Shown here: positions 1 to 64,000 of the stretch, in pieces | How positions within the stretch are numbered: position 1 is the first letter of the stretch | Layout: every line of letters starts with the position of its first letter | DNA from: Gammaproteobacteria bacterium | GTDB taxonomy: Bacteria; Pseudomonadota; Gammaproteobacteria; Pseudomonadales; Halieaceae | Direction: 5' to 3' | Assembly: GCA_030428835.1 (NCBI GenBank) | Contig: JAUIEP010000008.1 | Span: forward strand, 1-64,000 | DNA length: 64,000 nucleotides | Notes under the pieces: model-generated | Told to the model about the DNA's origin: nothing | Databases searched by the model: none | Seen by the model: the letters and a program-made list of their open reading frames with translations, nothing else | Position numbers and translations under genes: made by a program

Positions 1-105
1 GGCCCCATGATGCCCTCGGAGACCTGTCTCCTGTGGAGTACCTGGTGGCCCAAAAAGAGGCCGAAATCTCTAGTAATGCGTGGAGCTAATCAGGGGGTAC
101 TTACA
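1..105 (+). mobile_element. Right end of an IS3-family insertion sequence (partial)
   Basis: The IS terminus appears to be at 105. Read from the minus strand the end begins TGTAAGTACCCCCTGATTAG, a TG-starting terminal inverted repeat typical of IS3-type elements. It lies just after the stop codon of a transposase C-terminal reading frame. Immediately outside, from 106, the sequence becomes a nitroreductase gene on the minus strand, so the element was inserted into that gene. The left end and any 3-4 bp target duplication are outside the window. Confidence 0.7.
3..89 (+). CDS. IS3-family transposase OrfB, C-terminal end (partial)
   Basis: Only the last 28 codons are present, entering from the left edge, with a TAA stop at 87-89. 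The peptide begins PHDALGDLSPVEYLVAQ. This matches the conserved tail of the DDE integrase domain of IS3-group transposases, where an RPH-ALG-LTP-E-F pattern follows the last catalytic Glu. The stop lies 16 bp before the presumed IS end, as is usual for these elements. No catalytic residues are visible because they are upstream of the window. The family call rests on this short tail and on the TG-starting terminus. Confidence 0.7.
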   Translation, partial: PHDALGDLSPVEYLVAQKEAEISSNAWS

Positions 106-417
106 CATGGCCGCCTTGATGTTGCGCCGCTTGCGCTCGGGAAAGTCGGGCTCTTCCGCCGCCTTCACCGCGTGGGCGATGTAGGGGTCGAAGATGCTGC
201 GGTACTGCTCGGCAATAAAAGTTTTACGCTCCGGTTCGGTGACCGCCACGAAGACCCACGGTTGCCGGTTGCCGCCGGACGGCGCGTAGGTGCCGGCCTC
301 GCAGACCTTCCGAATCAGCGCTTCGGGTACCGGGTCGGGCTTGAGGCGGCGGATGGCGCGGGTGGTGCGCAGTGCTTCGAACAGCGGCATGTCTTCGCCA
401 AGGGTGGCAATGTTCAT
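106..417 (-). pseudogene. Nitroreductase-family protein, 5' fragment interrupted by an IS
   Basis: The ATG at 417 is preceded by GGAGACACG. The fragment starts MNIATLGEDMPLFEALRTTR and has the FMN-binding start of the nitroreductase fold (TTRAIRRLKPDPVP, then APSGGNRQPWVFV). Full-length relatives are about 200-230 residues. Here only about 104 codons remain before the IS terminus at 105, and the frame then reads into IS sequence and stops at 70. The C-terminal part of the FMN site is missing, so the product is very probably inactive. The rest of the gene may lie beyond the other IS end. It is divergent from the TetR gene at 567, which may have controlled it. Confidence 0.75.
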
Positions 418-566
418 CGTCGTGTCTCCATCGCATGAGAGCCTGCATTGTGGATTGCCTGTAGCGCCCCGGCAACGCCGGTGCACGCGCGGCTGCCAAT
501 CTGAACTGGAGGGGAGGAAACGCGGGCTGCGCGTTTGCGCCGGTTCCCGGGTGGTATCATGTCTCC

Positions 567-1154
567 ATGTCCGAGGACGTTCCCACGACCACCGATGGCC
601 GCAGGCTGCGCAGCGAGCGCAGTCGCCAGTCGATTATCCGCGCCGCGCTGGGCCTGATCGAGGAGGGGCACCTGGTACCTACCGCGCAACTCATCGCGGA
701 GCGCGCGGACGTCGGCATCCGCTCTTTTTTCCGCCATTTTCCCGACATGGAGTCACTGTTCGCCGCGGTGGACGCCGAAATCCGGCAGTCCTACGAGGCG
801 CTGTTCATCGGCGGCGATCGCGGCGGCTCACTGCAGGAGCGCATCCTGCACGCGGTGGAGCGGCGTTCGGCCGGTTACGAGGTGGAGAAGAATGTCATTC
901 TCTCCGCACACGCCCAGTCCTGGCGCTACGAGATTCTGCGCAGGAACTATGCGCGCTCGCAGCGCGGCCTGCGCAAGGACCTGGACGACTGGTTGCCCGA
1001 ACTCGCCGGCCTCGATGCAGTCACCCGCGAGGCGGTGGATGCGATAGCCTCGTTCGAGATGTGGCACCGGCTGCGCGTGCACCAGGGGCTCGGCCAGAAG
1101 GCCGCGACGGAGCTGATCGTCTCCCTGCTGCAGAAACTTGTCCTACCGCGTTAG
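567..1154 (+). CDS. TetR/AcrR-family transcriptional regulator
   Basis: A 195-residue protein with an N-terminal helix-turn-helix: residues 14-60 carry RSRQSIIRAALGLIEEG, then AERADVGIRSFFRHFPDMESLFAAV, the usual TetR pattern ending in a Phe-rich recognition helix. The C-terminal half is a ligand-binding helical region with no recognised family. The Shine-Dalgarno before ATG 567 is weak. A TetR gene facing away from a nitroreductase suggests local control of it, but that target is now broken by the IS. The ligand cannot be predicted. Confidence 0.85.
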   Translation: MSEDVPTTTDGRRLRSERSRQSIIRAALGLIEEGHLVPTAQLIAERADVGIRSFFRHFPDMESLFAAVDAEIRQSYEALFIGGDRGGSLQERILHAVERRSAGYEVEKNVILSAHAQSWRYEILRRNYARSQRGLRKDLDDWLPELAGLDAVTREAVDAIASFEMWHRLRVHQGLGQKAATELIVSLLQKLVLPR

Positions 1155-1183
1155 CCTCGAGTCAGCCGCGCGTCAGTGGCAGG

Positions 1184-2773
1184 CTAACCGGCGCGGTTCT
1201 TCGGCTTTGCCGCGGGCCGCTTCGTCGTGCCCGCCTTGCGTTTGAGTCGCGGCTTGCCGGCACGGGCCGCCTTTGCCTCTACCTTCTCTTTTGCTTTCGC
1301 GGCGGGCTTGCGCTTTTTGGTGCTTTTTTTCGAATGCCTCTTCGCGCCTTTCTTTGCGGCGGACGCGCCGGAAATGCCCGCCGCCTGCTCCAGTTCGACC
1401 AGTGAGTCTTCCATGTAGTCGATGAGCCGTTGCACCTGCGGCACGGAACGCCGGCAGGCGATGATGCCGAAGTCGACATTCTTGTCGTAGGTGAGCAGGG
1501 TGATGTTGACCGCGATGCCGTCGGTCACGATCGACACGGGGTAGTTGCCGTCGAGCCGCGCGCCGTTCCAGTACATGGTCTCCTGCATGCCCGGCACGTT
1601 GGAGATCACCGTGTTGTAGGGCGGCAGGCGGTTGGCGAGGCCGAGCGGCATCAGCAGCATCGACGGGAACTGCATCGCGAGCGCGAAGAGCTGGATCTCA
1701 CCGGGCGACATGCCGCGGTAGAACTCCTTGCCCGCCCTGACCGAGGCCTGGATGGCGCGCATGCGTGCGACCGGGTCGGCGACATTGGTGGCGAGGTCGG
1801 CGCTGATGGCGGCGACCGCATTGCCGGAGTCGATGTCGCCCGCCTGGCGTATCGACACCGGCACCATGGCCTTCAGCGACTGTTCCGGCAGCTCCGCGTG
1901 CGTCTGCAGGTAGGTGCGCAGTGCGCCGGCGCTCATCCCCAGTACGGCGTCGTTGAATGTGCCGTCGAAGGCCTTGGCCACCGCGCGCAGGCGCGCGAAC
2001 GGCCAGGACTGGGCGACGAAGCGGCGCGCGCTGTCGATGGATGTATTGATCGGGCTGCGCGGCACCTGCAGGTGCGGCAGTTTCAGTTCGCCGTCGCGAC
2101 CGGTCCACGCGCGGGTAAAGCTGCGCAGCGCCTGCATCATGTTCAGCCGGGAGTCGAACGTCGCCTTCAGGCGGTCGGCGAGGTTGCGCATCTGTTCTTC
2201 GCTGAGCTCAGGCTGCTTGCCGAGTTTGAGGCTGTCGCGGTAGCGGTTCCAGGACTCGAGCGACAGGGGCGACTCGTCGAGGTAGTGGTTGGGATCGTTG
2301 GACAGCATGCTGCGCGACACATGGGTCGCGCGGGCGCCGTCCACCGCGGCGTGGTGCATCTTGGTGTAGACGGCGAACTGGCGCTTCTGCAGGCCCTCGA
2401 TCAGGTGCATTTCCCACAGGGGGCGGTGGCGGTCGAGCAGGGTGCCGTGCAGGCGCGAGACCAGCGTGAACAGTTCCCTGTAGCGCCCCGGCTTCGGCAG
2501 GGCCGAGTGGCGGATGTGGTAGTCCATGTCCAGCGCCGGGTCCGGCTCCCAGTAGGCCGGGCCCGCCACGCCGAGGGGCCCCAGCTTCAGGCGGTCGCCG
2601 AAGGGCGGCAGCATCTTGTCGACATGGCGCAGGTTGGCGGCCAGTTCGTGCAGGAACTCGTGTTCATGGGCGCCGTCGGGCAGCGTGTACAACTGCACAC
2701 CGCCCACGTGCATGGGCATTTCCCGCGCCTCGGCGAGCAGGAAGCCGGCGTCCACCAGGCTGAGCTTCTTCAT
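1184..2773 (-). CDS. Wax ester synthase/diacylglycerol acyltransferase (WS/DGAT) with basic C-terminal tail
   Basis: 529 residues. The N-terminus MKKLSLVDAGFLLAE and the acyltransferase motif HHAAVDG (residues 140-146) identify the bifunctional WS/DGAT family, which uses acyl-CoA to esterify fatty alcohols or diacylglycerol into storage lipid at the inner membrane. The SNVPG motif characteristic of the C-terminal domain is also present. The last ~58 residues (about 472-529) are an unusual Lys/Arg/Ala-rich tail, roughly 25 basic residues, resembling histone H1-like repeats. It is absent from the enzyme core and may bind anionic lipid or nucleic acid. The start has AGGAGACACCCC before the ATG. 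It probably stands alone, tail to tail with the TetR gene. Confidence 0.9.
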   Translation of the reverse strand: MKKLSLVDAGFLLAEAREMPMHVGGVQLYTLPDGAHEHEFLHELAANLRHVDKMLPPFGDRLKLGPLGVAGPAYWEPDPALDMDYHIRHSALPKPGRYRELFTLVSRLHGTLLDRHRPLWEMHLIEGLQKRQFAVYTKMHHAAVDGARATHVSRSMLSNDPNHYLDESPLSLESWNRYRDSLKLGKQPELSEEQMRNLADRLKATFDSRLNMMQALRSFTRAWTGRDGELKLPHLQVPRSPINTSIDSARRFVAQSWPFARLRAVAKAFDGTFNDAVLGMSAGALRTYLQTHAELPEQSLKAMVPVSIRQAGDIDSGNAVAAISADLATNVADPVARMRAIQASVRAGKEFYRGMSPGEIQLFALAMQFPSMLLMPLGLANRLPPYNTVISNVPGMQETMYWNGARLDGNYPVSIVTDGIAVNITLLTYDKNVDFGIIACRRSVPQVQRLIDYMEDSLVELEQAAGISGASAAKKGAKRHSKKSTKKRKPAAKAKEKVEAKAARAGKPRLKRKAGTTKRPAAKPKNRAG

Positions 2774-2829
2774 GGGGTGTCTCCTGTAGAGATACTCCTA
2801 GTGTAACCGAGGATGCCTGTGGGGTCGTT

Positions 2830-2847
2830 GGTCGAATGAATTCGACC
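2830..2847. repeat. Single REP-like palindrome GGTCGAATGAATTCGACC
   Basis: An 18-bp perfect palindrome, GGTCGAATGAATTCGACC allowing the two central bases, lying between the WS/DGAT start and the stop of the next gene. The same word recurs at 11890, 11958, 13941, 19413 and 19485, so it is a dispersed repeat and not a local operator. Confidence 0.75.
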
Positions 2848-2859
2848 TCGGGACGCCCG

Positions 2860-3921
2860 CTAGAGCAGCGCGTCCTCCTCGATGACGTCCGAATTCGCCG
2901 GCAGGCTGAAGTGGGTGCCGTCCACACCCACCGTGTAGTCGGGGAAGATATCGTCGGCGCCGTCTAGCCACAGGGCTTCCTGCCCCGGGAACAGCAGCGG
3001 CGGGACGATGTGGTAGTACAGCAGGTGGCCCACCCCCGCGTCGCGCGCGGTTTCCGCCGCCTGGACCGGACTCGCGTGGTAGTCGAGGATATCGAGCGTG
3101 ATCTTCGCCATGATCTCGTTGCCGTTCTTCTTGGCGGCCTCGTGCATCATCATGACGATGTTGGGTGCCAGTGCCTCGTGCACCAGCAGGTCCACGCCCT
3201 TGGCGAAGCGCGTGATGTTGTCGTAACGCGCCGTGTCGCCGCTGATCAGCGCCGTGCGACCCTTGTAAGTGAACAGGTAACCCACCGCGGGACTCACCGG
3301 CGCGTGCTGGACGCGCAGCGCCTCGACCTTCAGGCCCCCCTCGTCGTACACGGTGGCCAGCGCGCCGTCGTCGGGCAGCTCGAACGGTTGCGCCTCCAGT
3401 CCCGCGCCGGAGAGCGGCGCCACCCTGTCGCCGTGATGCGCATTGCGGTAGCCGAAGTCGAGGCTGTAGGCGATGTTGAACCCGTCGACGACCTGTTGCA
3501 CACCCTCCGGTCCGTACACGGGCAGTGGCGCCGCGTTGTCGCCGCCCGCCCAGCGCAGGGTGGCGGTCTCGCCGAGGCCGTCGATGTGGTCGGAGTGGAA
3601 GTGGGTCAGGAACACGCCCTTGAGGTTGCCGCCCTGGAAGCCCATGCGGCCCATGTTGCGCACGCCGTTCGTACCGGCGTCCACCATGAACAACTGGTCG
3701 CCCGCCACCACGACCACACAGGGTCCGGAGGCGTCGGGCGAGGGCAGGGGGCCGCCCGCGCCGCACAGGGTGACGTGCAGGCCGTCGTCGAACGTGTCGA
3801 TGATGTCCGCGCCGAGGCGTGCCTCCAGGCCGCGCTCCATCACGGTCATCGTGGCGCGCTGGCAGGCGCCGAGTGCGGCGCCGATACAGATCAGTGAACA
3901 AACAAGCAGGACTCTCTTCAC
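2860..3921 (-). CDS. Metallo-beta-lactamase-fold hydrolase, predicted lipoprotein
   Basis: Start chosen at GTG 3921, which has a strong GGAGGAGG Shine-Dalgarno nearby and gives a lipoprotein signal (VKRVLLVCSLICIGAALGAC) with Cys20 as lipid anchor. Longer upstream frames lack these. The mature protein has the zinc motif THFHSDHIDG, MVDAGTNG before it, and HAPVSPAVGYLF and SGDTARYDN later, a layout like RNase Z/arylsulfatase-type members of the superfamily. Total 353 residues. It is probably periplasmic, anchored to a membrane, and hydrolyses an ester or phosphoester. The substrate is unknown. It reads away from the acyl-CoA dehydrogenase at 4094. Confidence 0.85.
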   Translation of the reverse strand: MKRVLLVCSLICIGAALGACQRATMTVMERGLEARLGADIIDTFDDGLHVTLCGAGGPLPSPDASGPCVVVVAGDQLFMVDAGTNGVRNMGRMGFQGGNLKGVFLTHFHSDHIDGLGETATLRWAGGDNAAPLPVYGPEGVQQVVDGFNIAYSLDFGYRNAHHGDRVAPLSGAGLEAQPFELPDDGALATVYDEGGLKVEALRVQHAPVSPAVGYLFTYKGRTALISGDTARYDNITRFAKGVDLLVHEALAPNIVMMMHEAAKKNGNEIMAKITLDILDYHASPVQAAETARDAGVGHLLYYHIVPPLLFPGQEALWLDGADDIFPDYTVGVDGTHFSLPANSDVIEEDALL

Positions 3922-4093
3922 GGCGAAGCCTCCTCCACGGAAAAGTGGCATAAGATGTGCCAGTATAGGGGGCGCGGCGGCCCGCGCAAGCGCCTGGCGG
4001 TGAAATATACCGGGCGGCGGGTCGCTGGCGCGGGCATCGCCACAGTGGGTATATTGCACAGCCCTTCTTTTGTTTTTCACAGGAATCCCAGCC

Positions 4094-5344
<1,251 letters not shown>

Positions 5345-5412
5345 CCTGTAGCGCAGCCGCCGGATTGCGCGCCAGCCCGGCACGACAAGAACAATAAACG
5401 CGAGCGCCGCCC

Positions 5413-6729
5413 ATGCCTGCACCCGAACCCGCTGCCGCCGAACCATCGGCTACGCTGTCACGGCGCGCGCCCGCCATCGCGCTCGCGATGCTCACGGTCG
5501 TCTACGCCTTCAATTTCATCGACCGGCAGATCCTCGTCATCCTGCAGGAGATGATCAAGGAGGATATGGGCCTGTCCGATGCGCAGCTCGGCCTGCTCAG
5601 CGGCTTCTCTTTCGCGCTTATTTACGTGACCGCCGGCATCCCGATCGCCTACTGGGCCGACCGGGGCAATCGCAAGAACATCATCGCGCTGGCGCTCGCG
5701 GTCTGGAGCGCGATGACCGCGCTGTCGGGCCTCGCGCAGAACTACCTGCAGCTGTTACTTGCCCGGGTGGGCGTCGGGCTGGGCGAGGCCGGCGGCAGCC
5801 CGCCGGCGCACTCGCTGATCAGCGACTACTTCCCGCCCGAGCGGCGCGGCACGGCGATGTCGATCTATTCCAGCGGGCTGTACTTCGGCATCCTGGTGGG
5901 CTATGTCGTGGGCGGCGTGGTGGCCGATGCCCTCGGCTGGCGCTACACCTTCATGCTGCTCGGCATCCCGGGCGTGCTCTTCGCGCTGTTGCTGGCCGCG
6001 GTGGTGCGCGAGCCACTGCGCGGACGCTGGGAGCACGCGAGCGTCAACGCCCACAAGCCGACCCTGGGCGAGACGCTCAGGGTACTGGCGTCCTACCGCG
6101 CCTTCATGCTGGTGTGCATAGCCAGCGCCATCGCCAACTTCGGCGGTTACGGAACGGGCAACTTCTCCGCCTCGCTGTACCTGCGCATCCACGGGCTCAG
6201 CCTGACCGAGGTCGGGTTGCTGCTCGCCGTGGCGGGCGGCCTGTCGGGGATGATCGGCACCTTCCTGGGCGGCTACCTCGCCGACCGGCTGGTCGTACGC
6301 GACCGGCGCTGGTACGTGTGGGTGCCGATGTGGGGCATGATCCTGAGCACGCCCTTCAGCATGGTGTACTACCTGTCGGACAACGTGACCCTGGTGATCG
6401 CGGCGCAGTTCCTGACGACGATGGCGTTCTCCACCTTCCTCGGGCCCTGCCTCGCGGTCTCGCACACGCTGGTGCACCCCGCGATGCGCGCGTTCACCTC
6501 CGCGGTGCTGTTTTTCGTGATCAACCTGATCGGCCTGGGACTCGGTCCGCTCACGACGGGCCTGGTCAGCGACTGGCTCGCGGCGGACTACGGCGTGAAC
6601 AGCCTGCGTTACGCGATGGTGATCGTGAGCCTGATCGGTTCGACCTCCGCCCTCGTGTATTACTTCGCCGGCCGCTACGTGATCGAGGAACTCGACCGCA
6701 ACGCGGTGGCCCCGGCGACGGCCGGCTGA
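5413..6729 (+). CDS. MFS transporter, spinster-like
   Basis: 438 residues with about 12 hydrophobic segments. The N-terminus (AFNFIDRQILVILQEMIKED) and the loop between TM2 and TM3 (YWADRGNRKNII) fit the spinster-like and related MFS group of the major facilitator superfamily common in proteobacterial lipid and aromatic degradation loci. GEAGGSPPAHSLISDYFPPE is the conserved TM4-5 region. The substrate is unknown. Position directly after an acyl-CoA dehydrogenase suggests an organic acid or lipid-derived compound. Confidence 0.85.
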   Translation: MPAPEPAAAEPSATLSRRAPAIALAMLTVVYAFNFIDRQILVILQEMIKEDMGLSDAQLGLLSGFSFALIYVTAGIPIAYWADRGNRKNIIALALAVWSAMTALSGLAQNYLQLLLARVGVGLGEAGGSPPAHSLISDYFPPERRGTAMSIYSSGLYFGILVGYVVGGVVADALGWRYTFMLLGIPGVLFALLLAAVVREPLRGRWEHASVNAHKPTLGETLRVLASYRAFMLVCIASAIANFGGYGTGNFSASLYLRIHGLSLTEVGLLLAVAGGLSGMIGTFLGGYLADRLVVRDRRWYVWVPMWGMILSTPFSMVYYLSDNVTLVIAAQFLTTMAFSTFLGPCLAVSHTLVHPAMRAFTSAVLFFVINLIGLGLGPLTTGLVSDWLAADYGVNSLRYAMVIVSLIGSTSALVYYFAGRYVIEELDRNAVAPATAG

Positions 6730-6778
6730 GTCTTAACGACTCGCCCCTTCGACACAGGTCGCCGGGGCGGCCAACGGC

Positions 6779-7630
6779 TTAACCCTTGCCGTCGAAGTCG
6801 CTGGCGTCGTGGCGCTCGATGACCTGCTTGTTTTCGTCGCCCCAGGCCTTGTTCACCATCTGGCCGCGCTTCACGGCGGGGCGCTGCATGATCTCGCCCG
6901 CCCAGCGGCGCACGTTCTTGTAGGACTCCACGTCGAGGAACTCGCCGGCCTCGTAGAGCTTGCCGTAGGCGAGCGCGCCGTACCACGCCACGTTGGCGAT
7001 GTCGGAGATGTTGTAGACGTCGCCGCACAGGTACTGCCGGTCCGCGAGGTTGCGATCCAGCACGTCGAGCAGGCGTTTCACTTCCATCGCGTAGCGGTTG
7101 ATCGGGTACTCCCACTTCTCCGGCGCGTAGGCGTAGAAGTGGCCGAAGCCGCCGCCCAGGTAGGGCACGCTGCCCATCTGCCAGAACAGCCACGACAGGC
7201 ACTCGGCGCGCTCCGACGGGTCGGTGGGGACCAACTCGCCGAACTTCTCGGCGAGGTAGAGGAGAATCGCGCCGGACTCGAACACCCGGGTCGGCGGGTT
7301 GGTGCTGTGGTCCATGAGCGCGGGGATCTTGGAATTGGGATTCACGCTGACAAAGCCCGAGGAGAACTGGTCGCCGTCCCCTATGTTGATGATCCACGCG
7401 TCGTACTCCGCGCCCTCGTGGCCCGCCTCCAGCAGTTCTTCCAGCATGACCGTCGCCTTCACGCCGTTGGGTGTGCCCAGCGAGTAGAGCTGCAGCGGGT
7501 GCTTGCCGATCGGCAGTTCCTTGTCGTGGGTGGGTCCCGCGACGGGCCGGTTGATATTGGCGAAGCGGCCGCCGCTCTCCTGGTCCCATTGCCAGACCTT
7601 CGGCGGTTCGTAAGTCGGTCCTGAGGTCAT
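6779..7630 (-). CDS. yghU: Glutathione S-transferase family protein, YghU-type disulfide reductase
   Basis: 283 residues from ATG 7630, preceded by GGAGACC. The protein closely follows E. coli YghU (288 residues): FANINRPVAGPTHDKELP, LQLYSLGTPNGVKATVMLEE, GDGDQFSSGFVSVNPNSKIP and the C-terminal ERHDASDF are all recognisable. YghU is a nu-class GST that binds two glutathione molecules and reduces organic hydroperoxides and disulfides using Thr/Asn residues in place of a catalytic Tyr or Cys. Those features come from the family and were not checked here. It converges with the MFS gene. A palindrome at 7695-7709 lies upstream. Confidence 0.92.
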   Translation of the reverse strand: MTSGPTYEPPKVWQWDQESGGRFANINRPVAGPTHDKELPIGKHPLQLYSLGTPNGVKATVMLEELLEAGHEGAEYDAWIINIGDGDQFSSGFVSVNPNSKIPALMDHSTNPPTRVFESGAILLYLAEKFGELVPTDPSERAECLSWLFWQMGSVPYLGGGFGHFYAYAPEKWEYPINRYAMEVKRLLDVLDRNLADRQYLCGDVYNISDIANVAWYGALAYGKLYEAGEFLDVESYKNVRRWAGEIMQRPAVKRGQMVNKAWGDENKQVIERHDASDFDGKG

Positions 7631-7694
7631 ACTGGTCTCCGTGGCTGTCGGTTGCGGTGCGCGGTGGTCTTCCCGCGCGCCTGGCAAGGAAATG

Positions 7695-7709
7695 GGCATA
7701 CTATATGCC
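7695..7709. promoter_or_regulatory. Palindrome in the yghU upstream region
   Basis: GGCATA-cta-TATGCC, a perfect 6-bp inverted repeat 65 bp upstream of the yghU start. On the minus strand it contains TATAGT, a possible -10 box, so a protein bound here would block transcription. No -35 with good spacing was found, so promoter assignment is tentative. Confidence 0.35.
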
Positions 7710-7747
7710 GATATTTGGGGAGACAAGCCCGCGCGCAGTAAGGACTT

Positions 7748-8539
7748 TCAGTGCGTCGCCGCGGGCGTGTCGAGCAGGAACAGCAGGTCTGTGCGAATGA
7801 TGTACTTGGTGCCGGCGGTGAGCGGCTCGGAGCTGTGCACGCACTGCAGCGGGTGCATGCCGTGGGGGAAACACAGCACACCGCCGCGCGGCGTGAAAAC
7901 ATCGACCGCCTGCACGTCGTCCTCGCGGCGGGCGGGCCGGCCGGGATCCGCCGCGTTCACCAGGAAGCGCGTGGCGCCGCCCTCGAAGTCGTCGTTGAGT
8001 AGTACCAGGAAGGTCATGCAGCTGTACCGGTCCGGGTAGGCGTTGGGCACCAGCAGCTCGTCGATCACGCGGCTGCCCGGCCAGTCGCCGTCGGTGTGCG
8101 CCTGGAAGAAGTCGCCGGGGCCGTAGCGGTAGAAGCGGAAGCGGGCGTTGAGGCCGACCGCTTCCCTGCCGTTGAAGAGGTTGTCCCAGTCCTGGCAGAG
8201 CGTCGCCACACGCCGCCAGAGCAGGCCGTCGGTGTCCTCGTCGACCACCCAGGTCACGCTGTCGTTGTGGCGTATCGCCCGTGGCAGCGAGACCGCCGCG
8301 TCGGGGATGTAGCCCATGCGCTCGCTCAGCGCCATGAACGCCTCGCATTCCGCGTCCGACAGGACGTTGCGCAACTGGTACGCGCCCGGCACGCCCGGCA
8401 CGGCGCGGCGGCTGATCTCGTCGGGCGGACCCGGGGCGAGTCCCGCCGGGTTGGGGGTGCGATTCGCCCAGGTGGGCAGGGCGGGGTGCTCCGCGCCCGG
8501 CTCATAGGCGACGACGTACAAGGGCTCCGTGTCACTCAT
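7748..8539 (-). CDS. 2OG-Fe(II) oxygenase, prolyl 4-hydroxylase alpha-like
   Basis: 263 residues from ATG 8539. The C-terminal domain shows the iron ligands HTDGDW (His-x-Asp), a distal His in HPLQCVHSSEPL and the 2-oxoglutarate-binding Lys in AGTKYIIRTDLLF. An N-terminal ~50-residue Pro-rich region precedes the domain. No signal peptide is seen, so it is likely cytoplasmic. Its start overlaps the end of the DUF3604 gene by 8 bp (8532-8539), which implies translational coupling and a shared role. Substrate could be a protein prolyl residue or a small molecule; the sequence does not decide. Confidence 0.85.
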   Translation of the reverse strand: MSDTEPLYVVAYEPGAEHPALPTWANRTPNPAGLAPGPPDEISRRAVPGVPGAYQLRNVLSDAECEAFMALSERMGYIPDAAVSLPRAIRHNDSVTWVVDEDTDGLLWRRVATLCQDWDNLFNGREAVGLNARFRFYRYGPGDFFQAHTDGDWPGSRVIDELLVPNAYPDRYSCMTFLVLLNDDFEGGATRFLVNAADPGRPARREDDVQAVDVFTPRGGVLCFPHGMHPLQCVHSSEPLTAGTKYIIRTDLLFLLDTPAATH

Positions 8540-10424
8540 CGTGCCGCGCTCCTGCATACCAGATCGGCGAACTCCACGCGCGCTCCTGCACCGTCTTCGG
8601 CACGCTCGCGTCACAACAGTGGGCCAGGCTCTCGGGGACGTCGGCGGCGCAGTCCACCGCATGGGACACGCAGGCCCAGGTGTTCCAGCGGCAGCTCGGG
8701 TTTTCGACGGCGCGCGCGTAGTAGAAGGCGGGTGCCCGCGGGTCGAAATCCGGGTCGCGCCACTGGGCGCAGAGCCGCGCGGCGCCATCCCCCGCCAGCG
8801 CGCAGGTGGCCGGGTCGACGCCGGCGCCGTTGTCTTTGTCGCCCGCCACGTCGACAACTTTTTCGTGGGTGTCGCCGTTCCCGTCCAGCCAGCCCTTGAC
8901 GATCTGGAGGCGCTGCAGGGGCGCGCCGCCGTCGGCGTCGCGCGTGGCGGCGACCACGAAGGTCGGAGAGCCCGCGTCGCCGTTTTCGCGCGCGATATCG
9001 CCACCCATCGGCACGCCGTGTGCGTAGCCCTGTGCCACCATGTCCGGGTTGTCACACAGGCCGGGCGGCAGCTGCGTGCCGCCGAAGAAGCGCAGTCCGA
9101 TGCGCGTGCCGCTGGTGCCGTAGGCTTCACGTCGCTGCATGCCGGCGAAGAGCGCGGCGCGGGTGTTCTCTTCGGCGTACACCACGGCGAGGCCCCCCGG
9201 TCCCTGCTCCAGGCGGTCCACCGTGGCGCCGTCCTCGCTGAGATCCTGTGCGCCGTGGTGGCCCGCGTAGGTTTTTTCCTGAACCGCCCCCGGCGCCGCG
9301 ATGTGTGTGTCGGTGCTCGCGATGAACCCCGGCACATAGGGGTTCACGCCGAGATCGACCGACTGTCGCAGACCTTCCAGGAGACCCTCGCGCAGGTAGC
9401 GACCGTCCTTCTGTGGCGCCTCGACGCGGCTGGGGAAGTACTTCCCCATGTACTTGTCGATCGAGGTGGAGTACGGCAGGAACTCGAAAGCGCAGAGTTC
9501 ATCCTCGCTTGCCAGCGGGTCGAAGAAACACTCGGAGCTGCCCTTGTGCTGGTAGATTTCCGCGAAGCGCTCGTAACGCCGTCGCTGCTCCGCCACTTCC
9601 CGCGTCAGCGGGGAGCCGTCGGTCATCGTGCGGCCGAATGTGCCGCCGCGACTCATGTTGCTGTTGTGGGGAATGGTGATGGCGCTGCATCCCGCGGCGG
9701 CAACGCACTGCTTATCCAGCAAGCGCCACAGGTCCTCGACCTGCGGTGCCGCCCTGCTGCCCGCGGGCAACGGGAGCACGGCGTCGGAGGAAAACAGCAC
9801 GTTGCGATGCAGCATGGCGCCGCCCTGGCCACCGCTCCACTCGTACGCGCTGAAGGCGGTGAATTCACAGGGGCTGGTGTGGCGGGCGGCGCTCGCCACG
9901 GTGTCGCGCCACACGTCCGAGCGCGCCGCCGCGCAGCGGCTGCCGTCGGCGCCGCAATGGTGCAGGCTGTCCCACCCCGTCCAGCGCGCGAGTCTGGCCA
10001 GCGCGGGGCCGGCGACCAGCGACATGGCATCGCCCAGCCCACAGCTCAGGCCGGCGCTGCCCCCGTCGGCCTGCCCCGAACAGATCCGCACCTGCTCGAG
10101 GTTCTCCGCGTGGTCCGTAACGGCGGCGAAATCGAGGGGCCTGTCGAGCCGCAGCGAACGTGCGCTCCCGCCATTGCTGTCGAACGGCGGCAGCGCGATC
10201 GGCGCGCCCCGCGCAAAGTCGTAGGCGTCGTCCGGGGACGCCACCGCCCCGAAACGCGAGTAGGCATCCAGCGACCAGCCGGTGTGGACGTGGGTATCGC
10301 CGAAGTAGGCGCGACGGAGCGGCTCATGGTCCGCGCAGGGCGCGGCACTCGCGGCGGTCGCGAGTCCCAGCAGGGCGAGGCCCATGCAGGTCGCGGTGGC
10401 GCGCCCGGAAAGGAGGAGTTGCAT
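8532..10424 (-). CDS. Exported DUF3604 protein
   Basis: 630 residues. An N-terminal signal peptide ends near ATAASAAPC. The DUF3604 signatures are clear: AYFGDTHVHTGWSLDAYSR, DFAAVTDHAENLEQVRI, the IPHNSNMSRGG segment and GFIASTDTHIAAPGAVQEKT. These His/Asp clusters resemble metal sites of the PHP phosphoesterase superfamily, so a periplasmic metal-dependent hydrolase is a reasonable inference; no substrate is established that I know of. Many Cys residues suggest disulfides. Its 3' end overlaps the 2OG oxygenase. A second DUF3604 gene lies at 14067. Confidence 0.88.
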   Translation of the reverse strand: MQLLLSGRATATCMGLALLGLATAASAAPCADHEPLRRAYFGDTHVHTGWSLDAYSRFGAVASPDDAYDFARGAPIALPPFDSNGGSARSLRLDRPLDFAAVTDHAENLEQVRICSGQADGGSAGLSCGLGDAMSLVAGPALARLARWTGWDSLHHCGADGSRCAAARSDVWRDTVASAARHTSPCEFTAFSAYEWSGGQGGAMLHRNVLFSSDAVLPLPAGSRAAPQVEDLWRLLDKQCVAAAGCSAITIPHNSNMSRGGTFGRTMTDGSPLTREVAEQRRRYERFAEIYQHKGSSECFFDPLASEDELCAFEFLPYSTSIDKYMGKYFPSRVEAPQKDGRYLREGLLEGLRQSVDLGVNPYVPGFIASTDTHIAAPGAVQEKTYAGHHGAQDLSEDGATVDRLEQGPGGLAVVYAEENTRAALFAGMQRREAYGTSGTRIGLRFFGGTQLPPGLCDNPDMVAQGYAHGVPMGGDIARENGDAGSPTFVVAATRDADGGAPLQRLQIVKGWLDGNGDTHEKVVDVAGDKDNGAGVDPATCALAGDGAARLCAQWRDPDFDPRAPAFYYARAVENPSCRWNTWACVSHAVDCAADVPESLAHCCDASVPKTVQERAWSSPIWYAGARHDE

Positions 10425-10562
10425 GTGACGATGGTGATCCCTGCGGTTGCCGGTTTACCCGGCAGTATACGTATCCGTTACGCCGGATAGTAATGCGCTC
10501 GACCGGTTTGCCGCACCCGCCACAGCGATTACACTGCAGTCAGCACTGGAGGCAGGATACGC

Positions 10563-11804
10563 ATGGCACCGAGCACCGCGGCCGAGATGGTCGATCTTTA
10601 CTACGACCCCTACTCGTTCGAGATCGACGAGAATCCCTACCCCTACTTCAAGCGCCTGCGGGACGAGGCGCCGGTGTACTACAACGAGAAGTACGACTTC
10701 TACGCGCTCAGCCGCTACGCGGACGTGCTGGAGGCCTCGAAGGACTGGCACACGTACAGTTCCGCCCGCGGCACGGTGCTGGAACTGCTCGACGTGCCCC
10801 CCGAGAACCTGCCGCAGATGATTATATTCATGGACCCGCCGCAGCACTCGCGGCTGCGCAAGCTCGTGAGCCGCGGTTTCTCGCCGCGCCAGATCGACAG
10901 GATCGAGACGCAGGTGCGCGACATCGCCCGCCGCCTGCTCGCGCCGTTTGCGCCGGGCGATACCTTCGACCTGGTGCAGGATTACGCCGCGCTCTTCGCC
11001 TCGATGGTCATCGGCCAGCTCGCCGGCGTGCCGTCCGAGGACCTGGATATCCTGCGCCAGTGGGGCGAGGACAACCTTACCATCGAGGAGGGTGGCGACA
11101 GCTTCAAGACGGCGGAAGTCATGAAAGGCAAGGGCGACGCCGACGCGCTCGCCAGGCGCACGAATATCGGCGACTACTTCAAGTCGCTGGCGCAGAAGCG
11201 CCGGTCGGAGCCACAGGACGACATGATCAGCGCGATCATCGACTCCAGGATCGAGGGCGACGACGGGCAGACCCGGCCGCTCACGGAGCGCGAGTTGCTG
11301 GACTTCATCATGCTGCTGTCCGGCGCGGGCACCGAGACGGTCTCGCGCCTGCTGGGCTGGGCGGGCACCTACCTGCCCGCGTACCCGGAGCAGTTCGATG
11401 CCGTTAAGGCGGATCGCGCATTGTTGCCCGGCGCCGTCGAGGAACTGCTGCGGATCGAGCCGCCCACGCCCGTGCAGGCGCGTGTAACGACCGCGGACGT
11501 CACGTTGCACGGGCAGGCGGTGCCGGCGGGCAGCAGGGTGCTGCTGCTCACGGGCGCGGCGGGCCGCGACGAGCGCGAGTACGCTGATCCCGACCGGCTT
11601 GATATCCGTCGCCATGCGAAGCATGTCTCCCTCGGCCAGGGCGTACATTTCTGCCTGGGCGCCAACCTCGCCCGGCTCGAGGCCCGCGTCGCGATCGATG
11701 AGCTGTTGAACAAGTTCGGCGGCTGGGCGCCGCACCCCGACCGCGGCGAACGGATACACACCTCTACCGTGCGCGGCTATCGCCGCCTGCCGGTCACGGT
11801 GTAG
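10563..11804 (+). CDS. Cytochrome P450
   Basis: 413 residues. The I-helix has GAGTETVSRLLGW, the K-helix ExxR is EELLR, and the haem loop is SLGQGVHFCLGANLARLE with the thiolate Cys near residue 364. Soluble bacterial class, with no membrane anchor. GGAGG lies upstream of ATG 10563. No ferredoxin or reductase gene is adjacent, so electrons must come from elsewhere. The usual substrates of such P450s are terpenoids, fatty acids or aromatics; the neighbours do not indicate which. It is divergent from the DUF3604 gene. Confidence 0.92.
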   Translation: MAPSTAAEMVDLYYDPYSFEIDENPYPYFKRLRDEAPVYYNEKYDFYALSRYADVLEASKDWHTYSSARGTVLELLDVPPENLPQMIIFMDPPQHSRLRKLVSRGFSPRQIDRIETQVRDIARRLLAPFAPGDTFDLVQDYAALFASMVIGQLAGVPSEDLDILRQWGEDNLTIEEGGDSFKTAEVMKGKGDADALARRTNIGDYFKSLAQKRRSEPQDDMISAIIDSRIEGDDGQTRPLTERELLDFIMLLSGAGTETVSRLLGWAGTYLPAYPEQFDAVKADRALLPGAVEELLRIEPPTPVQARVTTADVTLHGQAVPAGSRVLLLTGAAGRDEREYADPDRLDIRRHAKHVSLGQGVHFCLGANLARLEARVAIDELLNKFGGWAPHPDRGERIHTSTVRGYRRLPVTV

Positions 11805-11882
11805 CCGCTGCCGGTTGACTTGCCGGTATGCGGGCACTTTACTGGCACCCCGCCCGTCCTCGCGGGCGGGCTTGAAAGGTCG

Positions 11883-11981
11883 CTGTAGGGTCGAATTCAT
11901 TCGACCTGGAACGGTCCTGCATACCTGGCGGCGGTTGTATTGGTGGCCACCGTCACAGGTCGAATGAATTCGACCCTACAG
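11883..11981. repeat. REPIN-like element: inverted pair of 26-bp REP palindromes
   Basis: Two 26-bp copies of the sequence built on GGTCGAATTCATTCGACC, with CTGTAG at the outer edge, lie in inverted orientation at 11883-11908 and 11956-11981 and are perfect complements. The 47-bp middle is unique. The whole is 99 bp, almost the same length as the pair at 19409-19508. This matches the REP-doublet (REPIN) arrangement mobilised by RAYT transposases; no RAYT gene is in the window. Confidence 0.8.
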
Positions 11982-12016
11982 GAGACAAAAACCATACCGG
12001 GACCAGGGCCCCGCAC

Positions 12017-12183
12017 GGGCCAAAGGCCGACAGGGGCCGAAACCCGACAGGGGCCGAAACCCCACAGGGGCCGAAACCCCACTGGGGCCAAAACCCCACT
12101 GGGGCCAAAACCCCACAGGGGGCCAAAGGCCGACAGGGGCCGAAACCCCACAGGGGCCAAAACCCCACAGGGGCCAAAACCAG
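12017..12183 (+). repeat. 17-bp tandem array (about 10 units) in the leader of the SDR operon
   Basis: Units read GGGGCC(G/A)AAACCCCAC(A/T); ten units, of which the first is 16 bp, one is 18 bp and the last is truncated. Each holds GGGG and CCCC that can pair as a small hairpin. Because 17 is not a multiple of three the array cycles through frames, so it is not coding. Its end lies 20 bp from the SDR start codon. Confidence 0.85.
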
Positions 12184-12203
12184 ATAGACGGAGTATCTGA
12201 ACC

Positions 12204-12866
12204 ATGCTTGAAAATCGCAGAATCGTCATCACGGGCGCGGCCGGCGGGCTCGGCCGCACCGTGTGCGAAGTCGCCGAATCACTCGGCGCCGCCACCGTCC
12301 GCCTCGACATCGCCTTCAAGGAGCCGGGCGACAACTGCCACGAAGTCGACCTGACCGACCGTGCGGCGCTCGCGGCGGTGCTGGAGGCCGTGGGCGACTA
12401 CGACGGCGTGTTCAATATCGCCGGCGGCTTCGCCATGGGCAGTGACACCTGGGAGTCCGACGACGAGGACTGGGACCGTATGTTCAACCTGAACGTGAAC
12501 ACGCTGCGGACGGTGCTGAAGGTGACGGTACCGCATCTCCTGGCGCGCGGCCGCGGCAGTATTGTCAATGTCGGCGCCTACGGCGCGCGCGAGGGGCAGG
12601 CCGCGATGTCGGCGTACTGCGCCTCGAAGAGCGTGGTCATGCGCCTCACCGAGAGCCTCGCCAACGAGGTGCGCGAGCGCGGCGTCAATGTCAACGCGGT
12701 GCTGCCCACGGTGATCGATACGCCGCTCAACCGTCGCGACATGCCGGATGTGGATCCCGCCCAGTGGGTGGCGCCCGCCGATCTCGCCAACGTGATCTGC
12801 TTCCTCGCCTCTGAGTCCGCGCGCGCGGTGCACGGAGCGCTGGTGCCGGTGCGCGGCCTGTCCTGA
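12204..12866 (+). CDS. Short-chain dehydrogenase/reductase
   Basis: 220 residues. The Rossmann start VITGAAGGLGR (TGxxxGxG), the NIAG motif (FNIAGGFAMG), and the active-site Tyr/Lys in SAYCASK, with VNVGAYGA before them in the place of the catalytic Ser region, all fit classical SDRs, although the Ser position reads Gly/Ala and should be checked by alignment. NAD(P)-dependent oxidation or reduction of an alcohol/ketone is expected. GGAG precedes ATG 12204. The DUF2889 gene follows after 3 bp, so the two form an operon. The tandem array lies in the leader. Confidence 0.88.
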   Translation: MLENRRIVITGAAGGLGRTVCEVAESLGAATVRLDIAFKEPGDNCHEVDLTDRAALAAVLEAVGDYDGVFNIAGGFAMGSDTWESDDEDWDRMFNLNVNTLRTVLKVTVPHLLARGRGSIVNVGAYGAREGQAAMSAYCASKSVVMRLTESLANEVRERGVNVNAVLPTVIDTPLNRRDMPDVDPAQWVAPADLANVICFLASESARAVHGALVPVRGLS

Positions 12867-12869
12867 ACG

Positions 12870-13871
12870 ATGTTCCTGCCGGTCACGGGACACCCGCTGC
12901 ACACACGTTCCGTCACGCTGAAGGTGACGGCGGCGGACAACGGCCGCTGGTCCGCCCGCGGCGATATCATCGACCTGCGCAAGATGGGATTCGCGCCCCT
13001 GCACTGCGACCTGCAGCCGGCGGGCATCATCCACCACATGTGCATCGACCTGCTGGTCGAGCCGGCGACCCTCGTGGTCGAGGCCCTCGTCGCCGCGCAA
13101 CCGGTGGTGGCGGTGGAGCTGTCGCCGCGCAGTTGCGGCGAATCCTGCCGCGACCCCGTCGGTGCGCTGGACGACCTGGTGGGCGAGGCGCTGGACGGCG
13201 AGTTCCGCGGCAAGCTGTCGCGTGTCTTCGGCGGCCCGCGCGGTTGTTCGCACCTGCTCGCGCTGTTCCAGTTCATGGCCCGCGCCATCGACCGCGCGGC
13301 GCAGTATGAGCGGCGCTGTAACGGGCAGCTCGCTACCGGTCGCGAGCCGGGGGAACCGTTGTTCCAGAGCAGCCTCTTTGTCGACGGTTTCCAGACGCCC
13401 GCGCGCGACTTCGAACTGGCGCTGCAAATCAGCGACTGCCTGGTGCGTCCGGAAGCGGAGGTCGGTACGGCGTTGTCGCGCTTCCAGTACGACGAGGGCG
13501 CGCGGGTGTTCGCGCGGGTGGATGCATCCAGCCTGACGCTCGCCGATGTGCGGGCCGCCACCCGCGCCCGCGAGTTCGAGACGCTCGATCGCGACTGGAC
13601 CGAGCGCGCGGAGTGGGCGGGGCGGCTCGACGGTCGATCGATTGCCGGTGGCCTGGGCGGCTTTGTGGCCGAGGCCTACGCGCGGGAACCCGAGGCGCGC
13701 GTGCTGCAGGACGGCCTGGCGCAGCTCGCCCCCGGCTATATCCAGATTCTGGCGGCCGTGGCCGACCAGTGGATCGCGCGCGGCACTGCAGACGATGCCG
13801 AAAAGCCCTTGGGCGGTCACATCGATTCCTGCTATATCTGGCGCGAGGGCGGCCGCGCGCACGGCCCCTGA
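12870..13871 (+). CDS. DUF2889-type protein
   Basis: 333 residues of unknown function. The N-terminal ~150 residues follow the DUF2889 pattern: HTRSVTL, GRWSARGDIIDL, then IHHMCIDLLV, and the signature GGPRGCSHLLALFQFMARA. The C-terminal half has no recognised domain, though it contains CYIWREGG near the end. No signal peptide or membrane segment. It starts 3 bp after the SDR stop and is surely co-transcribed. DUF2889 genes often lie in acyl-CoA degradation loci, so an accessory role in lipid metabolism is possible. Confidence 0.75.
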   Translation: MFLPVTGHPLHTRSVTLKVTAADNGRWSARGDIIDLRKMGFAPLHCDLQPAGIIHHMCIDLLVEPATLVVEALVAAQPVVAVELSPRSCGESCRDPVGALDDLVGEALDGEFRGKLSRVFGGPRGCSHLLALFQFMARAIDRAAQYERRCNGQLATGREPGEPLFQSSLFVDGFQTPARDFELALQISDCLVRPEAEVGTALSRFQYDEGARVFARVDASSLTLADVRAATRAREFETLDRDWTERAEWAGRLDGRSIAGGLGGFVAEAYAREPEARVLQDGLAQLAPGYIQILAAVADQWIARGTADDAEKPLGGHIDSCYIWREGGRAHGP

Positions 13872-13936
13872 TGGCAGGCCCATAAGAGAAAGGTGAGCCG
13901 CGTGGTCGCGGGCTGCGGTCAACCGCGCGCACAGTT

Positions 13937-13960
13937 GCAGGGTCGAATTCATTCGACCTG
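13937..13960. repeat. Single REP-like palindrome
   Basis: One copy of the GGTCGAATTCATTCGACC palindrome with its CAG/CTG flanks, in the 159-bp gap between the DUF2889 and DUF3604 genes. No inverted partner is seen within 200 bp, so this is a singlet rather than a doublet. Confidence 0.75.
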
Positions 13961-14066
13961 TAATACACGCCCGCCATGCACAACAGTGCCATTGAGAACG
14001 ACAGTGCGGCGGCGAAAATGAAACCCCACGATGGTTCCCGTCGCCGCCAACACGTTGCCAAAGCCT

Positions 14067-16070
14067 ATGGGAAAGTTACTGACCATCCTGAAAGCGCTCC
14101 TGCTGCTGGTGTTGGCCGTGGCATTGGCCCTCGGCGCAACCTACGTCTACCTGAGCCAGACCCGCGACCTGCGCGGCGCCGTACGCGACGACTGGGAGCC
14201 GCCCGCGGCCGCCGCGCCTGTCATGGCGCCCGCGGAACGCGAACCCTGCGCGGAGCGCGCGCCGCAACGGCGCGCGTATTTCGGCGACCTGCACGTGCAC
14301 ACGGCGCTGTCCTACGACGCCTACGGTTACGGTACGCCCGCGCTGCCCGACGACGCCTATCGCTTCGCCACCGGCGCGGCCGTCGCCCTTGCCGCCACAC
14401 CCGGCGGTGAGGCGCGAAGCCAGCGCATCGATCGCCCGCTGGACTTCGCCGCGGTAACGGATCACGCGGAGTGGATGGCCGACGCCATAATCTGCGCCGA
14501 CCCGCGACAGCCCGTGTACGACAACTGGTTCTGCCGGGGCTTTCGCGGCGAGGGCCGCTTCAACCGGCTGCGGTATTTTGTTGCGGCGCGCATGAGTGTC
14601 GGGCGACCGGCCGCGCTCTGCGGCGAGGACGGTTCGCGCTGCCGCGCGGCGACCCGCGCCGCGTGGGAAGAGACGCAGGCAGCGGCGGAGCGCTGGTACG
14701 ACCGCAGCGCGGACTGCCGCTTCACGACGTTCCACGCCTACGAATACAGCCGCCGCGACCGGGGTTTCATGCTTCATCGCAACGTGGTGTTCCGCAACGA
14801 GCGCGTGCCGGAGCTGCCGATTTCCTGGGTGGAGACCACGCTGCTGCAGGAGCTGTGGCAGGGACTGGCCGAGCAGTGCAACGACGCACCGGGCCACTGC
14901 GAGGCGCTGGCGATTCCGCACAACATGAATCTCTCGGCCGGCATGGCCTTCCGCCTGCCCTACAAGTCGGCGGGTGAGCAGGTGCGCGCCCGGTACGCCG
15001 CATTGCGCAGGCGCTTCGAGCCCATCGTCGAGATGATGCAGGCCAAGGGCGAGTCGGAGTGCCGCAACGGGCTGTCCGGGGTGCTGGGCGAACCCGATGA
15101 ACTGTGCGCTTTCGAGAAGATGCTGCCGCCGGCCGGCGAGAAGGCGCCGCCCGCCTGCGACGAGGATGCGCTGCCCGCTGCCTTCGATACCTGTGTGGGA
15201 CCGCTGGGCTATGCGCGTTACGGGCTCGCCGAGGGACTGGCCGAGCGCGACGCGGTCGGCATCAACCCCCTTGAGTTCGGCTTCATCGGCAGCACCGACA
15301 CGCACAACGGTACGCCCGGTGCGGTGCAGGAGGCCGCTTACGAGGGCCATACCGGGCGCGCGACCTCCACGCCGGCGCGCCGTCTTGAACAGGTGGGCCC
15401 AAAGGGCAAGAGCCTGAACCGCAACCCCGGCGGACTCGCCGGTGTGTGGGCCGAGGACAACAGCCGCGATGCGCTGTTCGACGCACTGCAGCGCCGCGAG
15501 ACTTTCGGAACGTCCGGGCCGCGCATCGAGCCGCGCTTCTTCGCGGCGCCGGACTACCCCGCGGACCTGTGCGAGCGCGAGGACGTTATAGCGGCCGCGT
15601 ATGCCGGGGGCGTACCCATGGGCGGTACGCTCGACGCGCCGCCGCAATCGCCGCATTTCCTGGTGCAGGCGCGGCGGGACCCGGGCACGCAGGACTATCC
15701 CGGCACCGACCTGCAGCGCCTGCAGGTGGTGAAGGTCTGGAGCGAAGGGGAGGGGCGCTACGGCCAGGCGGTGTTCGATGTGAGCGGCGCGCCGCATGCG
15801 GAGCCCGCGCTCGATACCGCCACCTGCCAGCCGTTGCAGCGCGGCGCCGCGGAACTCTGCGCTACCTGGCGTGACCCGGACTACGACCCGGACCAGGCCG
15901 CGGCGTACTACGTGCGCGCGCTGGAGATGCCGAGCTGCCGCTGGTCGCAACGGCAGTGCCTGGCGTTCAAGGAAGATGAGCGACCGCCAGCTTGCGCGGA
16001 TCCCGCTGTGCCGAAGGCGATCCGCGAGCGCGCGTGGACGTCGCCGATCTGGGTGCTGCCGGAGGACTGA
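14067..16070 (+). CDS. Membrane-anchored or exported DUF3604 protein
   Basis: 667 residues from ATG 14067; an in-frame ATG at 14031 would add 12 residues. The later start puts a short Lys-containing n-region directly before a hydrophobic anchor (KLLTILKALLLLVLAVALAL). Neither start has a clear Shine-Dalgarno. DUF3604 motifs match the paralogue at 8532: AYFGDLHVHTALSYDAYGYG, DFAAVTDHAEWM, IPHNMNLSAG and GFIGSTDTHNGTPGAVQEAA. It is likely a periplasmic metal-dependent hydrolase fixed to the inner membrane. The next gene starts 6 bp after its stop. Confidence 0.85.
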   Translation: MGKLLTILKALLLLVLAVALALGATYVYLSQTRDLRGAVRDDWEPPAAAAPVMAPAEREPCAERAPQRRAYFGDLHVHTALSYDAYGYGTPALPDDAYRFATGAAVALAATPGGEARSQRIDRPLDFAAVTDHAEWMADAIICADPRQPVYDNWFCRGFRGEGRFNRLRYFVAARMSVGRPAALCGEDGSRCRAATRAAWEETQAAAERWYDRSADCRFTTFHAYEYSRRDRGFMLHRNVVFRNERVPELPISWVETTLLQELWQGLAEQCNDAPGHCEALAIPHNMNLSAGMAFRLPYKSAGEQVRARYAALRRRFEPIVEMMQAKGESECRNGLSGVLGEPDELCAFEKMLPPAGEKAPPACDEDALPAAFDTCVGPLGYARYGLAEGLAERDAVGINPLEFGFIGSTDTHNGTPGAVQEAAYEGHTGRATSTPARRLEQVGPKGKSLNRNPGGLAGVWAEDNSRDALFDALQRRETFGTSGPRIEPRFFAAPDYPADLCEREDVIAAAYAGGVPMGGTLDAPPQSPHFLVQARRDPGTQDYPGTDLQRLQVVKVWSEGEGRYGQAVFDVSGAPHAEPALDTATCQPLQRGAAELCATWRDPDYDPDQAAAYYVRALEMPSCRWSQRQCLAFKEDERPPACADPAVPKAIRERAWTSPIWVLPED

Positions 16071-16076
16071 GCCACG

Positions 16077-17108
16077 ATGCGAATCAACGTTCTGCGGATG
16101 GTTTCAGCGTTGTGTGCCTGCATCCTGTTGTCGGCGTGCTCCGACGGTTCGAACGATGTCCTTGTTATCGATGATCCCCGCGAGCCGCCCGATTGCTCCT
16201 ATTCGGCGTCGCCCTGGGTCGGGGTGCCCTGTGGGCAGGACAGCGATTGTGCCTATGCGGGTGGCACCTGCCTGCGCGACGTTGCCGGATTTCCCTGCGG
16301 TACCTGCTCGATGTCCTGCGAGAGTTTGTGCCCGGACCGGACGAGTTTCCCGGTGACTTTCTGTGTCGATGGGCTGGAGATCGGCGTCCAGGAGGGTGGT
16401 GCCTGCCTGTCGAAGTGCGACCCGAGGTTTACCGGCAACGGCGGGAGTGCCTGTCGCGATGGTTACACCTGTAAGTACCTGCAACGCAACGCCGTCCGCG
16501 AGGTCGGTGCGGGTGTGTGTGTTCCTGGTGCAGAGCCCGCCACCGTAACCGGCTGCCGGGCGCAGTTGGCGCAAAGTGGCCTCGTCTTTACAGCGGTAGA
16601 CTTCACCGCGACGTCACCAGTCGGCTACCCGGCCCTCACCTGCGACATCATAGACCCGGTACTGCTCTACAGCCCGGTGGACGGTGTGCCGATGCTCCAC
16701 TACCAAACGCTCGAGGTGGAGCCCGCCCTTGCTTCGTGTGCAATGGCGCAGGCAACCCAGAGCATGGTTGCGATTGCCCGGTCCCTCGGCGCCACCGAGA
16801 TCGCCTACACGAGGTTCTACCAGTGCGACCTCATTAACGACACCGAAGCGCTGTCCATGCACGGTCGGGGGGAGGCCGTCGACCTCCTGGCAGTCAGGCT
16901 CGAAGACGGCAGCGTATTGACGGTTGCGCGGGACTGGGAACGCGATACCCTCGACCCTGCAACGCCGGGCGGTGCCTGGTTGCGCCGGTTTACTGACACG
17001 CTGTGGCGGGAGCAGGTATTCAGCGTGATCCTGACACCCGACTTCAACGAGGACCACGCGGATCATTTCCACCTGGACCTGTCGCCGGACACATTGTTCT
17101 ATCAATAG
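16077..17108 (+). CDS. Lipoprotein with Cys-rich region and extensin-like C-terminal domain
   Basis: 343 residues. The signal ends in LLSAC, with Cys20 the likely lipidation site. Residues ~40-150 are Cys-rich (CGQDSDCAYAGGTCLRD, CGTCSMSCESLC, CDPRFTGNGGSACRDGYTC), a spacing seen in secreted disulfide-bonded domains. The C-terminal ~180 residues match the extensin-like family: SMHGRGEAVDLLAV, then WLRRFTDTLWREQVFSVIL and NEDHADHFHLDL. The His/Asp/HxH set is like zinc DD-carboxypeptidases of the M15 type, so peptidoglycan or another cell-wall polymer is a plausible target. It starts 6 bp after the DUF3604 gene, so is in one operon with it. Confidence 0.75.
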   Translation: MRINVLRMVSALCACILLSACSDGSNDVLVIDDPREPPDCSYSASPWVGVPCGQDSDCAYAGGTCLRDVAGFPCGTCSMSCESLCPDRTSFPVTFCVDGLEIGVQEGGACLSKCDPRFTGNGGSACRDGYTCKYLQRNAVREVGAGVCVPGAEPATVTGCRAQLAQSGLVFTAVDFTATSPVGYPALTCDIIDPVLLYSPVDGVPMLHYQTLEVEPALASCAMAQATQSMVAIARSLGATEIAYTRFYQCDLINDTEALSMHGRGEAVDLLAVRLEDGSVLTVARDWERDTLDPATPGGAWLRRFTDTLWREQVFSVILTPDFNEDHADHFHLDLSPDTLFYQ

Positions 17109-17255
17109 GGAAGGCTGAATGGTTGTCATTGTTGGGCGCGGTTCCACGTTGCGCTGTGTCAACTACCGTGCGTATTTACGTATCCGGAAATGGTGATGAG
17201 CCCTTGAGGGCGGTACTCTTGCACGTCCACTAATTTTCCTTGACTGGTACTTGCA

Positions 17256-18221
17256 ATGACGCTCAGAAAAATACTGTTCCTGGTGTGTATCCCACTCATA
17301 CTTGCCGCGTGTAGCGATGGCAGTGATGACGGCGGCAGCCTGGATTCCAATGTGCTCGTTTTTGTTGACCTTGCTATCCCACCGGGCCTGCTGCAGGAGG
17401 TCATCGACCAGAGTGAAGCCGAGGGCGACCCGGGTATGCGCCTGTCCGGCAAGTTGTTCGGCCAGTCCATCACCATCGTCAAGCTGAGGGGCAAGACGAA
17501 CCACTTCGGCCGGCACCTGAGCGGCGAGTACATCGACTACCACGCGACGGTGCCGGACACGCCGGTGTGGATTGCCGAATACCCGTGGACGAAGGAGCAC
17601 GCCATCCAGACCGATGAGACGGGCTGGTTCACGATCTACGTCGTGAAGAAGACCGGGGAGGACCTGGAGTTTTCGTTCGTGTACGACAAGGAGGACTGGA
17701 TCACCACCAAGTCGAACATCATCACCATCGCGGACGAGGACGATGTCGACCTCGCCATCCAGTACATTGACCCTGATTTCTACAATGCGTTGATGCTGCC
17801 GTTCGTGGAGAACATGTTGCGCAGCGGTGGTTATCCCAACTTTTTCTTCGAGAACGCCATGGTGGTGACGGTGGGCAAGTCCTGGGCCAGCATGCACGAT
17901 GACCGCCTGCCGCACGGCGACCCGGGTGCGACGATGACCCTGTCCCCGGCCGAGGGGGACTTCATCGGTCCCGTCTATTTCAACGAGGCTGTCATCCCCG
18001 ATCTCACCTGGGACAGCACCTCACTCGACGGCGGCGTCGTCTGGCTGAATATGCCGCGCAATGTCATCTATCACGCCAGCGCCATGAAGGACGGCGTCAC
18101 CTATCCAACCGTACGTTTCAACATTAACGACGCGGATGTGGCGGCCGGCGTGCAGCTCTACATTGCCTCGCCCCCCGATTCACTCGAGGGCAGCAACGAC
18201 TCGCCTCCCGGGGAAGGCTAG
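17256..18221 (+). CDS. Predicted lipoprotein of unknown function
   Basis: 321 residues with a lipobox (LILAAC, Cys19) and an Asp/Ser/Gly-rich linker (SDGSDDGGSL) after it. No domain recognised. The mature part is rich in beta-prone segments (VLVFVDLAIPPG, FTIYVVKK, LEFSFVYDKEDW) and ends in a Ser/Gly/Pro tail. There is no Shine-Dalgarno before ATG 17256; the 147-bp gap after the extensin-like gene may carry its own promoter. The shared SDGS(N/D)D start of the mature part with the preceding lipoprotein suggests both go to the same membrane. Confidence 0.7.
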   Translation: MTLRKILFLVCIPLILAACSDGSDDGGSLDSNVLVFVDLAIPPGLLQEVIDQSEAEGDPGMRLSGKLFGQSITIVKLRGKTNHFGRHLSGEYIDYHATVPDTPVWIAEYPWTKEHAIQTDETGWFTIYVVKKTGEDLEFSFVYDKEDWITTKSNIITIADEDDVDLAIQYIDPDFYNALMLPFVENMLRSGGYPNFFFENAMVVTVGKSWASMHDDRLPHGDPGATMTLSPAEGDFIGPVYFNEAVIPDLTWDSTSLDGGVVWLNMPRNVIYHASAMKDGVTYPTVRFNINDADVAAGVQLYIASPPDSLEGSNDSPPGEG

Positions 18222-18240
18222 CGGCAGGAGGAGCGCCGCG

Positions 18241-19350
18241 TTACTCGCCGGCGATCGTCAGCACCGTGCGGATCCCGCGGCCCGCCTTCAGGTCGTCGAA
18301 GGCCTCGTTGATTTCCTCCAGCGGTCGGCGATTGGACACCATGCCCTCGAGGTCGATCCGGTTGCAGCCCGCCAGCCCCGCGAGTCGCGGGATCTCGTGC
18401 AGGGAGTTGCAACTCCCCATCAGGCAGCCCAGCAGTTTCTTCTCAAGGCTGGAGAACATGGTGAAGGGGTTGATCTCGATACCCTGGTCCATGGGGGCCG
18501 CGCCCACGCAGACGACGGCGCCGCCGGGGCGGATGAGGTCGATGCCGGACTGCACCAGCCGCGCGATGCCCGCCGTCTCGAACGCGTAGTCCATGCCGAT
18601 ATTGCCGGTCAGTTCCAGGCAGCGCGCCTGCACGTCCTCGTTGATCGGGTCGATGACGTGGGTGGCGCCGAACGTCTTCGCGAGTTCGCGCCGCTCCTTC
18701 AGCGGATCGGAGGCGAGTATGACCGAGGCGCCGGCCAGCCGCGCGCCCTGCACGGCAGCCATGCCGACCCCACCGAGACCCATGACAATCAGCGTTGCGC
18801 CCGTCTCGACTTCGGCCGTGTTCAGTACGGAGCCGATGCCCGTCTGCAGCGCGCAGCCCATGAGGCACGCGAGTTCCAGCGGAATGTCCGAGTCGATCTT
18901 CACCGCACCCGTCTCCTGCGTGACCACGTACTCCGCAAACGCCGCGACGCCGAGGCCGCGGTAGATCACTTCGCCGTTGCGCGACAGGCCGGTGTTGCCG
19001 TCGGCCAGCGCCGCGGTGTACAGCCCGGTGTTGTTGGCGCACAGCGCGGCGTCGCCGCGCAGGCAGAAGTAGCACTGGCCGCAGGGCGGTACGGGGGTGA
19101 GCACCACGTGGTCGCCGGGCGCGAGTCGCGTAACGCCCGGGCCGACGGACTCGACCACGCCCGAGGCCTCGTGCCCTAGCACCATGTCGCCGAAGGCGGG
19201 CAGGCTGCCGTCCAGCACGCTGAGGTCGGAGTGGCACACACTGCAGTAGTGCACTTTCACCCGCACCTCTCCGGCGCGGGGTTCGATGACGTCGACGTCG
19301 TCGTAGATAGCGATGGGTTTGCCGACTTCGTGGAATACTGCTGCTTTCAT
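18241..19350 (-). CDS. Zinc-dependent alcohol dehydrogenase (MDR family)
   Basis: 369 residues from ATG 19350, with AGGA upstream. Catalytic zinc ligands are in CSVCHSDLSVLDG (Cys) and VLGHEASGVVESVGPG (His-Glu). The structural zinc lobe is CGQCYFCLRGDAALC. The NAD-binding motif is GLGGVGMAAVQGARLAGA, with an Asp ending the second strand (ILASDPLKER), indicating NAD preference. The length and lobe fit class III-like/aryl alcohol dehydrogenases. It probably oxidises alcohols in the surrounding lipid or terpenoid pathways. A REPIN-like element lies just upstream. Confidence 0.9.
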   Translation of the reverse strand: MKAAVFHEVGKPIAIYDDVDVIEPRAGEVRVKVHYCSVCHSDLSVLDGSLPAFGDMVLGHEASGVVESVGPGVTRLAPGDHVVLTPVPPCGQCYFCLRGDAALCANNTGLYTAALADGNTGLSRNGEVIYRGLGVAAFAEYVVTQETGAVKIDSDIPLELACLMGCALQTGIGSVLNTAEVETGATLIVMGLGGVGMAAVQGARLAGASVILASDPLKERRELAKTFGATHVIDPINEDVQARCLELTGNIGMDYAFETAGIARLVQSGIDLIRPGGAVVCVGAAPMDQGIEINPFTMFSSLEKKLLGCLMGSCNSLHEIPRLAGLAGCNRIDLEGMVSNRRPLEEINEAFDDLKAGRGIRTVLTIAGE

Positions 19351-19408
19351 CGTGGTCCTGTCCTTATTGTTTGCTGCTCTGGTGTTTAGGCCATCAAAGG
19401 TTGGCACC

Positions 19409-19508
19409 CTGTAGGGTCGAATTCATTCGACCTGGAACCCATGTCTCAATTACCACATAGGTGCGTATCGAGCGCTCCGTGACCGGTCGAATGAATTCGA
19501 CCCTACAG
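19409..19508. repeat. Second REPIN-like inverted REP pair
   Basis: REP copies at 19409-19434 and 19483-19508 in inverted orientation, complementary except for one base, 100 bp overall. Outer edges read CTGTAG/CTACAG, as in the pair at 11883-11981. The middle differs except near the right arm, where both have CCGT(C/G)A followed by the palindrome. It sits between the alcohol dehydrogenase start and the 3' end of the kinase gene. Confidence 0.8.
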
Positions 19509-19525
19509 GTAGCGCGTGCGCCGCG

Positions 19526-20929
19526 CTACCCAGCATGTTGTACCAGCCCCCAGTATCGCGGCTGGTCGATATTAAGCTGGCAGGCGACCGTCTGGCGCAG
19601 GTGTTCCGCGAGCCCCGGTGTGTCGAGCGGCAGGTCGTCGCGCAGCGCCGTCACCAGCGCGCGGCGCAGCGTGTCGAGGTCTCCGTCTTCGCCCAGCAGC
19701 GCGGCCAGGCGGGTGTGCTCCGCCGCGGCGCACTCCGCCCCGTAGAGCAGTTCGCGCTGGGCGATGCCGAGGGAATTCGCCGCGACGCGGGCGAGGAAGC
19801 TGTCGTGGGGGGGCAACTGCGGCGCCGCCTGCTCGCGCAGGAAACTGCGCACGCCGGACAGCAGCTCCGCCGGCATCGGCAGCTGGCTGCCCGCGGCCAG
19901 GTCCTCGCGCTTGTCGGGCAGTGTGTAGTCGCCCGGGATCAGCAGGTTCACGCAGTCCATCTGCGCCTCGGAGGAGCGCCGCCCGATGACCGGCCGCTCC
20001 AGGCTGGGCGTCGCGCCCGAGCGCCAGGCGTCCGCCATCTGCAGTGTCGCCATGGCCCACCAGAAGGAACCGAACACCTGCCAGAAGGTGACCTCGGGCC
20101 GCGTGACCGCGACCCCCGATGTGCTCTCGTAGCCCGCGAGCAGGTCGTCGATCTCGCCGAAGCCGCCGACCGGCAACGTGGCGTTGCCGAAGCGCCAGGA
20201 GTTTACGCAGAGCCAGCCGAGGTCGCGCACCGGGTCGCCCACATGGGCGAGCTCCCAGTCGAGCACCGCGTTGATGCCACGCGGCGTCACCATCAGGTTG
20301 CCGTTGCGGAAGTCGCCGTGCACGAGGGTGCAGCGCGGGTTCTCCGGCAGGTTCTGGTTGAGCCAGCGCCACGCGTAGTCGATCATCGGCACCGGCACGT
20401 CGAGGTCGCGGTACAGCGCCCAGGTCTCTTGCACCAGTTGCGCGGGTTCCACGACCGGCAGCCTGTCGCCGAGTCCGTGCTGCTCAAGATCGAGCGCGTG
20501 CAGGCGGCCGAGAATCTCGCCGCACTCGCGGGCCAGGCCCGGGCGCACCCCGGCCAGTTCCTCGCTGTGCACGATGCGCTGGCCGAGTGTCTCGCCGTCC
20601 AGCCACTGCATCAAAAAGCCCTCGCCGAGATCGTCGCCGGCCTGCAACACGTAGCGCACTTCCGGTCCGGGAATCCCGCCGCCGGCGGCAGCGCGGAACA
20701 GCGCCGCCTCGTCCGCGAGCGTGATGCGGCCCACGGAGGAGGCGCCCCCGGCGGTGGGCTGGCAGCGCCGCAGCGCGAACTGCTCCTCACCGTCCTTCGT
20801 CGCCATGCGAATGCGGTACGTTTCCTGGCTGGCGCCCGCGCTCAGTTGCTGGCATTCGAGCAGCGACACGAAACCCGGGAATTCGCGCGCGAGCAGCGCC
20901 GCGAGCGCCTCCTCGAAGTCGCCGGACAC
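19526..20929 (-). CDS. APH-family acyl-CoA kinase-like phosphotransferase fused to DUF6285
   Basis: 467 residues starting at GTG 20929, which abuts the TAG of the upstream dehydrogenase. Residues 1-330 are an aminoglycoside-phosphotransferase-like kinase: catalytic loop LVHGDFRNGNL and metal loop DWELAHVGDPVRDLGW. Residues ~345-460 match DUF6285 (AELLSGVRSFLREQ, HDSFLARVAANSLGIAQREL, ending NIDQPRYW), which is usually a separate neighbour gene; here the two are fused. Family members such as LvaA and the kinase part of ACAD10/11 phosphorylate 4-hydroxyacyl-CoA. That is the most likely role here, paired with the dehydrogenase. Confidence 0.85.
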   Translation of the reverse strand: MSGDFEEALAALLAREFPGFVSLLECQQLSAGASQETYRIRMATKDGEEQFALRRCQPTAGGASSVGRITLADEAALFRAAAGGGIPGPEVRYVLQAGDDLGEGFLMQWLDGETLGQRIVHSEELAGVRPGLARECGEILGRLHALDLEQHGLGDRLPVVEPAQLVQETWALYRDLDVPVPMIDYAWRWLNQNLPENPRCTLVHGDFRNGNLMVTPRGINAVLDWELAHVGDPVRDLGWLCVNSWRFGNATLPVGGFGEIDDLLAGYESTSGVAVTRPEVTFWQVFGSFWWAMATLQMADAWRSGATPSLERPVIGRRSSEAQMDCVNLLIPGDYTLPDKREDLAAGSQLPMPAELLSGVRSFLREQAAPQLPPHDSFLARVAANSLGIAQRELLYGAECAAAEHTRLAALLGEDGDLDTLRRALVTALRDDLPLDTPGLAEHLRQTVACQLNIDQPRYWGLVQHAG

Positions 20930-22195
20930 CTAGCTGACGCCCTTCGGCTTGCGCTGCTTCATGAAGCCGAACAGGTAGCCGGCCACGCGGCGCATCTGGA
21001 TCTCGTCGGCGCCCTCGGTGATGCGGTAGCGGCGGTGGTGGCGGTAGATGTGCTCGAAGGGCATGTAGCGCGAGTAGCCGCGTCCGCCGCACACCTGCAT
21101 CGCGGTATCGGCCGCGTCGCAACACAGGCGGTTGGCCTGGTAGTTGCAGATGGAGACCTTGTCGGACACGGAGAAGGCACCGTCTTTATCCATCAGCCAC
21201 GCGGTCTTGTGGATGAGCGCCTGCAGCATCTCGGCGCGCGCGTGCAGTTCGACCAACGGGAACTGGATGCCCTGGTTGCTCGCCAGCGACTTGCCGAAGG
21301 GCTTGCGCTCGCGCGCGTACTTCACTGCCTCCTCTATACAGTGCCGCGCCGCGCCGAGGCTGGAGGCCGCCTGGCGGATGCGGTTCTCATTGAAAAAATG
21401 CTGCACCACCTGCAGTCCGTGGCCCTCGCCGCCGAAGATGGCGCCGTCGGGCACGCGCACGTCCCTGAACGTGACGTGGGCGTGGTCGGTGGGCATGTTG
21501 AAGGTCCACAGGTACTCTTCGACCTTAACGCCGGGCGCGTCCATCGGCACCAGGAACGCGGTGATACCCATCGCGTCGCCGGGTTCGCCCGAGGTGCGCG
21601 CCATCACGAGGTCCGCCGCCGCCTTGTGCACGCCGGTGTTCCAGGTCTTCTCGCCGTTGATGATCCAGTCGTCGCCGTCGCGCACGGCCGCCGTCTCCAT
21701 GTAGGTGGCGTCGGAGCCGTGGGCGGGTTCGGTGATGCCGAAGGCGAAGCCCTTGCGCGCGTTCTTGACGTCTTCCAGCCACTGCGCCTTCTGTTCCTCC
21801 GTGCCGTATTCGAGCAACAGCAACAGGCCGACGTTGTTGCCCACGATGGAATGTTCGTTCTGCAGGTCGTTGTGCAGTCCCAGGCCCTTTGCGGCGAGGT
21901 GTTCGCGGATGATGGCCATGCCCAGGTTGCTGCCGTCGCGGCCGCCGTGTTCGGCGGGGAAGGGGTAGCTGAAGATGCCGGCCTCGATCGCCAGCCGCTT
22001 GGCCTCGTACAGCAGCGCCTCCCACTCTTCGTTCGGCAGGCCGTCGCGCTCCCAGTCCGTGCGCGCGTCCTCGCGGCGGTGGTCGAAGAAGCGGATGTTG
22101 TCGTCTTTTGCTTCCAACGGTTTTATTTTCGCTTCGATGAAGCGGTCGATTTCTGCCAGGAAGTCGGCGATGTCCGGTGGGATTTCGAAATCCAT
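20930..22195 (-). CDS. Acyl-CoA dehydrogenase, LvaC/ACAD10-like partner of kinase
   Basis: 421 residues from ATG 22195. FAD motifs AFGITEPAHGSDATYMET and GEKTWNTGVH; C-terminal MQVCGGRGYSRYMPFEHIYRHHR. The catalytic Glu is in ITEGADEIQ, aligned with the YEGT position. It is followed without a gap by the APH-type kinase (TAG then GTG), so the two proteins are made together. In LvaC-type systems such a dehydrogenase acts on 4-phosphoacyl-CoA after the kinase step, moving the oxygen to C3. This function is inferred from that pairing. Confidence 0.9.
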   Translation of the reverse strand: MDFEIPPDIADFLAEIDRFIEAKIKPLEAKDDNIRFFDHRREDARTDWERDGLPNEEWEALLYEAKRLAIEAGIFSYPFPAEHGGRDGSNLGMAIIREHLAAKGLGLHNDLQNEHSIVGNNVGLLLLLEYGTEEQKAQWLEDVKNARKGFAFGITEPAHGSDATYMETAAVRDGDDWIINGEKTWNTGVHKAAADLVMARTSGEPGDAMGITAFLVPMDAPGVKVEEYLWTFNMPTDHAHVTFRDVRVPDGAIFGGEGHGLQVVQHFFNENRIRQAASSLGAARHCIEEAVKYARERKPFGKSLASNQGIQFPLVELHARAEMLQALIHKTAWLMDKDGAFSVSDKVSICNYQANRLCCDAADTAMQVCGGRGYSRYMPFEHIYRHHRRYRITEGADEIQMRRVAGYLFGFMKQRKPKGVS

Positions 22196-22510
22196 GTTTT
22201 TGGTCTCCGGTGGGGGTGGGGATAGCTTACTGGTGCGGCGGTTGTCTTGCATCCCTGCGGTGCCTGGTCTTGCTCGCAGGCCCGTTGGGAGCGGAGCAGG
22301 AGTACCTACCGGCTACCGGGGACCGCCAAAAAGCGTACATCCCTGTACAGGCTCGGCGGGCGACGTCCTGTCGCCCGACGCCCCCGGTAGCCGGTAGGTA
22401 CCCCTGCTCCTTACTCCGGTACTGCACTCCCCATCGTTGGCTTTGCCTGCGCTTGCCGCTTTGAGTTGTCATCGTCGACAATGCTCGAACGAACTGATGG
22501 AGAGCTATTG
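22196..22510. other. Divergent intergenic region with a structured repeat
   Basis: 315 bp between the dehydrogenase (minus) and a kinase (plus). Its central third is the three-stem element at 22293-22410. I see no convincing coding frame. The plus-strand gene has GGAGAGC just before its start. Promoters must be in the ~95 bp on either side of the repeat, but no clear -35/-10 pair stands out. Confidence 0.7.
22293..22410. repeat. Three-stem structured repeat, copy A
   Basis: Outer stem of about 29 bp: left arm 22293-22321 (starts GGAGCAGGAGTACC) and right arm 22382-22410, one mismatch. Inside: ACCGCCAAAAAGC, hairpin 1 GTACATCCCTGTAC (22335-22348), linker AGGCTCGGC, hairpin 2 GGGCGACGTCCTGTCGCCC (22358-22376), then GACG. 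The same interior recurs at 55594-55658 with a G-C to T-A exchange closing hairpin 2, while the outer arms are unrelated in sequence. Confidence 0.85.
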
Positions 22511-23548
22511 ATGACGGAACAGACGGCGGAGGGATATGACATTCCCGCGGTGGAGGCCTGGATCGGCGAGCATGTTGCGGGGCTCGCGCCGCCGTTTACG
22601 TGGACGCGCCTGGAGGGTGGTCACTCCAACCTGACCTATCGTCTCGACGATGCCGCGGGGCGTTCCGCCGTGGTGCGGCGGCCGCCGCAGGGCGAGTTGT
22701 TGCCGAAGGCGCACGATATGAGTCGCGAGTGGGCGCTGATTTCGAAGTTGGGGCCGACGTCGGTGCCGGTGCCCGAGGCCCTGGGTTTTTGTGAGGACCC
22801 GGCTGTGACGGGGGCCTGGTTCTACGTGATGGGGCTTGTGGACGCGCGCCCGCTGTATAACCCGGCGGAGACGGAGGCGTGGGTGCCGCCGGAACGTCGC
22901 GTGATCCTGGCCCATTCTTTTTTTGACGTGCTGGCGGAGTTGCACGCGCAGGATCCCGATGCGATCGGCCTTGGTGATCTCGGCAAGAAGGACAGTTATG
23001 TCGGTCGACAGTTGAAGACCTGGTACCGCTCATGGACGGCCTCCACGGAGTTTGCCGGTTTCGATGACGAGCGCGCGCACACGCTGCAGCAGTTTTTCCT
23101 CGACAACCTGCCGGAGCAGGGAACCGCGCGCGTGGTGCACGGCGACTACGGGCTGCACAACTGCCTCATCGGCGCGGATTCGACCGTGCGCGCGGTGGTG
23201 GACTGGGAGATCTCGACACTGGGCGATCCGCTCGCGGACCTCGCCTACGCGCTTAACCCGTGGCCCGAGCCCGGCGAGGAGATCGACCCCGAGAACGCGA
23301 CGGCGGTCGAGGGCTTCCCGCCGCGCAGCGAGCTCGCGCGACGCTACGCCGATCGCACGGGCGCGAACCTCGGCAACCTCGACTACTACGTGGGCTTCAA
23401 CCGCTGGAAGTCCGCCGCCATTCTGCAGGGCGTCTACGCCCGTTACCAGGCGGGCAACAAGCGTACCGACGGCGCCGACCTCGTCGCGCTGCGCAACAAG
23501 ATCGACAGGGCGCTGGAATTCGCGCAGAAGGCTGTGGATCGGTTGTGA
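22511..23548 (+). CDS. APH-family phosphotransferase (acyl-CoA kinase-like)
   Basis: 345 residues from ATG 22511, preceded by GGAGAG; an in-frame start at 22466 has no ribosome site. Kinase motifs: GGHSNLTYRL nucleotide loop, VHGDYGLHNCL catalytic loop and DWEISTLGDPLADLAY metal loop. This is the single-domain form of the family represented by FadE36/LvaA and the N-terminal part of ACAD10/11. With a second kinase and an acyl-CoA dehydrogenase on the other side of the intergenic repeat, it probably phosphorylates a hydroxyacyl-CoA. Two kinases may separate substrates by chain length. Confidence 0.85.
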   Translation: MTEQTAEGYDIPAVEAWIGEHVAGLAPPFTWTRLEGGHSNLTYRLDDAAGRSAVVRRPPQGELLPKAHDMSREWALISKLGPTSVPVPEALGFCEDPAVTGAWFYVMGLVDARPLYNPAETEAWVPPERRVILAHSFFDVLAELHAQDPDAIGLGDLGKKDSYVGRQLKTWYRSWTASTEFAGFDDERAHTLQQFFLDNLPEQGTARVVHGDYGLHNCLIGADSTVRAVVDWEISTLGDPLADLAYALNPWPEPGEEIDPENATAVEGFPPRSELARRYADRTGANLGNLDYYVGFNRWKSAAILQGVYARYQAGNKRTDGADLVALRNKIDRALEFAQKAVDRL

Positions 23549-23628
23549 AGTCGCAGGTCTGGTAAGCAGGCCACTGGGCCCCGGCATACCGGGACCCAGT
23601 GACTCGTGAGTGATAGAGCGCTGTCGGT

Positions 23629-24837
23629 CTACCGGTTCCGCCCCAGCTTCTCATGCGCATCCACCCACTCGTTTTTTCCGGTCGCCTTGTCGCGCTTGGT
23701 GGCGGCGCCCAGTGACAGCTCACCTGCAACCACCATGCCCGCGGCGATCTCGAGCAGCTTGTAGGCCTTGCCCTTGCCGTAGCAGTCCATGATCTGGAGG
23801 CACTCGCGCTGGGTGGCGAGGTTGGTGCCGCCGCCGTACGTGGCCATGATCAGCGCGGGCAGGGTGATGGAGTAATGCAGGTCGCCCTCCCGGGTGACGT
23901 AGGTGTAGACCGAACTCTGGTTGGCCTCACCGATGTTCGCCATGTCCTGGCCCGTGGCCATGAACAGCGCCGCGAGGCCGTTGGCCGGGTGGGCTGCGTT
24001 ATTGGAGGAACCGGTGAGGAACGCCGCCATGGTGGCGATCTGGTTGCCGTGCGCCATCTGTTCCGGCGTGATGCGCAGCACTTCCATCAACACTTTGCGC
24101 GGGATAGTGAGTTCGGCCGTCACCTTGCGGCCGCGCCCCTTGAGCGAGTTCACGAAGGACGTCCGCTTCTCGGTGTCCATGCCGCCGGACAGCATGTAGG
24201 TGCTCATGGGCCCCGGGTAGTTGGCCTTGATCCACTCGCAGGCCACGTAGGTTGCCTTGCCGGTCATGTTCTGGCCGGCGGCGTCGCCGGTGGAGTAGTC
24301 GAAGCGCGTGTAGACGATCGCGTGCACCGCGTACTGTTCGATCTCGAGCAGCTTGCCGACGGAGGTGGTGGACTCCGCCTGTGCCCTGATGGCGTCGAAG
24401 TTGGCGGCCAGCCAGTGGGCGAAATCGCGTGCCTCGCGCGCGTTCTTGAATATGAAGGCGGGCGCGCGCTGCATGGCCTCGCCCATCACGGTGGTCGTGA
24501 CGCCGCCGCTCTCGCGAATCACGCGCATGCCGCGGTTGTAGCTCGCCACCAGTGTACCCTCGACGGTGGCCATCGGCACGTAGAACTCGCCCCGGGCGTG
24601 CTCACCGTTTACGAGCAGCGGACCGGCGAGGCCGATCGGTAGCTGGGCCACGCCGAACAGGTGCTCGCAGTTGCCCTCCATCGACTCGGCGTCGAAGGAG
24701 AAGCGTTTGGTGTGGTTGAGTGTCGCGCCGCTTTTCTCCTCGATGAACTGCTGGCGGCGCGCGATGATGTCCGCGCTGTAGTCGTTGTCTGCGCTGCGCG
24801 GGATCTTCGCGCTGTTCTCTGCGGCGTCTGCGCTCAT
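23629..24837 (-). CDS. Hydroxymethylglutaryl-CoA reductase, class I-like
   Basis: 402 residues. HMGR signatures: NCEHLFGVAQLPIGLAGPLL, YVPMATVEGTLVASYNRG (with the catalytic Glu), TGDAAGQNM, GQDMANIGEANQ and GGGTNLATQRECL. The GPL and MATVEGT forms match the class I (eukaryote/archaeal-like) group and not the catabolic class II P. mevalonii type. It interconverts HMG-CoA and mevalonate with NAD(P)H. No other mevalonate-pathway gene is in the window. AAGGAG precedes ATG 24837, and a promoter with TTGACA/TATCCT lies at 24883-24911 overlapping a palindrome shared with the divergent TetR gene, the likely regulator. Confidence 0.92.
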   Translation of the reverse strand: MSADAAENSAKIPRSADNDYSADIIARRQQFIEEKSGATLNHTKRFSFDAESMEGNCEHLFGVAQLPIGLAGPLLVNGEHARGEFYVPMATVEGTLVASYNRGMRVIRESGGVTTTVMGEAMQRAPAFIFKNAREARDFAHWLAANFDAIRAQAESTTSVGKLLEIEQYAVHAIVYTRFDYSTGDAAGQNMTGKATYVACEWIKANYPGPMSTYMLSGGMDTEKRTSFVNSLKGRGRKVTAELTIPRKVLMEVLRITPEQMAHGNQIATMAAFLTGSSNNAAHPANGLAALFMATGQDMANIGEANQSSVYTYVTREGDLHYSITLPALIMATYGGGTNLATQRECLQIMDCYGKGKAYKLLEIAAGMVVAGELSLGAATKRDKATGKNEWVDAHEKLGRNR

Positions 24838-24882
24838 GGTGTACTCCTTGTAAACTGGACGGTGTCAAGATATGTGAAACGC

Positions 24883-24911
24883 AGGATACAGGCGCATTTT
24901 GACGCTGTCAA
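24883..24911 (-). promoter_or_regulatory. Promoter of the HMG-CoA reductase gene
   Basis: On the minus strand TTGACA (24911-24906), a 17-bp spacer and TATCCT (24888-24883). The expected start of transcription near 24876 gives a leader of about 39 nt containing AAGGAG. The -35 box is half of the palindrome at 24899-24911. Confidence 0.6.
24899..24911. promoter_or_regulatory. Palindrome shared by divergent promoters, candidate TetR operator
   Basis: TTGAC-GCT-GTCAA, a perfect 5-bp inverted repeat. Each arm supplies a -35 box, TTGACG rightward and TTGACA leftward. A second TGTCAAGAT at 24863-24871 repeats the 24906-24914 word. One bound dimer would repress both genes at once. Confidence 0.5.
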
Positions 24912-24927
24912 GATTGAGTGATACATT
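24899..24927 (+). promoter_or_regulatory. Promoter of the TetR gene, predicted leaderless
   Basis: TTGACG (24899-24904), a 17-bp spacer and TACATT (24922-24927). The start codon at 24934 is only 7 bp past the -10 box, at the expected first transcribed base, and there is no Shine-Dalgarno, so the mRNA is predicted to be leaderless. Confidence 0.45.
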
Positions 24928-24933
24928 GCCTGC

Positions 24934-25557
24934 ATGAGCACGAAACCCGGCGCCAGGGGCGCCTACCACCACGGCGACCTGAAGGCCGTCTTGCTGGACG
25001 AGACCGCGCGCATCCTGAAGGAGGAGGGGGAGGGCGCCCTCTCCCTGCGCAACCTCGCCGCGCGGGTGGGCGTGTCGCGCACCGCGCCCTACCACCACTT
25101 CAAGGATAAGCAGAGCCTGCTCTCCGCCGTGGGCGAAGAGGGCTTTGTGCGCTTCAACCGGGCGATGCTAGACAGTGCGCGCAGGCACAAGGGCGCGGGG
25201 CCGGAGCAGGGCCTGCGCGCCTGGGTGCGTGCGTATGTCACGTTCGCGGTGGAGAACAGCGAGTATTACGACCTGATGTACGGCGGCCGCCTGTGGCAGT
25301 CGGAGTCGCTGTCGAATTCGCTGCTGGGCTCGGCCCGGGGCACGTTGCGCGGCAACGTGGAGCGTATCCGCGGTGCGCAGGACAAGGGGCTCTACAACAG
25401 GGCCCTTGACCCCGTGGGTTTCTCCCACGTCGCCTGGGGCACGCTGCACGGCATCAGCCGTTTGTTCATCGACGGCGTGTACACCAACAACGCGTCGCGC
25501 AACCGCATCTGCGACACGGCGGCGGACATGCTCTGGGCGCAGCTCGCGCCGCGCTAG
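24934..25557 (+). CDS. TetR/AcrR-family regulator with WHG-type C-terminal domain
   Basis: 207 residues. The N-terminal HTH starts YHHGDLKAVLLDETARIL and has LAARVGVSRTAPYHHFKDKQSLLSAV, a form typical of the TetR subgroup with the WHG (TetR_C_33) C-terminal domain; VAWGTLHGISRLFIDG is that domain's signature. It is divergent from HMG-CoA reductase and shares a palindromic promoter with it, so it probably represses that gene and itself. Its stop codon overlaps the stop of the convergent acyltransferase by the bases CTAG at 25554-25557. Confidence 0.85.
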   Translation: MSTKPGARGAYHHGDLKAVLLDETARILKEEGEGALSLRNLAARVGVSRTAPYHHFKDKQSLLSAVGEEGFVRFNRAMLDSARRHKGAGPEQGLRAWVRAYVTFAVENSEYYDLMYGGRLWQSESLSNSLLGSARGTLRGNVERIRGAQDKGLYNRALDPVGFSHVAWGTLHGISRLFIDGVYTNNASRNRICDTAADMLWAQLAPR

Positions 25558-26441
25558 TAGAACGAGAGAAAGCGCCGCAGGACGCTGACGCGGTCGCGGT
25601 CCTGGGCCTGCAACAGCAACATGTCGGCGATGCACTGCTCCAGTCGCTCGCGCACGAGGTCGCGCACCGCTTCCTGTTTCTTCCTGCCCAGTTTCTTGCC
25701 CATGAGATCCTTCGTCTCGACGGGTTCACCGATGCTGACGTAGGCGCGCTGCGGGCGCGGCAGCAGTGTGCCGAACAGGCCGCGCGGAATCGGGGGCATC
25801 TGGTCGGAAGCGAGGAACTCGTCCGACGCGCCGCCGAGCTTCATGAGTCCCGCGAGCCAGGAGCCGGCGACCTCGTCGCGGTCCATGTAGCGTCCGAACC
25901 ACTCGTCCGGACCCACGATGCCAACCGGCACGATCGGCACGCCGTGTTTGGCGGCCATGCGCACGAAGCCGGTGCGGTTCTTCCACTGGATGGTGTAGCG
26001 CTCGTCGAGGTTCTTGTTCGCCTCGTAGGCGCCGCCCGGGAACAGCAGTATGTCCTTGCCCGCCTCGAACAGTGCGTCGCCGATTTCGGCATGGCCCATC
26101 ACGGCGCCCTGGGAGATCACGAAATCGCGAATAGGGCCGTAGCGGTACATGATCTCGTCCGACATGCCGCGCACGAAACGCCCGGACGCCTTCTGCAGCG
26201 CGGGCACGGCCACCATGACGTCCATCGCCATGGTGGAGTGGTTGCCGATGTACAGCACCGGCCCCTCGGGGATATTCTCGCCGCCGACCACGGTGGGATT
26301 CGCAAAGATCTTCACCACGCCGTGCATCTGGTCGATCCGGGCCATGATGGCCTCTTCGTCCAGCGCCAGGGTCTTCTCGATGATCTCCTCGATGATCGAC
26401 GGGTCGGTCTCCCGAGCCAGGTTGCGTCGTGCCTCGGCCAT
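25554..26441 (-). CDS. PlsC-like lysophospholipid/glycerolipid acyltransferase
   Basis: 295 residues from ATG 26441, preceded by CGGAGC. The acyltransferase block I reads NHSTMAMD, an HX5D spacing instead of the common HX4D; this variant is typical of the TMEM68-like branch. Block III is LLFPGGAYEANKN and block IV VPIVPVGIVGPDEW. It probably transfers an acyl group from acyl-CoA to a glycerolipid at the inner membrane. No transmembrane helix is obvious. It is convergent with the TetR gene. Confidence 0.85.
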   Translation of the reverse strand: MAEARRNLARETDPSIIEEIIEKTLALDEEAIMARIDQMHGVVKIFANPTVVGGENIPEGPVLYIGNHSTMAMDVMVAVPALQKASGRFVRGMSDEIMYRYGPIRDFVISQGAVMGHAEIGDALFEAGKDILLFPGGAYEANKNLDERYTIQWKNRTGFVRMAAKHGVPIVPVGIVGPDEWFGRYMDRDEVAGSWLAGLMKLGGASDEFLASDQMPPIPRGLFGTLLPRPQRAYVSIGEPVETKDLMGKKLGRKKQEAVRDLVRERLEQCIADMLLLQAQDRDRVSVLRRFLSFY

Positions 26442-26590
26442 GGTGTGCTCCGTGGGGCGGTGGCGTAGGGGGCGCGCATTTAAGCACACTTCACCCAGGT
26501 TTTCGCCGGTTTCATCGACTAACTATAGACGGGAATTCACGCTCAGCCGATTTCCGATACGCGATGCGGATCGGGTAATGCCTTCTCGCA

Positions 26591-26698
26591 CCTGGACAAA
26601 GTGCCTCCTGACAGGAACCGCCAATTCGCCATCCATGGCGGCTGCGCTGAGGCCATCCATGGCCTCAGAGCTTCCTGTCAGGAGGCACTTTGTCCAGG
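26591..26698. repeat. Three-stem structured repeat, copy B
   Basis: Perfect 27-bp outer stem, arms 26591-26617 (starting CCTGGACAAAGTGCC) and 26672-26698. Interior begins with CCGCCAATT, then hairpin CGCCATCCATGGCG (26627-26640), linker GCTGCG, and a hairpin of the form CTGAGGCCAT-CC-ATGGCCTCAG (26647-26668). Architecture and the CCGCCAA strand match copies A (22293) and C (55571), but every stem sequence differs. Confidence 0.85.
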
Positions 26699-26786
26699 CG
26701 CTTACATGGGAGTAGTTCCAGCAAAATCGCTCTGCGGGAGAATTCGTGAACATCAGTTGTAGGGACTTGCAGAATAGACTAGAGCA

Positions 26787-26995
26787 GAGCTGCCAGTGGC
26801 GGAGCGTGGATTGGCCGGGGCTTTGAGCCGGCCGAGCGGAGGGTGATTTTGAGGGGTTGGAGGGCCATGGATGGCCCGGAAAGCCTCGTCGCGCAGGACG
26901 CGCGTCGAGGCGGGCCCCTCAAAATCACCCGCAGCGAGGGCAGCCGCAGGCCCGGCGAACGTCCCGGCCAATCCACGCTCCGCCACTGGCAGCTC
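26787..26995. repeat. Large nested inverted-repeat element
   Basis: Outer arms of 33 bp, perfectly complementary, at 26787-26819 and 26963-26995 (start GAGCTGCCAGTGGCGG). A second stem of 16 bp, GGGTGATTTTGAGGGG, at 26841-26856 pairs with 26915-26930. Inside it are hairpin GGGCCATGGATGGCCC (26862-26877) and an imperfect hairpin 26883-26911 starting GCCTCG. Read on the minus strand the hairpin loops carry GTCCTG and CATCCATG, as in the smaller elements, but in reverse order. Confidence 0.8.
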
Positions 26996-27016
26996 GGTGG
27001 GTAGAGCAAGCTGGCC

Positions 27017-27044
27017 AACAGCTAGCCCCCAACAGCTAGCCCCC
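27017..27044 (+). repeat. 14-bp tandem duplication
   Basis: AACAGCTAGCCCCC occurs twice head to tail, immediately after the nested element and 62 bp before the ligase start. It looks like a recent slip or junction duplication. No function is assigned. Confidence 0.7.
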
Positions 27045-27105
27045 ACCAGCATATCTATTTATGATTCTTCCCCTGCAAGGGAAATAAATAAATAAGGAGA
27101 CCCCC

Positions 27106-28659
27106 ATGCTGTTACACCATTTCCTGGATTACTACGCGCGCAACACCCCCGACGCGCCCTGCCTGACCCAGGAAGACGTGACCCACGCTTATGGCGACGT
27201 GCGCGAACGCAGCGTGCGCCTGGCCAATGCGCTGGAGGACGCGGGTGTCGGCAAGGGTGACCGGGTGGCGATACTGGGTGAGAACAGCGTGGAGCACCTG
27301 TTGGTGTTCATGGCCACCAGCCGCCTCGGCGCCGTCTCCGTGCCGCTCAACTGCCGCCTCGCGCCGGCGGAACTCGCGTTCATCATTAGCGACGCCAACG
27401 TGCGTGTGCTGCTGGTTCTCGACGACCTCGCCGACACGCTCGCCGGACTGCGCGGCCAACTCGGGGACGACGTGCTCGTCGTGTCGCAGGGCCTCGCGGA
27501 TACGCGCCACCTCGACGAGTGGCTGTCCGCTTTCCCCACGACCATCGACGAGCGAGACACCGACCGCGACGACCCCATGATCCAGCTTTACACCAGCGGC
27601 ACGACCGGCAACCCGAAAGGCGTGGTCACCTCGCACTTCAACATGATCTCGCTGCTGACCATGAACTCGCTCGCCATGACCAGCCGCCCCGCGCCGGGGT
27701 CGGCGGGGATTATCTGCGCACCGCTGTTCCATATCGGCGGCGCCGGTTCCATTTTCATGGGCGTGTACGCCGGGCAGCACACCATCCTGCACAAGGCTTT
27801 CGACCCCATCAAACTGCTCGACGACATCGAGCGCTACCCGGTGGACGGCGTGTTCATGGTGCCCGCCATGATCATGTTCGTTCTGCAGACGCCGGGCATC
27901 GAGCAGCGCGACTTCAGCCGCATCCGCCAGATCTATTACGGCGCCTCGCCGATTTCCGAGACGGTACTGCGCCGCGCGCTCGAAATCTTCGACTGCGACT
28001 TCATCCAGATGTACGGCATGACGGAGACCACCGGCACCGTCGTCAACCTGACGCCCGCCGACCATCGCCGGGCGCTGGCGGGTGAGCCCGGGCTGCTCGC
28101 CTCCTGCGGTCGCCCCTCCGCGGGCGGCTTCGCCAAGGTGGTGGACGGCGACGGCGTTGAGCTGCCCCGCGGCGAGATCGGCGAGATCTGGCTCAAGTCC
28201 GACACCAACATGCTGGAGTACTACAACCTGCCGCAGGCCACGGCCGACAACCTCACCGACGGCTGGGTGCACACGGGCGACGCGGGTTACATGGACGAGG
28301 AGGGCTATCTCTACCTCAAGGATCGCATGAAGGACATGGTGGTGTCCGGCGGCGAGAACATCTACCCGGTGGAGGTGGAGAACGCCATCGCCAGGCACGA
28401 GGCCGTCGCCGACGTGGCGGTCATCGGCGTGCCGCACGACAAGTTCGGCGAGGCCCTGCTCGCGTTCATCGTGACCACGCAGGATGCGAGCATCACGCTG
28501 GAAGAACTCATTGAGTTCTGTCGCGACAAGATCGCCGGCTACAAGATCCCGCGGCGGATGGAGCTCATCGACGAGCTGCCGCGCAATCCCTCCGGCAAGA
28601 TACTCAAGAAGATCCTGCGCGAACCCTACTGGGACAGCGCGGGCCGCAACGTGGGTTGA
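27106..28659 (+). CDS. AMP-forming acyl-CoA synthetase
   Basis: 517 residues. The P-loop-like AMP motif is LYTSGTTGNPKGVV (residues ~161-174), the second motif is YGMTETTGTVVNL, the hinge is DRMKDMVVSGGENIYPVEVE, and the C-terminal catalytic Lys is in NPSGKILKKILR. It activates a carboxylic acid to its CoA thioester through an acyl-adenylate. Length and motifs fit medium/long-chain or aromatic acid ligases. AAGGAG precedes ATG 27106. The next gene follows after 42 bp, possibly in an operon. Confidence 0.92.
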   Translation: MLLHHFLDYYARNTPDAPCLTQEDVTHAYGDVRERSVRLANALEDAGVGKGDRVAILGENSVEHLLVFMATSRLGAVSVPLNCRLAPAELAFIISDANVRVLLVLDDLADTLAGLRGQLGDDVLVVSQGLADTRHLDEWLSAFPTTIDERDTDRDDPMIQLYTSGTTGNPKGVVTSHFNMISLLTMNSLAMTSRPAPGSAGIICAPLFHIGGAGSIFMGVYAGQHTILHKAFDPIKLLDDIERYPVDGVFMVPAMIMFVLQTPGIEQRDFSRIRQIYYGASPISETVLRRALEIFDCDFIQMYGMTETTGTVVNLTPADHRRALAGEPGLLASCGRPSAGGFAKVVDGDGVELPRGEIGEIWLKSDTNMLEYYNLPQATADNLTDGWVHTGDAGYMDEEGYLYLKDRMKDMVVSGGENIYPVEVENAIARHEAVADVAVIGVPHDKFGEALLAFIVTTQDASITLEELIEFCRDKIAGYKIPRRMELIDELPRNPSGKILKKILREPYWDSAGRNVG

Positions 28660-28701
28660 ACCGGCCGCACCGCCGCTAACGACAAGAGGCAGCCGCACAC
28701 C

Positions 28702-29856
28702 ATGAAACTGATGCTATTTGCGACCCGGGTAGTGGCCCTGGTCCTCATAACCTGGCAGGCCGCCGGCGCCGCGGAACTTACCGAGATGCCCGCTAATCCC
28801 AAGGGCAATGTGCTCATCTACGGCGCCTACGGTTATTCCGGCAAGGGGATAACCCGGTTCGCGGCGGACTACGGCATCACCCCGGTGCTGGCCGGTCGCA
28901 ATGCCGAGAAGCTCAAGGCGTTCGCCGACGAGGTCGGCTACGACTACATCCCGCTCAGTCTCGACGACAACCACGAGCGCATCGTCGAGGTGCTGCGCGG
29001 CTTCGAGCTTGTCATGCACATCGCCGGGCCCTATACCTTCACCTCGAAGCCGATGATCGATGCGGCCCTGGTCGCCGGCACGCACTACGTGGATCTCACC
29101 GGCGAGCTGCACGTGATAGAGGCGCAGCTCGCGCGGCACGAGGAATACGTTAAGGCAGGGATCATGGTGATGCCGGCGGTCGGCTTCGACGTGGTGCCGA
29201 CGGACTGCCTCAACTATTACGTGGCCGGCAGGATCGACAACCCGACCACGCTGCAGCTGATCATGAACAACGAGTATTCCAGCGCCGAGGGCGCGGCGGC
29301 GAGTCGCGGCACGATCAAGTCGGGGATCGAGATGCTGTCGCGGCCGCTGAAGACCCGCCAGGACGGCCAGATGATCGAGATGACACAGCCAAAGGTCATC
29401 ACGCAGGAGGTGAACGGCGAGGAGCGCAGCCTGGTGCAGATTCCCTGGGCCGACATGATCACGTCCTGGGTGAGCACCGGTGTGCCGACGATCGAGATCT
29501 ACCAGATCGCCTCCGGCGGCGAGTTGCCGGGCTGGCTGCCCTGGCTGCTGCGGCGCGAGTGGGGCAAGAATCTCCTGGTCTGGCTGGTCGACAACTTCTT
29601 CCCGGAAGGTCCGCCGCCTGAGGCGCAGGAGAAGCGCCAGACACAGCTCATCGCCACCGCGACCAACAAGCGCGGTGACAGCGCGAGCGCCGAGATGATA
29701 ACGCCGGAACCCTACCTGCTGACTTTTCACTCCGCGCTGATCGTTGCGAACCGGATTCTCGACGGGCAGTGGGAAGCGGGTTTCCAGACGCCCGCCGGGC
29801 TGTACGGCGCGGACCTCGCGCTGGAGATTCCCGGCGTGACACGGCGCGACCTGTAG
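28702..29856 (+). CDS. Saccharopine dehydrogenase-like oxidoreductase with signal sequence
   Basis: 384 residues. The NAD(P)-binding motif is VLIYGAYGYSGKGITRFAAD (residues ~37-56), followed by LAGRNAEKLKAF, as in saccharopine dehydrogenase-like and trans-acting enoyl reductase proteins. Residues 7-23 form a hydrophobic stretch ending AAGAAEL, which looks like a cleavable signal peptide; this is odd for a nucleotide-cofactor enzyme and suggests either a periplasmic form or an anchor. Its position after an acyl-CoA ligase suggests a lipid or polyketide-like substrate. Confidence 0.8.
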   Translation: MKLMLFATRVVALVLITWQAAGAAELTEMPANPKGNVLIYGAYGYSGKGITRFAADYGITPVLAGRNAEKLKAFADEVGYDYIPLSLDDNHERIVEVLRGFELVMHIAGPYTFTSKPMIDAALVAGTHYVDLTGELHVIEAQLARHEEYVKAGIMVMPAVGFDVVPTDCLNYYVAGRIDNPTTLQLIMNNEYSSAEGAAASRGTIKSGIEMLSRPLKTRQDGQMIEMTQPKVITQEVNGEERSLVQIPWADMITSWVSTGVPTIEIYQIASGGELPGWLPWLLRREWGKNLLVWLVDNFFPEGPPPEAQEKRQTQLIATATNKRGDSASAEMITPEPYLLTFHSALIVANRILDGQWEAGFQTPAGLYGADLALEIPGVTRRDL

Positions 29857-29866
29857 GCCGCGACCG

Positions 29867-30814
29867 CTAGCCGCTCTTGAGCGTGGCGATGCGGGTGATC
29901 AGTTCGGCAGTGCGCCGCTCCAGTTCCGCCGACGGGTGTTCGAACTTGAGGCCGACGCGATAGAGCACGCTGTGCGGCATCTTCAGGGGTTCCTGGCGCA
30001 CCACGCGGGCGCGCAGTTTCAGTGAACACTTTTCGTCCGTGGTGCTGATCACGGTCTGCAGCGACTGCCCGACCTTGAGCGGGTCCGGTACGGTGATACC
30101 GATGCCGCCCGCGGAGATGTCATGCAGTGTGGATTCCAGTTCCTGCACCGCGTCGAACTGTAACTCCAGCCGCTGCGTGAGGCGCGCGAAGTTGCGCTTG
30201 CCGTCGTCGGTGCCGGCCGCGAGCTGCTCCAGTATCGCCATGAGCTTTTCCTCGTCACGCGTGCTCAGGCTGGAGAAGCGCGCGGAGACTTTGACGCCGC
30301 CGTCGAAAGGGTACAGGCGCAGCACCTTCGCCTGGATGGCGATGGCGCCGCCCTGTGGACGCTGTACCATCAGGCGTACCGATTCACCCGGTTCCGCGGG
30401 GCAGGCCGGCACGTGAAAGGCCACGCCGCCCCAGGAGATATTTTCGAGCTGCGCGTCCGCGGGCCTGGACTCGCCGGGCCAGGCCACTTTCATCGGCGTG
30501 CTGATATTGAGCCGGAACTGGGTGCGGTTCTCGGCGAACTCGCCGGGATCCGCGTCTGCCTCCTGCGCGGGCGGAAGCGCGAGTTCCTGGCTGCGCACCA
30601 GTTCCAGGGCCTCTTCCAGCACCTGGCCGCCCTCGACGTAGACACCCGTTGCCACTGCGGCCTCGTCGTCACCGAAGCTCTGCGCGGAGACCTCCAGGCG
30701 CACGAAGCCCTGCTTCTGGCGGTGCTGCGCGACACTGCGCGCGAGCAACTGGATGGCCGCCGAAAGTTCCTCGCGGCTGGCGCTGTCCAGTACATCCTCC
30801 GGTCCCGTGATCAT
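29867..30814 (-). CDS. Tandem PilZ-domain protein, predicted c-di-GMP receptor
   Basis: 315 residues from ATG 30814, preceded by GGAGGG. Residues ~95-200 form a first PilZ domain (NRTQFRLN, then ENISWGGVAF). Residues ~205-310 form a second (KRNFARLTQRL, then HDISAGGIGITV). Both have RxxxR and (D/N)xSxxG elements required for c-di-GMP binding; the second is canonical and the first has Asn for Asp. An N-terminal helical ~90 residues precede them. It lies alone, so the controlled process is unknown. Convergent with the oxidoreductase at 28702. Confidence 0.82.
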   Translation of the reverse strand: MITGPEDVLDSASREELSAAIQLLARSVAQHRQKQGFVRLEVSAQSFGDDEAAVATGVYVEGGQVLEEALELVRSQELALPPAQEADADPGEFAENRTQFRLNISTPMKVAWPGESRPADAQLENISWGGVAFHVPACPAEPGESVRLMVQRPQGGAIAIQAKVLRLYPFDGGVKVSARFSSLSTRDEEKLMAILEQLAAGTDDGKRNFARLTQRLELQFDAVQELESTLHDISAGGIGITVPDPLKVGQSLQTVISTTDEKCSLKLRARVVRQEPLKMPHSVLYRVGLKFEHPSAELERRTAELITRIATLKSG

Positions 30815-31057
30815 GCGGGTCGTCCCTCCTCGTCCCCGGGGGCGAAAGGCGCCTGCGGGCGCCGTGTGCCGGGTAAACCCCGGACCTGTTTTTGGCGCTA
30901 TCATAGCAAGTTGCGTACGCTGCGTAGATTTCGCGCCGCTGGTTTGCGAAGAATGTCACTAATGTCGCTCGCGCACGAGGCCGCCGGGCAGCCCTGACAC
31001 CTGCGAGGTTTTACGGTACATTGCCGCGTTCCAATAAGAAGCGACAAGGACACCGCG

Positions 31058-32242
31058 ATGGTCAGCATCGGCACCCCTTTTTCCCCCACCGCGACACGCG
31101 TACTGCTGTGCGGCTCTGGTGAACTCGGCAAGGAAGTCGTCATCGAACTGCAGCGCCTCGGCGTGGAGGTGATCGCGTGCGACCGCTACGAGAACGCGCC
31201 GGCCATGCAGGTCGCCGATCGCTCGTACGCGTTCTCCATGCTGGACGGAGCAACCCTGCGCGAGGTGATCGAAAAGGAACAGCCCGACCTCGTCGTGCCC
31301 GAGATCGAGGCGATTGCCACCGATACCCTGGTGGAACTTGAAAGCGAGGGTTTCAGGGTGATTCCCAGCGCGCGCGCCGCGCGGTTGACCATGAACCGCG
31401 AGGGCATTCGCCGCCTCGCGGCGGAGGAGCTCGGACTCGCCACCTCACCCTATGAGTTCGCCGCGACGAAGGAGGAGTTCGACGCCGCCGTGGCGCGCAT
31501 CGGCATGCCGTGCATTGTCAAGCCGATCATGAGTTCATCCGGCAAGGGCCAGAGTACGATCCGCGGCGCGGCCGATATCGACAAGTCCTGGCACTACGCG
31601 CAGGAGGGCGGTCGCTCGGGGGCGGGCAAGGTGATCGTCGAGGGGTTCGTGGACTTCGACTACGAGATCACGCTGCTCACCGTGCAGCACAGCGGTGGAG
31701 TCGCCTACTGTGAGCCCATCGGTCACCGGCAGGAAGACGGCGATTACCAGGAGTCCTGGCAGCCGCAACCCATGAGCGGTGTTGCGCTGGCGCGGTCAAA
31801 GGAGATTGCGGAGAAGGTCACGGGCGCCCTGGGCGGCCACGGCCTGTTCGGCGTGGAGTTGTTCATCAGGGGCGACGAGGTGTATTTCAGCGAGGTGTCG
31901 CCGCGCCCCCACGACACCGGCATGGTGACCCTGATCTCCCAGGACCTGTCCGAGTTCGCGTTGCACGCCCGCGCGATCCTCGGGCTGCCCATCCCCAATA
32001 TCCACTTCCACGGCCCGTCGGCCTCCAGTGTGATTCTCGTGCAGGGGAATTCCACGCGCACCCGCTTCGGCAACCTCGAACAGGCGCTGGCCGAGCCGGA
32101 CACGAGCGTTCGCCTGTTCGGCAAGCCGGAGGTGGCGGGTAAGCGGCGCATGGGCGTGGCGCTCGCGCGCGGCGCTGATGAAGACGATGCGCGGCGGAAG
32201 GCGAATGCAGTGGCCGCCGCGGTGACTGTGGACCTGGGTTAA
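31058..32242 (+). CDS. purT: Formate-dependent phosphoribosylglycinamide formyltransferase
   Basis: 394 residues, the usual PurT length (E. coli 392). An ATP-grasp enzyme that makes N-formylGAR from GAR, formate and ATP in purine synthesis. Diagnostic segments: [26 protein letters not shown]-type strand ([16 protein letters not shown]), [24 protein letters not shown] and [14 protein letters not shown]. The housekeeping gene sits between unrelated genes. No clear PurR site is seen upstream. Confidence 0.96.
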
Positions 32243-32257
32243 CCGCCGCGCCGGGGG

Positions 32258-32998
32258 CTAGAAGTCCCAGAACAAGCCACCGTAGACGCCCTCGATAGTG
32301 GCCTCGAGTTCCTCGTCGCCTGACTCGTAGTCGATGTCCATGATCCGGTAGCCCACTTCCACGCCCAGCCCGATGGCTGACTCCCACGCCAGTGCGCCGC
32401 GCGCATCCATGAGGGTGGAATCGTCCCAGTCGATGTACTGTGCCTGGGCTTTTACCAGCCAGCCCGTGAAGGGCAGCTCGAACTGCGCCGCTCCGTAGAG
32501 CAACGGGATGACCTCATCGATCTCCTCCTCCGCCCGGTTGCCGAAATCGTCCGTGAGCACGACGCTCGCGTCGTACCGGCGCGCCGTCAGGCCGATATCC
32601 AGCGAGACCCGGTTGTCGAGAATCTCGTAGTAGAGCGTGGCGTCGGAGTGGGTAAGCTGGATCTCCCCGTTGACCGCGCCCTCGAACTCCACGCCGTCGA
32701 ACTCCGTCCGCGCGATCACCCCGTTGCCCGCTGTTTCCGCCTCGGTGTGCTGTACCAGGAGATTGGGAATAACGGGAATGGGGTGCTCGAACGAGGCGTA
32801 CAGCATGTAGTCGGACTCGTCATCGATGTCGAAGTCGCTGTCGAAGTCGATCGTGTCGCCGCCGTCGCGGCCCTGTGCGTCGAAGCTCTGTAACCACAGG
32901 CTCGCGCCCAAGGAACCCCCCAGCGCGTCGGCGTTGGCGAGGGGCGCGAAAGCCAGGGCGGTGATGCACAGGAACAGCGGGTTGAATGGCCTGGTCAT
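32258..32998 (-). CDS. TIGR04219-type outer-membrane beta-barrel protein
   Basis: 246 residues from ATG 32998 with a strong GGAGGT 7 bp upstream. Signal peptide ends LANADAL. The mature start (LGGSLGASLWLQSFDAQG), then DFDIDDESDYMLYASFEHPIP and IPNLLVQHTE, follow the TIGR04219 outer-membrane family. Alternating strands and a C-terminal aromatic residue (GGLFWDF) fit a small beta-barrel inserted by the Bam machinery. Function unknown. Converges with purT. Confidence 0.85.
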   Translation of the reverse strand: MTRPFNPLFLCITALAFAPLANADALGGSLGASLWLQSFDAQGRDGGDTIDFDSDFDIDDESDYMLYASFEHPIPVIPNLLVQHTEAETAGNGVIARTEFDGVEFEGAVNGEIQLTHSDATLYYEILDNRVSLDIGLTARRYDASVVLTDDFGNRAEEEIDEVIPLLYGAAQFELPFTGWLVKAQAQYIDWDDSTLMDARGALAWESAIGLGVEVGYRIMDIDYESGDEELEATIEGVYGGLFWDF

Positions 32999-33101
32999 GG
33001 TGGTTACCTCCGTAAAACCCGGCCATGGTAACCCGTGGTAAATCCGCGAAACTGTGTGAAAGTACCTGTGTTCCCTCGACCTATTACCCTTGTCGCAATC
33101 C

Positions 33102-34289
33102 TCAGCCCTTGATCGACGCCAGGATGCCGCGCACCTCCGCCGCACTGAGAAAGCGCGGGCTGGGGTAGGTGCCACCCTCGGCCAGCGCGGCCGCCACCAG
33201 TTCATCGATGTCCTCGGACTGGATCGCATCGGTCGTGCGGGGTATGCCGATGTCGTCGTTGAGTTGCTGCACGCGTTCAATCAGGCGGCGCGCCAGGGCG
33301 GCATCGCCCTCGTCGCGCTCTCCCATACCGCAGTGCACGGCGATGTCGGCGAGCTTCGCGGTCGCGTCGCCTTCCAGGCAGGCCAGCACATGGGGCAGGG
33401 CGAGGGCATTGCCCAGGCCGTGCGGCACGCCGTATTTCGCGCCGAGGTTGTGGGAGATGGCGTGCACGTAACCCACCAGCGCGTTGGTGATCGCCATGCC
33501 GCCGTAGAAGGATGCGAGGCTCATCGCCTCCCGCGCTTCCAGGTCGCTGCCGTCGGCGCAGGCGCGCGGCAGGTAGTCGAAGATCAGCTTGCAGGCGGTG
33601 AGGCCGTAGGTGTCAGTCTCCGGGGAGCCCCAGCGGCCGATATACGATTCGATCGCGTGCGTGAGGGCGTCGATGCCGGTGGCGGCGGTGATGTGCGCCG
33701 GCAGGCCGCGGGTGATCTGGGGGTCGAGCGCGGCGGCGCGGGGAATCAGGCAGGGGTCGAAGACACCGCCCTTGGCGTGTGTCTCGTTGTCGGAAATGAC
33801 CGCGATGAATGTCGCCTCGGAGCCGGTGCCGGAAGTGGAGGGCACGGCAAAGAGTGGCACTGTGGGGTTCTCGCACTTGGCAAAACCCACGCAGTCGGCG
33901 GCCGCGCAGTCGTTCGCGGCGGCGAGCGCGATCACCTTCGCCGCGTCGATCGATGAGCCGCCCCCGAAGGCCAGCACGGAATCGCAGGTGTTGCCGCGGT
34001 ACACCGCGAGGCCGTCGTCGACCACCTTCTGCGTCGGGTCCGGCAGCACGCCGTCGTAGACCACCGGCGTCACGCCGTGTCCCTCCAGCGTTCTGAGCGC
34101 CGGGTCGAGCACCCCGAGGTCGTGCAGCGGTTTGTCGGTGACGACGAGCACCCTGCGCAGGCCGAACTGGGCGATGGCGGCGCAGAGCTGGTGCACGGCC
34201 CCGGCGCCGACAAACGTCATGGGCTTGGGCTGCGGCTTGGCCAGCAGGCGTCCCACGAGCGCCTGGCGCGCGCGGTAGAGGGGTTTCAT
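33102..34289 (-). CDS. Iron-containing (type III) alcohol dehydrogenase
   Basis: 395 residues from ATG 34289; an in-frame GTG at 34304 is also possible, and neither has a good ribosome site. NAD(P) motif GGGSSIDAAKVIAL, PSTSGTGSEAT, and the metal-binding His residues in ALTHAIESYIG and HAISHNLGAKYGVPHG identify the Fe-ADH family. It probably interconverts an alcohol and aldehyde. It is divergent from the PF10118 gene, across an operator-rich region. Confidence 0.9.
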   Translation of the reverse strand: MKPLYRARQALVGRLLAKPQPKPMTFVGAGAVHQLCAAIAQFGLRRVLVVTDKPLHDLGVLDPALRTLEGHGVTPVVYDGVLPDPTQKVVDDGLAVYRGNTCDSVLAFGGGSSIDAAKVIALAAANDCAAADCVGFAKCENPTVPLFAVPSTSGTGSEATFIAVISDNETHAKGGVFDPCLIPRAAALDPQITRGLPAHITAATGIDALTHAIESYIGRWGSPETDTYGLTACKLIFDYLPRACADGSDLEAREAMSLASFYGGMAITNALVGYVHAISHNLGAKYGVPHGLGNALALPHVLACLEGDATAKLADIAVHCGMGERDEGDAALARRLIERVQQLNDDIGIPRTTDAIQSEDIDELVAAALAEGGTYPSPRFLSAAEVRGILASIKG

Positions 34290-34401
34290 GTAGAAAGCGG
34301 TCACGGCGACATCCGGTAGGCTGCGGGAAGAGGCGCACGATAGCGCAGAATCGGCCGGGCGCCTAATACACAGGGCACCCGGGCGGGGGCGCCACCCTGG
34401 C

Positions 34402-34452
34402 GGATAATTACGGATAATTTAATTATCCAAAAAAATGGTGAATAAATTATCC
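34402..34452. promoter_or_regulatory. Cluster of four GGATAATT half-sites, candidate operator
   Basis: GGATAATT occurs at 34402-34409 and 34412-34419, and its complement AATTATCC at 34421-34428 and 34445-34452. The middle two form a perfect 17-bp palindrome GGATAATT-T-AATTATCC. The A+T-rich block stands out in a GC-rich window and lies 72 bp before the PF10118 gene. The MerR regulator at 35427 is a candidate binder. Confidence 0.5.
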
Positions 34453-34523
34453 GGTGTGGTACGGTTGCTTCATGGACCTGCCGCCCCGGTCGCGGCAGGC
34501 GATGTACCCAGGAGGTAACAGCG

Positions 34524-35372
34524 ATGACAGCACCTGCCACGAATGCGCCCGCGGCGAGCATCAAGCCGCGGCAGATGGACTTCGACATGACGCTGCTGAA
34601 GGAGAAGTACTTCTTCCGCGGTAACGCCATTCTCAGCACGCTCATGTACGCGCTCTCGGCCTCGTTTCCCGACGGTGAGCGCTTCTTCATCGACTCGGTG
34701 CGTTACTACCGCGACCAGATCGACGACCCCGTACTGAAGGAAGACATCCGCGGTTTTATCGGCCAGGAGGCACACCACTCCCGCATCCACCAGGACTTCA
34801 ACGACCAGGCCGCCGGCCTGGGTATGGCGATGGAGCCCATCCGCAAGCACTTCCTGCGCCGCCTCAACTTCGGCCGCAAGCGTTTCAACCACGGCCAACA
34901 ACTCGCCGTTACCGCGGCGCTGGAACATGTGACCGCCACGCTGGCGCAGTGGACACTGGAAAATCCGCAGGTTACAGAAGGCGACAGCACGTCGCCGCTG
35001 CGTGAAATGCTGCTGTGGCACGCGATGGAAGAAATCGAGCACAAGGCCGTGGCGTTCGATGTCTACCGCGCCTGTGTGAACGACGAGCAGCAGCGCATTC
35101 GCATCGCGAAGATCGTGTTTCGCACCTTCTGGATCCAGATGGCGATCGCCCAGGTCATGCTGTTGTGGCACGACCGCCGCCTGCCGCGCTGGCGTGAGAT
35201 TCGCGAGGCCTGGGACTTCATGTGGGGCGAGAACGGTTTCCGCAGCTGGTCAGCCCCGGAATTCAGGAAGTACCTGCGTCGCGGCTTCCACCCGAACGAC
35301 ATTGACCAGAGCCGGTTGCTTGAGCGCTGGCAAAGCGACTTCCCGGAAGTGGCCGCGCTGCAGGTCGCCTGA
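34524..35372 (+). CDS. PF10118-type predicted metal-dependent hydrolase, ferritin-like
   Basis: 282 residues of the metal_hydrol (PF10118) family. Helical protein with carboxylate/His pairs spaced as in di-iron helical bundles: DGERFF, GQEAHHSRIHQDF, ALEHVTATLAQW and WHAMEEIEHKAVAFDVY. A di-iron oxidase or hydroxylase function is an inference from these; the family name hydrolase is a prediction. AGGAGG precedes ATG 34524. The MerR gene follows after 54 bp, likely co-transcribed. Similar genes often lie near lipid and sterol degradation genes. Confidence 0.85.
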   Translation: MTAPATNAPAASIKPRQMDFDMTLLKEKYFFRGNAILSTLMYALSASFPDGERFFIDSVRYYRDQIDDPVLKEDIRGFIGQEAHHSRIHQDFNDQAAGLGMAMEPIRKHFLRRLNFGRKRFNHGQQLAVTAALEHVTATLAQWTLENPQVTEGDSTSPLREMLLWHAMEEIEHKAVAFDVYRACVNDEQQRIRIAKIVFRTFWIQMAIAQVMLLWHDRRLPRWREIREAWDFMWGENGFRSWSAPEFRKYLRRGFHPNDIDQSRLLERWQSDFPEVAALQVA

Positions 35373-35426
35373 GCGATGCGGCGGTGTTAGCGCACCGCCT
35401 CGGGCAGCGGACAGGAGGATCGGCGC

Positions 35427-36899
35427 GTGACGAAAGAGCGTAGGGAAGGGGCGGAAGCGGCTACCACCTACCGGATCTCCGAGCTGGCGGAAGCCGCCGG
35501 TGTGTCGCGCGACATGATCAAGTACTATCTCCGCGCGGGCCTCTTGCCCCCGGCCGAGAAGCCGCGCCCCAACCTCTCGCTCTACTCGTCGCTGCACCTG
35601 CGGCTGATCGAATTGATCCTGACCTTCCAGGCGCAAACCCGCCTGTCCCTGTCGCAGATCGCATCGGTATTCGCGGGCGCCGCCTTCGACCCCGCCGCCA
35701 TCGAGGTCGAGTTACTCTCGGATCGCCACAGCGGCGGCAGGCGCGACAACATCATCCCCTTCGAAACCACGAACGTTGAACGCGGCGCCCTGGAACTGCC
35801 GCAGGAGGCGCTGGCCGAGTTAGCGGCGGCCGGCCTTATCGCCGATACCGGACACCTGGATGAAGACGAGGAACAGGTTGCGGCCCTGTTGCTCGCCGCC
35901 CGCGACCAGGATGTGCCGCTGCGCTTCTTCACCGAGGCCAGGGCGGCGCTCGCGACCCTCGCCGACCTGGAGGTCAAGTCGCTGATCGGCATCAAGCGCG
36001 ACGGCCTTGTCTACGAGGATGTACTCGATCGCGTGACCAGCACGGACCGGCTGATCAACCGCTGGATGGTGGCGGAAAAGAGCCGCCAGGCGCGACAGTT
36101 GTTCCGCCGCATCCTCGAGAATTCCGAACAGGCGCTCAGTTCGGTACACGACGCCATCTACTTCCCCAGCCGTGTGTTCCGCCAGCGCTACCGCGTGGCA
36201 GAGGCCCTCGACCGCCTGGACGGCGTTCTCGCGGAGCGGTCCTCTGTCACTGCACTGCACGACGCGACCCGGGTCGCACTGCTGCTGACCGAATTCGAAC
36301 GCGCCACGGGCTACGCCGACGCGCTGCTCGCGACCGATGCGGGAGACAGCCTGGGCCTCGCCTGCAAGTGTCTCGCCATGGGCATGCAGGCCGATCTTGA
36401 CGGTGCGCTCGAGTTCTTCGACCCGCTCACCGCGATGGACTCGCGCCTGCCCATGGCGATGGAGGCGCGCCTGCTGACACTGCTGATGCAGGCGGCGCGG
36501 CTGGGCGGCATGTCCGACGCGTCGGAATTGCTCAAGGACGCGCAGCAGTTATTTTTAGAGCCCGTGGAGTGGGACGCGGCGGACCCCCTCGATCGTTGCG
36601 AGGCCGTACTGCTCGAGGCCCGTGCCAACGCGCTGTTTCCCGACGCGATCAATCGCGAGGCCGCTGCCATCGAGGGCCTGGAGACGCTGTTGGCGGAGTT
36701 GCAGGCCGAGGGTCTGACCATACTCGGCGAGCCGCTGGAGGCGGTGGCCATGGTGCAGGAGATTTACACGCACTATTACCTTGCGCAGCTTTACGAGGCC
36801 CGCGGCGACGCGGAGCGCGCGCGTGGGCACTATGACAACGTGATTCGGATCGACCCGTCCTCCAATTTCGGAGAGGCGGCGTACCTGAAACTGGGCTAG
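35427..36899 (+). CDS. MerR-family regulator with long TPR-like C-terminal region
   Basis: 490 residues from GTG 35427, with AGGAGGA 7 bp upstream. The N-terminal MerR HTH is YRISELAEAAGVSRDMIKYY followed by LRAGLLPP and a wing, then the FQAQTRLSLSQIASVF helix. Ordinary MerR proteins are 120-280 residues; this one has a further ~400 residues of Ala/Leu-rich helices, ending YYLAQLYEARGDAERARGHYDNVIRIDP, a TPR-like repeat. The region may sense a protein partner. It is probably the regulator of the preceding PF10118 gene through the GGATAATT sites. Confidence 0.8.
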   Translation: MTKERREGAEAATTYRISELAEAAGVSRDMIKYYLRAGLLPPAEKPRPNLSLYSSLHLRLIELILTFQAQTRLSLSQIASVFAGAAFDPAAIEVELLSDRHSGGRRDNIIPFETTNVERGALELPQEALAELAAAGLIADTGHLDEDEEQVAALLLAARDQDVPLRFFTEARAALATLADLEVKSLIGIKRDGLVYEDVLDRVTSTDRLINRWMVAEKSRQARQLFRRILENSEQALSSVHDAIYFPSRVFRQRYRVAEALDRLDGVLAERSSVTALHDATRVALLLTEFERATGYADALLATDAGDSLGLACKCLAMGMQADLDGALEFFDPLTAMDSRLPMAMEARLLTLLMQAARLGGMSDASELLKDAQQLFLEPVEWDAADPLDRCEAVLLEARANALFPDAINREAAAIEGLETLLAELQAEGLTILGEPLEAVAMVQEIYTHYYLAQLYEARGDAERARGHYDNVIRIDPSSNFGEAAYLKLG

Positions 36900-36927
36900 A
36901 CAGAACTGAGTCAAGGCGGAGGCACTT

Positions 36928-37587
36928 ATGACCGGCAATCCCGACTGCATGGCAACCCTGGACGGGATACCAGGCGTTCACAAACGGATTTTCCTGGCCG
37001 CGCTGGGCGCCCTGCTGGCGTTGTTGCTCGCCGCGCCGCTCGCCGCGAGCAGCGATTGGTCGCTGGCAAAGGACAGGAAGGGTATACAGCTCTACACGCG
37101 CCCGGTCGCCGGTTCGCCCTTCGAGGAAGTGAAAGCCACGACGATTATTCACGCGCCCATCGAACGCGTTATCGCCGTCTTCGGCGACGGCGCCACCTGC
37201 GCCAAGTGGCGCGGCAACTGCAAGTCTTCGCGTATCCTGCGGCAACCGCAGGAACACGAGCGCTACATCCACATGGTGCTGGACCTGCCCTGGCCGCTGT
37301 CCGATCGCGACATGGTACTGCGCTCACTGTCCAACGTGGATGAAACGAGCAAGACGGCGACCGTGGATATCGTGTCGGTGGAGGGTGAGTATCCCGAGCA
37401 GAAGTACGTGCGCGCCAATACCCGGGCGCACTACAGCATGGAACTTCTGGAGCCGGGGAAAATAGCGCTCACCTACATTGTGCACGTGGATCTCGGCGGC
37501 GACCTGTCCCCGGGCATCATCAACCCGGAACTCGCGTCCTCCACGTTCGACGAAATCCGCCGCCTGGTCGAACTGGCCGAGGGCTGA
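36928..37587 (+). CDS. Exported START-domain lipid-binding protein
   Basis: 219 residues. The N-terminal 40 residues end in a signal peptide (FLAALGALLALLLAAPLAAS). The rest is a START domain: DWSLAKDRKGIQLYTRPV, FEEVKATTIIHAPIERVIAV, WPLSDRDMVLRSL. Such proteins bind hydrophobic ligands in a helix-grip cavity, here presumably in the periplasm. The ORF begins 28 bp after the MerR gene and is probably in the same operon. An earlier residue, Met8, could also be the start. Confidence 0.85.
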   Translation: MTGNPDCMATLDGIPGVHKRIFLAALGALLALLLAAPLAASSDWSLAKDRKGIQLYTRPVAGSPFEEVKATTIIHAPIERVIAVFGDGATCAKWRGNCKSSRILRQPQEHERYIHMVLDLPWPLSDRDMVLRSLSNVDETSKTATVDIVSVEGEYPEQKYVRANTRAHYSMELLEPGKIALTYIVHVDLGGDLSPGIINPELASSTFDEIRRLVELAEG

Positions 37588-37642
37588 TCCGGCGGCACCG
37601 GTCCCGCGTAACCCTGGGTGTAGTCATTCAGGGGAGGCAACC

Positions 37643-37966
37643 ATGTCGATCAGCCGGGTGTTGGGAACGTGTGTACTCAGTGTCTGTGCCACCGTCGCGA
37701 ATGCCGCGCAGCCGTTCGCGATCGAGAAGACCAAGACGGGCATCCTGCCCGACGGGGGATTCTACGGGCTGTATGAAGTGAGTTGCCGTGACGACCGTAC
37801 CGCAGCGATTGGTGGGCTCAGCCGCCGCTCGGGCCCCTGGTGCCTGGCGCGCCAGGGCGACCTGCAGTGCTTCCAGAGGTCTCAGGACGCGGCGTTTGCC
37901 GCCTGCAACTCGCTGGAGCTGGCCGACGCCGACAGCGCACGCACGCATACTGAAAGCACGCGCTAG
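37643..37966 (+). CDS. Small exported Cys-containing protein
   Basis: 107 residues from ATG 37643, with GGGGAGG upstream. Signal peptide MSISRVLGTCVLSVCATVANA, cleaved before AQPFAIEK. The mature part has four Cys (SCRDD, WCLAR, QCFQR, ACNSL), a pattern consistent with two disulfides. No family recognised. It lies 55 bp after the START gene and converges with the dioxygenase at 37976. Confidence 0.7.
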   Translation: MSISRVLGTCVLSVCATVANAAQPFAIEKTKTGILPDGGFYGLYEVSCRDDRTAAIGGLSRRSGPWCLARQGDLQCFQRSQDAAFAACNSLELADADSARTHTESTR

Positions 37967-37975
37967 GCGGAATCG

Positions 37976-39109
37976 CTAGTCGAGCCAGGGCCGGGCGGGA
38001 CGCGAGAGGATACCGCGCATCTTCAGTAGTGCCGGGGGCATGTTCTTCAGCCCACCGGTGAGCACGAACAACAGCATCTTGAGCGGCCCCGGCGCGGGCG
38101 GGGGTGGCGCGTCATCGCCCCAGCAGTAGAGGTTGCCCGGGTCCAGCGGGTGGTAGCCCGTGGGGGCGTCCGCCGTGAACACGTCGCCGTCGGCATAGTG
38201 TTCGAGTTCAGTGCCGCAGGGGTCCTTCCAGTAGTCAAAAATCTGGCTGCCGAGAATGTGGCGGCCGATACCCCACTGGTGTTGCCAGCCCTTGCTCTTG
38301 AGATGCTGCTGGCCCTGGCCGACGGCGTCGAGGTCCAGCGTCTCGAAGGCGACGTGCAACAGCCCGCGCGCGAGGTTCTGCGCCAGCACCACGGTGTGGT
38401 GGTCGGCGGGCGTGTCGCCCCGGTCCAGCCGCATGAATGCTAGCACGGGAGTGCCGTCCTCCACGCACTGCACGTCGCTGGGTATCAGGCCGAGGTTCTG
38501 GAGATACCAGGCGCTGGCGCCGGCGAAATCCGGCACGCTCAGTACCAGGTGGCCCACCTTTTCCAGCGGCGAGGGTTGCACGCAGGCGCGCACGCCGCTG
38601 TTCACGCGCAGCTTGCGCGTCGGGGAATTGGCGGTAAACAGCGTGTCGCGGCACGGAATCCGTTCCGCCGCCGCGCGGCCCCAGACGTAGTCCACGATGT
38701 AGCCGTTGGGATCTTCGACGCGCACGCGACGCCCGCCCCCCGGGCCGTCCACCGCTTCCTCTGCCGCGCCGTGGTGCGCCGCGACCCGCGCCAGCTCCGC
38801 CTCGGTCGCCACGCCGAACCCGGCGCCGAGGAAGCGCGGCTTGTCGCCCCTGCTCGCGGCGTAGAACCAGGGCGAGGGGCCGTGGCCGCGGAAGTACAGG
38901 GTTGTGTCGTCACTACCCGCCAGTTGCATACCGAAGTCCTGCAGGAAAGCGCGCTGTTGCTCGAGGTCCGGACGTTCGAACAGTACGTACGCCAGTTCCT
39001 GCACACGCACGAGCGGATCGGGGTGGCGTTCCAGGAGTACCTTGCCCGCGTTGGCACGCGCGGTTGCGCTCACGGTGTTCTCGCCGACGTAGAGTTGTGT
39101 TTCGCTCAT
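37976..39109 (-). CDS. Type I extradiol (VOC-fold) ring-cleavage dioxygenase
   Basis: 377 residues, the two-module size of BphC-type enzymes. The C-terminal module has the iron ligands in order: KVGHLVLSVPD (His), GLLHVAFETLD (His) and CGTELEHYADGD (Glu). This is the 2-His-1-carboxylate pattern of Fe(II) meta-cleavage dioxygenases such as 2,3-dihydroxybiphenyl 1,2-dioxygenase. It would open a catechol-type ring with O2. A ~70-residue C-terminal tail rich in Pro and basic residues (APPPPAPGP then PPALLKMRG) is extra. Its neighbours (FAH hydrolase, MhpA-like hydroxylase) support an aromatic pathway. Confidence 0.88.
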   Translation of the reverse strand: MSETQLYVGENTVSATARANAGKVLLERHPDPLVRVQELAYVLFERPDLEQQRAFLQDFGMQLAGSDDTTLYFRGHGPSPWFYAASRGDKPRFLGAGFGVATEAELARVAAHHGAAEEAVDGPGGGRRVRVEDPNGYIVDYVWGRAAAERIPCRDTLFTANSPTRKLRVNSGVRACVQPSPLEKVGHLVLSVPDFAGASAWYLQNLGLIPSDVQCVEDGTPVLAFMRLDRGDTPADHHTVVLAQNLARGLLHVAFETLDLDAVGQGQQHLKSKGWQHQWGIGRHILGSQIFDYWKDPCGTELEHYADGDVFTADAPTGYHPLDPGNLYCWGDDAPPPPAPGPLKMLLFVLTGGLKNMPPALLKMRGILSRPARPWLD

Positions 39110-39213
39110 GTTGTCATCTCACTGCAGTTCCCGGGCAGCATGCGGCACAGTCCCGGTAGGGCGCAGTTCCGCTGTTCACCCGTCGCTTGTCGCATGTAAC
39201 GGACGGATGCGCT

Positions 39214-40068
39214 TCACAGTACCTGCTCGCGGACCCCGTTCACCAGGGTGCCCACGCCACTGACCTCGACCTCTATGCTGTCACCGGGCGCGAGGAAGAG
39301 CGCGGGGTCGCGCAGCGCACCTACGCCCTCCGCGGCGCCGGTCACGATCACGTCCCCCGGTTGCAGTTCGTAGACGTCGGAGATGTGCGAGATGAGCTGG
39401 GCGAAGGAGAAGATGAGGTCGTCGAGGGCCATCACCTGGCGCACCTCGCCGTTGACGCGGCATTCCAGTCGCATGCTGTCGAGATCCACGCTGTCGGCAG
39501 TGGCCAGCACGGGGCCGAAGCCGCCGGAGCGCCAGGCGTTCTTGCCCGTGGTCATCTGGCCGCTGCTGATCTGGTAGAAGCGGGCGGACCCGTCGTTGAA
39601 ACAGCTGTAACCGGCGACGTACTCCAGCGCGTCTTCCTCGCTCACATTGCGGCAGGGCCTGCCGATGACCAGCGCGATTTCACCCTCGTAGTCGAACGCG
39701 GGCTCCTTCAGCGGCTTCTCCAGGTCCTCGCCCGACGGGACGAGCGTGCCCGCGGCGCGCAGGAAGAACATGGGGACCTTGGGCTCTTCCTCGAGTCCCA
39801 TGCGGTCCTTGGCTTCCTCGAAGTGCGAATGGGTGTTCATGCCCGCGCACCAGATCGCCCCCGGGTTGGGGATGGGGGGCAGGAGGTGCACGTCGGCGAG
39901 TCCGAAGTCACGTGGCGTGCCCACCCCGGCCGCCTGTTCCACCCCCGCGGCCAGCAGCGACTTGAGGTCCGGACAGTCCGCCAGGCGCGAGCCCAGGTCG
40001 GTGATGGCGTCGCCGTTGAGCAGGCCGTAACCGGGTTCGCCGTCCTTCAGGTAGCTGATCAGGTGCAT
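39214..40068 (-). CDS. Fumarylacetoacetate hydrolase-family protein
   Basis: 284 residues from ATG 40068, with GAGGAGAACCCC before it. FAH-fold motifs: WCAGMNTHSHFEEA, FDYEGEIALVIGRPC (metal Glu residues), YEL-PGDVIVTGAAEGVG. Members hydrolyse C-C bonds of 2-oxo acids after ring cleavage, or hydrate/decarboxylate them. It precedes the extradiol dioxygenase in the same direction (104 bp apart), so the two are likely co-transcribed and sequential. It is divergent from the TetR gene at 40201. Confidence 0.88.
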   Translation of the reverse strand: MHLISYLKDGEPGYGLLNGDAITDLGSRLADCPDLKSLLAAGVEQAAGVGTPRDFGLADVHLLPPIPNPGAIWCAGMNTHSHFEEAKDRMGLEEEPKVPMFFLRAAGTLVPSGEDLEKPLKEPAFDYEGEIALVIGRPCRNVSEEDALEYVAGYSCFNDGSARFYQISSGQMTTGKNAWRSGGFGPVLATADSVDLDSMRLECRVNGEVRQVMALDDLIFSFAQLISHISDVYELQPGDVIVTGAAEGVGALRDPALFLAPGDSIEVEVSGVGTLVNGVREQVL

Positions 40069-40080
40069 GGGGTTCTCCTC

Positions 40081-40108
40081 AATAATAATTGCAGATGAGC
40101 GAATAATA
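40081..40108. promoter_or_regulatory. AT-rich site similar to the operator at 40899
   Basis: AATAATAATT-GCAGATGAGCG-AATAATA between the FAH and TetR genes shares its first ten bases and its AATAATA right side with the sequence around the palindrome at 40899-40916. It could be a second, weaker site for the same regulator. Confidence 0.35.
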
Positions 40109-40200
40109 GATAAAAAAATTTGCAAGTCAACGAAAAAATAATTGAATTTCACCGATCGCCGTGGCTATACTTGCGCCATCACGAACCGGAGGCGGTACCC

Positions 40201-40851
40201 ATGCCACCCAGTACAGCGGTCGATACGTCGAAGAAGCCCACGGGGCGCCGTACCCAGGAGCGCACGGAACTCACGCGGGCGAAACTGCTCGAGGCGGCGG
40301 CCCGGCTGTTCACCGAGCACGGCTTCGAGGGCGTCACCATTCGCGACCTTGAGAACGCGGCGGGTGTGCAGCGCGGCCTGCTGGCCTACCACTTCAAGGA
40401 CAAGAAGCGCCTGTGGAAGGCGATGGCGGACCAGACCTTCGAGGTCCTGGCGGAGCAGCTCAATCCGCGCCTGGAGTTGGTCGGCGATCTGTCGGCGAGG
40501 GAGCGAATAGCCTATATAATAAGGTTTTACGTGCGCTTCAGCTCGAATCATCCACAGCTGCCGCGACTGCTGGCGCAGGAGGCGCGGCACGAGAGCTGGC
40601 GCCTGGACTACATCCTGGACAAACACGTCAGGCGAATCGCACAGGAGTTGCGCGAGCCGGTGGTCGAGGCGCTCGGTCTCAATGAACGCGAGTTTGTCCA
40701 CTGGTACTACCTGCTGGCCGGTGGCAGCTCGTTGATCTTTTCCCATGCGCCCGAGTGCAAGGGCCTGTTCGGCGTGGATTCCCACGATGACGATGTCGTG
40801 GACGAGCACGCCGAGGTGATGGTGCGGGCCCTGCTGGGTCCGGCCGCGTAA
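40201..40851 (+). CDS. TetR/AcrR-family regulator of the ring-cleavage cluster
   Basis: 216 residues from ATG 40201, chosen for GGAGG 7-11 bp upstream and not the longer frame from 40120. HTH: LLEAAARLFTEHGFEGVTIRDLENAAGVQRGLLAYHFKDKKRL read in pieces shows the standard TetR recognition helix (GLLAYHFKDKK). The C-terminal region has SLIFSHAPECKGLFGVD, as in the CerR/TetR_C_13-like group. It lies between two divergently oriented catabolic units and is the likely repressor of both, through the AT-rich palindrome at 40899 and the related site at 40081. Confidence 0.82.
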   Translation: MPPSTAVDTSKKPTGRRTQERTELTRAKLLEAAARLFTEHGFEGVTIRDLENAAGVQRGLLAYHFKDKKRLWKAMADQTFEVLAEQLNPRLELVGDLSARERIAYIIRFYVRFSSNHPQLPRLLAQEARHESWRLDYILDKHVRRIAQELREPVVEALGLNEREFVHWYYLLAGGSSLIFSHAPECKGLFGVDSHDDDVVDEHAEVMVRALLGPAA

Positions 40852-40898
40852 ACATCCCCGTGAACGCCCTGGAACGGCCCGGATCGCTGAAAATAATA

Positions 40899-40916
40899 AT
40901 TTGTATGAATACAAAT
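40899..40916. promoter_or_regulatory. Perfect 18-bp palindrome, candidate TetR operator
   Basis: ATTTGTAT-GA-ATACAAAT, 57 bp upstream of the GST-led operon and downstream of the TetR gene. It lies in a short A+T-rich block within GC-rich DNA. Size and symmetry fit a TetR dimer site. A related sequence lies in front of the divergent FAH gene. Confidence 0.55.
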
Positions 40917-40972
40917 AATACTGAAATAAATTCGCTGCAGTGTGTAGTTAGTGCCCCTGAAGGAGGTAGACC

Positions 40973-41974
40973 ATGACCTGGCTCCTGTCGGCCCTGGCGC
41001 TTGGCGCCCTGGCCTGGTTCCTGTGGGAGAAGCGCCAGCGCAGGACCTACGCCATGCCCGGCGGGATTCACCGCGACATCTGCCTGCCGTACGAGCAGGA
41101 GTACGAGCTGTACCACAACGGGCTCTCGCTGTGCTCCAAGAAGGTCCGCGTGTGCCTGAAGGAGCTCGGCATTCCCTTCGCGGAGCACCACATCGACCTG
41201 ATCGAGACCGGCTCCTACGAGGTGGTAAGCCGGCACTACCTCAAGGTGAACCCCGCGGGCATTCTCCCCTGCCTGGTACACAACGGGCATCCCGTCTACG
41301 AGTCCCACGACATCATCACCTACTGCGCCGAACAGGCGGGCGGCAGCCTGATACCGCGCGACCCGGAGCAACTGCCCGTGATGGAACGCTGGAAAGACGT
41401 GGCGTCCATCAAGGAGGAGGAGTCCCTCGACGGATTGGAGCGGAGTGCCGGCCTGTGCACCGCCGTGCTGACCGTGCCGCTGTTTGCGTCGGCCATGGTC
41501 GAAATTCCCTACCACAAGCTGGTGGAGGGCCTGCTCTTCCACCGCCTCAAGGCGCGGCCGCTGATGTTCTTCCTGTTCAAGCTGCGCGGCATCGGCGGGC
41601 TGCCCCGGCTGGCGCCGCTGGTCAAGCAATCGCGGCGTGCGCATCGCGCCATGTCCGCGCATCTCGACGCGCTGGAAGCGCAACTCGAAGGCGGGGAGTG
41701 GATCTGCGGCGATGAGTACACCCTCGCCGACATCAGCTGGATGGTGATCTTCGAGCGTATGGTGGAGGCTGACTGGCTGGCGACGTTCACGGGTCCCGAA
41801 CTGCGCCCCGGGGTGTGGGCGTACTGGCAGCGCCTGCAGCAGCGGCCGGGTTTCGCGGGGATCAGCGAGTACCGCCTGCCGATCGTGACGCGCGCGACGG
41901 CGAGACTGGTCGAGTTCAAACGCGAGCACCGGGACTTTGCGCGGCAACTGGCGGCAGTGGAGGTGGCGGCATGA
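40973..41974 (+). CDS. Membrane-anchored glutathione S-transferase family protein
   Basis: 333 residues, longer than the usual ~220. Residues 1-19 form a hydrophobic anchor (LLSALALGALAWFLW) followed by basic residues. The thioredoxin-like domain is ELYHNGLSLCSKKVRVCLKELG, and its conserved NPAGILPCLVHNGHPVYES contains the cis-Pro and the ES motif. The C-terminal helical domain has EWICGDEYTLADISW. A CSKK active site suggests a Ser/Cys-type GST, perhaps a glutathione-dependent isomerase like maleylpyruvate isomerase. GGAGG precedes ATG 40973. Its stop overlaps the next start by 4 bp (ATGA), so it is the first gene of an operon. Confidence 0.85.
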   Translation: MTWLLSALALGALAWFLWEKRQRRTYAMPGGIHRDICLPYEQEYELYHNGLSLCSKKVRVCLKELGIPFAEHHIDLIETGSYEVVSRHYLKVNPAGILPCLVHNGHPVYESHDIITYCAEQAGGSLIPRDPEQLPVMERWKDVASIKEEESLDGLERSAGLCTAVLTVPLFASAMVEIPYHKLVEGLLFHRLKARPLMFFLFKLRGIGGLPRLAPLVKQSRRAHRAMSAHLDALEAQLEGGEWICGDEYTLADISWMVIFERMVEADWLATFTGPELRPGVWAYWQRLQQRPGFAGISEYRLPIVTRATARLVEFKREHRDFARQLAAVEVAA

Positions 41975-43551
41975 AGACAGTTGAGACAGACGTGGTGATC
42001 GTGGGTGCGGGTCCCGTGGGCCTGCTGCTGGCGCACATTCTCGGCCACGGCGGGGTACGCGTGCTGGTGCTGGAGCGCGACGCCGCCCTGTCGGACGAGC
42101 CCCGGGCCGTGGGTCTCGACCCCGAGTCGCTGCGCTCATTCCAGGGCCTCGACCTGATGCCCGTACTGGAGAAGGACCTGTTGCACGGGCTGACAGGCGA
42201 GTACTACAACGGCGACGGCGAGCTGCTGTTCGCGATCACCGATGACCAGAAGGGACCGCTCGGTTATACGCAACTCGCCGGTTTCAACCAGCCTGCGCTG
42301 GTGCGCACGCTGGCCGATGAACTGGGGCGCTACGACGAGGTGGCGCTGCGGTACCAACACACGCTGACGGCCTTCGAGGATACGGGCTCGCGCGTCGTTG
42401 CGACCGTGACGACCCCGACCGGCGAGGACGAGCGCATCGAGGCGCGCTACCTGGTGGGTTGCGACGGCGGTCGCTCCACCGTGCGCCAGCAACTGGGGAT
42501 CAGGATGACCGGTGTGTCGAATCCCCAGCCCTGGCTGGTCATCGACACGGTGGAGGACGAGTGGGACGGGCTGCGCAAGTACCGTTTCTTCTGTGACCCC
42601 AAGCGCCCGGGCATGTTCGTGCAGACGCCGCACAACAATCGCCGCTGGGAGTGGATGCTGCTGCCCGGCGACAACCGCGAGGACTTCCTGAAGGACGAGA
42701 CCATCGAGGCGCTGCTGTCACCGCACATCGACGTCAGCAAAATCGACATCTACCGGCGCCGGGTCTACGACTTTCACGCGATCATCGCGGATCGTTTCCA
42801 GCGTGGCCGCGTCTTCCTCGCTGGGGACGCCGCGCATATGACGCCGCCGTTCGCGGGGCAGGGCCTCAACAGCGGCATCCGCGATGCCACCAACCTCGGC
42901 TGGAAGCTGTGCGCGGTCATCCGGCGCGGTGTGCCCGCGGCGCTGCTCGACACGTACGAACAGGAGCGCTGGCAACACGCGAAGCAGCTCATCGACGTGG
43001 CCGTCAACCTGGGTAACCAGATCCAGCCGATCGACCCCGAGGCCGCCGCCGCGCGCGACGCCGGGTTTGCCGAGCTCCAGCGCGACGAGGCGGCCATGGA
43101 CGAGTTTACCGGCGGCCTGTTCAAGGCACTGCTCGACCGTTATTTCCTGGAGGGCTTCGCGGTGGGTATCGGCGAACAGTACCTGGCCGGCCGCATGATC
43201 AGCCAGCCCGAGGTGACCAATCGGTCCGGGCAGACGCGCCTGCTCGACGACGAGGTCGGCGGCGGCTTCACCCTGCTCGGCTACAACTGCGACCCCGCCG
43301 GGGCGATCCCCGCAGCGGTCCTGGCACCCCTGCGCGAGTGGGGCGTGCGTGTTGTGTCCGTGCGTGACGACGGCGCCGACGGCGACCTTGCCATGGCGCC
43401 GGGCAGTCACCTGGCGGAGCTGTTCGCCGCGGGAGACGCCGATAGGGTGCTGCTGCGTCCGGACCACTTCTGCATGGCGGCGTTCAGCGCCGACACTGCC
43501 GGCCAGACGCTCGCAGAGGCGGCGGGCATGCTCGGCATCCAGGCGCGTTGA
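41971..43551 (+). CDS. FAD-dependent aromatic hydroxylase, MhpA-like
   Basis: 526 residues. FAD motif VVIVGAGPVGLLLAHILG at the N-terminus, DG motif VGCDGGRSTVRQQLG in the middle and GD motif GRVFLAGDAAHMTPPFAGQG with the following GLNSGIRDATNLGWKL. This is the class A flavoprotein monooxygenase family of MhpA (3-hydroxyphenylpropionate hydroxylase), which adds a second ring hydroxyl before extradiol cleavage. ATG overlaps the GST stop. With the dioxygenase and FAH genes it gives the core of a meta-cleavage route. Confidence 0.9.
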   Translation: MKTVETDVVIVGAGPVGLLLAHILGHGGVRVLVLERDAALSDEPRAVGLDPESLRSFQGLDLMPVLEKDLLHGLTGEYYNGDGELLFAITDDQKGPLGYTQLAGFNQPALVRTLADELGRYDEVALRYQHTLTAFEDTGSRVVATVTTPTGEDERIEARYLVGCDGGRSTVRQQLGIRMTGVSNPQPWLVIDTVEDEWDGLRKYRFFCDPKRPGMFVQTPHNNRRWEWMLLPGDNREDFLKDETIEALLSPHIDVSKIDIYRRRVYDFHAIIADRFQRGRVFLAGDAAHMTPPFAGQGLNSGIRDATNLGWKLCAVIRRGVPAALLDTYEQERWQHAKQLIDVAVNLGNQIQPIDPEAAAARDAGFAELQRDEAAMDEFTGGLFKALLDRYFLEGFAVGIGEQYLAGRMISQPEVTNRSGQTRLLDDEVGGGFTLLGYNCDPAGAIPAAVLAPLREWGVRVVSVRDDGADGDLAMAPGSHLAELFAAGDADRVLLRPDHFCMAAFSADTAGQTLAEAAGMLGIQAR

Positions 43552-43676
43552 GGCAAAACGTACCGGTGATGAGTTACGTCAACCGGCAGGTACCGGCGGC
43601 GTTCTTTCGCAGGCCGCGGGGGAGAGCGAGGGTAAGCAAACCGTGCAACTGGTAGATCGTGATGGAGGTGAGTGAA

Positions 43677-44489
43677 ATGGTCGTATTGGTAGCGGGAGCA
43701 AGTGGCGGGCTCGGCAGCGTCCTGGCGCGCATGCTGCGGGAGCAGGGTGCGACGGTGTACGGCACGTGCCGCAATCCCGCGGCGCTCGAAGGGGAGTATC
43801 CTTTCCCCTTCCTCGCCATGGATATCACCGACGATGACTCCGTCGCCGCAGCGCTCGCAGTAGTGCTGGAGAGGGAGGGCAGGATCGACGCGGCGGTGAA
43901 TTGCGTGAACGAGATGTTCATCGGTTCCGTCGCGGAGACCAGCATGCCGGAGGTGATCGGCCTCTACGACACCAATGTATTCGGCGCGATGCGCCTGTGC
44001 CGCCAGTTGGCGCCCATCATGCGGGAGCAGGAGGGCGGCGGCACGATCGTTATCATGAGTTCCCTGGGCGGCATCCTCGCCGTGCCGTACATGAGCAGCT
44101 ATACCTCCGCGAAGTTCGCGCTGGAGGCGTTCGCCGAGGCGTTCCGCCACGAGGTGAGGAACGACAATGTCCGGGTGAGTATCATGCAACCCGTGGCGAT
44201 GCACATGGAGCGCGGCGACACCGGTTCGCACCTGCGCCTGGTGGACGGCGTGCGGGAGGGTTCGCTGAGTCACCGTATGCTGCGGCAGATGGCGAAGGAT
44301 ACCGCCGCGAGCAAACTGACGCCGCAGATGGTGGCGCAGCGGATAATCGGGATAATACAGTCCGGCGAGGCACCGCTGCGGGTGCCGCTGGACAGGGCCA
44401 GGGTACTGGGCAAGCTCAAGCGTTTCGCGCCCCAGGCTGTGCTGGACAAGATGGTGCGGGGTCTCGTCGGCCTGGACAGGGCAAGTTGA
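43677..44489 (+). CDS. Short-chain dehydrogenase/reductase
   Basis: 270 residues from ATG 43677, with GGAGGTGAG upstream. NAD(P) motif VAGASGGLGSVLAR, NCVNE in place of NNAG, and active-site Ser-Tyr-Lys in IMSSLGG and SSYTSAK. C-terminal residues LGKLKRFAPQAVLDKMVRGL. It probably oxidises or reduces a hydroxy intermediate of the ring-cleavage pathway. 125 bp separate it from the hydroxylase, without an obvious gene, and the cytochrome gene follows after 10 bp. Confidence 0.87.
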   Translation: MVVLVAGASGGLGSVLARMLREQGATVYGTCRNPAALEGEYPFPFLAMDITDDDSVAAALAVVLEREGRIDAAVNCVNEMFIGSVAETSMPEVIGLYDTNVFGAMRLCRQLAPIMREQEGGGTIVIMSSLGGILAVPYMSSYTSAKFALEAFAEAFRHEVRNDNVRVSIMQPVAMHMERGDTGSHLRLVDGVREGSLSHRMLRQMAKDTAASKLTPQMVAQRIIGIIQSGEAPLRVPLDRARVLGKLKRFAPQAVLDKMVRGLVGLDRAS

Positions 44490-44499
44490 GGAAAGAGCG

Positions 44500-45066
44500 A
44501 TGGCGGCACGACTGGGCTACGGCAGGTTCGACAAGTTCATTCACTGGCTGATGGCGATCAACATCATGCTGACGCTGGTCTTCGCGAAAGGCATGGCGTC
44601 ATTGCCGGACGACGAGCGCGTGCTGGAGTATGGCGACCACGGCGCTTCCGTGACGACCATCGCCATCTGTCTCGTCATCCGCATACTGTGGCGCTGGTAC
44701 CAGGGCTTTCCGCAGCTCCCGCCCAGCATGACCGATGCCGCGCGCTCAGCGGCGCGCATCGCGCACTACGCGCTCTACGGCGTGCTCGCGCTGCAGGTCG
44801 GCGTCGGCGTCTTCCTCGCGTCCACCACCGAGTTGGAGTTTGTCGCCTCTGTCTACAACATCAACTACACCGCTTTCGGCCTGGCACCGCAGAGCGCACA
44901 CGACCTGCTGCTCGATTTCCATATCGCGTTGTACTGGACGATCATCGCGCTGCTCGTGTTACACGTTGCAGCCGCCCTCAAACACCACTTCGTGGACGGC
45001 GACGAGGTGCTGCTGCGCATGCTGCCCTTCTCGGGGCGCGGCGTGAACGGCAGGGTGACCCGGTGA
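44500..45066 (+). CDS. Cytochrome b561-type di-haem membrane protein
   Basis: 188 residues with four predicted transmembrane helices. Haem-ligand His residues in the family are expected in FDKFIHWLMAIN, HYALYGVLALQVG, LDFHIALYW and LLVLHVAAALKHHF. It belongs to the bacterial b561 (CybB/YodB) group that moves electrons between quinol and periplasmic acceptors. A link to the oxygen-dependent enzymes of this operon is possible. GAGGAAAGAGCG precedes its ATG. Next gene lies 100 bp on. Confidence 0.85.
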   Translation: MAARLGYGRFDKFIHWLMAINIMLTLVFAKGMASLPDDERVLEYGDHGASVTTIAICLVIRILWRWYQGFPQLPPSMTDAARSAARIAHYALYGVLALQVGVGVFLASTTELEFVASVYNINYTAFGLAPQSAHDLLLDFHIALYWTIIALLVLHVAAALKHHFVDGDEVLLRMLPFSGRGVNGRVTR

Positions 45067-45166
45067 ATGCCCTGCCGTACACTCTGAATGACGACGACGC
45101 CAAAATGTCGATAAGCGCCGGGCAAACGGAATATTCCGACCGCTTGCCCCGGCGGCGGGAGGAATG

Positions 45167-46207
45167 ATGCTGCGGGTATTGCTCGCCTTGTTACTGGTAC
45201 TGGTTTTCGCGGCGGCCGCGACGTCCTGGATTTTCACCCGCCCCGTGGTCGAGCCGCAGTACGCCGGCCCCGACGCGGAGGTGCTGCAGGTGGCGCCGCT
45301 GCAGGAGGCGATCACGCTGGCGCGGACGCTCGATGGGGAGATGCTGCTGGTGGTCGCCGCGGACCGCGCCGGGGTGCAGGCCATCGCGCTGGGCGAACCC
45401 GGCAAGTATGCCATCGCCGCCTATCGCGCGCTCGGGCCGACACCGCTGCGCCTGCTTGCCGCCACGGGCACCACGGCCTCCTATCGCTGGGACGCACTGG
45501 GCATGCCCATCGAGGGCCTGCCGCGGAACATCGCGGCGGGCACGAACTACCGCGACCACGCCGAGGAAGTCGGCCACGAGGGTGAGCCTTTCCTGTTCCC
45601 GAAACTGAGCGTGCCGACTGCCTGGAACGCAGCCGTCCAGGCGCGAGGACGACTGGACTACGAGGTGGAGCTGTGCGCTGTGACGCTAGCGGAACACCGC
45701 GCGGACAGCCCGGCACCGCTGGGCTACCTGCTCTGCGGCGACTACACGGACCGCCTGCAACTCGTGCGCGAGATCGACCTGGGCGGCCCCATGGGCCTGA
45801 CCGGCTTCACGGATGCCAAGGGCGGCGCGGGCCGCCTGCCTGTCGGCCCGCTGCTGGTCATCCCCGAGGACCCGGACTTTTACCGCAAGATCGAGTTGCG
45901 CCTGTACAAGAACGATACGCTGCGCCAGCGCTCGGGGGCGGATCTCATGATCTGGACGCCGCAGGAACTGCTCACCCGCGCACTGGCCGACTGCGAGCCG
46001 CGGTACGCATCGCTCGAGGGCATGCAGCGCGTGACGGACTGCGCGAGCATACCCGCGGGAACGCTGCTGTTGACCGGGACACCGGGGGGCGTGCAGTTCC
46101 ATGTCGCCACCATCTGGAACCCCTGGGCTTACCTCACGCGGGGCGACGTCGTGACGAGCTTCGCCACCTACCTCGGCTACATGGAAAACCCCATCGTCGT
46201 GAACTGA
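45167..46207 (+). CDS. FAH-family protein with N-terminal membrane anchor
   Basis: 346 residues from ATG 45167; ATG 45164 is adjacent but too close to the GGAGGA ribosome site. Residues 1-22 are a hydrophobic anchor (LRVLLALLLVLVFAAAATSW) that ordinary FAH proteins lack. The C-terminal domain has GTNYRDHAEEVGHEGEP, DYEVELCAVT and TGTPGGVQF, which are FAH-fold motifs including the metal-binding Glu residues. It may act on the product of the ring dioxygenase at the membrane surface, or in the periplasm. Confidence 0.82.
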   Translation: MLRVLLALLLVLVFAAAATSWIFTRPVVEPQYAGPDAEVLQVAPLQEAITLARTLDGEMLLVVAADRAGVQAIALGEPGKYAIAAYRALGPTPLRLLAATGTTASYRWDALGMPIEGLPRNIAAGTNYRDHAEEVGHEGEPFLFPKLSVPTAWNAAVQARGRLDYEVELCAVTLAEHRADSPAPLGYLLCGDYTDRLQLVREIDLGGPMGLTGFTDAKGGAGRLPVGPLLVIPEDPDFYRKIELRLYKNDTLRQRSGADLMIWTPQELLTRALADCEPRYASLEGMQRVTDCASIPAGTLLLTGTPGGVQFHVATIWNPWAYLTRGDVVTSFATYLGYMENPIVVN

Positions 46208-46260
46208 CGCGGGGACACTGTCGTATGACCGGTTGATAGCCGTGTGTGCTGGTTGAGGAG

Positions 46261-47037
46261 ATGACCGTGCGGATTTCCAGAGCGTTGCTTGTGGTCCTGT
46301 TGCCGGTGCTGGCCGCCGTGAATGTGGCGGGTGCATCCCCGGCGGGACAGTATGCCGCCGCGCTCGGGGACTGGGCGGCGGTGCTCGAGCAGTACGTGGA
46401 CGAGAAAGGCAGGGTGAACTTCGCCGCGCTGGCCGAAGACCCCGCTCCGCTGGAGCGCTACGTGGCAGCGGTGGCCGACTACGGACCCGCGAGCGCGCCG
46501 GCGGACTTCGTCGACCCGGCCGCGGTGCTGGCCTACCACATCAACACCTACAACGCGCTGGCCATGTACGGCGTTATCGACCGCGGCATCCCGGAGGGCT
46601 TCCTGAACTTCTTCCAGCGCGCGTCATTCTTCCGCCTGCGCGATGTCGTGATCGACGGCGATGAGACCAGCCTGCACGCCTATGAAAACAAGGTCATACG
46701 ACCCCTGGGCGACCCGCGCGTGCACTTCGCGCTCAACTGCATGGTGAAAGACTGCCCGCGCTTGCCCCGGCGCCCCTTTGTCGCCGCGACGCTCGACGAG
46801 GACCTGGAGAGCGCGACCCGCGAGTTCTTCAGCCATCCCCGGAAACTGGCGATCGATCATGCCAGCGAGACGATCCGGGTGTCGGCGATACTGGATTTCT
46901 ACACCGGGGACTTCGCGGCCTCGGGAGAGGCGGCGGACCTGCCGGCCTACATCAACCGCTACGTCGATGAACCGCTCCCCGCCGGTTACCGGGTGACGTT
47001 TTTCGACTACGACTGGCGCATCAACGCGCAGCCGTAG
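46261..47037 (+). CDS. Exported DUF547 protein
   Basis: 258 residues from ATG 46261; a GTG at 46267 would place the ribosome site (GAGGAG) better. Signal peptide ends VNVAGASPA. DUF547 motifs: WAAVLEQYVDEKGRVNFAAL, VLAYHINTYNALAMYGVIDRG, and DPRVHFALNCMVKDCPRL. The NTYNAL and HFALNC segments are diagnostic. Function unknown; DUF547 proteins are exported and often accompany lipid or aromatic catabolic loci. It is the last gene of the cluster in this direction. Confidence 0.82.
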   Translation: MTVRISRALLVVLLPVLAAVNVAGASPAGQYAAALGDWAAVLEQYVDEKGRVNFAALAEDPAPLERYVAAVADYGPASAPADFVDPAAVLAYHINTYNALAMYGVIDRGIPEGFLNFFQRASFFRLRDVVIDGDETSLHAYENKVIRPLGDPRVHFALNCMVKDCPRLPRRPFVAATLDEDLESATREFFSHPRKLAIDHASETIRVSAILDFYTGDFAASGEAADLPAYINRYVDEPLPAGYRVTFFDYDWRINAQP

Positions 47038-47107
47038 CGCGCGGACGAATCACCCGGCCCGGTTGCGGGCGGTGCGCCGGGCGCGAACCCGGCGTGGCGA
47101 CCCGGTC

Positions 47108-47560
47108 TCAGCCGACCTCGGAGGTGCAGTTCGGGCAGCGCGTGGCCTTGATGGGAATCTCCGAACAGCAGAAGCCGCACTCTTTGGTCGTGGGCTCCGC
47201 CGCCGGTTCCTCTTCCTCTTTCTTCAGCTTGTTCATGCCGCGGACCAGCAGGAACACGGCGAAGGCGACAATCAGGAAGCTCACCACGTTGTTCATGAAG
47301 GTGCCGTAGCTGATCGTCACCGCGCCCGCGTTCTGGGCGGCCGCCAGCGTCGCGTAGGGCCCCGCTACTTCGGCGCCCTCCTTGAGGGTGATGAAGAGGT
47401 TGGTGAAGTCCACGCCGCCGAGCAACAGGCCCAGCGGCGGCATGAGCACGTCATTGACCAGGCTCTTGGCGATCGTGCCGAAGGCACCGCCGATGATGAT
47501 GCCCACCGCCATGTCCACGACGTTGCCGCGCATGGCGAATTCCTTGAAGTCCTTCAGCAT
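47108..47560 (-). CDS. mscL: Large-conductance mechanosensitive channel with zinc-ribbon tail
   Basis: 150 residues. MscL hallmarks: [20 protein letters not shown] at the N-terminus, [20 protein letters not shown] in TM1, and [20 protein letters not shown] in TM2. The channel releases solutes during hypo-osmotic shock. After a Glu/Ala-rich hinge ([11 protein letters not shown]), the C-terminus has two CxxC pairs (CGFCCSEIP and RCPNCTSE), forming a likely zinc ribbon instead of the usual helical bundle. It is downstream of the MscS-like gene in the same direction. Confidence 0.93.
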
Positions 47561-47679
47561 GGAGAATCTCCTTGTGGCTGCTTGTAATAGGCGCTGTGGG
47601 TGGGTGACCCACGGTCATCATACGATTGCCGCCAGCGACAGGCCAGCAGTACGTAACGCGTTTCCCCGTTCGAGTCACT

Positions 47680-47701
47680 AAAGTTTGCTGGCGCAAACTT
47701 T
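47680..47701. terminator. Hairpin after the MscS-like gene
   Basis: AAAGTTTGC-TGGC-GCAAACTTT, a perfect 9-bp stem with a 4-base loop, 16 bp beyond the stop of the MscS-like gene. On the plus strand it is followed by a short T run, on the minus strand by TAGTG, so intrinsic termination in the minus direction is only moderately supported. Confidence 0.4.
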
Positions 47702-47716
47702 TACAGGTCGTTGCCG

Positions 47717-48724
47717 TCAGTCCGATTGTTTTTCCAGTTCCCGGAGCCTGGCTTCGATGACCTCCAGTTCGCTGCCCAAACCTTCCAGTGCGGGGTCCTG
47801 TGCGTTCGCGGCCTTGAGCTGCTGGATCCTTTCGCGCAGTTCGTTGCCGCCGGACTCGAGCCGCGCGATCTCGGTGGCCTTGTCGAAGACGATGTCCTCG
47901 GCGATTACCCTGTTCTCGTCCGGCGCCGCCTCGCTCGCGGGCGGAATGATCTTCTGCGCCGCGTCGTGGTTGATATGGCGGGTAACGGAGGGCGATACGA
48001 TCTCGATGGCCGCGCCGTGCAGCTTGAGCAGCAGGTGGTGATGAAGGTCCGAGCGGGCGGTCAGGATGGACTCGAGGTCGGTCAGCAGGCCGCAAACGCG
48101 GTAGCTGACCGCGTAGTCGCCCAGCGTGACGATGTGTACGTACGGGTCGGAAAGGCCGGCGTCCGCCGCCGCCTCCAGCATGAGCGGTTCTGCCAGCGAG
48201 TAGTTGATGTCATAACCCAGGGACAGCGTCGTGGAGACGATCACGCCGGAACTGCGCGCCACCGTGACCGGCTGGTTGATGAAGGTCGCGTTAGGGATAG
48301 CGATCAACTCGCGGTGCTCGGTTTGTATCTCTGTATCGAACATGCCCCGCGCGGACACCTTGCCGAACAGTTCCCCGACCTTGATGAAGTCGCCCACCTT
48401 GAACGGCCGGGTCACCCGCAACATGATGGCGGCCATGAAGTTGGTGACGAAGGAGGTGGACGACAGCGCGATGGCGGCGGACAACGCGATGCCCAGCAGT
48501 CCGAGCACCTGGTCCCGGGTGGAGTCCGCGATCGGCGCGGCGATAATCACCAGCACGAAGGACACGATCGTCATCGCCAGCAGCAGGATCTGGCGGGGCA
48601 GCCTCGCCTCGCTGCCGAGATCGGTGTGGCGCGCCAGCAGCAGGATGTGCGCGGCCGCCAGGACCGAACCGCAAACCGCCAGGACAACGAGCAGCGGGAT
48701 GTAGGCAACGAGGGTGGCTGTCAT
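47717..48724 (-). CDS. MscS-type mechanosensitive ion channel
   Basis: 335 residues from ATG 48724. Three or more N-terminal hydrophobic segments are followed by the pore-lining TM3 (GLLGIALSAAIALSSTSFVTNFMAAI, read in part) and the beta domain VTRPFKVGDFIKVGELFGKVSARGMFDTEI, which is diagnostic. IPNATFINQPV follows, as in the MscS cytoplasmic domain. The C-terminal ~60 residues form a charged, probably coiled-coil extension (ENRVIAEDIVFDKATEIARL). Its place beside mscL gives a pair of osmotic safety valves. Confidence 0.87.
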   Translation of the reverse strand: MTATLVAYIPLLVVLAVCGSVLAAAHILLLARHTDLGSEARLPRQILLLAMTIVSFVLVIIAAPIADSTRDQVLGLLGIALSAAIALSSTSFVTNFMAAIMLRVTRPFKVGDFIKVGELFGKVSARGMFDTEIQTEHRELIAIPNATFINQPVTVARSSGVIVSTTLSLGYDINYSLAEPLMLEAAADAGLSDPYVHIVTLGDYAVSYRVCGLLTDLESILTARSDLHHHLLLKLHGAAIEIVSPSVTRHINHDAAQKIIPPASEAAPDENRVIAEDIVFDKATEIARLESGGNELRERIQQLKAANAQDPALEGLGSELEVIEARLRELEKQSD

Positions 48725-48929
48725 TCGGATCCAGGCGTGACGAGTGCCGGGTGGGCGCCCGGCCGAAGCAGTCTGCAGTATAGGTGGGAAGCGCGGGTGG
48801 CGGAACCCCGCGCCCGCCGCAGATGCAGCCAATCCGGCTCGATTCGACAATCGCTTGCGCCAGCGCAAGGTGAGCCGGGATTGCGCACGCTAGGATGACC
48901 ATTTTTGGGCACGTTATGAGGACGCCTGC

Positions 48930-49202
48930 ATGAGCCTGGTGGATTTACTGAAGCAGAAGATAGAGAAGCAGTTGGCGGCCTACGACGAGCAGTTGGAGGC
49001 GGCCCAGGCGCGCGCCCGGGCGGACAAGGCCAGGGCGGAGTCCGACGTGGCGGATGCGGAGCTCCAGGAACAACTGCTTGTCGAGGTCAATGAACTGAAG
49101 GACAAATTGGCCGAGGGCAGGGAGTACCTGAAAGAACTTGCAGACGCCGGTGAAAGCAGGGCCGAGGAACTCAAGGCCAGGGTCGCGCGCTTCCTCGACT
49201 GA
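48930..49202 (+). CDS. Small coiled-coil protein of unknown function
   Basis: 90 residues, almost wholly charged and helical: LLKQKIEKQLAAYDEQLEAA, then Ala/Arg/Glu heptads to the end. It probably forms a coiled coil. No signal peptide or family. AT end GAGGACGCCTGC precedes ATG 48930. It is divergent from the MscS-like gene, so any functional link is only positional. Confidence 0.65.
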   Translation: MSLVDLLKQKIEKQLAAYDEQLEAAQARARADKARAESDVADAELQEQLLVEVNELKDKLAEGREYLKELADAGESRAEELKARVARFLD

Positions 49203-49256
49203 GGTCCCGCCTTGACCGTCTGTCGCGGCCCTGCGGTACCCCGTGGCAGGTGCCGG

Positions 49257-50093
49257 TCAGGCGGTAGTGCCTCGCGCCGCGGCGGGAGGGGGCGCTTCAA
49301 GCGGGGCCAGCAACAGGCGATCAACCCGGCTGTCGGCCGGCTGTCGGTGGTACTCCAGTCCCAGTTCCATGTCTTCCTGCTCGGCGTAGGGCCGATGACT
49401 CGCCGTGCGGAACAGGTAGTCGAACCACGGCACGATGCCGCCGTAGTTGCTGTCAGTGTAGCGCCGCTCGCTGGCGTGATGCAGCCGGTGGAAGTCCGGC
49501 GTGACGATGAGCTTGCACAACCCGCGTTCGAGCCACTCGGGTATGCGCAGGTTGCTGTGCGCGAACACGGTCAATGCGATGTTGATGCCCTGGTAGGCGA
49601 CCGCCGCGGGCGCGGCAATGCCGAGCAGCAGGATCAAGGGAGTGACCACGGGCATGAACACGAGTGGCTCGAGCGGATGGTGGCGGTAGCTGGTGCTGAC
49701 GTCGAGGTCCACGTCGCTGTGATGGACCTGGTGCACGCGCCACAGCAGCGGGTAGCGGTGGAACAGCCTGTGCGTGACGTAGGAAAAAAACTGGGATACC
49801 AGGAGCAGCGACGCGAGCGGCAGCCAGAACCAATCCGGGTGTTCCGCGAACAGACCGACCCCGTTCTGCGCGGCCCACGTACCGGCGGTGAAATAGACCG
49901 CGATGCTGATAAGGTGGGACAGCACCCAGGTGATGGCCGCGAGACTGAAGTTGTTGCCCCAGCGCCAGCCGAGTCCCGCCGAGAGCCGGCGGCGCGGGGC
50001 GAGCAGTTCCGCCGCGATCGCCACGATGAAGACCACGGTTACGATGATACCGGGCCACACCGCTCCCTGTACGAAGGCCTCGGCCCAGTTCAC
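49257..50093 (-). CDS. Sterol desaturase/fatty acid hydroxylase-family membrane protein
   Basis: 278 residues with four to five hydrophobic segments. The three histidine boxes of the family are present: HRLFHRYP, HQVHHSDVD with HHPLE, and HRLHHASERR, which coordinate a di-iron centre. Members hydroxylate or desaturate sterols, fatty acids or carotenoids with O2. Convergent with the coiled-coil gene. The substrate is not indicated by neighbours. Confidence 0.88.
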   Translation of the reverse strand: MNWAEAFVQGAVWPGIIVTVVFIVAIAAELLAPRRRLSAGLGWRWGNNFSLAAITWVLSHLISIAVYFTAGTWAAQNGVGLFAEHPDWFWLPLASLLLVSQFFSYVTHRLFHRYPLLWRVHQVHHSDVDLDVSTSYRHHPLEPLVFMPVVTPLILLLGIAAPAAVAYQGINIALTVFAHSNLRIPEWLERGLCKLIVTPDFHRLHHASERRYTDSNYGGIVPWFDYLFRTASHRPYAEQEDMELGLEYHRQPADSRVDRLLLAPLEAPPPAAARGTTA

Positions 50094-50270
50094 GGTGCGT
50101 GCGCTCGCTTGATCGACCTGTGGATGTGCGTAATCATGCTGGTTGTCTTAGCAATGCCCGCTTGCGGGTGGCTCGATTCTAGTACCCGTGCGCCGTTCGC
50201 CACAAGGCGGGGGAGGGTGCGCCGGGGGCGTGGCGCCCGGATGCCCGGACGCGCAAAGGAGCATGAACCC

Positions 50271-51446
50271 GTGATTCCAAGGCTGATTGTCTACCTCCTG
50301 CCCCTGTTCGCCTTCGCGCATGCGGCGCAGGCCGCGCCTTACCAGGAGGCTGACTGGCAGGCGCGCAAGCCCGGCAGGCTGAATATTTCCCTGTACACGT
50401 TTCGCGATGAAAACCGCAACGGCGAGTACGACGTCGGCGACCTGCCCATGGCCGGTGTCGTCGTTAACATGACACAGCCGGCGGGTACCGTGGTGCCGGT
50501 GACGTCAAACATCAACGGCTACGCCAATTACAAGATGAGCCTCAACAACGAGAAGTACCCGGTGCGCGAGCCGGGCGGCGTCTACGACTTCGAGGTGCTC
50601 GCGCCACCCGGCTGGCAGATCAGTTCGGGCAACGCGCAGCAGAGCGCGCGATTTCTCCCCCTGCAGGGCTCTGTCGCCGGCCTCTACGCGGAAAAGGCCC
50701 CGCACTGGGTAGGATTGATGCCGGACCTCGTCATCGCCGGGCGCATTCTCGGGGCGGGCGCCGCCGCACTGCCGGAGGACCTCGCGATTACCGCGCTGGG
50801 ACCCGACGGTACGTCCACGGCGGTGACAGCGGCCGCCAACGGCGGCTTTCGCTTTCCCGTCACCCAGGGTACATGGCGCGTGGAGTTCGCCAGCGCCGCC
50901 AGTGACTGGCGACTGCAGCGGACCATCGAAGTCAGGAACGCCCCCGTGGAGATGGTGACGCTGCGGGTCGGTGACGCACAACCCGCCGCGCAGCCAAAGC
51001 CCGTGCTGGAACATTTCGACTGGCTCAACCGCTCGATCATCGACAAGCTGCCCAACGGCCACCTCGGGCTCAACTGGGATTACCTGCTGGCGGTGCACAA
51101 CCAGGAGTACGCGGGTCCCGGTTACGTCAACGGCCTTACCAGTGGTCACGCCGTGGCCTACAACAGTTCGGGGCACCCGGTCACCATCTCGGCCCCGCCG
51201 GGGCAGGTGTTCGATTTCGTCGGCGGTTACTTCAGCGTCGCCTGGGACAATGCGCAGGGCGAGGTGCTCGAACTGGAGGCGTTCCGGGGCGGCGAACGGA
51301 TAGCGCGGCACGAGGCCCGGCTCTCCTACCTGGGCCCGCTGTGGCTGGACGCGGAGCTGCGCGGTATCGACAAGCTGGTGCTGACCACGCGCCACTACTG
51401 GCAGTTCGTGGCGGATGACCTGCGCTTTCGCGTGCAGGGTGATTAG
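50271..51446 (+). CDS. Exported protein with SdrD/Cna-B-like domain
   Basis: 391 residues from GTG 50271, with GGAG upstream; an ATG at 50241 in frame is possible but adds a charged stretch before the signal. Signal peptide VIPRLIVYLLPLFAFAHAAQA. Residues ~40-90 resemble SdrD-type beta domains (FRDENRNGEYDVGDLPMAGV, a likely Ca2+-binding loop). The C-terminal part has no recognised family but includes VHNQEYAGPGYVNGLTSG. Surface or periplasmic role is likely. The next gene starts 18 bp downstream, so the pair is an operon. Confidence 0.75.
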   Translation: MIPRLIVYLLPLFAFAHAAQAAPYQEADWQARKPGRLNISLYTFRDENRNGEYDVGDLPMAGVVVNMTQPAGTVVPVTSNINGYANYKMSLNNEKYPVREPGGVYDFEVLAPPGWQISSGNAQQSARFLPLQGSVAGLYAEKAPHWVGLMPDLVIAGRILGAGAAALPEDLAITALGPDGTSTAVTAAANGGFRFPVTQGTWRVEFASAASDWRLQRTIEVRNAPVEMVTLRVGDAQPAAQPKPVLEHFDWLNRSIIDKLPNGHLGLNWDYLLAVHNQEYAGPGYVNGLTSGHAVAYNSSGHPVTISAPPGQVFDFVGGYFSVAWDNAQGEVLELEAFRGGERIARHEARLSYLGPLWLDAELRGIDKLVLTTRHYWQFVADDLRFRVQGD

Positions 51447-51464
51447 TCGCCACAGACACGCGCG

Positions 51465-52223
51465 ATGCGCCGCGCCGTACCACTCCTCTTCCTGATCCTG
51501 CTTCTGGCCGGTTGCGGGTCCAACGAGTTGCCCGAGCTGGCGCCCGTTCACCTGCGGGGCGTGCCGGATCTGTCACAGGAACAGGCGCTGTTCGACGCGC
51601 GCCTCAACCCGGACACGCTGTGCGCGCCGGTCGCGGTAGCCAACTCGCTTGTATGGCTGGAAGGCCGCACGGACGTTGCGCACCAGGTCGAGGTCGTCAA
51701 CCAACTGGCGCACTACCGCTACATGGTGACCAGCCCGGTAATCGGCACCAGTCCCGCCGGCCTGTTGCGCGGCGTGCGGCGCTACCTGGGCGAACACGGC
51801 ATCGACTACGTGGCGCTGCGGTACGCGGGTTGGCGCGAGGTGCCGGCTGACGCGCGCGATGCGGCCATGGCCGAACTGCGCTGGCTGCACGCGGGGCTGG
51901 ATGCGCGCGCTGCGCTCTGGGTAAACCTCGGCTGGTATCGCGAGCTGCTGCCGGGCGTCTTCGAGCGCCAGGGCGGTCACTGGGTGACCGCGGTGGGTTA
52001 CGACGCGGGCCGCCTGGTCGTCCACGATCCGCAGCGCGAGGCACCCGTGGAGCTCTCCCTTCGACAGCGGGGCAGGACGCTGGTCAACGCCCGGGACTGG
52101 AAGTTGTTAGCGGGTGTGCTGGAGGTGCCGGGCAGGCCGGACCGGCCCGGCGAGACCGGGTTTATCGAGGGAGCGGTGCGCCTGGTAATGCCTCCCGGGC
52201 CTGCGGCCGGGGAGGCACGCTAA
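51465..52223 (+). CDS. Lipoprotein with C39-like papain-fold domain
   Basis: 252 residues with a lipobox LLLAGC (Cys17). The domain carries LCAPVAVANSLVWL, where the catalytic Cys is expected, then GGHWVTAVGYDAGRLVVHDPQ with the likely His and Asp. This is the C39_2-type papain-like fold often used by bacteriocin leader peptidases, but here the protein is a periplasmic-facing lipoprotein, so cleavage of a secreted partner is an inference. It follows the SdrD-like gene by 18 bp. Confidence 0.75.
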   Translation: MRRAVPLLFLILLLAGCGSNELPELAPVHLRGVPDLSQEQALFDARLNPDTLCAPVAVANSLVWLEGRTDVAHQVEVVNQLAHYRYMVTSPVIGTSPAGLLRGVRRYLGEHGIDYVALRYAGWREVPADARDAAMAELRWLHAGLDARAALWVNLGWYRELLPGVFERQGGHWVTAVGYDAGRLVVHDPQREAPVELSLRQRGRTLVNARDWKLLAGVLEVPGRPDRPGETGFIEGAVRLVMPPGPAAGEAR

Positions 52224-52228
52224 TGCGA

Positions 52229-52849
52229 CTACTCGATGATGGCGCAGCCGCCGTTGCCGCCGTTGCTGAACCCGCAGCAGACCAGGATCTCGCAGAAGTC
52301 GTCCTGCTCCAACCGGGTGCCGGGCTCGTCGTTGCACTGGCCGCGGTACGACCCGCCGTTACCCCCGTTGCCGCCGTTGGCCATCATGCCGCCGTTGCCG
52401 CCACCGTTTTCCAGGTCGGCCAGGACACAGCCCGGATCCAGCGAGATGTTGGTGATCTGGCGCAGGCCGCCGCTGCGGTTGATGACGGTGTGAAAGCCGT
52501 CGAACGGGATGTCGACGATGGCGCTGCCCTTGTCGCCCTGCAGTTCGATGTCGACGATGATCGCGTCCGCGGTGTTGACGAGATTGAAGCCGCCGGCGCT
52601 CGCCAGGGTTCCCGCCAGCGCCGCGATCGCCAGGAAGCGACCTTTCTCCCTTGCTTGCAGGAAGCGCAGCGACACCACGCCGAGCAGGCCCGAGAGCAGG
52701 AGCAGGCCGAAGCCGCCGAGGGCCGGGACCTCTGAAAGACCGATGTGGGTGATGCTGCCGACGCTCGAACCCGCGAACGCCTGGGGTGCCAGAAGCAGCA
52801 GGGCGGCAGACCCCGCCAGTGTTTTGCCTGTTATTCTCAATGCCTTCAT
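52229..52849 (-). CDS. Midcut-by-XrtH family protein
   Basis: 206 residues. Signal peptide ends PQAFA. An exosortase-type target motif lies in the middle of the protein: VPALGGFGLLLLSGLLGVV (residues 41-59), followed by basic residues RFLQAREKGR. This IPTL-CTERM-like motif at an internal position is the hallmark of the midcut-by-XrtH family, in which exosortase H is proposed to cut between the halves. The C-terminal half has a second hydrophobic stretch and a Gly/Asn-rich region (NGGNGGNGGSYRG) with several Cys. No exosortase gene is in the window. Confidence 0.8.
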   Translation of the reverse strand: MKALRITGKTLAGSAALLLLAPQAFAGSSVGSITHIGLSEVPALGGFGLLLLSGLLGVVSLRFLQAREKGRFLAIAALAGTLASAGGFNLVNTADAIIVDIELQGDKGSAIVDIPFDGFHTVINRSGGLRQITNISLDPGCVLADLENGGGNGGMMANGGNGGNGGSYRGQCNDEPGTRLEQDDFCEILVCCGFSNGGNGGCAIIE

Positions 52850-52993
52850 GTTTCGCCTCCCCTGCGAAATGACCCTGAAATGGGTGCGGTCAGTGTAATT
52901 CAGCAGTCCGCGCGCTTCAATTGCACCGCGGGGTACCCGATGCGTCGCGGCGAGGAAGCCGCAGGGGCTACCTCGCCGCTGATTCGGTGGACG

Positions 52994-55129
52994 CTAGAAC
53001 GTCACCCTCACCCTCACCCCCGCCTCCAGCGAGCGACCCGGCTCGGGTGCGAAGTCGCGCAGGAAGGAGGTGCTGACGCGGATCTCCTCGTCCGTGAGGT
53101 TCTTGCCGCGCAGGAACACCGTGAGATCGCTGTCAGCGCCGAGGCCCAACGTGTAGTCCGCGCCGACGTCGACGCGGGTGTAGCCGCGGCTCGCCTCCTC
53201 CAGTCGGCCGGGGCGGTCCTGGTCGGCCGCCCACTGCACGTCGACCCAGGTCGCCAGGCTGTCGCTCGCCCACTGGACCTTGCCGCCGAAGCGCGACGGG
53301 GGCAGGCGCGGCACGTGGCCGGCGTCGTCGAACCTGCCACGGATCAGGTCGCCGCGCAGGCCGAGTGAGACCTCTCCGCCGGCCAGTGCGAACAGGGTGT
53401 ACTCGCCGCTGAACTCGACGCCGGTGAACACGGTGTCCTCCTGGCCGTAGGCATACACCGCCGTTTCGTCGATCTCGGTGCCGGTGTTGAACAGGTAGAT
53501 GTAGTCCTCGAAGTTGTTGTAGAACAGCGTCAACTCCGCGGAGATATCCTCCGTGAAGTAGCTCAGCGAGATGTCGACGTTGGCGGATACCTCCTCATCG
53601 AGGTCGGGGTCGCCGATTTCGATCAGTCCCGTCGCGGCATGTGTCACAAATTCCCCCGGGTCGTCGATATCCGCGTTGGAGTACAGCTCCTCCGTGCTCG
53701 GTGCACGCTCGGAGCGAGACAACGAAACACCGAGCTGCCAATTGTCGTCCATCGACCACAGCGCCGAGCCGGAGACGGAGACGGCGGTAAAGTCCTTGCT
53801 GTCCAGGCCGCCCGCGGGATCACGGTCCACCCGGTCGCCGCGCAGGCCCAGCTCGAACAACCAGTTACCGGCATGGATATCCTCGACAATGAACAGGCCG
53901 ATCTCGCTGCTCTCGGTCGGGGGTACGTAGGCCTCCTCGCCGATGGCCTCGAAATCGTCCTCGCGCCACAGCAGGCCGAAGACCCCGTGGGCGTTGCCGA
54001 TGGGCCTGTGTACCGCTTCCAGGCGGGTCTCCCAGGTCTCGCGATCGTACACCGTGCCCGTCTCGGCGCCCTCGAGCTCCTTGTGCTCGTAGTCGGTGTA
54101 GGTGAGAAAGCCGCGGAATACGTCTATCGCACCGCCGAGGTCGTGCAGGTGGAGCTGCGCGTCGTACCGGGTCTGCTCGAGGTCGATGCGAATGTTTTCC
54201 TCCTCCCCGGCGTGTTCCTCCTCGTCGTGATGCGCTTCCTCCTCGTCCCCGTCGTGGTGCTCATCTTCATCGTCGTGGTGCCCGTGGGCGCCGGGTGGGA
54301 TGCCGTACTCGCGTTCCTGGTGGTTGACCGCGAGGCCCGCGTAGCCGTTGTCGCCGAAGTGGACGCTGAAGCCGAGCGTTACGCTGTCCGATTCTGTTTC
54401 GGTGTTGGGAATCTCCCCGCGCCCGGCGCTTTCTGCGCCGTGCTCGTCTTCATGTTCCTCGTCGTGCTCGTCCTCATGTCCGTGCTCGTCCTCCTCTTCG
54501 GGGAAGCGCATGGCATTGCCCGGAATCTCGACGTCGTCGGATTCCAGCGTGTTCGCGCTGAGGTGGAAGGCAAGGTTGCCCGCACCGCCCTCGACTTTGC
54601 CCGTCAGGCTGTCGAGGCCGGTCGCGGTGTCGTGGCGGTACTCCGCGCCGCCGGTCACGCCGTCGGGGACGCTGCGCGGAATGCGGTTGTCTATGACGTT
54701 GACGACACCGCCGATGGCGCCGCCGCCATACAGCAGCGTCGCGGGGCCGCGCAACACCTCAACGCTCTCGGTCAGGAAGGGCTCCACCGTCACGGCGTGG
54801 TCGGGACTGAGGCTGGACGCGTCGGCGCTGGCGGTGCCGTTCTGCAGGTTGAGTGTGCGCGGCCCTGTCTGGCCGCGCAGGACGGGACGGCCGACACCGG
54901 GCCCGAAGGAGGCGTTGGCGATGCCGGGCTGGTCCCGGAGCGTGTCGCCGATCGAGGAGGAGGCCAGGCGCTGCAGTTCCTCGCCCGACAGTACGGTAAT
55001 GGGCATGGATGTTTCCGCCTCGGTCTTGTGCAGGGGTACCGAGACCAGTACGTGTTCCATGGGTAATTCTTCGGCGACAGCCTGCGCAGCTACTGCAGCA
55101 AGTGCCGCGACCAATATACGTCGTTGCAT
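52994..55129 (-). CDS. TonB-dependent receptor with His/Asp-rich loops, ZnuD-like
   Basis: 711 residues. Signal peptide ends AAQAVAEE. The plug domain has VLSGEELQRLASSSIGDTLRD and VEVLRGPATLLYGGGAIGG, followed by a beta-barrel ending VRVRVTF. Two loops are extremely rich in His, Asp and Glu: residues ~206-229 (EEEDEHGHEDEHDEEHEDEH) and ~276-315 (HHDDEDEHHDGDEEEAHHDE). Such loops occur in ZnuD-type zinc receptors and bind Zn2+. It probably imports zinc or another transition metal across the outer membrane. The small exported gene at 55169 lies just upstream in the same direction. Confidence 0.88.
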   Translation of the reverse strand: MQRRILVAALAAVAAQAVAEELPMEHVLVSVPLHKTEAETSMPITVLSGEELQRLASSSIGDTLRDQPGIANASFGPGVGRPVLRGQTGPRTLNLQNGTASADASSLSPDHAVTVEPFLTESVEVLRGPATLLYGGGAIGGVVNVIDNRIPRSVPDGVTGGAEYRHDTATGLDSLTGKVEGGAGNLAFHLSANTLESDDVEIPGNAMRFPEEEDEHGHEDEHDEEHEDEHGAESAGRGEIPNTETESDSVTLGFSVHFGDNGYAGLAVNHQEREYGIPPGAHGHHDDEDEHHDGDEEEAHHDEEEHAGEEENIRIDLEQTRYDAQLHLHDLGGAIDVFRGFLTYTDYEHKELEGAETGTVYDRETWETRLEAVHRPIGNAHGVFGLLWREDDFEAIGEEAYVPPTESSEIGLFIVEDIHAGNWLFELGLRGDRVDRDPAGGLDSKDFTAVSVSGSALWSMDDNWQLGVSLSRSERAPSTEELYSNADIDDPGEFVTHAATGLIEIGDPDLDEEVSANVDISLSYFTEDISAELTLFYNNFEDYIYLFNTGTEIDETAVYAYGQEDTVFTGVEFSGEYTLFALAGGEVSLGLRGDLIRGRFDDAGHVPRLPPSRFGGKVQWASDSLATWVDVQWAADQDRPGRLEEASRGYTRVDVGADYTLGLGADSDLTVFLRGKNLTDEEIRVSTSFLRDFAPEPGRSLEAGVRVRVTF

Positions 55130-55168
55130 GATGTTCTCCGGATTGTCGTTGGGTGCAAACGTTGACGA

Positions 55169-55477
55169 TCAGGAGTGTGCGGGCGGGCCTCGGGCCGGGG
55201 GTGTTATTGCGTGGGTGTGGCGGGTTGTCGCGGTGAGCGCGATATAGACTGTGCCTGGCAGTGCCGGCGTGTCCGCCGCGGCGGTTTGCGGCGCCGCGAA
55301 GTTGTCGATCCCGCTGTGGCAGAGCAGGCACTCGAGGCGCGAGTCGTCGCTGGTGTGCTGGTGTGAGACCTCGGCGCTCGTCAGGCCCGTGACCAGCAGC
55401 AGTGCCACCAGGGCGAGTGACCTGGCGAGGCGGCTTTGGGCTGTGGTCGAGAGGAGGTTCACGTCTAGACTACTCAT
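55169..55477 (-). CDS. Small exported His/Cys protein upstream of the TonB receptor
   Basis: 102 residues from ATG 55477. N-terminal signal peptide SLALVALLLVTGLTSAEV, then SHQHTSDDSRLECLLCHSGI, with a CxxCH-type metal-binding motif and several His. The rest is low in recognised structure. It starts close behind a TAGACA/TATACT promoter and lies 39 bp before the receptor gene, so it is probably the first gene of a metal-responsive operon. It resembles the small DUF2946-like proteins found beside metal transporters, but this is not certain. Confidence 0.65.
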   Translation of the reverse strand: MSSLDVNLLSTTAQSRLARSLALVALLLVTGLTSAEVSHQHTSDDSRLECLLCHSGIDNFAAPQTAAADTPALPGTVYIALTATTRHTHAITPPARGPPAHS

Positions 55478-55490
55478 TTGTCGCGCGAAA

Positions 55491-55518
55491 AGTATAACCC
55501 GACGAACCTTTGTGTCTA
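55491..55518 (-). promoter_or_regulatory. Promoter of the small exported protein/TonB receptor operon
   Basis: On the minus strand TAGACA (55518-55513), a 16-bp spacer and TATACT (55496-55491), giving a start near 55484 and a very short leader before ATG 55477. No Shine-Dalgarno is seen. A Zur-type operator was looked for, but only a half-like GTTATACT is present. Confidence 0.5.
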
Positions 55519-55570
55519 TATTTTCCTGATTGCGTTTCTGCGATGTGTGAAAACGCGCGTGCCGCTCGGA

Positions 55571-55680
55571 GCATGGCTGTATGCCTGTGTCCGGGACCGC
55601 CAAAAAGCGTACATCCCTGTACAGGCTCGGCTGGCGACGTCCTGTCGCCAGACGCCCCGGCCACAGGCATACAGCCATGC
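55571..55680. repeat. Three-stem structured repeat, copy C
   Basis: Outer stem arms 55571-55589 (GCATGGCTGTATGCCTGTG) and 55662-55680, perfect over 19 bp. Interior: ACCGCCAAAAAGC, hairpin 1 GTACATCCCTGTAC (55609-55622), linker AGGCTCGGC, hairpin 2 TGGCGACGTCCTGTCGCCA (55632-55650), then GACGCCCCGG. It is almost identical to copy A except for the covarying T-A closing pair of hairpin 2 and a completely different outer stem. Confidence 0.85.
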
Positions 55681-55717
55681 CCCTGAACCTCGGCGCAGGT
55701 AATCAGGGCCGGACCCG

Positions 55718-56857
55718 CTACACATTCACCTGATAAACCCTGGCCGCGGTTTCGTACAGCACCTTGCGCTGCACGGATTCGGGCAGGCCGCCCAGGGAGC
55801 GCTCTACCTGGTCGCGCACCGAGGGGTAGAGGCAGGCGGGGTGGGGGAAGTCGGTCTCGAACATCAGGTTGTCGGGGCCCAGTTTGTCGACGGCGTTGGC
55901 GATGTCCGTCTCGAACCAGTAGGAGGCGTAGATCTGGCGCCGGAAGTACTCCAGCGGTGTGAGGGCGAGGTGCCCCACGCCGTTCTGGCCCACCTGGTAG
56001 GTCATCAACTCGAGCAGGAAGGGTATCCAGCCCATGCCGCTCTCGACCGAGACGAACTTGAGTGCGGGGTAGCGGTCCAGCAGGCCGGAGAAGACGAGGT
56101 TGACGATGCAGCGCATGTTGGTGATGTCCGCCAGGGAGGACATCGCGGCGATCGCGGTGGGTTCGTCCATGCCCGCCCACAGGTTGCCGATGCTGGCGCC
56201 GCCGCCGATGTGGAAGTTCACGGGCAGCCCGCGGTCCTGCGCCTCGCGCCACAGCGGGTCCCAGTAGGACTCCGACAGCGTGGGCAACTGCCACAATTCC
56301 GGCGAGTCGGTGAGCACCAGTCCGGTCAGTCCGTACGCCTCGTGGCAGCGGATGAGTTCGGTCACGGTGAGCTCCATGTCCCAGATGGGCAGCAGCGCCT
56401 GTGGCAGTAGGCGCCCGTTGCTGGTGGCCTGCAGTCCCGCCGCGTGTTCGTTGTACGCCTGCACGCAGAAGTTGCGCAGCGGCACGTCCTTGATATTCAT
56501 CACGAAGCTGCCGGCGAAACCGAGTATGTTCGGGTACAGGATCTGCCGCGTGATGCCGTGCTCGTCCATGACGGCGAGGCGCGCCAGCGGGTCCGAGGCG
56601 CCGGGATGCATTTCCTCCAGTTTCGTCAGCGTGGTCTTGCCGAGGTCCTTGGAGCCGTCGGGCCGTATGACGCAGTAGCCGACGGTGCCCAGGTGCATGT
56701 CCTCGTCCACCACCCAGTACTGGTTGCCGTCTTTGTCCTGTCGTACGCGCGGCGCGCGCGTCTTGAGCGCGGCCGGCGCGAGGTCCGTCCACAGGTTGGC
56801 CGGCTCCGTGTAGTGTGTGTCCACGTCGATGACGGGCATATCGAGCAGGGCGCTCAT
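55718..56857 (-). CDS. Amidohydrolase 2 family protein, ACMSD-like
   Basis: 379 residues. TIM-barrel metal-dependent amidohydrolase motifs: VIDVDTHYTEPANLW at the N-terminus, VNFHIGGGASIGNLW, VESGMGWIPFLLELM and FETDFPHPACLYP near the end, where a catalytic Asp is expected. Members include decarboxylases of aromatic breakdown products (ACMSD type). The barrel lacks the usual HxH at its start (DTHYTEP has only one His), so the metal site may be modified. It is followed in the same direction by an acyl-D-amino acid amidohydrolase-like gene upstream at 56888. Confidence 0.85.
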   Translation of the reverse strand: MSALLDMPVIDVDTHYTEPANLWTDLAPAALKTRAPRVRQDKDGNQYWVVDEDMHLGTVGYCVIRPDGSKDLGKTTLTKLEEMHPGASDPLARLAVMDEHGITRQILYPNILGFAGSFVMNIKDVPLRNFCVQAYNEHAAGLQATSNGRLLPQALLPIWDMELTVTELIRCHEAYGLTGLVLTDSPELWQLPTLSESYWDPLWREAQDRGLPVNFHIGGGASIGNLWAGMDEPTAIAAMSSLADITNMRCIVNLVFSGLLDRYPALKFVSVESGMGWIPFLLELMTYQVGQNGVGHLALTPLEYFRRQIYASYWFETDIANAVDKLGPDNLMFETDFPHPACLYPSVRDQVERSLGGLPESVQRKVLYETAARVYQVNV

Positions 56858-56887
56858 GACGTTCTCCCTGTGTGCACGGCCGTATTC

Positions 56888-58612
56888 CTACGTATAGGCG
56901 CCGGGAATGGCGACGGTGCGTGTGTCGCTGCCCGAGCGCAGGATGCTGCCGGGCAGGGCGCCGGTGTGCGCGTTGTCGCGCACGATCTCCACGCCGTTCA
57001 CGAAGACGCGGTGAATACCCACGGCATCCGCGTAGAGGCGGCCGGCGCCTGCGGGCAGGTCGGGCCGCGTATAGGTGGGGCCGCAGTCAACCGTGTCCGG
57101 GTCGAACAGCACGAAATCGGCGCGGTAGCCCGTACGCAGCAGCCCGCGGTCGGTCAGCCCCATGAGGCTCGCCGGCACCTGCGTCAGGTGGTGCACCGCC
57201 TCTTCCATGCGCAACAGTTTGCGCTGCCGCGCCGCGCGTCCGAGCATCTGGGTGGTGAAGGAGAAGGTGTCGATCATGTCGAGGTGCGCGCCGGCGTCGG
57301 AGGCGCCCACGACGGTGCGGCTGTCGCGCCAGGCGGCGACACGGCCGGCCCAGGCGGCGTCGTCATCGCCGTACAACAGGGGTATGAAGGAGGTCCTCAG
57401 GTCCTCCTCGATGGCGAGATCCAGCAGCGTATCGAACGGCGTAGCGCCGCGTTCCCGCGCGATGTCGCCGATCGTGCGCCCTTCCAGCGGCTTGTTCCTG
57501 TCGAGGAACACCTCGTCCACGGTGTAGCCGGCCCAGCCGGACATGAAGATGAACACGCCGGACTCCTCGGACCGCGCCCCGGCGTCGAGTCGCTCGCGCA
57601 ACGCGCGGTCCTTGAGTGCCTCGATGCGCTGCGGGACGGGGAGCCGCATCGTCTCTTCCCAGCCGTGGAACGCGTCGAAAATAAATGCGGAGTGCAGGTT
57701 GATACGCGTGATGACCGGTTGCGCGGGCGTGAGTGCGATCACGTCGGCGCCGCGCTCGCGGGCGTAGTCGGTGGCGCGCAGTTGCGCGTCTTCCGTCGCC
57801 GGATTGCCCGGCACGAAGACGTTCCAGTTGAGCGGGCGCTGCGCCGCCAGCGACATGTCCGTCATGAGCTGGTAGACCCGCTCGTCGAACTGTTGCGTGC
57901 CCGGCAGGAATTCCAGCACGGTGCCCTCGTACTCCGCGCACACCCCGGCCAGCGCGCAGAGCTCCTGGGCCGATGCATAGCGCGAGGGGACCGGTTTGCC
58001 GTCCATGTCATTGTGGGTGGGGGAGAGTGTGCTGGAGAAGCCCAGGCCACCGGCGGCGAGCGACTCGCGCAGGAGCGACTGCATGGCAGCCACTTCCTCC
58101 GCGCTCGCCTCGCGGTCCGCGTCGTCGCCCATGACCGCGCGGCGCAATGCGCTGTGTCCCACGAGGAACCCCGCGTTCACCGCCAGGGTGTTGTCCAGGC
58201 AGCCCAGGTAGTCGCCGAAGCTGCGCCAGCTCCCCCAGGGTACGCCGGCGTCGAGGCTCGCCAGCGGCATGCCCTCCACGCGGGCCAGCATGCGCTTGAG
58301 GTACTGCGCGTCGGAATCCCGCGCGACCGGGGCCAGCGTAAAGCCGCAGTTGCCGCCGACCACCGTGGTCACGCCGTGGAATGGGGAGGGGCTGAGTACC
58401 GGGTCCCAGAAGGCCTGGGCGTCGTAATGCGTGTGTACGTCGATGAAGCCGGGCGCCACCACGAGCCCCGTCGCGTCGATGCGCTCGCGCGCGTCCGCTG
58501 GCGCGTCGCCGATAGCGGCAATGCTGCCGCCCGTGACGCAGACGCTGCCGGGCCTGCCGGGAGCCCCTGTGCCGTCGATGATCGTGCCGCCCTCGATGAC
58601 GAGATCGTACAT
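56888..58612 (-). CDS. N-acyl-D-amino acid deacylase-like amidohydrolase
   Basis: 574 residues from ATG 58612, preceded by AAGGTGAGG. Composite amidohydrolase motifs: LVIEGGTIIDGTGAPGRPG, FIDVHTHYDAQAFWDP (HxH), GNCGFTLAPV with its metal-linked Cys, and a C-terminal Asp in VVGASDAGAHLDMIDTF. These are typical of the D-aminoacylase/dihydropyrimidinase-like group. It probably hydrolyses an amide of an acyl amino acid or cyclic amide. The two genes in this direction lie 30 bp apart and may share a transcript. Confidence 0.88.
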   Translation of the reverse strand: MYDLVIEGGTIIDGTGAPGRPGSVCVTGGSIAAIGDAPADARERIDATGLVVAPGFIDVHTHYDAQAFWDPVLSPSPFHGVTTVVGGNCGFTLAPVARDSDAQYLKRMLARVEGMPLASLDAGVPWGSWRSFGDYLGCLDNTLAVNAGFLVGHSALRRAVMGDDADREASAEEVAAMQSLLRESLAAGGLGFSSTLSPTHNDMDGKPVPSRYASAQELCALAGVCAEYEGTVLEFLPGTQQFDERVYQLMTDMSLAAQRPLNWNVFVPGNPATEDAQLRATDYARERGADVIALTPAQPVITRINLHSAFIFDAFHGWEETMRLPVPQRIEALKDRALRERLDAGARSEESGVFIFMSGWAGYTVDEVFLDRNKPLEGRTIGDIARERGATPFDTLLDLAIEEDLRTSFIPLLYGDDDAAWAGRVAAWRDSRTVVGASDAGAHLDMIDTFSFTTQMLGRAARQRKLLRMEEAVHHLTQVPASLMGLTDRGLLRTGYRADFVLFDPDTVDCGPTYTRPDLPAGAGRLYADAVGIHRVFVNGVEIVRDNAHTGALPGSILRSGSDTRTVAIPGAYT

Positions 58613-58704
58613 GCGCCTCACCTTGCGTGTGGTGTCCGACAGTGGCCTACACCGGGCTAATCAAGATACTGTAGCACCTGACCCCCCGCAAGCGGAGACC
58701 GGCC

Positions 58705-59328
58705 ATGGCACAGGACTATCGCATCAGCAGCGCCCAGGACCTCGAAGCCGTCCTCGGCGCACCTTTCGAGGATCTCAAGCTCAAGATCAGGGCGGAGCTG
58801 GATGACATCATGAAGGAGTTCATCGCCGACTCGCCGCTGGTATTCGTGTCGACCGTCGACGAGGCAGGCAGGCCCGACATTTCGCCGAAGGGCGACCCCG
58901 GCGGTTTCGTGCAGGTAGCCGACAACGGCGACCTGCTCATTCCCGAACGGCCGGGCAATCGCCTGGCCATGGGTTTTCGCAACATCCTCGCCAACGGCCT
59001 CATCGGCCTGATCTTTGTGATTCCAAAACAGCGCGAGACACTGCGCGTGAAGGGCAGGGCGACGCTGCACACCGACCCGCAGGTGCTCGAGTCGATGACC
59101 GTGAATGGCAAGCCGGCATTGATGTACACGCGCGTGCAGGTCGAGGAGGCGTTCTTCCACTGCGGCAAGGCGATGATCCGTTCCCGCCTGTGGCAGCCGG
59201 AGCGGTGGCTCGAGGCGGGGGCGCCGCCCATCGCGCGCCAGTTCAACGCGGCCATCGGCGGTGACGCGGAGTCCGAGAAGAACATCCAGGCGGAGCTGGA
59301 GAGAAGCTATGTGGAAGAACTGTACTGA
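58705..59328 (+). CDS. Pyridoxamine 5'-phosphate oxidase-fold protein, MSMEG_1061 type
   Basis: 207 residues. The FMN-binding split barrel shows ADSPLVFVSTVDEAGRPDIS, PKGDPGGFVQVADNGDLLIP and GLIFVIPKQRETLRVKGRAT, features of the MSMEG_1061 FMN-dependent PPOX-fold family. Members reduce diverse small molecules, including quinones and coenzyme F420-like substrates; the function here is unknown. It is divergent from the amidohydrolase. Confidence 0.85.
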   Translation: MAQDYRISSAQDLEAVLGAPFEDLKLKIRAELDDIMKEFIADSPLVFVSTVDEAGRPDISPKGDPGGFVQVADNGDLLIPERPGNRLAMGFRNILANGLIGLIFVIPKQRETLRVKGRATLHTDPQVLESMTVNGKPALMYTRVQVEEAFFHCGKAMIRSRLWQPERWLEAGAPPIARQFNAAIGGDAESEKNIQAELERSYVEELY

Positions 59329-59337
59329 TTTTGGCAG

Positions 59338-59823
59338 ATGAAAGACCGTAACACCGCGCGCCTGTCGCCCTGCCGGCGCTATCGCTTCGCATTGTGGCGC
59401 ACCTGGGACGCGTCCCTGCCGCGCGTGATGTTCATCGGCCTCAACCCGTCCACGGCCGATGAAACGGCTGATGACCCGACACTGGTGCGTTGCAAAAACT
59501 TTGCTCGGGACTGGGGCTTCGGCGGAGTGTGCATGGCGAACCTGTTCGCCCTGCGCGCAAGCGACCCGCGGCAATTGCAGTACGCGGATGATCCTGTGGG
59601 CCGCGGCAACGACCGCTGGTTGCGCAGGCTGTACGGGGAGGCCGGTCTCGTGGTCGCGGCCTGGGGCAACGGCGGCGCCCTGCTCGACCGGGCCGCCGCG
59701 GTGACGGCGTTCCTCGGGCCGCTGCACTGCCTGCAGCGCAACCGTTCCGGCCAGCCGGCGCACCCCCTGTACCAGCGCGCTACCGCGCAACCGGTGCCGT
59801 TCACATTGGCAGCGAGCGCCTGA
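59338..59823 (+). CDS. DUF1643 protein
   Basis: 161 residues with DUF1643 signatures: RVMFIGLNPSTADETADDPT, NLFALRASDPRQL, then VVAAWGNGG and the conserved PLHCLQRNRSGQPAHPLY. Function unknown. It starts 10 bp after the PPOX gene. The GNAT gene GTG follows its TGA directly, so three genes are tightly coupled. Confidence 0.85.
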   Translation: MKDRNTARLSPCRRYRFALWRTWDASLPRVMFIGLNPSTADETADDPTLVRCKNFARDWGFGGVCMANLFALRASDPRQLQYADDPVGRGNDRWLRRLYGEAGLVVAAWGNGGALLDRAAAVTAFLGPLHCLQRNRSGQPAHPLYQRATAQPVPFTLAASA

Positions 59824-60309
59824 GTGTCTCTGCGGGTGCGCAGGGCGGGGCAGGCGGATGCGGCGGCGATCACCGCCATCTATAACCACTACGTCACCAG
59901 CAGCATCGCGACGTTCGAGGAAGAGCCGGTAGGCGCACACGAGATAGCGCGGCGTATGGGCGCCACGCGCACCGCGTGGTGGGTTGCCGAACGCGATGGG
60001 GAGGTTCTCGGCTACGCTTACGGCGACGAGTTCAAGAGCCGCTCGGCCTATCGCTTCTCGCTCGAGGTCAGCGTGTACCTGCACCACGAGCGGCAGGGAG
60101 CCGGGATCGGCACCGCGCTGTACGAACGCCTGTTCGAGGAGATGCGCGCGGGCGGTTACCATCTCGCGATCGCGGGTATCTCGCTGCCGAATAGCGCCAG
60201 CATTGCCCTGCACGAAAAATTCGGCATGGAGAAAGTGGCGCATTTCCACGAGGTGGGTTACAAGCTGGGCGGGTGGGTCGATGTCGGCTACTGGCAGTGC
60301 CGACTGTAG
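59824..60309 (+). CDS. GNAT acetyltransferase, phosphinothricin acetyltransferase-like
   Basis: 161 residues, starting at GTG 59824 directly after the DUF1643 stop. Acetyl-CoA motif A: YLHHERQGAGIGTALYERL (Q/RxxGxG/A). The start VRRAGQADAAAITAIYNHYV and ending HEKFGMEKVAHFHEVGYKLGGWVDV are typical of the Pat/Bar group, which N-acetylates amino acids such as methionine sulfone and glutamine analogues. It may provide resistance to such toxic analogues. Translational coupling is likely. Confidence 0.88.
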   Translation: MSLRVRRAGQADAAAITAIYNHYVTSSIATFEEEPVGAHEIARRMGATRTAWWVAERDGEVLGYAYGDEFKSRSAYRFSLEVSVYLHHERQGAGIGTALYERLFEEMRAGGYHLAIAGISLPNSASIALHEKFGMEKVAHFHEVGYKLGGWVDVGYWQCRL

Positions 60310-60321
60310 CAGTGAGGTGAG

Positions 60322-61041
60322 ATGGTGTTGCGACGTGTACTGACGGTTCTCTGTGTGCTTGCGTTGGTTGGCGCCGGGCTTTTCGGCTGGTTCATTTATC
60401 CTGAAATACGCAAGGCGGCGAGCGAGGACCCGGCTGTCTGGGAGGAGGACATCCGCGAGCTCGAGGCGACAACCGCCGGGCTCTACCCGCCCGGCGAGGG
60501 CATCGTCTTCATAGGCAGTTCGAGTATCCGCCTGTGGAGCAGCCTCGCGCAGGACATGGCGCCCCTGCCGGTGATCCAGCACGGCTTCGGCGGTGCCAAG
60601 CTGAACGATGCCGTGGTGTATGCGCGGCGCCTGGTCAACGCCTACCGGCCACGGGCGGTCGTCGTCTTCGTCGGCACCAATGACATCGACCCGAACGCCG
60701 CCAAGGAACCCGCTGTGCTGCTGGCAAGCTACCAGGACTTTGTCGCCACGGTGCGCGCCGACCAGCCGGAGGTGCCCATCCTCTACATCGGGATCACGCC
60801 GTCGCCGCTGCGCTGGGCCGTGTGGGACATCGCGCAGGAAACCAATCGCCTGATCGCCGCGTACTGCGAGAGCGATCCCAACCTGCACTTCATCGATACC
60901 AGCCCGGGCCTGCTGGGGCCGGACGGCGCACCAATCAGGGAGCACTATATCTTCGACGGCCTGCATCTCAGCGAGAGCGGTTACGCGGCCTGGACGCGGA
61001 TTATCCGGCCGCGGCTGGAGGCCGTACTGGCCGAGCACTGA
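60322..61041 (+). CDS. SGNH/GDSL hydrolase, membrane-anchored
   Basis: 239 residues. N-terminal anchor LTVLCVLALVGAGLFGWFIY, then blocks of the SGNH family: FIGSSSIRLW (Ser), GFGGAKLNDAV (Gly), VFVGTNDID (Asn), and FDGLHLSESGY (Asp-His). It hydrolyses an ester, perhaps of a polysaccharide or lipid, on the periplasmic side. GTGAGGTG precedes its ATG. It starts 12 bp after the GNAT gene, so it belongs to the same transcription unit. Confidence 0.87.
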   Translation: MVLRRVLTVLCVLALVGAGLFGWFIYPEIRKAASEDPAVWEEDIRELEATTAGLYPPGEGIVFIGSSSIRLWSSLAQDMAPLPVIQHGFGGAKLNDAVVYARRLVNAYRPRAVVVFVGTNDIDPNAAKEPAVLLASYQDFVATVRADQPEVPILYIGITPSPLRWAVWDIAQETNRLIAAYCESDPNLHFIDTSPGLLGPDGAPIREHYIFDGLHLSESGYAAWTRIIRPRLEAVLAEH

Positions 61042-61100
61042 CTTTGCCGCGCCGCTTACTTATACTGTCGAGCCATGTGTAGAAGGTCCCCCGCCGCGTC

Positions 61101-62135
61101 ATGACGCTGCTCTTCATCTACCTCTCGATCGCTATCGGCGTATCGTTTCTGTGTTCCGTGCTGGAGGCGGTGCTGCTGTCGGTCACCCCCGCTTTCGTGG
61201 AAAGCCAGCAGGTTGCGAGGCCGGCGCGCGCCAGGGTGCTGAAGGCCGTGAAGGACAACCTCGACGAGTCCATCTCCAGTATCCTCATCCTCAACACCTT
61301 CGCCCACACCATGGGCGCAGCCGGCGTGGGCTCGCAGGCCGTCGCCGTGTTCGGGCCGCGCTGGGAGACGCTCATCGCCTTCCTGTTGACGCTCGCGATC
61401 CTGTACTTCTCGGAAATCATCCCGAAAACACTGGGCGCCACCTACTGGAAGCAGCTGGCGCTGGTGGCCGCCGTGATCATACGCTGGCTGACGCGGCTGT
61501 TGTTCCCGCTCGTGTGGCTGTCCGCCCAGCTCACGCGCCTGTTCCCCGGCGGCGATCACACGAGCCATGTGAGCCGCGAGGAACTCGCCGCGCTGGCCAA
61601 GCTGGGCGCCCGCCACGGTGCCCTCGGCCCGCAGGAGAGCGCGCTGCTGGAGAATATCCTGCAGCTGCGGCAAATCCGCACCGGCGAGATACTCACCCCG
61701 CGCACGGTCGTCAGCGCGCTGGACAGCTCCCTGACAGTGGCGGGCGCACTGTCGGTGCTGGAGGACTCGCAGTTCACGCGCCTGCCGGTATTCGAAAACG
61801 ACCTGGATACGGTGGTCGGCATGGTGCTCAGGCCGCGTATCCTGGAAGCCGAACGCGAGGGCCACGGTGAGGCCGGGCTCGCGGACTACATCACACCCCT
61901 GCACCGGGTGTCGGAGGAGTTGCCGGTCATGCGCCTGCTGGACCTGTTTATCCGGCGGCGCGAACACATGTTCCTCGTGGAGGACGGGTACGGGCAGACC
62001 GCCGGTGTCGTCACCCTTGAGGATGCAATGGAAACCCTGCTCGGCCGGGAAATCATGGACGAGAGCGACACCGTGGAGGATATGCAGGAGCTGGCGCGCA
62101 GTCGCTACCGCGGCCGCCTGCGCGGGGAAAGGTAG
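61101..62135 (+). CDS. CNNM-domain/CBS protein (hemolysin C/CorC-like)
   Basis: 344 residues. The DUF21 (CNNM) transmembrane domain covers residues ~1-170 (ISIAIGVSFLCSVLEAVLLSV-like start, ILYFSEIIPKTLG). Two CBS domains follow (GEILTPRTVVSALDSSLTVA, then QTAGVVTLEDAMETLLG with EIMDE). The GVVTLED element is typical of family members linked to Mg2+ or other ion homeostasis. There is no C-terminal transporter-associated domain, so it is a shorter member. It lies 59 bp after the SGNH gene. Confidence 0.88.
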   Translation: MTLLFIYLSIAIGVSFLCSVLEAVLLSVTPAFVESQQVARPARARVLKAVKDNLDESISSILILNTFAHTMGAAGVGSQAVAVFGPRWETLIAFLLTLAILYFSEIIPKTLGATYWKQLALVAAVIIRWLTRLLFPLVWLSAQLTRLFPGGDHTSHVSREELAALAKLGARHGALGPQESALLENILQLRQIRTGEILTPRTVVSALDSSLTVAGALSVLEDSQFTRLPVFENDLDTVVGMVLRPRILEAEREGHGEAGLADYITPLHRVSEELPVMRLLDLFIRRREHMFLVEDGYGQTAGVVTLEDAMETLLGREIMDESDTVEDMQELARSRYRGRLRGER

Positions 62136-62158
62136 TCCCGGGGAAACTTCCCGGCAGT

Positions 62159-62164
62159 TATAAT
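62159..62164 (+). promoter_or_regulatory. Consensus -10 box upstream of an SDR gene
   Basis: Perfect TATAAT 33 bp before the start codon of the SDR gene at 62198, just after an imperfect hairpin CCGGGGAAACTTCCCGG. No good -35 box lies 16-18 bp upstream, so this promoter may need an activator. Confidence 0.35.
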
Positions 62165-62197
62165 GGCGGTTGCCGCAGCAATCCGACGAGGTACGTC

Positions 62198-63034
62198 TTG
62201 CGCAATATCATGATCACAGGGGCCACCAGTGGCATCGGCCGGGTTACGGCCCTGGAACTCGCGCGGCGTGGACACCCCCTCATCCTGGCCAATCGCAGCC
62301 GCCGCAAGGCCGATGAACTGCGCGACGAGATCCTCACCGCGTACCCGAAACGCCGCGTGGATCTCGTCGACCTCGATCTCGCCTCCCGCGCCTCGGTGAG
62401 CGCCTGCGCGCAGGAGGTGATGAGTATTTGCCCCCGGCTCGATACGCTGATCAACAACGCGGGGCTCATCAGTCACGAACAGGTGATCACGCAGGACGGC
62501 TTCGAGCTGCAGTTCCAGGTCAATGCGTTGTCCCAGTTCCAACTGACCCTCGAGCTGCTGCCGGCGCTGTCCGCGGCGGCGCCATCGCAGGTGATTTTTG
62601 TGACCTCCGCCATGCACAGGCTCGGCAAGCTCGATTTCGAGCGCTTTCGTGGCTGGAAGAAATACGGCATGCAGGCCGCCTACAACCAGTCCAAGCTCGC
62701 CATGATGCTGCTGGCGCGGGAGTTGGCGGAGCAATTGAACGAGCGCGACATTGCAGTGAATACGCTGCACCCGGGGGCGGTGGATACCGGGATACTCGAC
62801 GGCTACTCATCCCTCGCGCAGTTCTTCCTGCGCAGGCTATTCATCGCGCCGGAAAAGGGCGCGGCAACGACACTCTTCCTGGCCAAGCAGGAGCCGGCGT
62901 CCATGCCGACCGGCAAGTACTTCGTCAAGTGCGAACCCGCGCGCGCCCACAAACTGGTCGACGACCAGGCGATGCGCCAAAAGCTGTGGCAGGCGTGCTG
63001 CGACTTCCTCGGCGACGCCTTACCTGCCGCGTGA
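62198..63034 (+). CDS. Short-chain dehydrogenase/reductase, retinol dehydrogenase-like
   Basis: 278 residues from TTG 62198; an ATG at 62210 would cut into the first strand, so TTG is preferred. NAD(P) motif MITGATSGIGRVTALELARRG, with LANRSRRKADEL, NNAGLI, FVTSAMH and the catalytic YNQSK. The combination is that of the retinol dehydrogenase/protochlorophyllide reductase-like SDR group. It probably reduces or oxidises a lipid-like carbonyl. GACGAGG precedes the start. Confidence 0.85.
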   Translation: MRNIMITGATSGIGRVTALELARRGHPLILANRSRRKADELRDEILTAYPKRRVDLVDLDLASRASVSACAQEVMSICPRLDTLINNAGLISHEQVITQDGFELQFQVNALSQFQLTLELLPALSAAAPSQVIFVTSAMHRLGKLDFERFRGWKKYGMQAAYNQSKLAMMLLARELAEQLNERDIAVNTLHPGAVDTGILDGYSSLAQFFLRRLFIAPEKGAATTLFLAKQEPASMPTGKYFVKCEPARAHKLVDDQAMRQKLWQACCDFLGDALPAA

Positions 63035-63109
63035 GTATCGCAGCCGGGTGAAACTTCACACCGCCCGCCGCGCCGCTGCGCGTGGCGGCGGCGCCGCGCC
63101 CGTTCCGCC

Positions 63110-63487
63110 TCAGTCGTAGGTGACCAGTTCTATCTCCACGCCGCTCGGGTCGTGGAAGTAGATGCGCTCGCCCGGTTCGTAGTGCTCGTCGAGGTGCAGG
63201 GTCACGCCCATGTCCGCGAGGCGCTCGCGGTAGGGTGCCAGGTCCTCCACCTGTAAACCGAAGTGGTTCAGTCCGGGTACGCTGTAGTCCGCGGGCGCGC
63301 GGCCTGCGGCTTCCGCCTCGAACAGGGATAGGTAGGTGTCACCCGTGCCCAGGTGTACGGCCTTGACCGGACCCTCGCCGCCGTCGGCGCTGCCTTCCCA
63401 GCGGGTTTTGAAGCCGAACAGTTGCTCGTAGAAGTGCCGGCTCTGCTCGATGTCGTTGACGGTGATGTTCACGTGTTCCAGGCGCAT
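63110..63487 (-). CDS. VOC/glyoxalase-fold protein
   Basis: 125 residues, a single VOC unit. Motifs: LEHVNITVNDIEQSRHFYEQ (metal His), LNHFGLQVEDLAPY (His) and FHDPSGVEIELVTYD with the closing Glu. Such proteins bind a divalent metal and act as glyoxalases, dioxygenases or resistance proteins; the function cannot be fixed. It is divergent from the regulator at 63600. Confidence 0.87.
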   Translation of the reverse strand: MRLEHVNITVNDIEQSRHFYEQLFGFKTRWEGSADGGEGPVKAVHLGTGDTYLSLFEAEAAGRAPADYSVPGLNHFGLQVEDLAPYRERLADMGVTLHLDEHYEPGERIYFHDPSGVEIELVTYD

Positions 63488-63599
63488 GGCTGCTCTCCTC
63501 TTGTCAGTGCCACGCTGTCAGGGTAAGTCGCGACGGATGTTTAATCGTCAGGATGGCTGATATATTGACTGGGCGCCAACCTGTCAACGGGAGAGAAGC

Positions 63600-64000
63600 A
63601 TGGACAGCAAAGACGCCACCGCCGGGTACCTCGCCGCCAACCTCCAGGCCCTGCGCCGCAGCAAGAACCTCAGCCAGCAGGCGCTGTCGCAGCGCGCCGA
63701 CATGCCGCGGTCCACCATCACGCACATCGAGTCGGGGCAGGGGAACCCGTCGCTGCACAACCTGTGCCGCCTCGCGGGCGCGCTGGGAGTGAGCATCGAG
63801 GAGTTGCTGGCGCGGCCGCGGGAACAGGTGACCCTGTTGCCGGCCGGCGAGGTGCCGGTACTGCAGCGCTCGGGCGGCAAGGCACTGCTGCACAAGCTGA
63901 TGCCGGATCGCGTGCGGGGCATCGAGATCGATCGACTCGAACTCGCTCCCGGCGCCTCCATGGGCGGGCACCCGCACATCGAGGGTTCCAAGGAGTACCT
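63600..64000 (+). CDS. XRE-cupin transcriptional regulator (partial)
   Basis: Open from ATG 63600 to the right edge (133 codons seen). Residues ~9-70 are an HTH_3/XRE domain: LAANLQALRRSKNLSQQALS, SQRADMPRSTITHIESGQGN, LCRLAGALGVSIEELL. After ~20 residues a cupin domain begins (GIEIDRLELAPGASMGGHPH), with His residues that often bind a metal or ligand. This arrangement is typical of SutR/PuuR-like XRE-cupin regulators of small-molecule metabolism. GGGAGAGAAGC precedes the start. It is divergent from the VOC gene, which it may control. Confidence 0.85.
   Translation, partial: MDSKDATAGYLAANLQALRRSKNLSQQALSQRADMPRSTITHIESGQGNPSLHNLCRLAGALGVSIEELLARPREQVTLLPAGEVPVLQRSGGKALLHKLMPDRVRGIEIDRLELAPGASMGGHPHIEGSKEY

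Follow-up and report, generated by a model that had tools for sequence, protein, structure and literature searches.

Results

A palindromic repeat in the window

The stretch of DNA analyzed, 64,000 nucleotides of a Halieaceae contig that is referred to as the window, carries two copies of a palindromic repeat: copy A at nt 22293–22410 (118 nt) and copy C at nt 55568–55683 (116 nt). The earlier note on this DNA had placed both copies correctly and had called their interiors nearly identical; the identity between nt 22319–22384 and nt 55593–55658 is 97%. It was also right that each copy has a self-complementary outer stem. Complementarity between the two arms is 97% over 29 nt in copy A (nt 22293–22321 and 22382–22410) and 93% over 28 nt in copy C (nt 55568–55595 and 55656–55683). 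Similarly, the base-pair exchange described there is present, G22358 and C22376 of copy A being T and A in copy C; in an alignment of 30 copies read on the minus strand, 27 have U-A at this pair and 3 have G-C. A further copy had been mentioned without coordinates, and related structures were found at nt 26588–26701 on the minus strand and nt 26834–26937 on the plus strand. The parts are listed below in the sense of the predicted RNA, with scores from the covariance model R1 and the Rfam family TwoAYGGAY (RF01731).

22293–22410, minus (predicted RNA strand): copy A, whole element, 118 nt; R1 131.9 bits; alignment A1
22382–22410, minus: stalk 5′ arm, 29 nt; 97% complementary inverted repeat, 28 Watson-Crick pairs and 1 G.U of 29
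22293–22321, minus: stalk 3′ arm, 29 nt; inverted repeat, 28 Watson-Crick pairs and 1 G.U of 29
22358–22376, minus: hairpin 1, loop AGGAC, holding the G22358/C22376 exchange; fold and pair counts
22366–22368, minus: GGA of hairpin 1, predicted CsrA site 1, in CAGGACG, a CsrB-type repeat (excerpts of PMC7652899); 77/77 copies
22334–22349, minus: hairpin 2, UGUACA-GGGA-UGUACG; fold and pair counts
22340–22342, minus: GGA of hairpin 2, predicted CsrA site 2; GUACAGGGAUGU matches the SELEX consensus RUACARGGAUGU (excerpts of PMC7652899); 75/77 copies
22325–22357, minus: hairpin 2 with its lower stem (22352–22357 with 22325–22330); two G.U pairs, in 29/30 and 28/30 copies
55568–55683, minus: copy C, 116 nt, divergent arms; R1 113.7 bits; RF01731 32.0 bits, under the cut-off
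26588–26701, minus: related element (TwoAYGGAY), left member of an outward-facing pair; RF01731 46.3 bits at 26581–26708; R1 72.3 bits
26834–26937, plus: related element (TwoAYGGAY), right member of the pair; RF01731 43.7 bits; arms 26787–26833 and 26949–26995 around it

Both copies are predicted to fold stably. The folding z-score of copy A is −8.7 on plus and −11.9 on minus, that of copy C −9.1 on plus and −9.4 on minus, and on either strand of either copy none of 200 shuffles folds as well. The minus strand, a matter absent from the earlier note, is the better supported one for both: R1 gives copy A 131.9 bits on minus versus 54.4 on plus, and copy C 113.7 versus 41.3.

Other repeats lie in the same window. 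Tandem 17-nt repeats of the GGGCCGAAACCCCACAG type occupy about nt 12000–12181, within nt 11883–12215. A palindromic motif around GTCGAATTCATTCGAC occurs as inverted copies beside them and again at nt 13935–13964 and 19409–19509. The outward-facing TwoAYGGAY pair at nt 26581–26995 lies between divergent genes; its right member has extra 47-nt inverted arms, of which several near copies exist elsewhere in the genome (98% identity, contig C262).

A repeat family with covarying stalks

A blastn search with copy A gave 54 matches in its own genome (G000), self-matches of the arms included. Thirty own-genome copies returned as loci were aligned with MAFFT (alignment A1), from which R1 was built. 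R1 finds at least 31 places at 98 bits or more, plus weaker ones, with 150 of 4328 candidates scored; the count is a lower bound, and the window's copy at nt 26588–26701 is missing from it. The set of three copies first proposed is therefore too small, and the result that was to speak against a family, a genome search returning these copies alone, did not occur. Two copies, L028 and L030, are longer by a shared GC-rich segment of 15 nt that follows hairpin 2.

Between the 30 copies the interior is 95% identical, while arm differences sit mainly in mid-arm (positions 11–24, 59%). The arm ends GGAG..ATG and CAT..CTCC are common to most copies, copy C being the outlier. The outer stems, called unrelated in the earlier note, are thus not wholly so. 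The stalk is highly variable in sequence, yet 99% of its cells pair, and 97.6% of all 1469 cells of the stated structure do so. Changes on both sides occurred in 23 of 49 pairs versus 11.9 in shuffles (none of 500 reaching 23); cells so changed number 136 versus 28.5 (again 0 of 500), and drop to 15–27 when partners are slid by 1–3 columns. Nineteen of the 23 pairs belong to the stalk, 2 to hairpin 1 and 2 to the upper stem of hairpin 2. The many copies and the covariation that the earlier note had hoped for were thus obtained for these helices and not for the lower stem of hairpin 2, where no pair changed on both sides in the 30-copy alignment. Three G.U pairs of the inner helices are kept in 28–30 of the 30 copies.

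Stalks of nearest-neighbor copies were compared in 26 pairs from G000 and 30 pairs from the congener G016 (41 of the 46 rows of alignment A3). Altered pairs went from Watson-Crick to Watson-Crick in 93 of 128 cases in G000 (54 transversion-type, 39 transition-type) and in 137 of 177 in G016 (70 and 67). A stepwise path through G.U favors transitions; because most alterations are full swaps with transversions about as frequent as transitions, they fit a change of both arms in one event, as in template switching, in a comparison drawn between neighbors rather than against a phylogenetic null. Template switching creates and maintains hairpin stems, according to excerpts of PMC8794818, and such mutation combined with selection for pairing would fit the turnover of the stalk.

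Strand bias of the stalk

By symmetry, an unselected DNA palindrome should accumulate G.U and A.C departures equally, so that an excess of G.U points to a folded single strand on the GGA side. In A1, the stalk departures on the GGA strand are 34 G.U versus 1 A.C, representing 12 and 1 distinct column types, with 12 of the 34 coming from one column and hence not independent. A set of 168 de-duplicated copies from 20 genomes (58 from G016, 46 from G000, 20 from G023 and 44 from others) gives 161 G.U versus 15 A.C, and an alignment-free count of the same set gives 140 versus 11. The excess is found in each genome group (51:4 in G000, 27:5 in G016, 29:0 in G023, 54:6 in the others) and in all four gene contexts (40:0 for −−, 42:9 for ++, 34:6 for −+, 33:0 for +−). 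Among 22 class-level copies, one wrong-strand row having been dropped, the ratio of 9 to 4 is not significant (p = 0.27). The bias most likely reflects folding of the GGA-side strand as a single strand, most simply as RNA; the folded strand could be DNA instead.

GGA loops

On the minus or RNA strand of 77 diverse copies from 19 genomes, GGA is present in every loop 1 (77/77) and in all but two of the second loops (75/77), counts that are biased towards GGA by recruitment of the copies with a loop-aware model. They were taken from alignment A6 after two wrong-strand rows, which are kept in model R2, were dropped. In the 168-copy set, two CA(N)GGANG motifs are present on the RNA strand of 163 copies and on the opposite strand of none, and 18 exact fits to RUACARGGAUGU were counted. 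Excerpts of PMC7652899 give this sequence as the CsrA SELEX consensus and CAGGA(U/A/C)G as the repeats of CsrB, and state that CsrA bridges sites 10–63 nt apart. The two GGAs are separated by a median of 23 nt (168 copies); this spacing falls within that range, so one CsrA dimer could bridge both loops. The repeat therefore has what a CsrA/RsmA-binding RNA is expected to have, ANGGA-type hairpin loops and two sites at bridging distance. Counting against this reading, the SELEX hairpins in the same excerpts have mostly no more than 4 contiguous pairs and hairpin 1 has 7–8. A CsrA gene is present in 53 of 57 genomes, and in 47 of the 47 of good quality; being near universal, its presence in carriers tells little.

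Comparison with Rfam

No named family had been known to the earlier note. Comparison with Rfam yields a close relative, TwoAYGGAY (RF01731, clan CL00106), with a gathering cut-off of 43 bits. Copy A has no match at E≤1, and copy C reaches 32.0 bits. The neighbors in the window at nt 26581–26708 (46.3 bits) and nt 26834–26937 (43.7 bits) pass, as do 10 of 32 own-genome matches (150 of 200 candidates scored), including two sisters of copy A assigned by position, L002 (46.3 bits) and L024 (43.0 bits). Run on element loci, RF01731 passes 1 of 20 in G000, with 3 more under the cut-off at E≤0.5, 0 of 20 in G016 and 0 of 19 at class level. At its cut-off Rfam missed most of the tested copies. Two GGA hairpin loops on a basal stem, as in TwoAYGGAY, are seen both in the loop counts above and in the minus-strand folds of copies A and C. 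Weak matches to RsmY (23.7 bits) and plant microRNAs were discarded as far under the cut-off. Locus L002 also holds a ZMP/ZTP riboswitch (nt 1703–1788, plus, 68.9 bits) near its element copy at nt 1501–1619.

Distribution and mobility

At E≤0.01, R1 has matches in 20 of 57 genomes, the own genome included, and copies per genome range from 0 to 64 within one genus. G013 has none at this threshold, though a neighboring gene there is 85% identical to the window; G016 has 66 at E≤0.001, and the copy-rich G030 and G033 have 19 and 24. With 13 candidates scored per genome, model R2 finds the repeat in 51 of 281 genomes of the class, the own genome included, and in 46 of 218 genera. The element gave 0 matches in 80 named loci, and no match was obtained in plasmids or phages (blastn with copy A) or in viral contigs (one exact pattern).

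Outer inverted ends of about 24 nt are recognizable in 36 of the 58 copies of G016, spanning exactly 184 bp in 23 and 183–224 bp in the rest. An 8-bp target duplication with at least 6 of 8 positions matching flanks 19 of the 36, all eight matching in 4; 1000 shuffles give a mean of 0.85 and a maximum of 5. The combination of terminal inverted repeats and target duplication that marks a MITE is therefore found in this subset of G016 (19/36) and not in the own genome. No duplication peak stood clearly above shuffles in G000, in G023 or in 16 other genomes taken together; the nearest signal in G000 was 9-mers with two mismatches, 7 versus shuffled maxima of 4 to 8. Judging from its dispersal and from G016, the repeat was presumably mobile in the own genome as well. 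A comparison with G013 for an empty site recovered no syntenic region; the one orthologous neighbor stops at a contig edge. Copies at the same gene pair in different genera (three cases) align at only 44–49% identity.

No autonomous partner was recognized at 19 orphan end loci of G016 when the partner end was sought within 2.9 kb; the scan, which addressed the ends themselves, brought out no more than two short relics, 91 and 96 bp long. These units, L311 and L321, have similar inverted ends and duplications matching at 6/8 and 7/8, lack the CsrA module, and are probably internal-deletion relics. Five G016 matches (L224–L228) are 132–156 nt long instead of 118. Mobilization by RAYT was rejected, with 0 Y1_Tnp matches in the copy-rich G016, G030 and G033 and 1 in G000; the Y1 transposase expected in carriers of REPIN/RAYT systems was thus not found in the three copy-rich genomes.

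The 36 end-bearing copies of G016 allow two stems of the same elements to be compared. The transposon-end stem has 43 G.U, 57 A.C and 122 other departures in 864 cells, 20.7% of its positions being unpaired. In the stalk, 0.7% are unpaired by the model-fitted alignment and 3.9% by the alignment-free count, with 11 G.U and 2 A.C; non-Watson-Crick cells amount to 18 of 1036 (fitted) and 50 of 864 (alignment-free). The biases of the two stems differ (Fisher p = 0.0065). Since the outer stem has decayed while the stalk stays paired, we infer that upkeep of the stalk continued once the element had inserted, with the outer stem as an imperfect control whose arms lie farther apart and may be reached less by template switching.

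Two explanations had been proposed in the earlier note, a structured RNA and a mobile element that depends on hairpins. Both receive support, the mobile one from the inverted ends and 8-bp duplications of G016. Insertion into pre-existing palindromes, the further part of that proposal, is unsupported; family members have conserved stalk ends in common, and the arms are therefore read as part of the element.

Gene context

With genes called by a simple gene finder made for the analysis, 49 of the 168 copies lie in divergent, 43 in sense tandem, 40 in antisense tandem and 29 in convergent contexts, 7 being unassigned. Overlap with a called gene exceeds 30 nt in nine copies and does not in the other 159. 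Tandem pairs show no orientation bias (43 ++ versus 40 −−), which argues against a simple leader role. A 5′ leader role deduced from position was also rejected: first calls had 23 of 30 downstream genes co-directional, and divergent regions are uninformative while tandem ones are balanced. In tandem pairs the median distance to the preceding stop codon is 79 nt (43 ++) and 55 nt (40 −−). Of the 46 own-genome copies, 20 lie between divergent genes and 3 between convergent ones, a skew that roughly follows the available intergenic DNA (2312 versus 392 bp in the window) and so means that transcript ends are not preferred, not that they are avoided. Sigma-70-like promoter motifs are not enriched upstream of the repeat, sites numbering 5 versus 12.8 in shuffles. 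Given no promoter enrichment and no orientation bias, some copies would need their own promoter. In the 25 nt downstream, none of 30 copies has five T in a row, and 3 have four.

Copies of G000 and G016 have one neighboring gene in common at ≥55% identity. Of 27 copy pairs no more than 600 bp apart, 26 face outward; the spacers are unrelated and 48–304 nt long. Outward-facing element pairs include L049, L053, L058, L157, L168 and L170.

Discussion

Our study suggests, with moderate confidence, a dispersed palindromic repeat resembling a mobile element, the core of which would be a two-site CsrA/RsmA-binding RNA on the minus strand, acting most likely as a decoy. This reading builds on quantities computed directly, namely copy number, structure, GGA loops, stalk covariation, single-strand bias and, in one congener, transposon-like ends with duplications. 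The copies would have spread as transposon-like DNA, for which G016 gives the direct sequence support, and their GGA strand would be transcribed. The stalk, about 29 bp of free sequence, may display a pair of short hairpins, their A(N)GGA(N) loops some 23 nt from each other, and fold the module independently of the surrounding transcript. A stalk that folds the module in any transcript would need only its pairing conserved. One CsrA dimer would clamp both loops, and copies transcribed at many loci would jointly titrate CsrA and lower its free level. The decoy role is probable and the least certain step, local action being compatible as well. A wider version is put forward tentatively: a mobile family with a CsrA-binding RNA payload across many gammaproteobacterial families, with tens of copies in some genomes, serving as a sponge set by copy number, with stalks shaped by template switching and selection such that any copy would fold by itself.

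If true, scattered repeats would buffer CsrA in these bacteria in place of a small number of dedicated decoy genes, and the copy number of the repeat would be an evolvable setting of a global regulator. The repeat is also a natural system for the pairing of a long RNA stem: its copies number in the dozens, the two arms of their stalks change together, and the transposon-end stems of the same G016 copies provide a control.

Alternatively, the repeat might be purely selfish palindromic DNA of the MITE or REP kind with no RNA role, its arms kept complementary by template switching and its GGA loops accidental or used for DNA recognition. Dispersed copies in lineage-specific numbers (66 in G016, 0 in G013) and the target duplications of G016 agree with this, as do both-arm changes in which transversions about equal transitions even between the nearest copies; template switching is reported to make and keep such stems (excerpts of PMC8794818). 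Nevertheless, template switching alone predicts no strand bias, and 161 G.U stand against 15 A.C. The transposon-end stem of the same copies, with the limits noted for this control, is neither kept paired nor biased, and 163 of 168 copies have their two CsrA-type motifs on a single strand. We consider a purely selfish repeat unlikely.

It is quite unlikely that each copy serves as a cis-regulatory leader or trailer recruiting CsrA to its host mRNA and altering translation or stability of the adjacent gene. The lack of a sense preference in tandem pairs and the single neighboring gene common to G000 and G016 copies speak against it, while the 159 copies without gene overlap, the 49 in divergent intergenic regions and the Rfam type of RF01731, Cis-reg, speak for it. 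A terminator or exonuclease barrier at transcript ends, a role proposed for REP sequences (excerpts of PMC3733652), would account for the very stable stems and for the short distances from preceding stop codons in tandem pairs. The conserved GGA loops would be superfluous for a barrier, however; the five-T run is missing from all 30 copies inspected, and the own-genome placement, following intergenic length, reveals no end preference. Such a role is thus very unlikely.

Dispersed CsrA-binding repeats were not recognized in any report found by a limited search of the open-access literature. The CsrB/CsrC and RsmX/Y/Z decoys are encoded by one or a few dedicated genes, whereas the repeat is many intergenic copies. 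It has two sites per copy and not many, with no promoter enrichment and no T-run; what it has in common with these decoys is repeated GGA hairpins matching CsrB repeats and the SELEX consensus, as given in the excerpts cited above. Like MITEs, 36 of the 58 G016 copies have inverted ends, 19 of these with 8-bp duplications, and are too short for a transposase gene, but own-genome copies are without such ends or clear duplications. REP/REPIN sequences are likewise dispersed intergenic palindromes forming inverted-repeat doublets (excerpts of PMC3116915), comparable to the outward pairs here (26/27); the repeat's structure is far longer, and no Y1 transposase was found in G016, G030 or G033, unlike systems with RAYT.

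TwoAYGGAY comes closest. It is predicted to bind CsrA (excerpts of PMC4333381), is listed as a probable RNA and not as cis-regulatory in excerpts of PMC2864571, and is typed Cis-reg by Rfam. Dispersal in dozens of copies is not mentioned in the excerpts of these two papers, whereas the repeat reaches dozens of dispersed copies in some genomes and has a long stalk that is free in sequence. Both present two GGA-loop hairpins on a basal stem, on the same strand. The repeat therefore probably works like TwoAYGGAY and is kin to it, though neither copy A nor copy C passes its cut-off.
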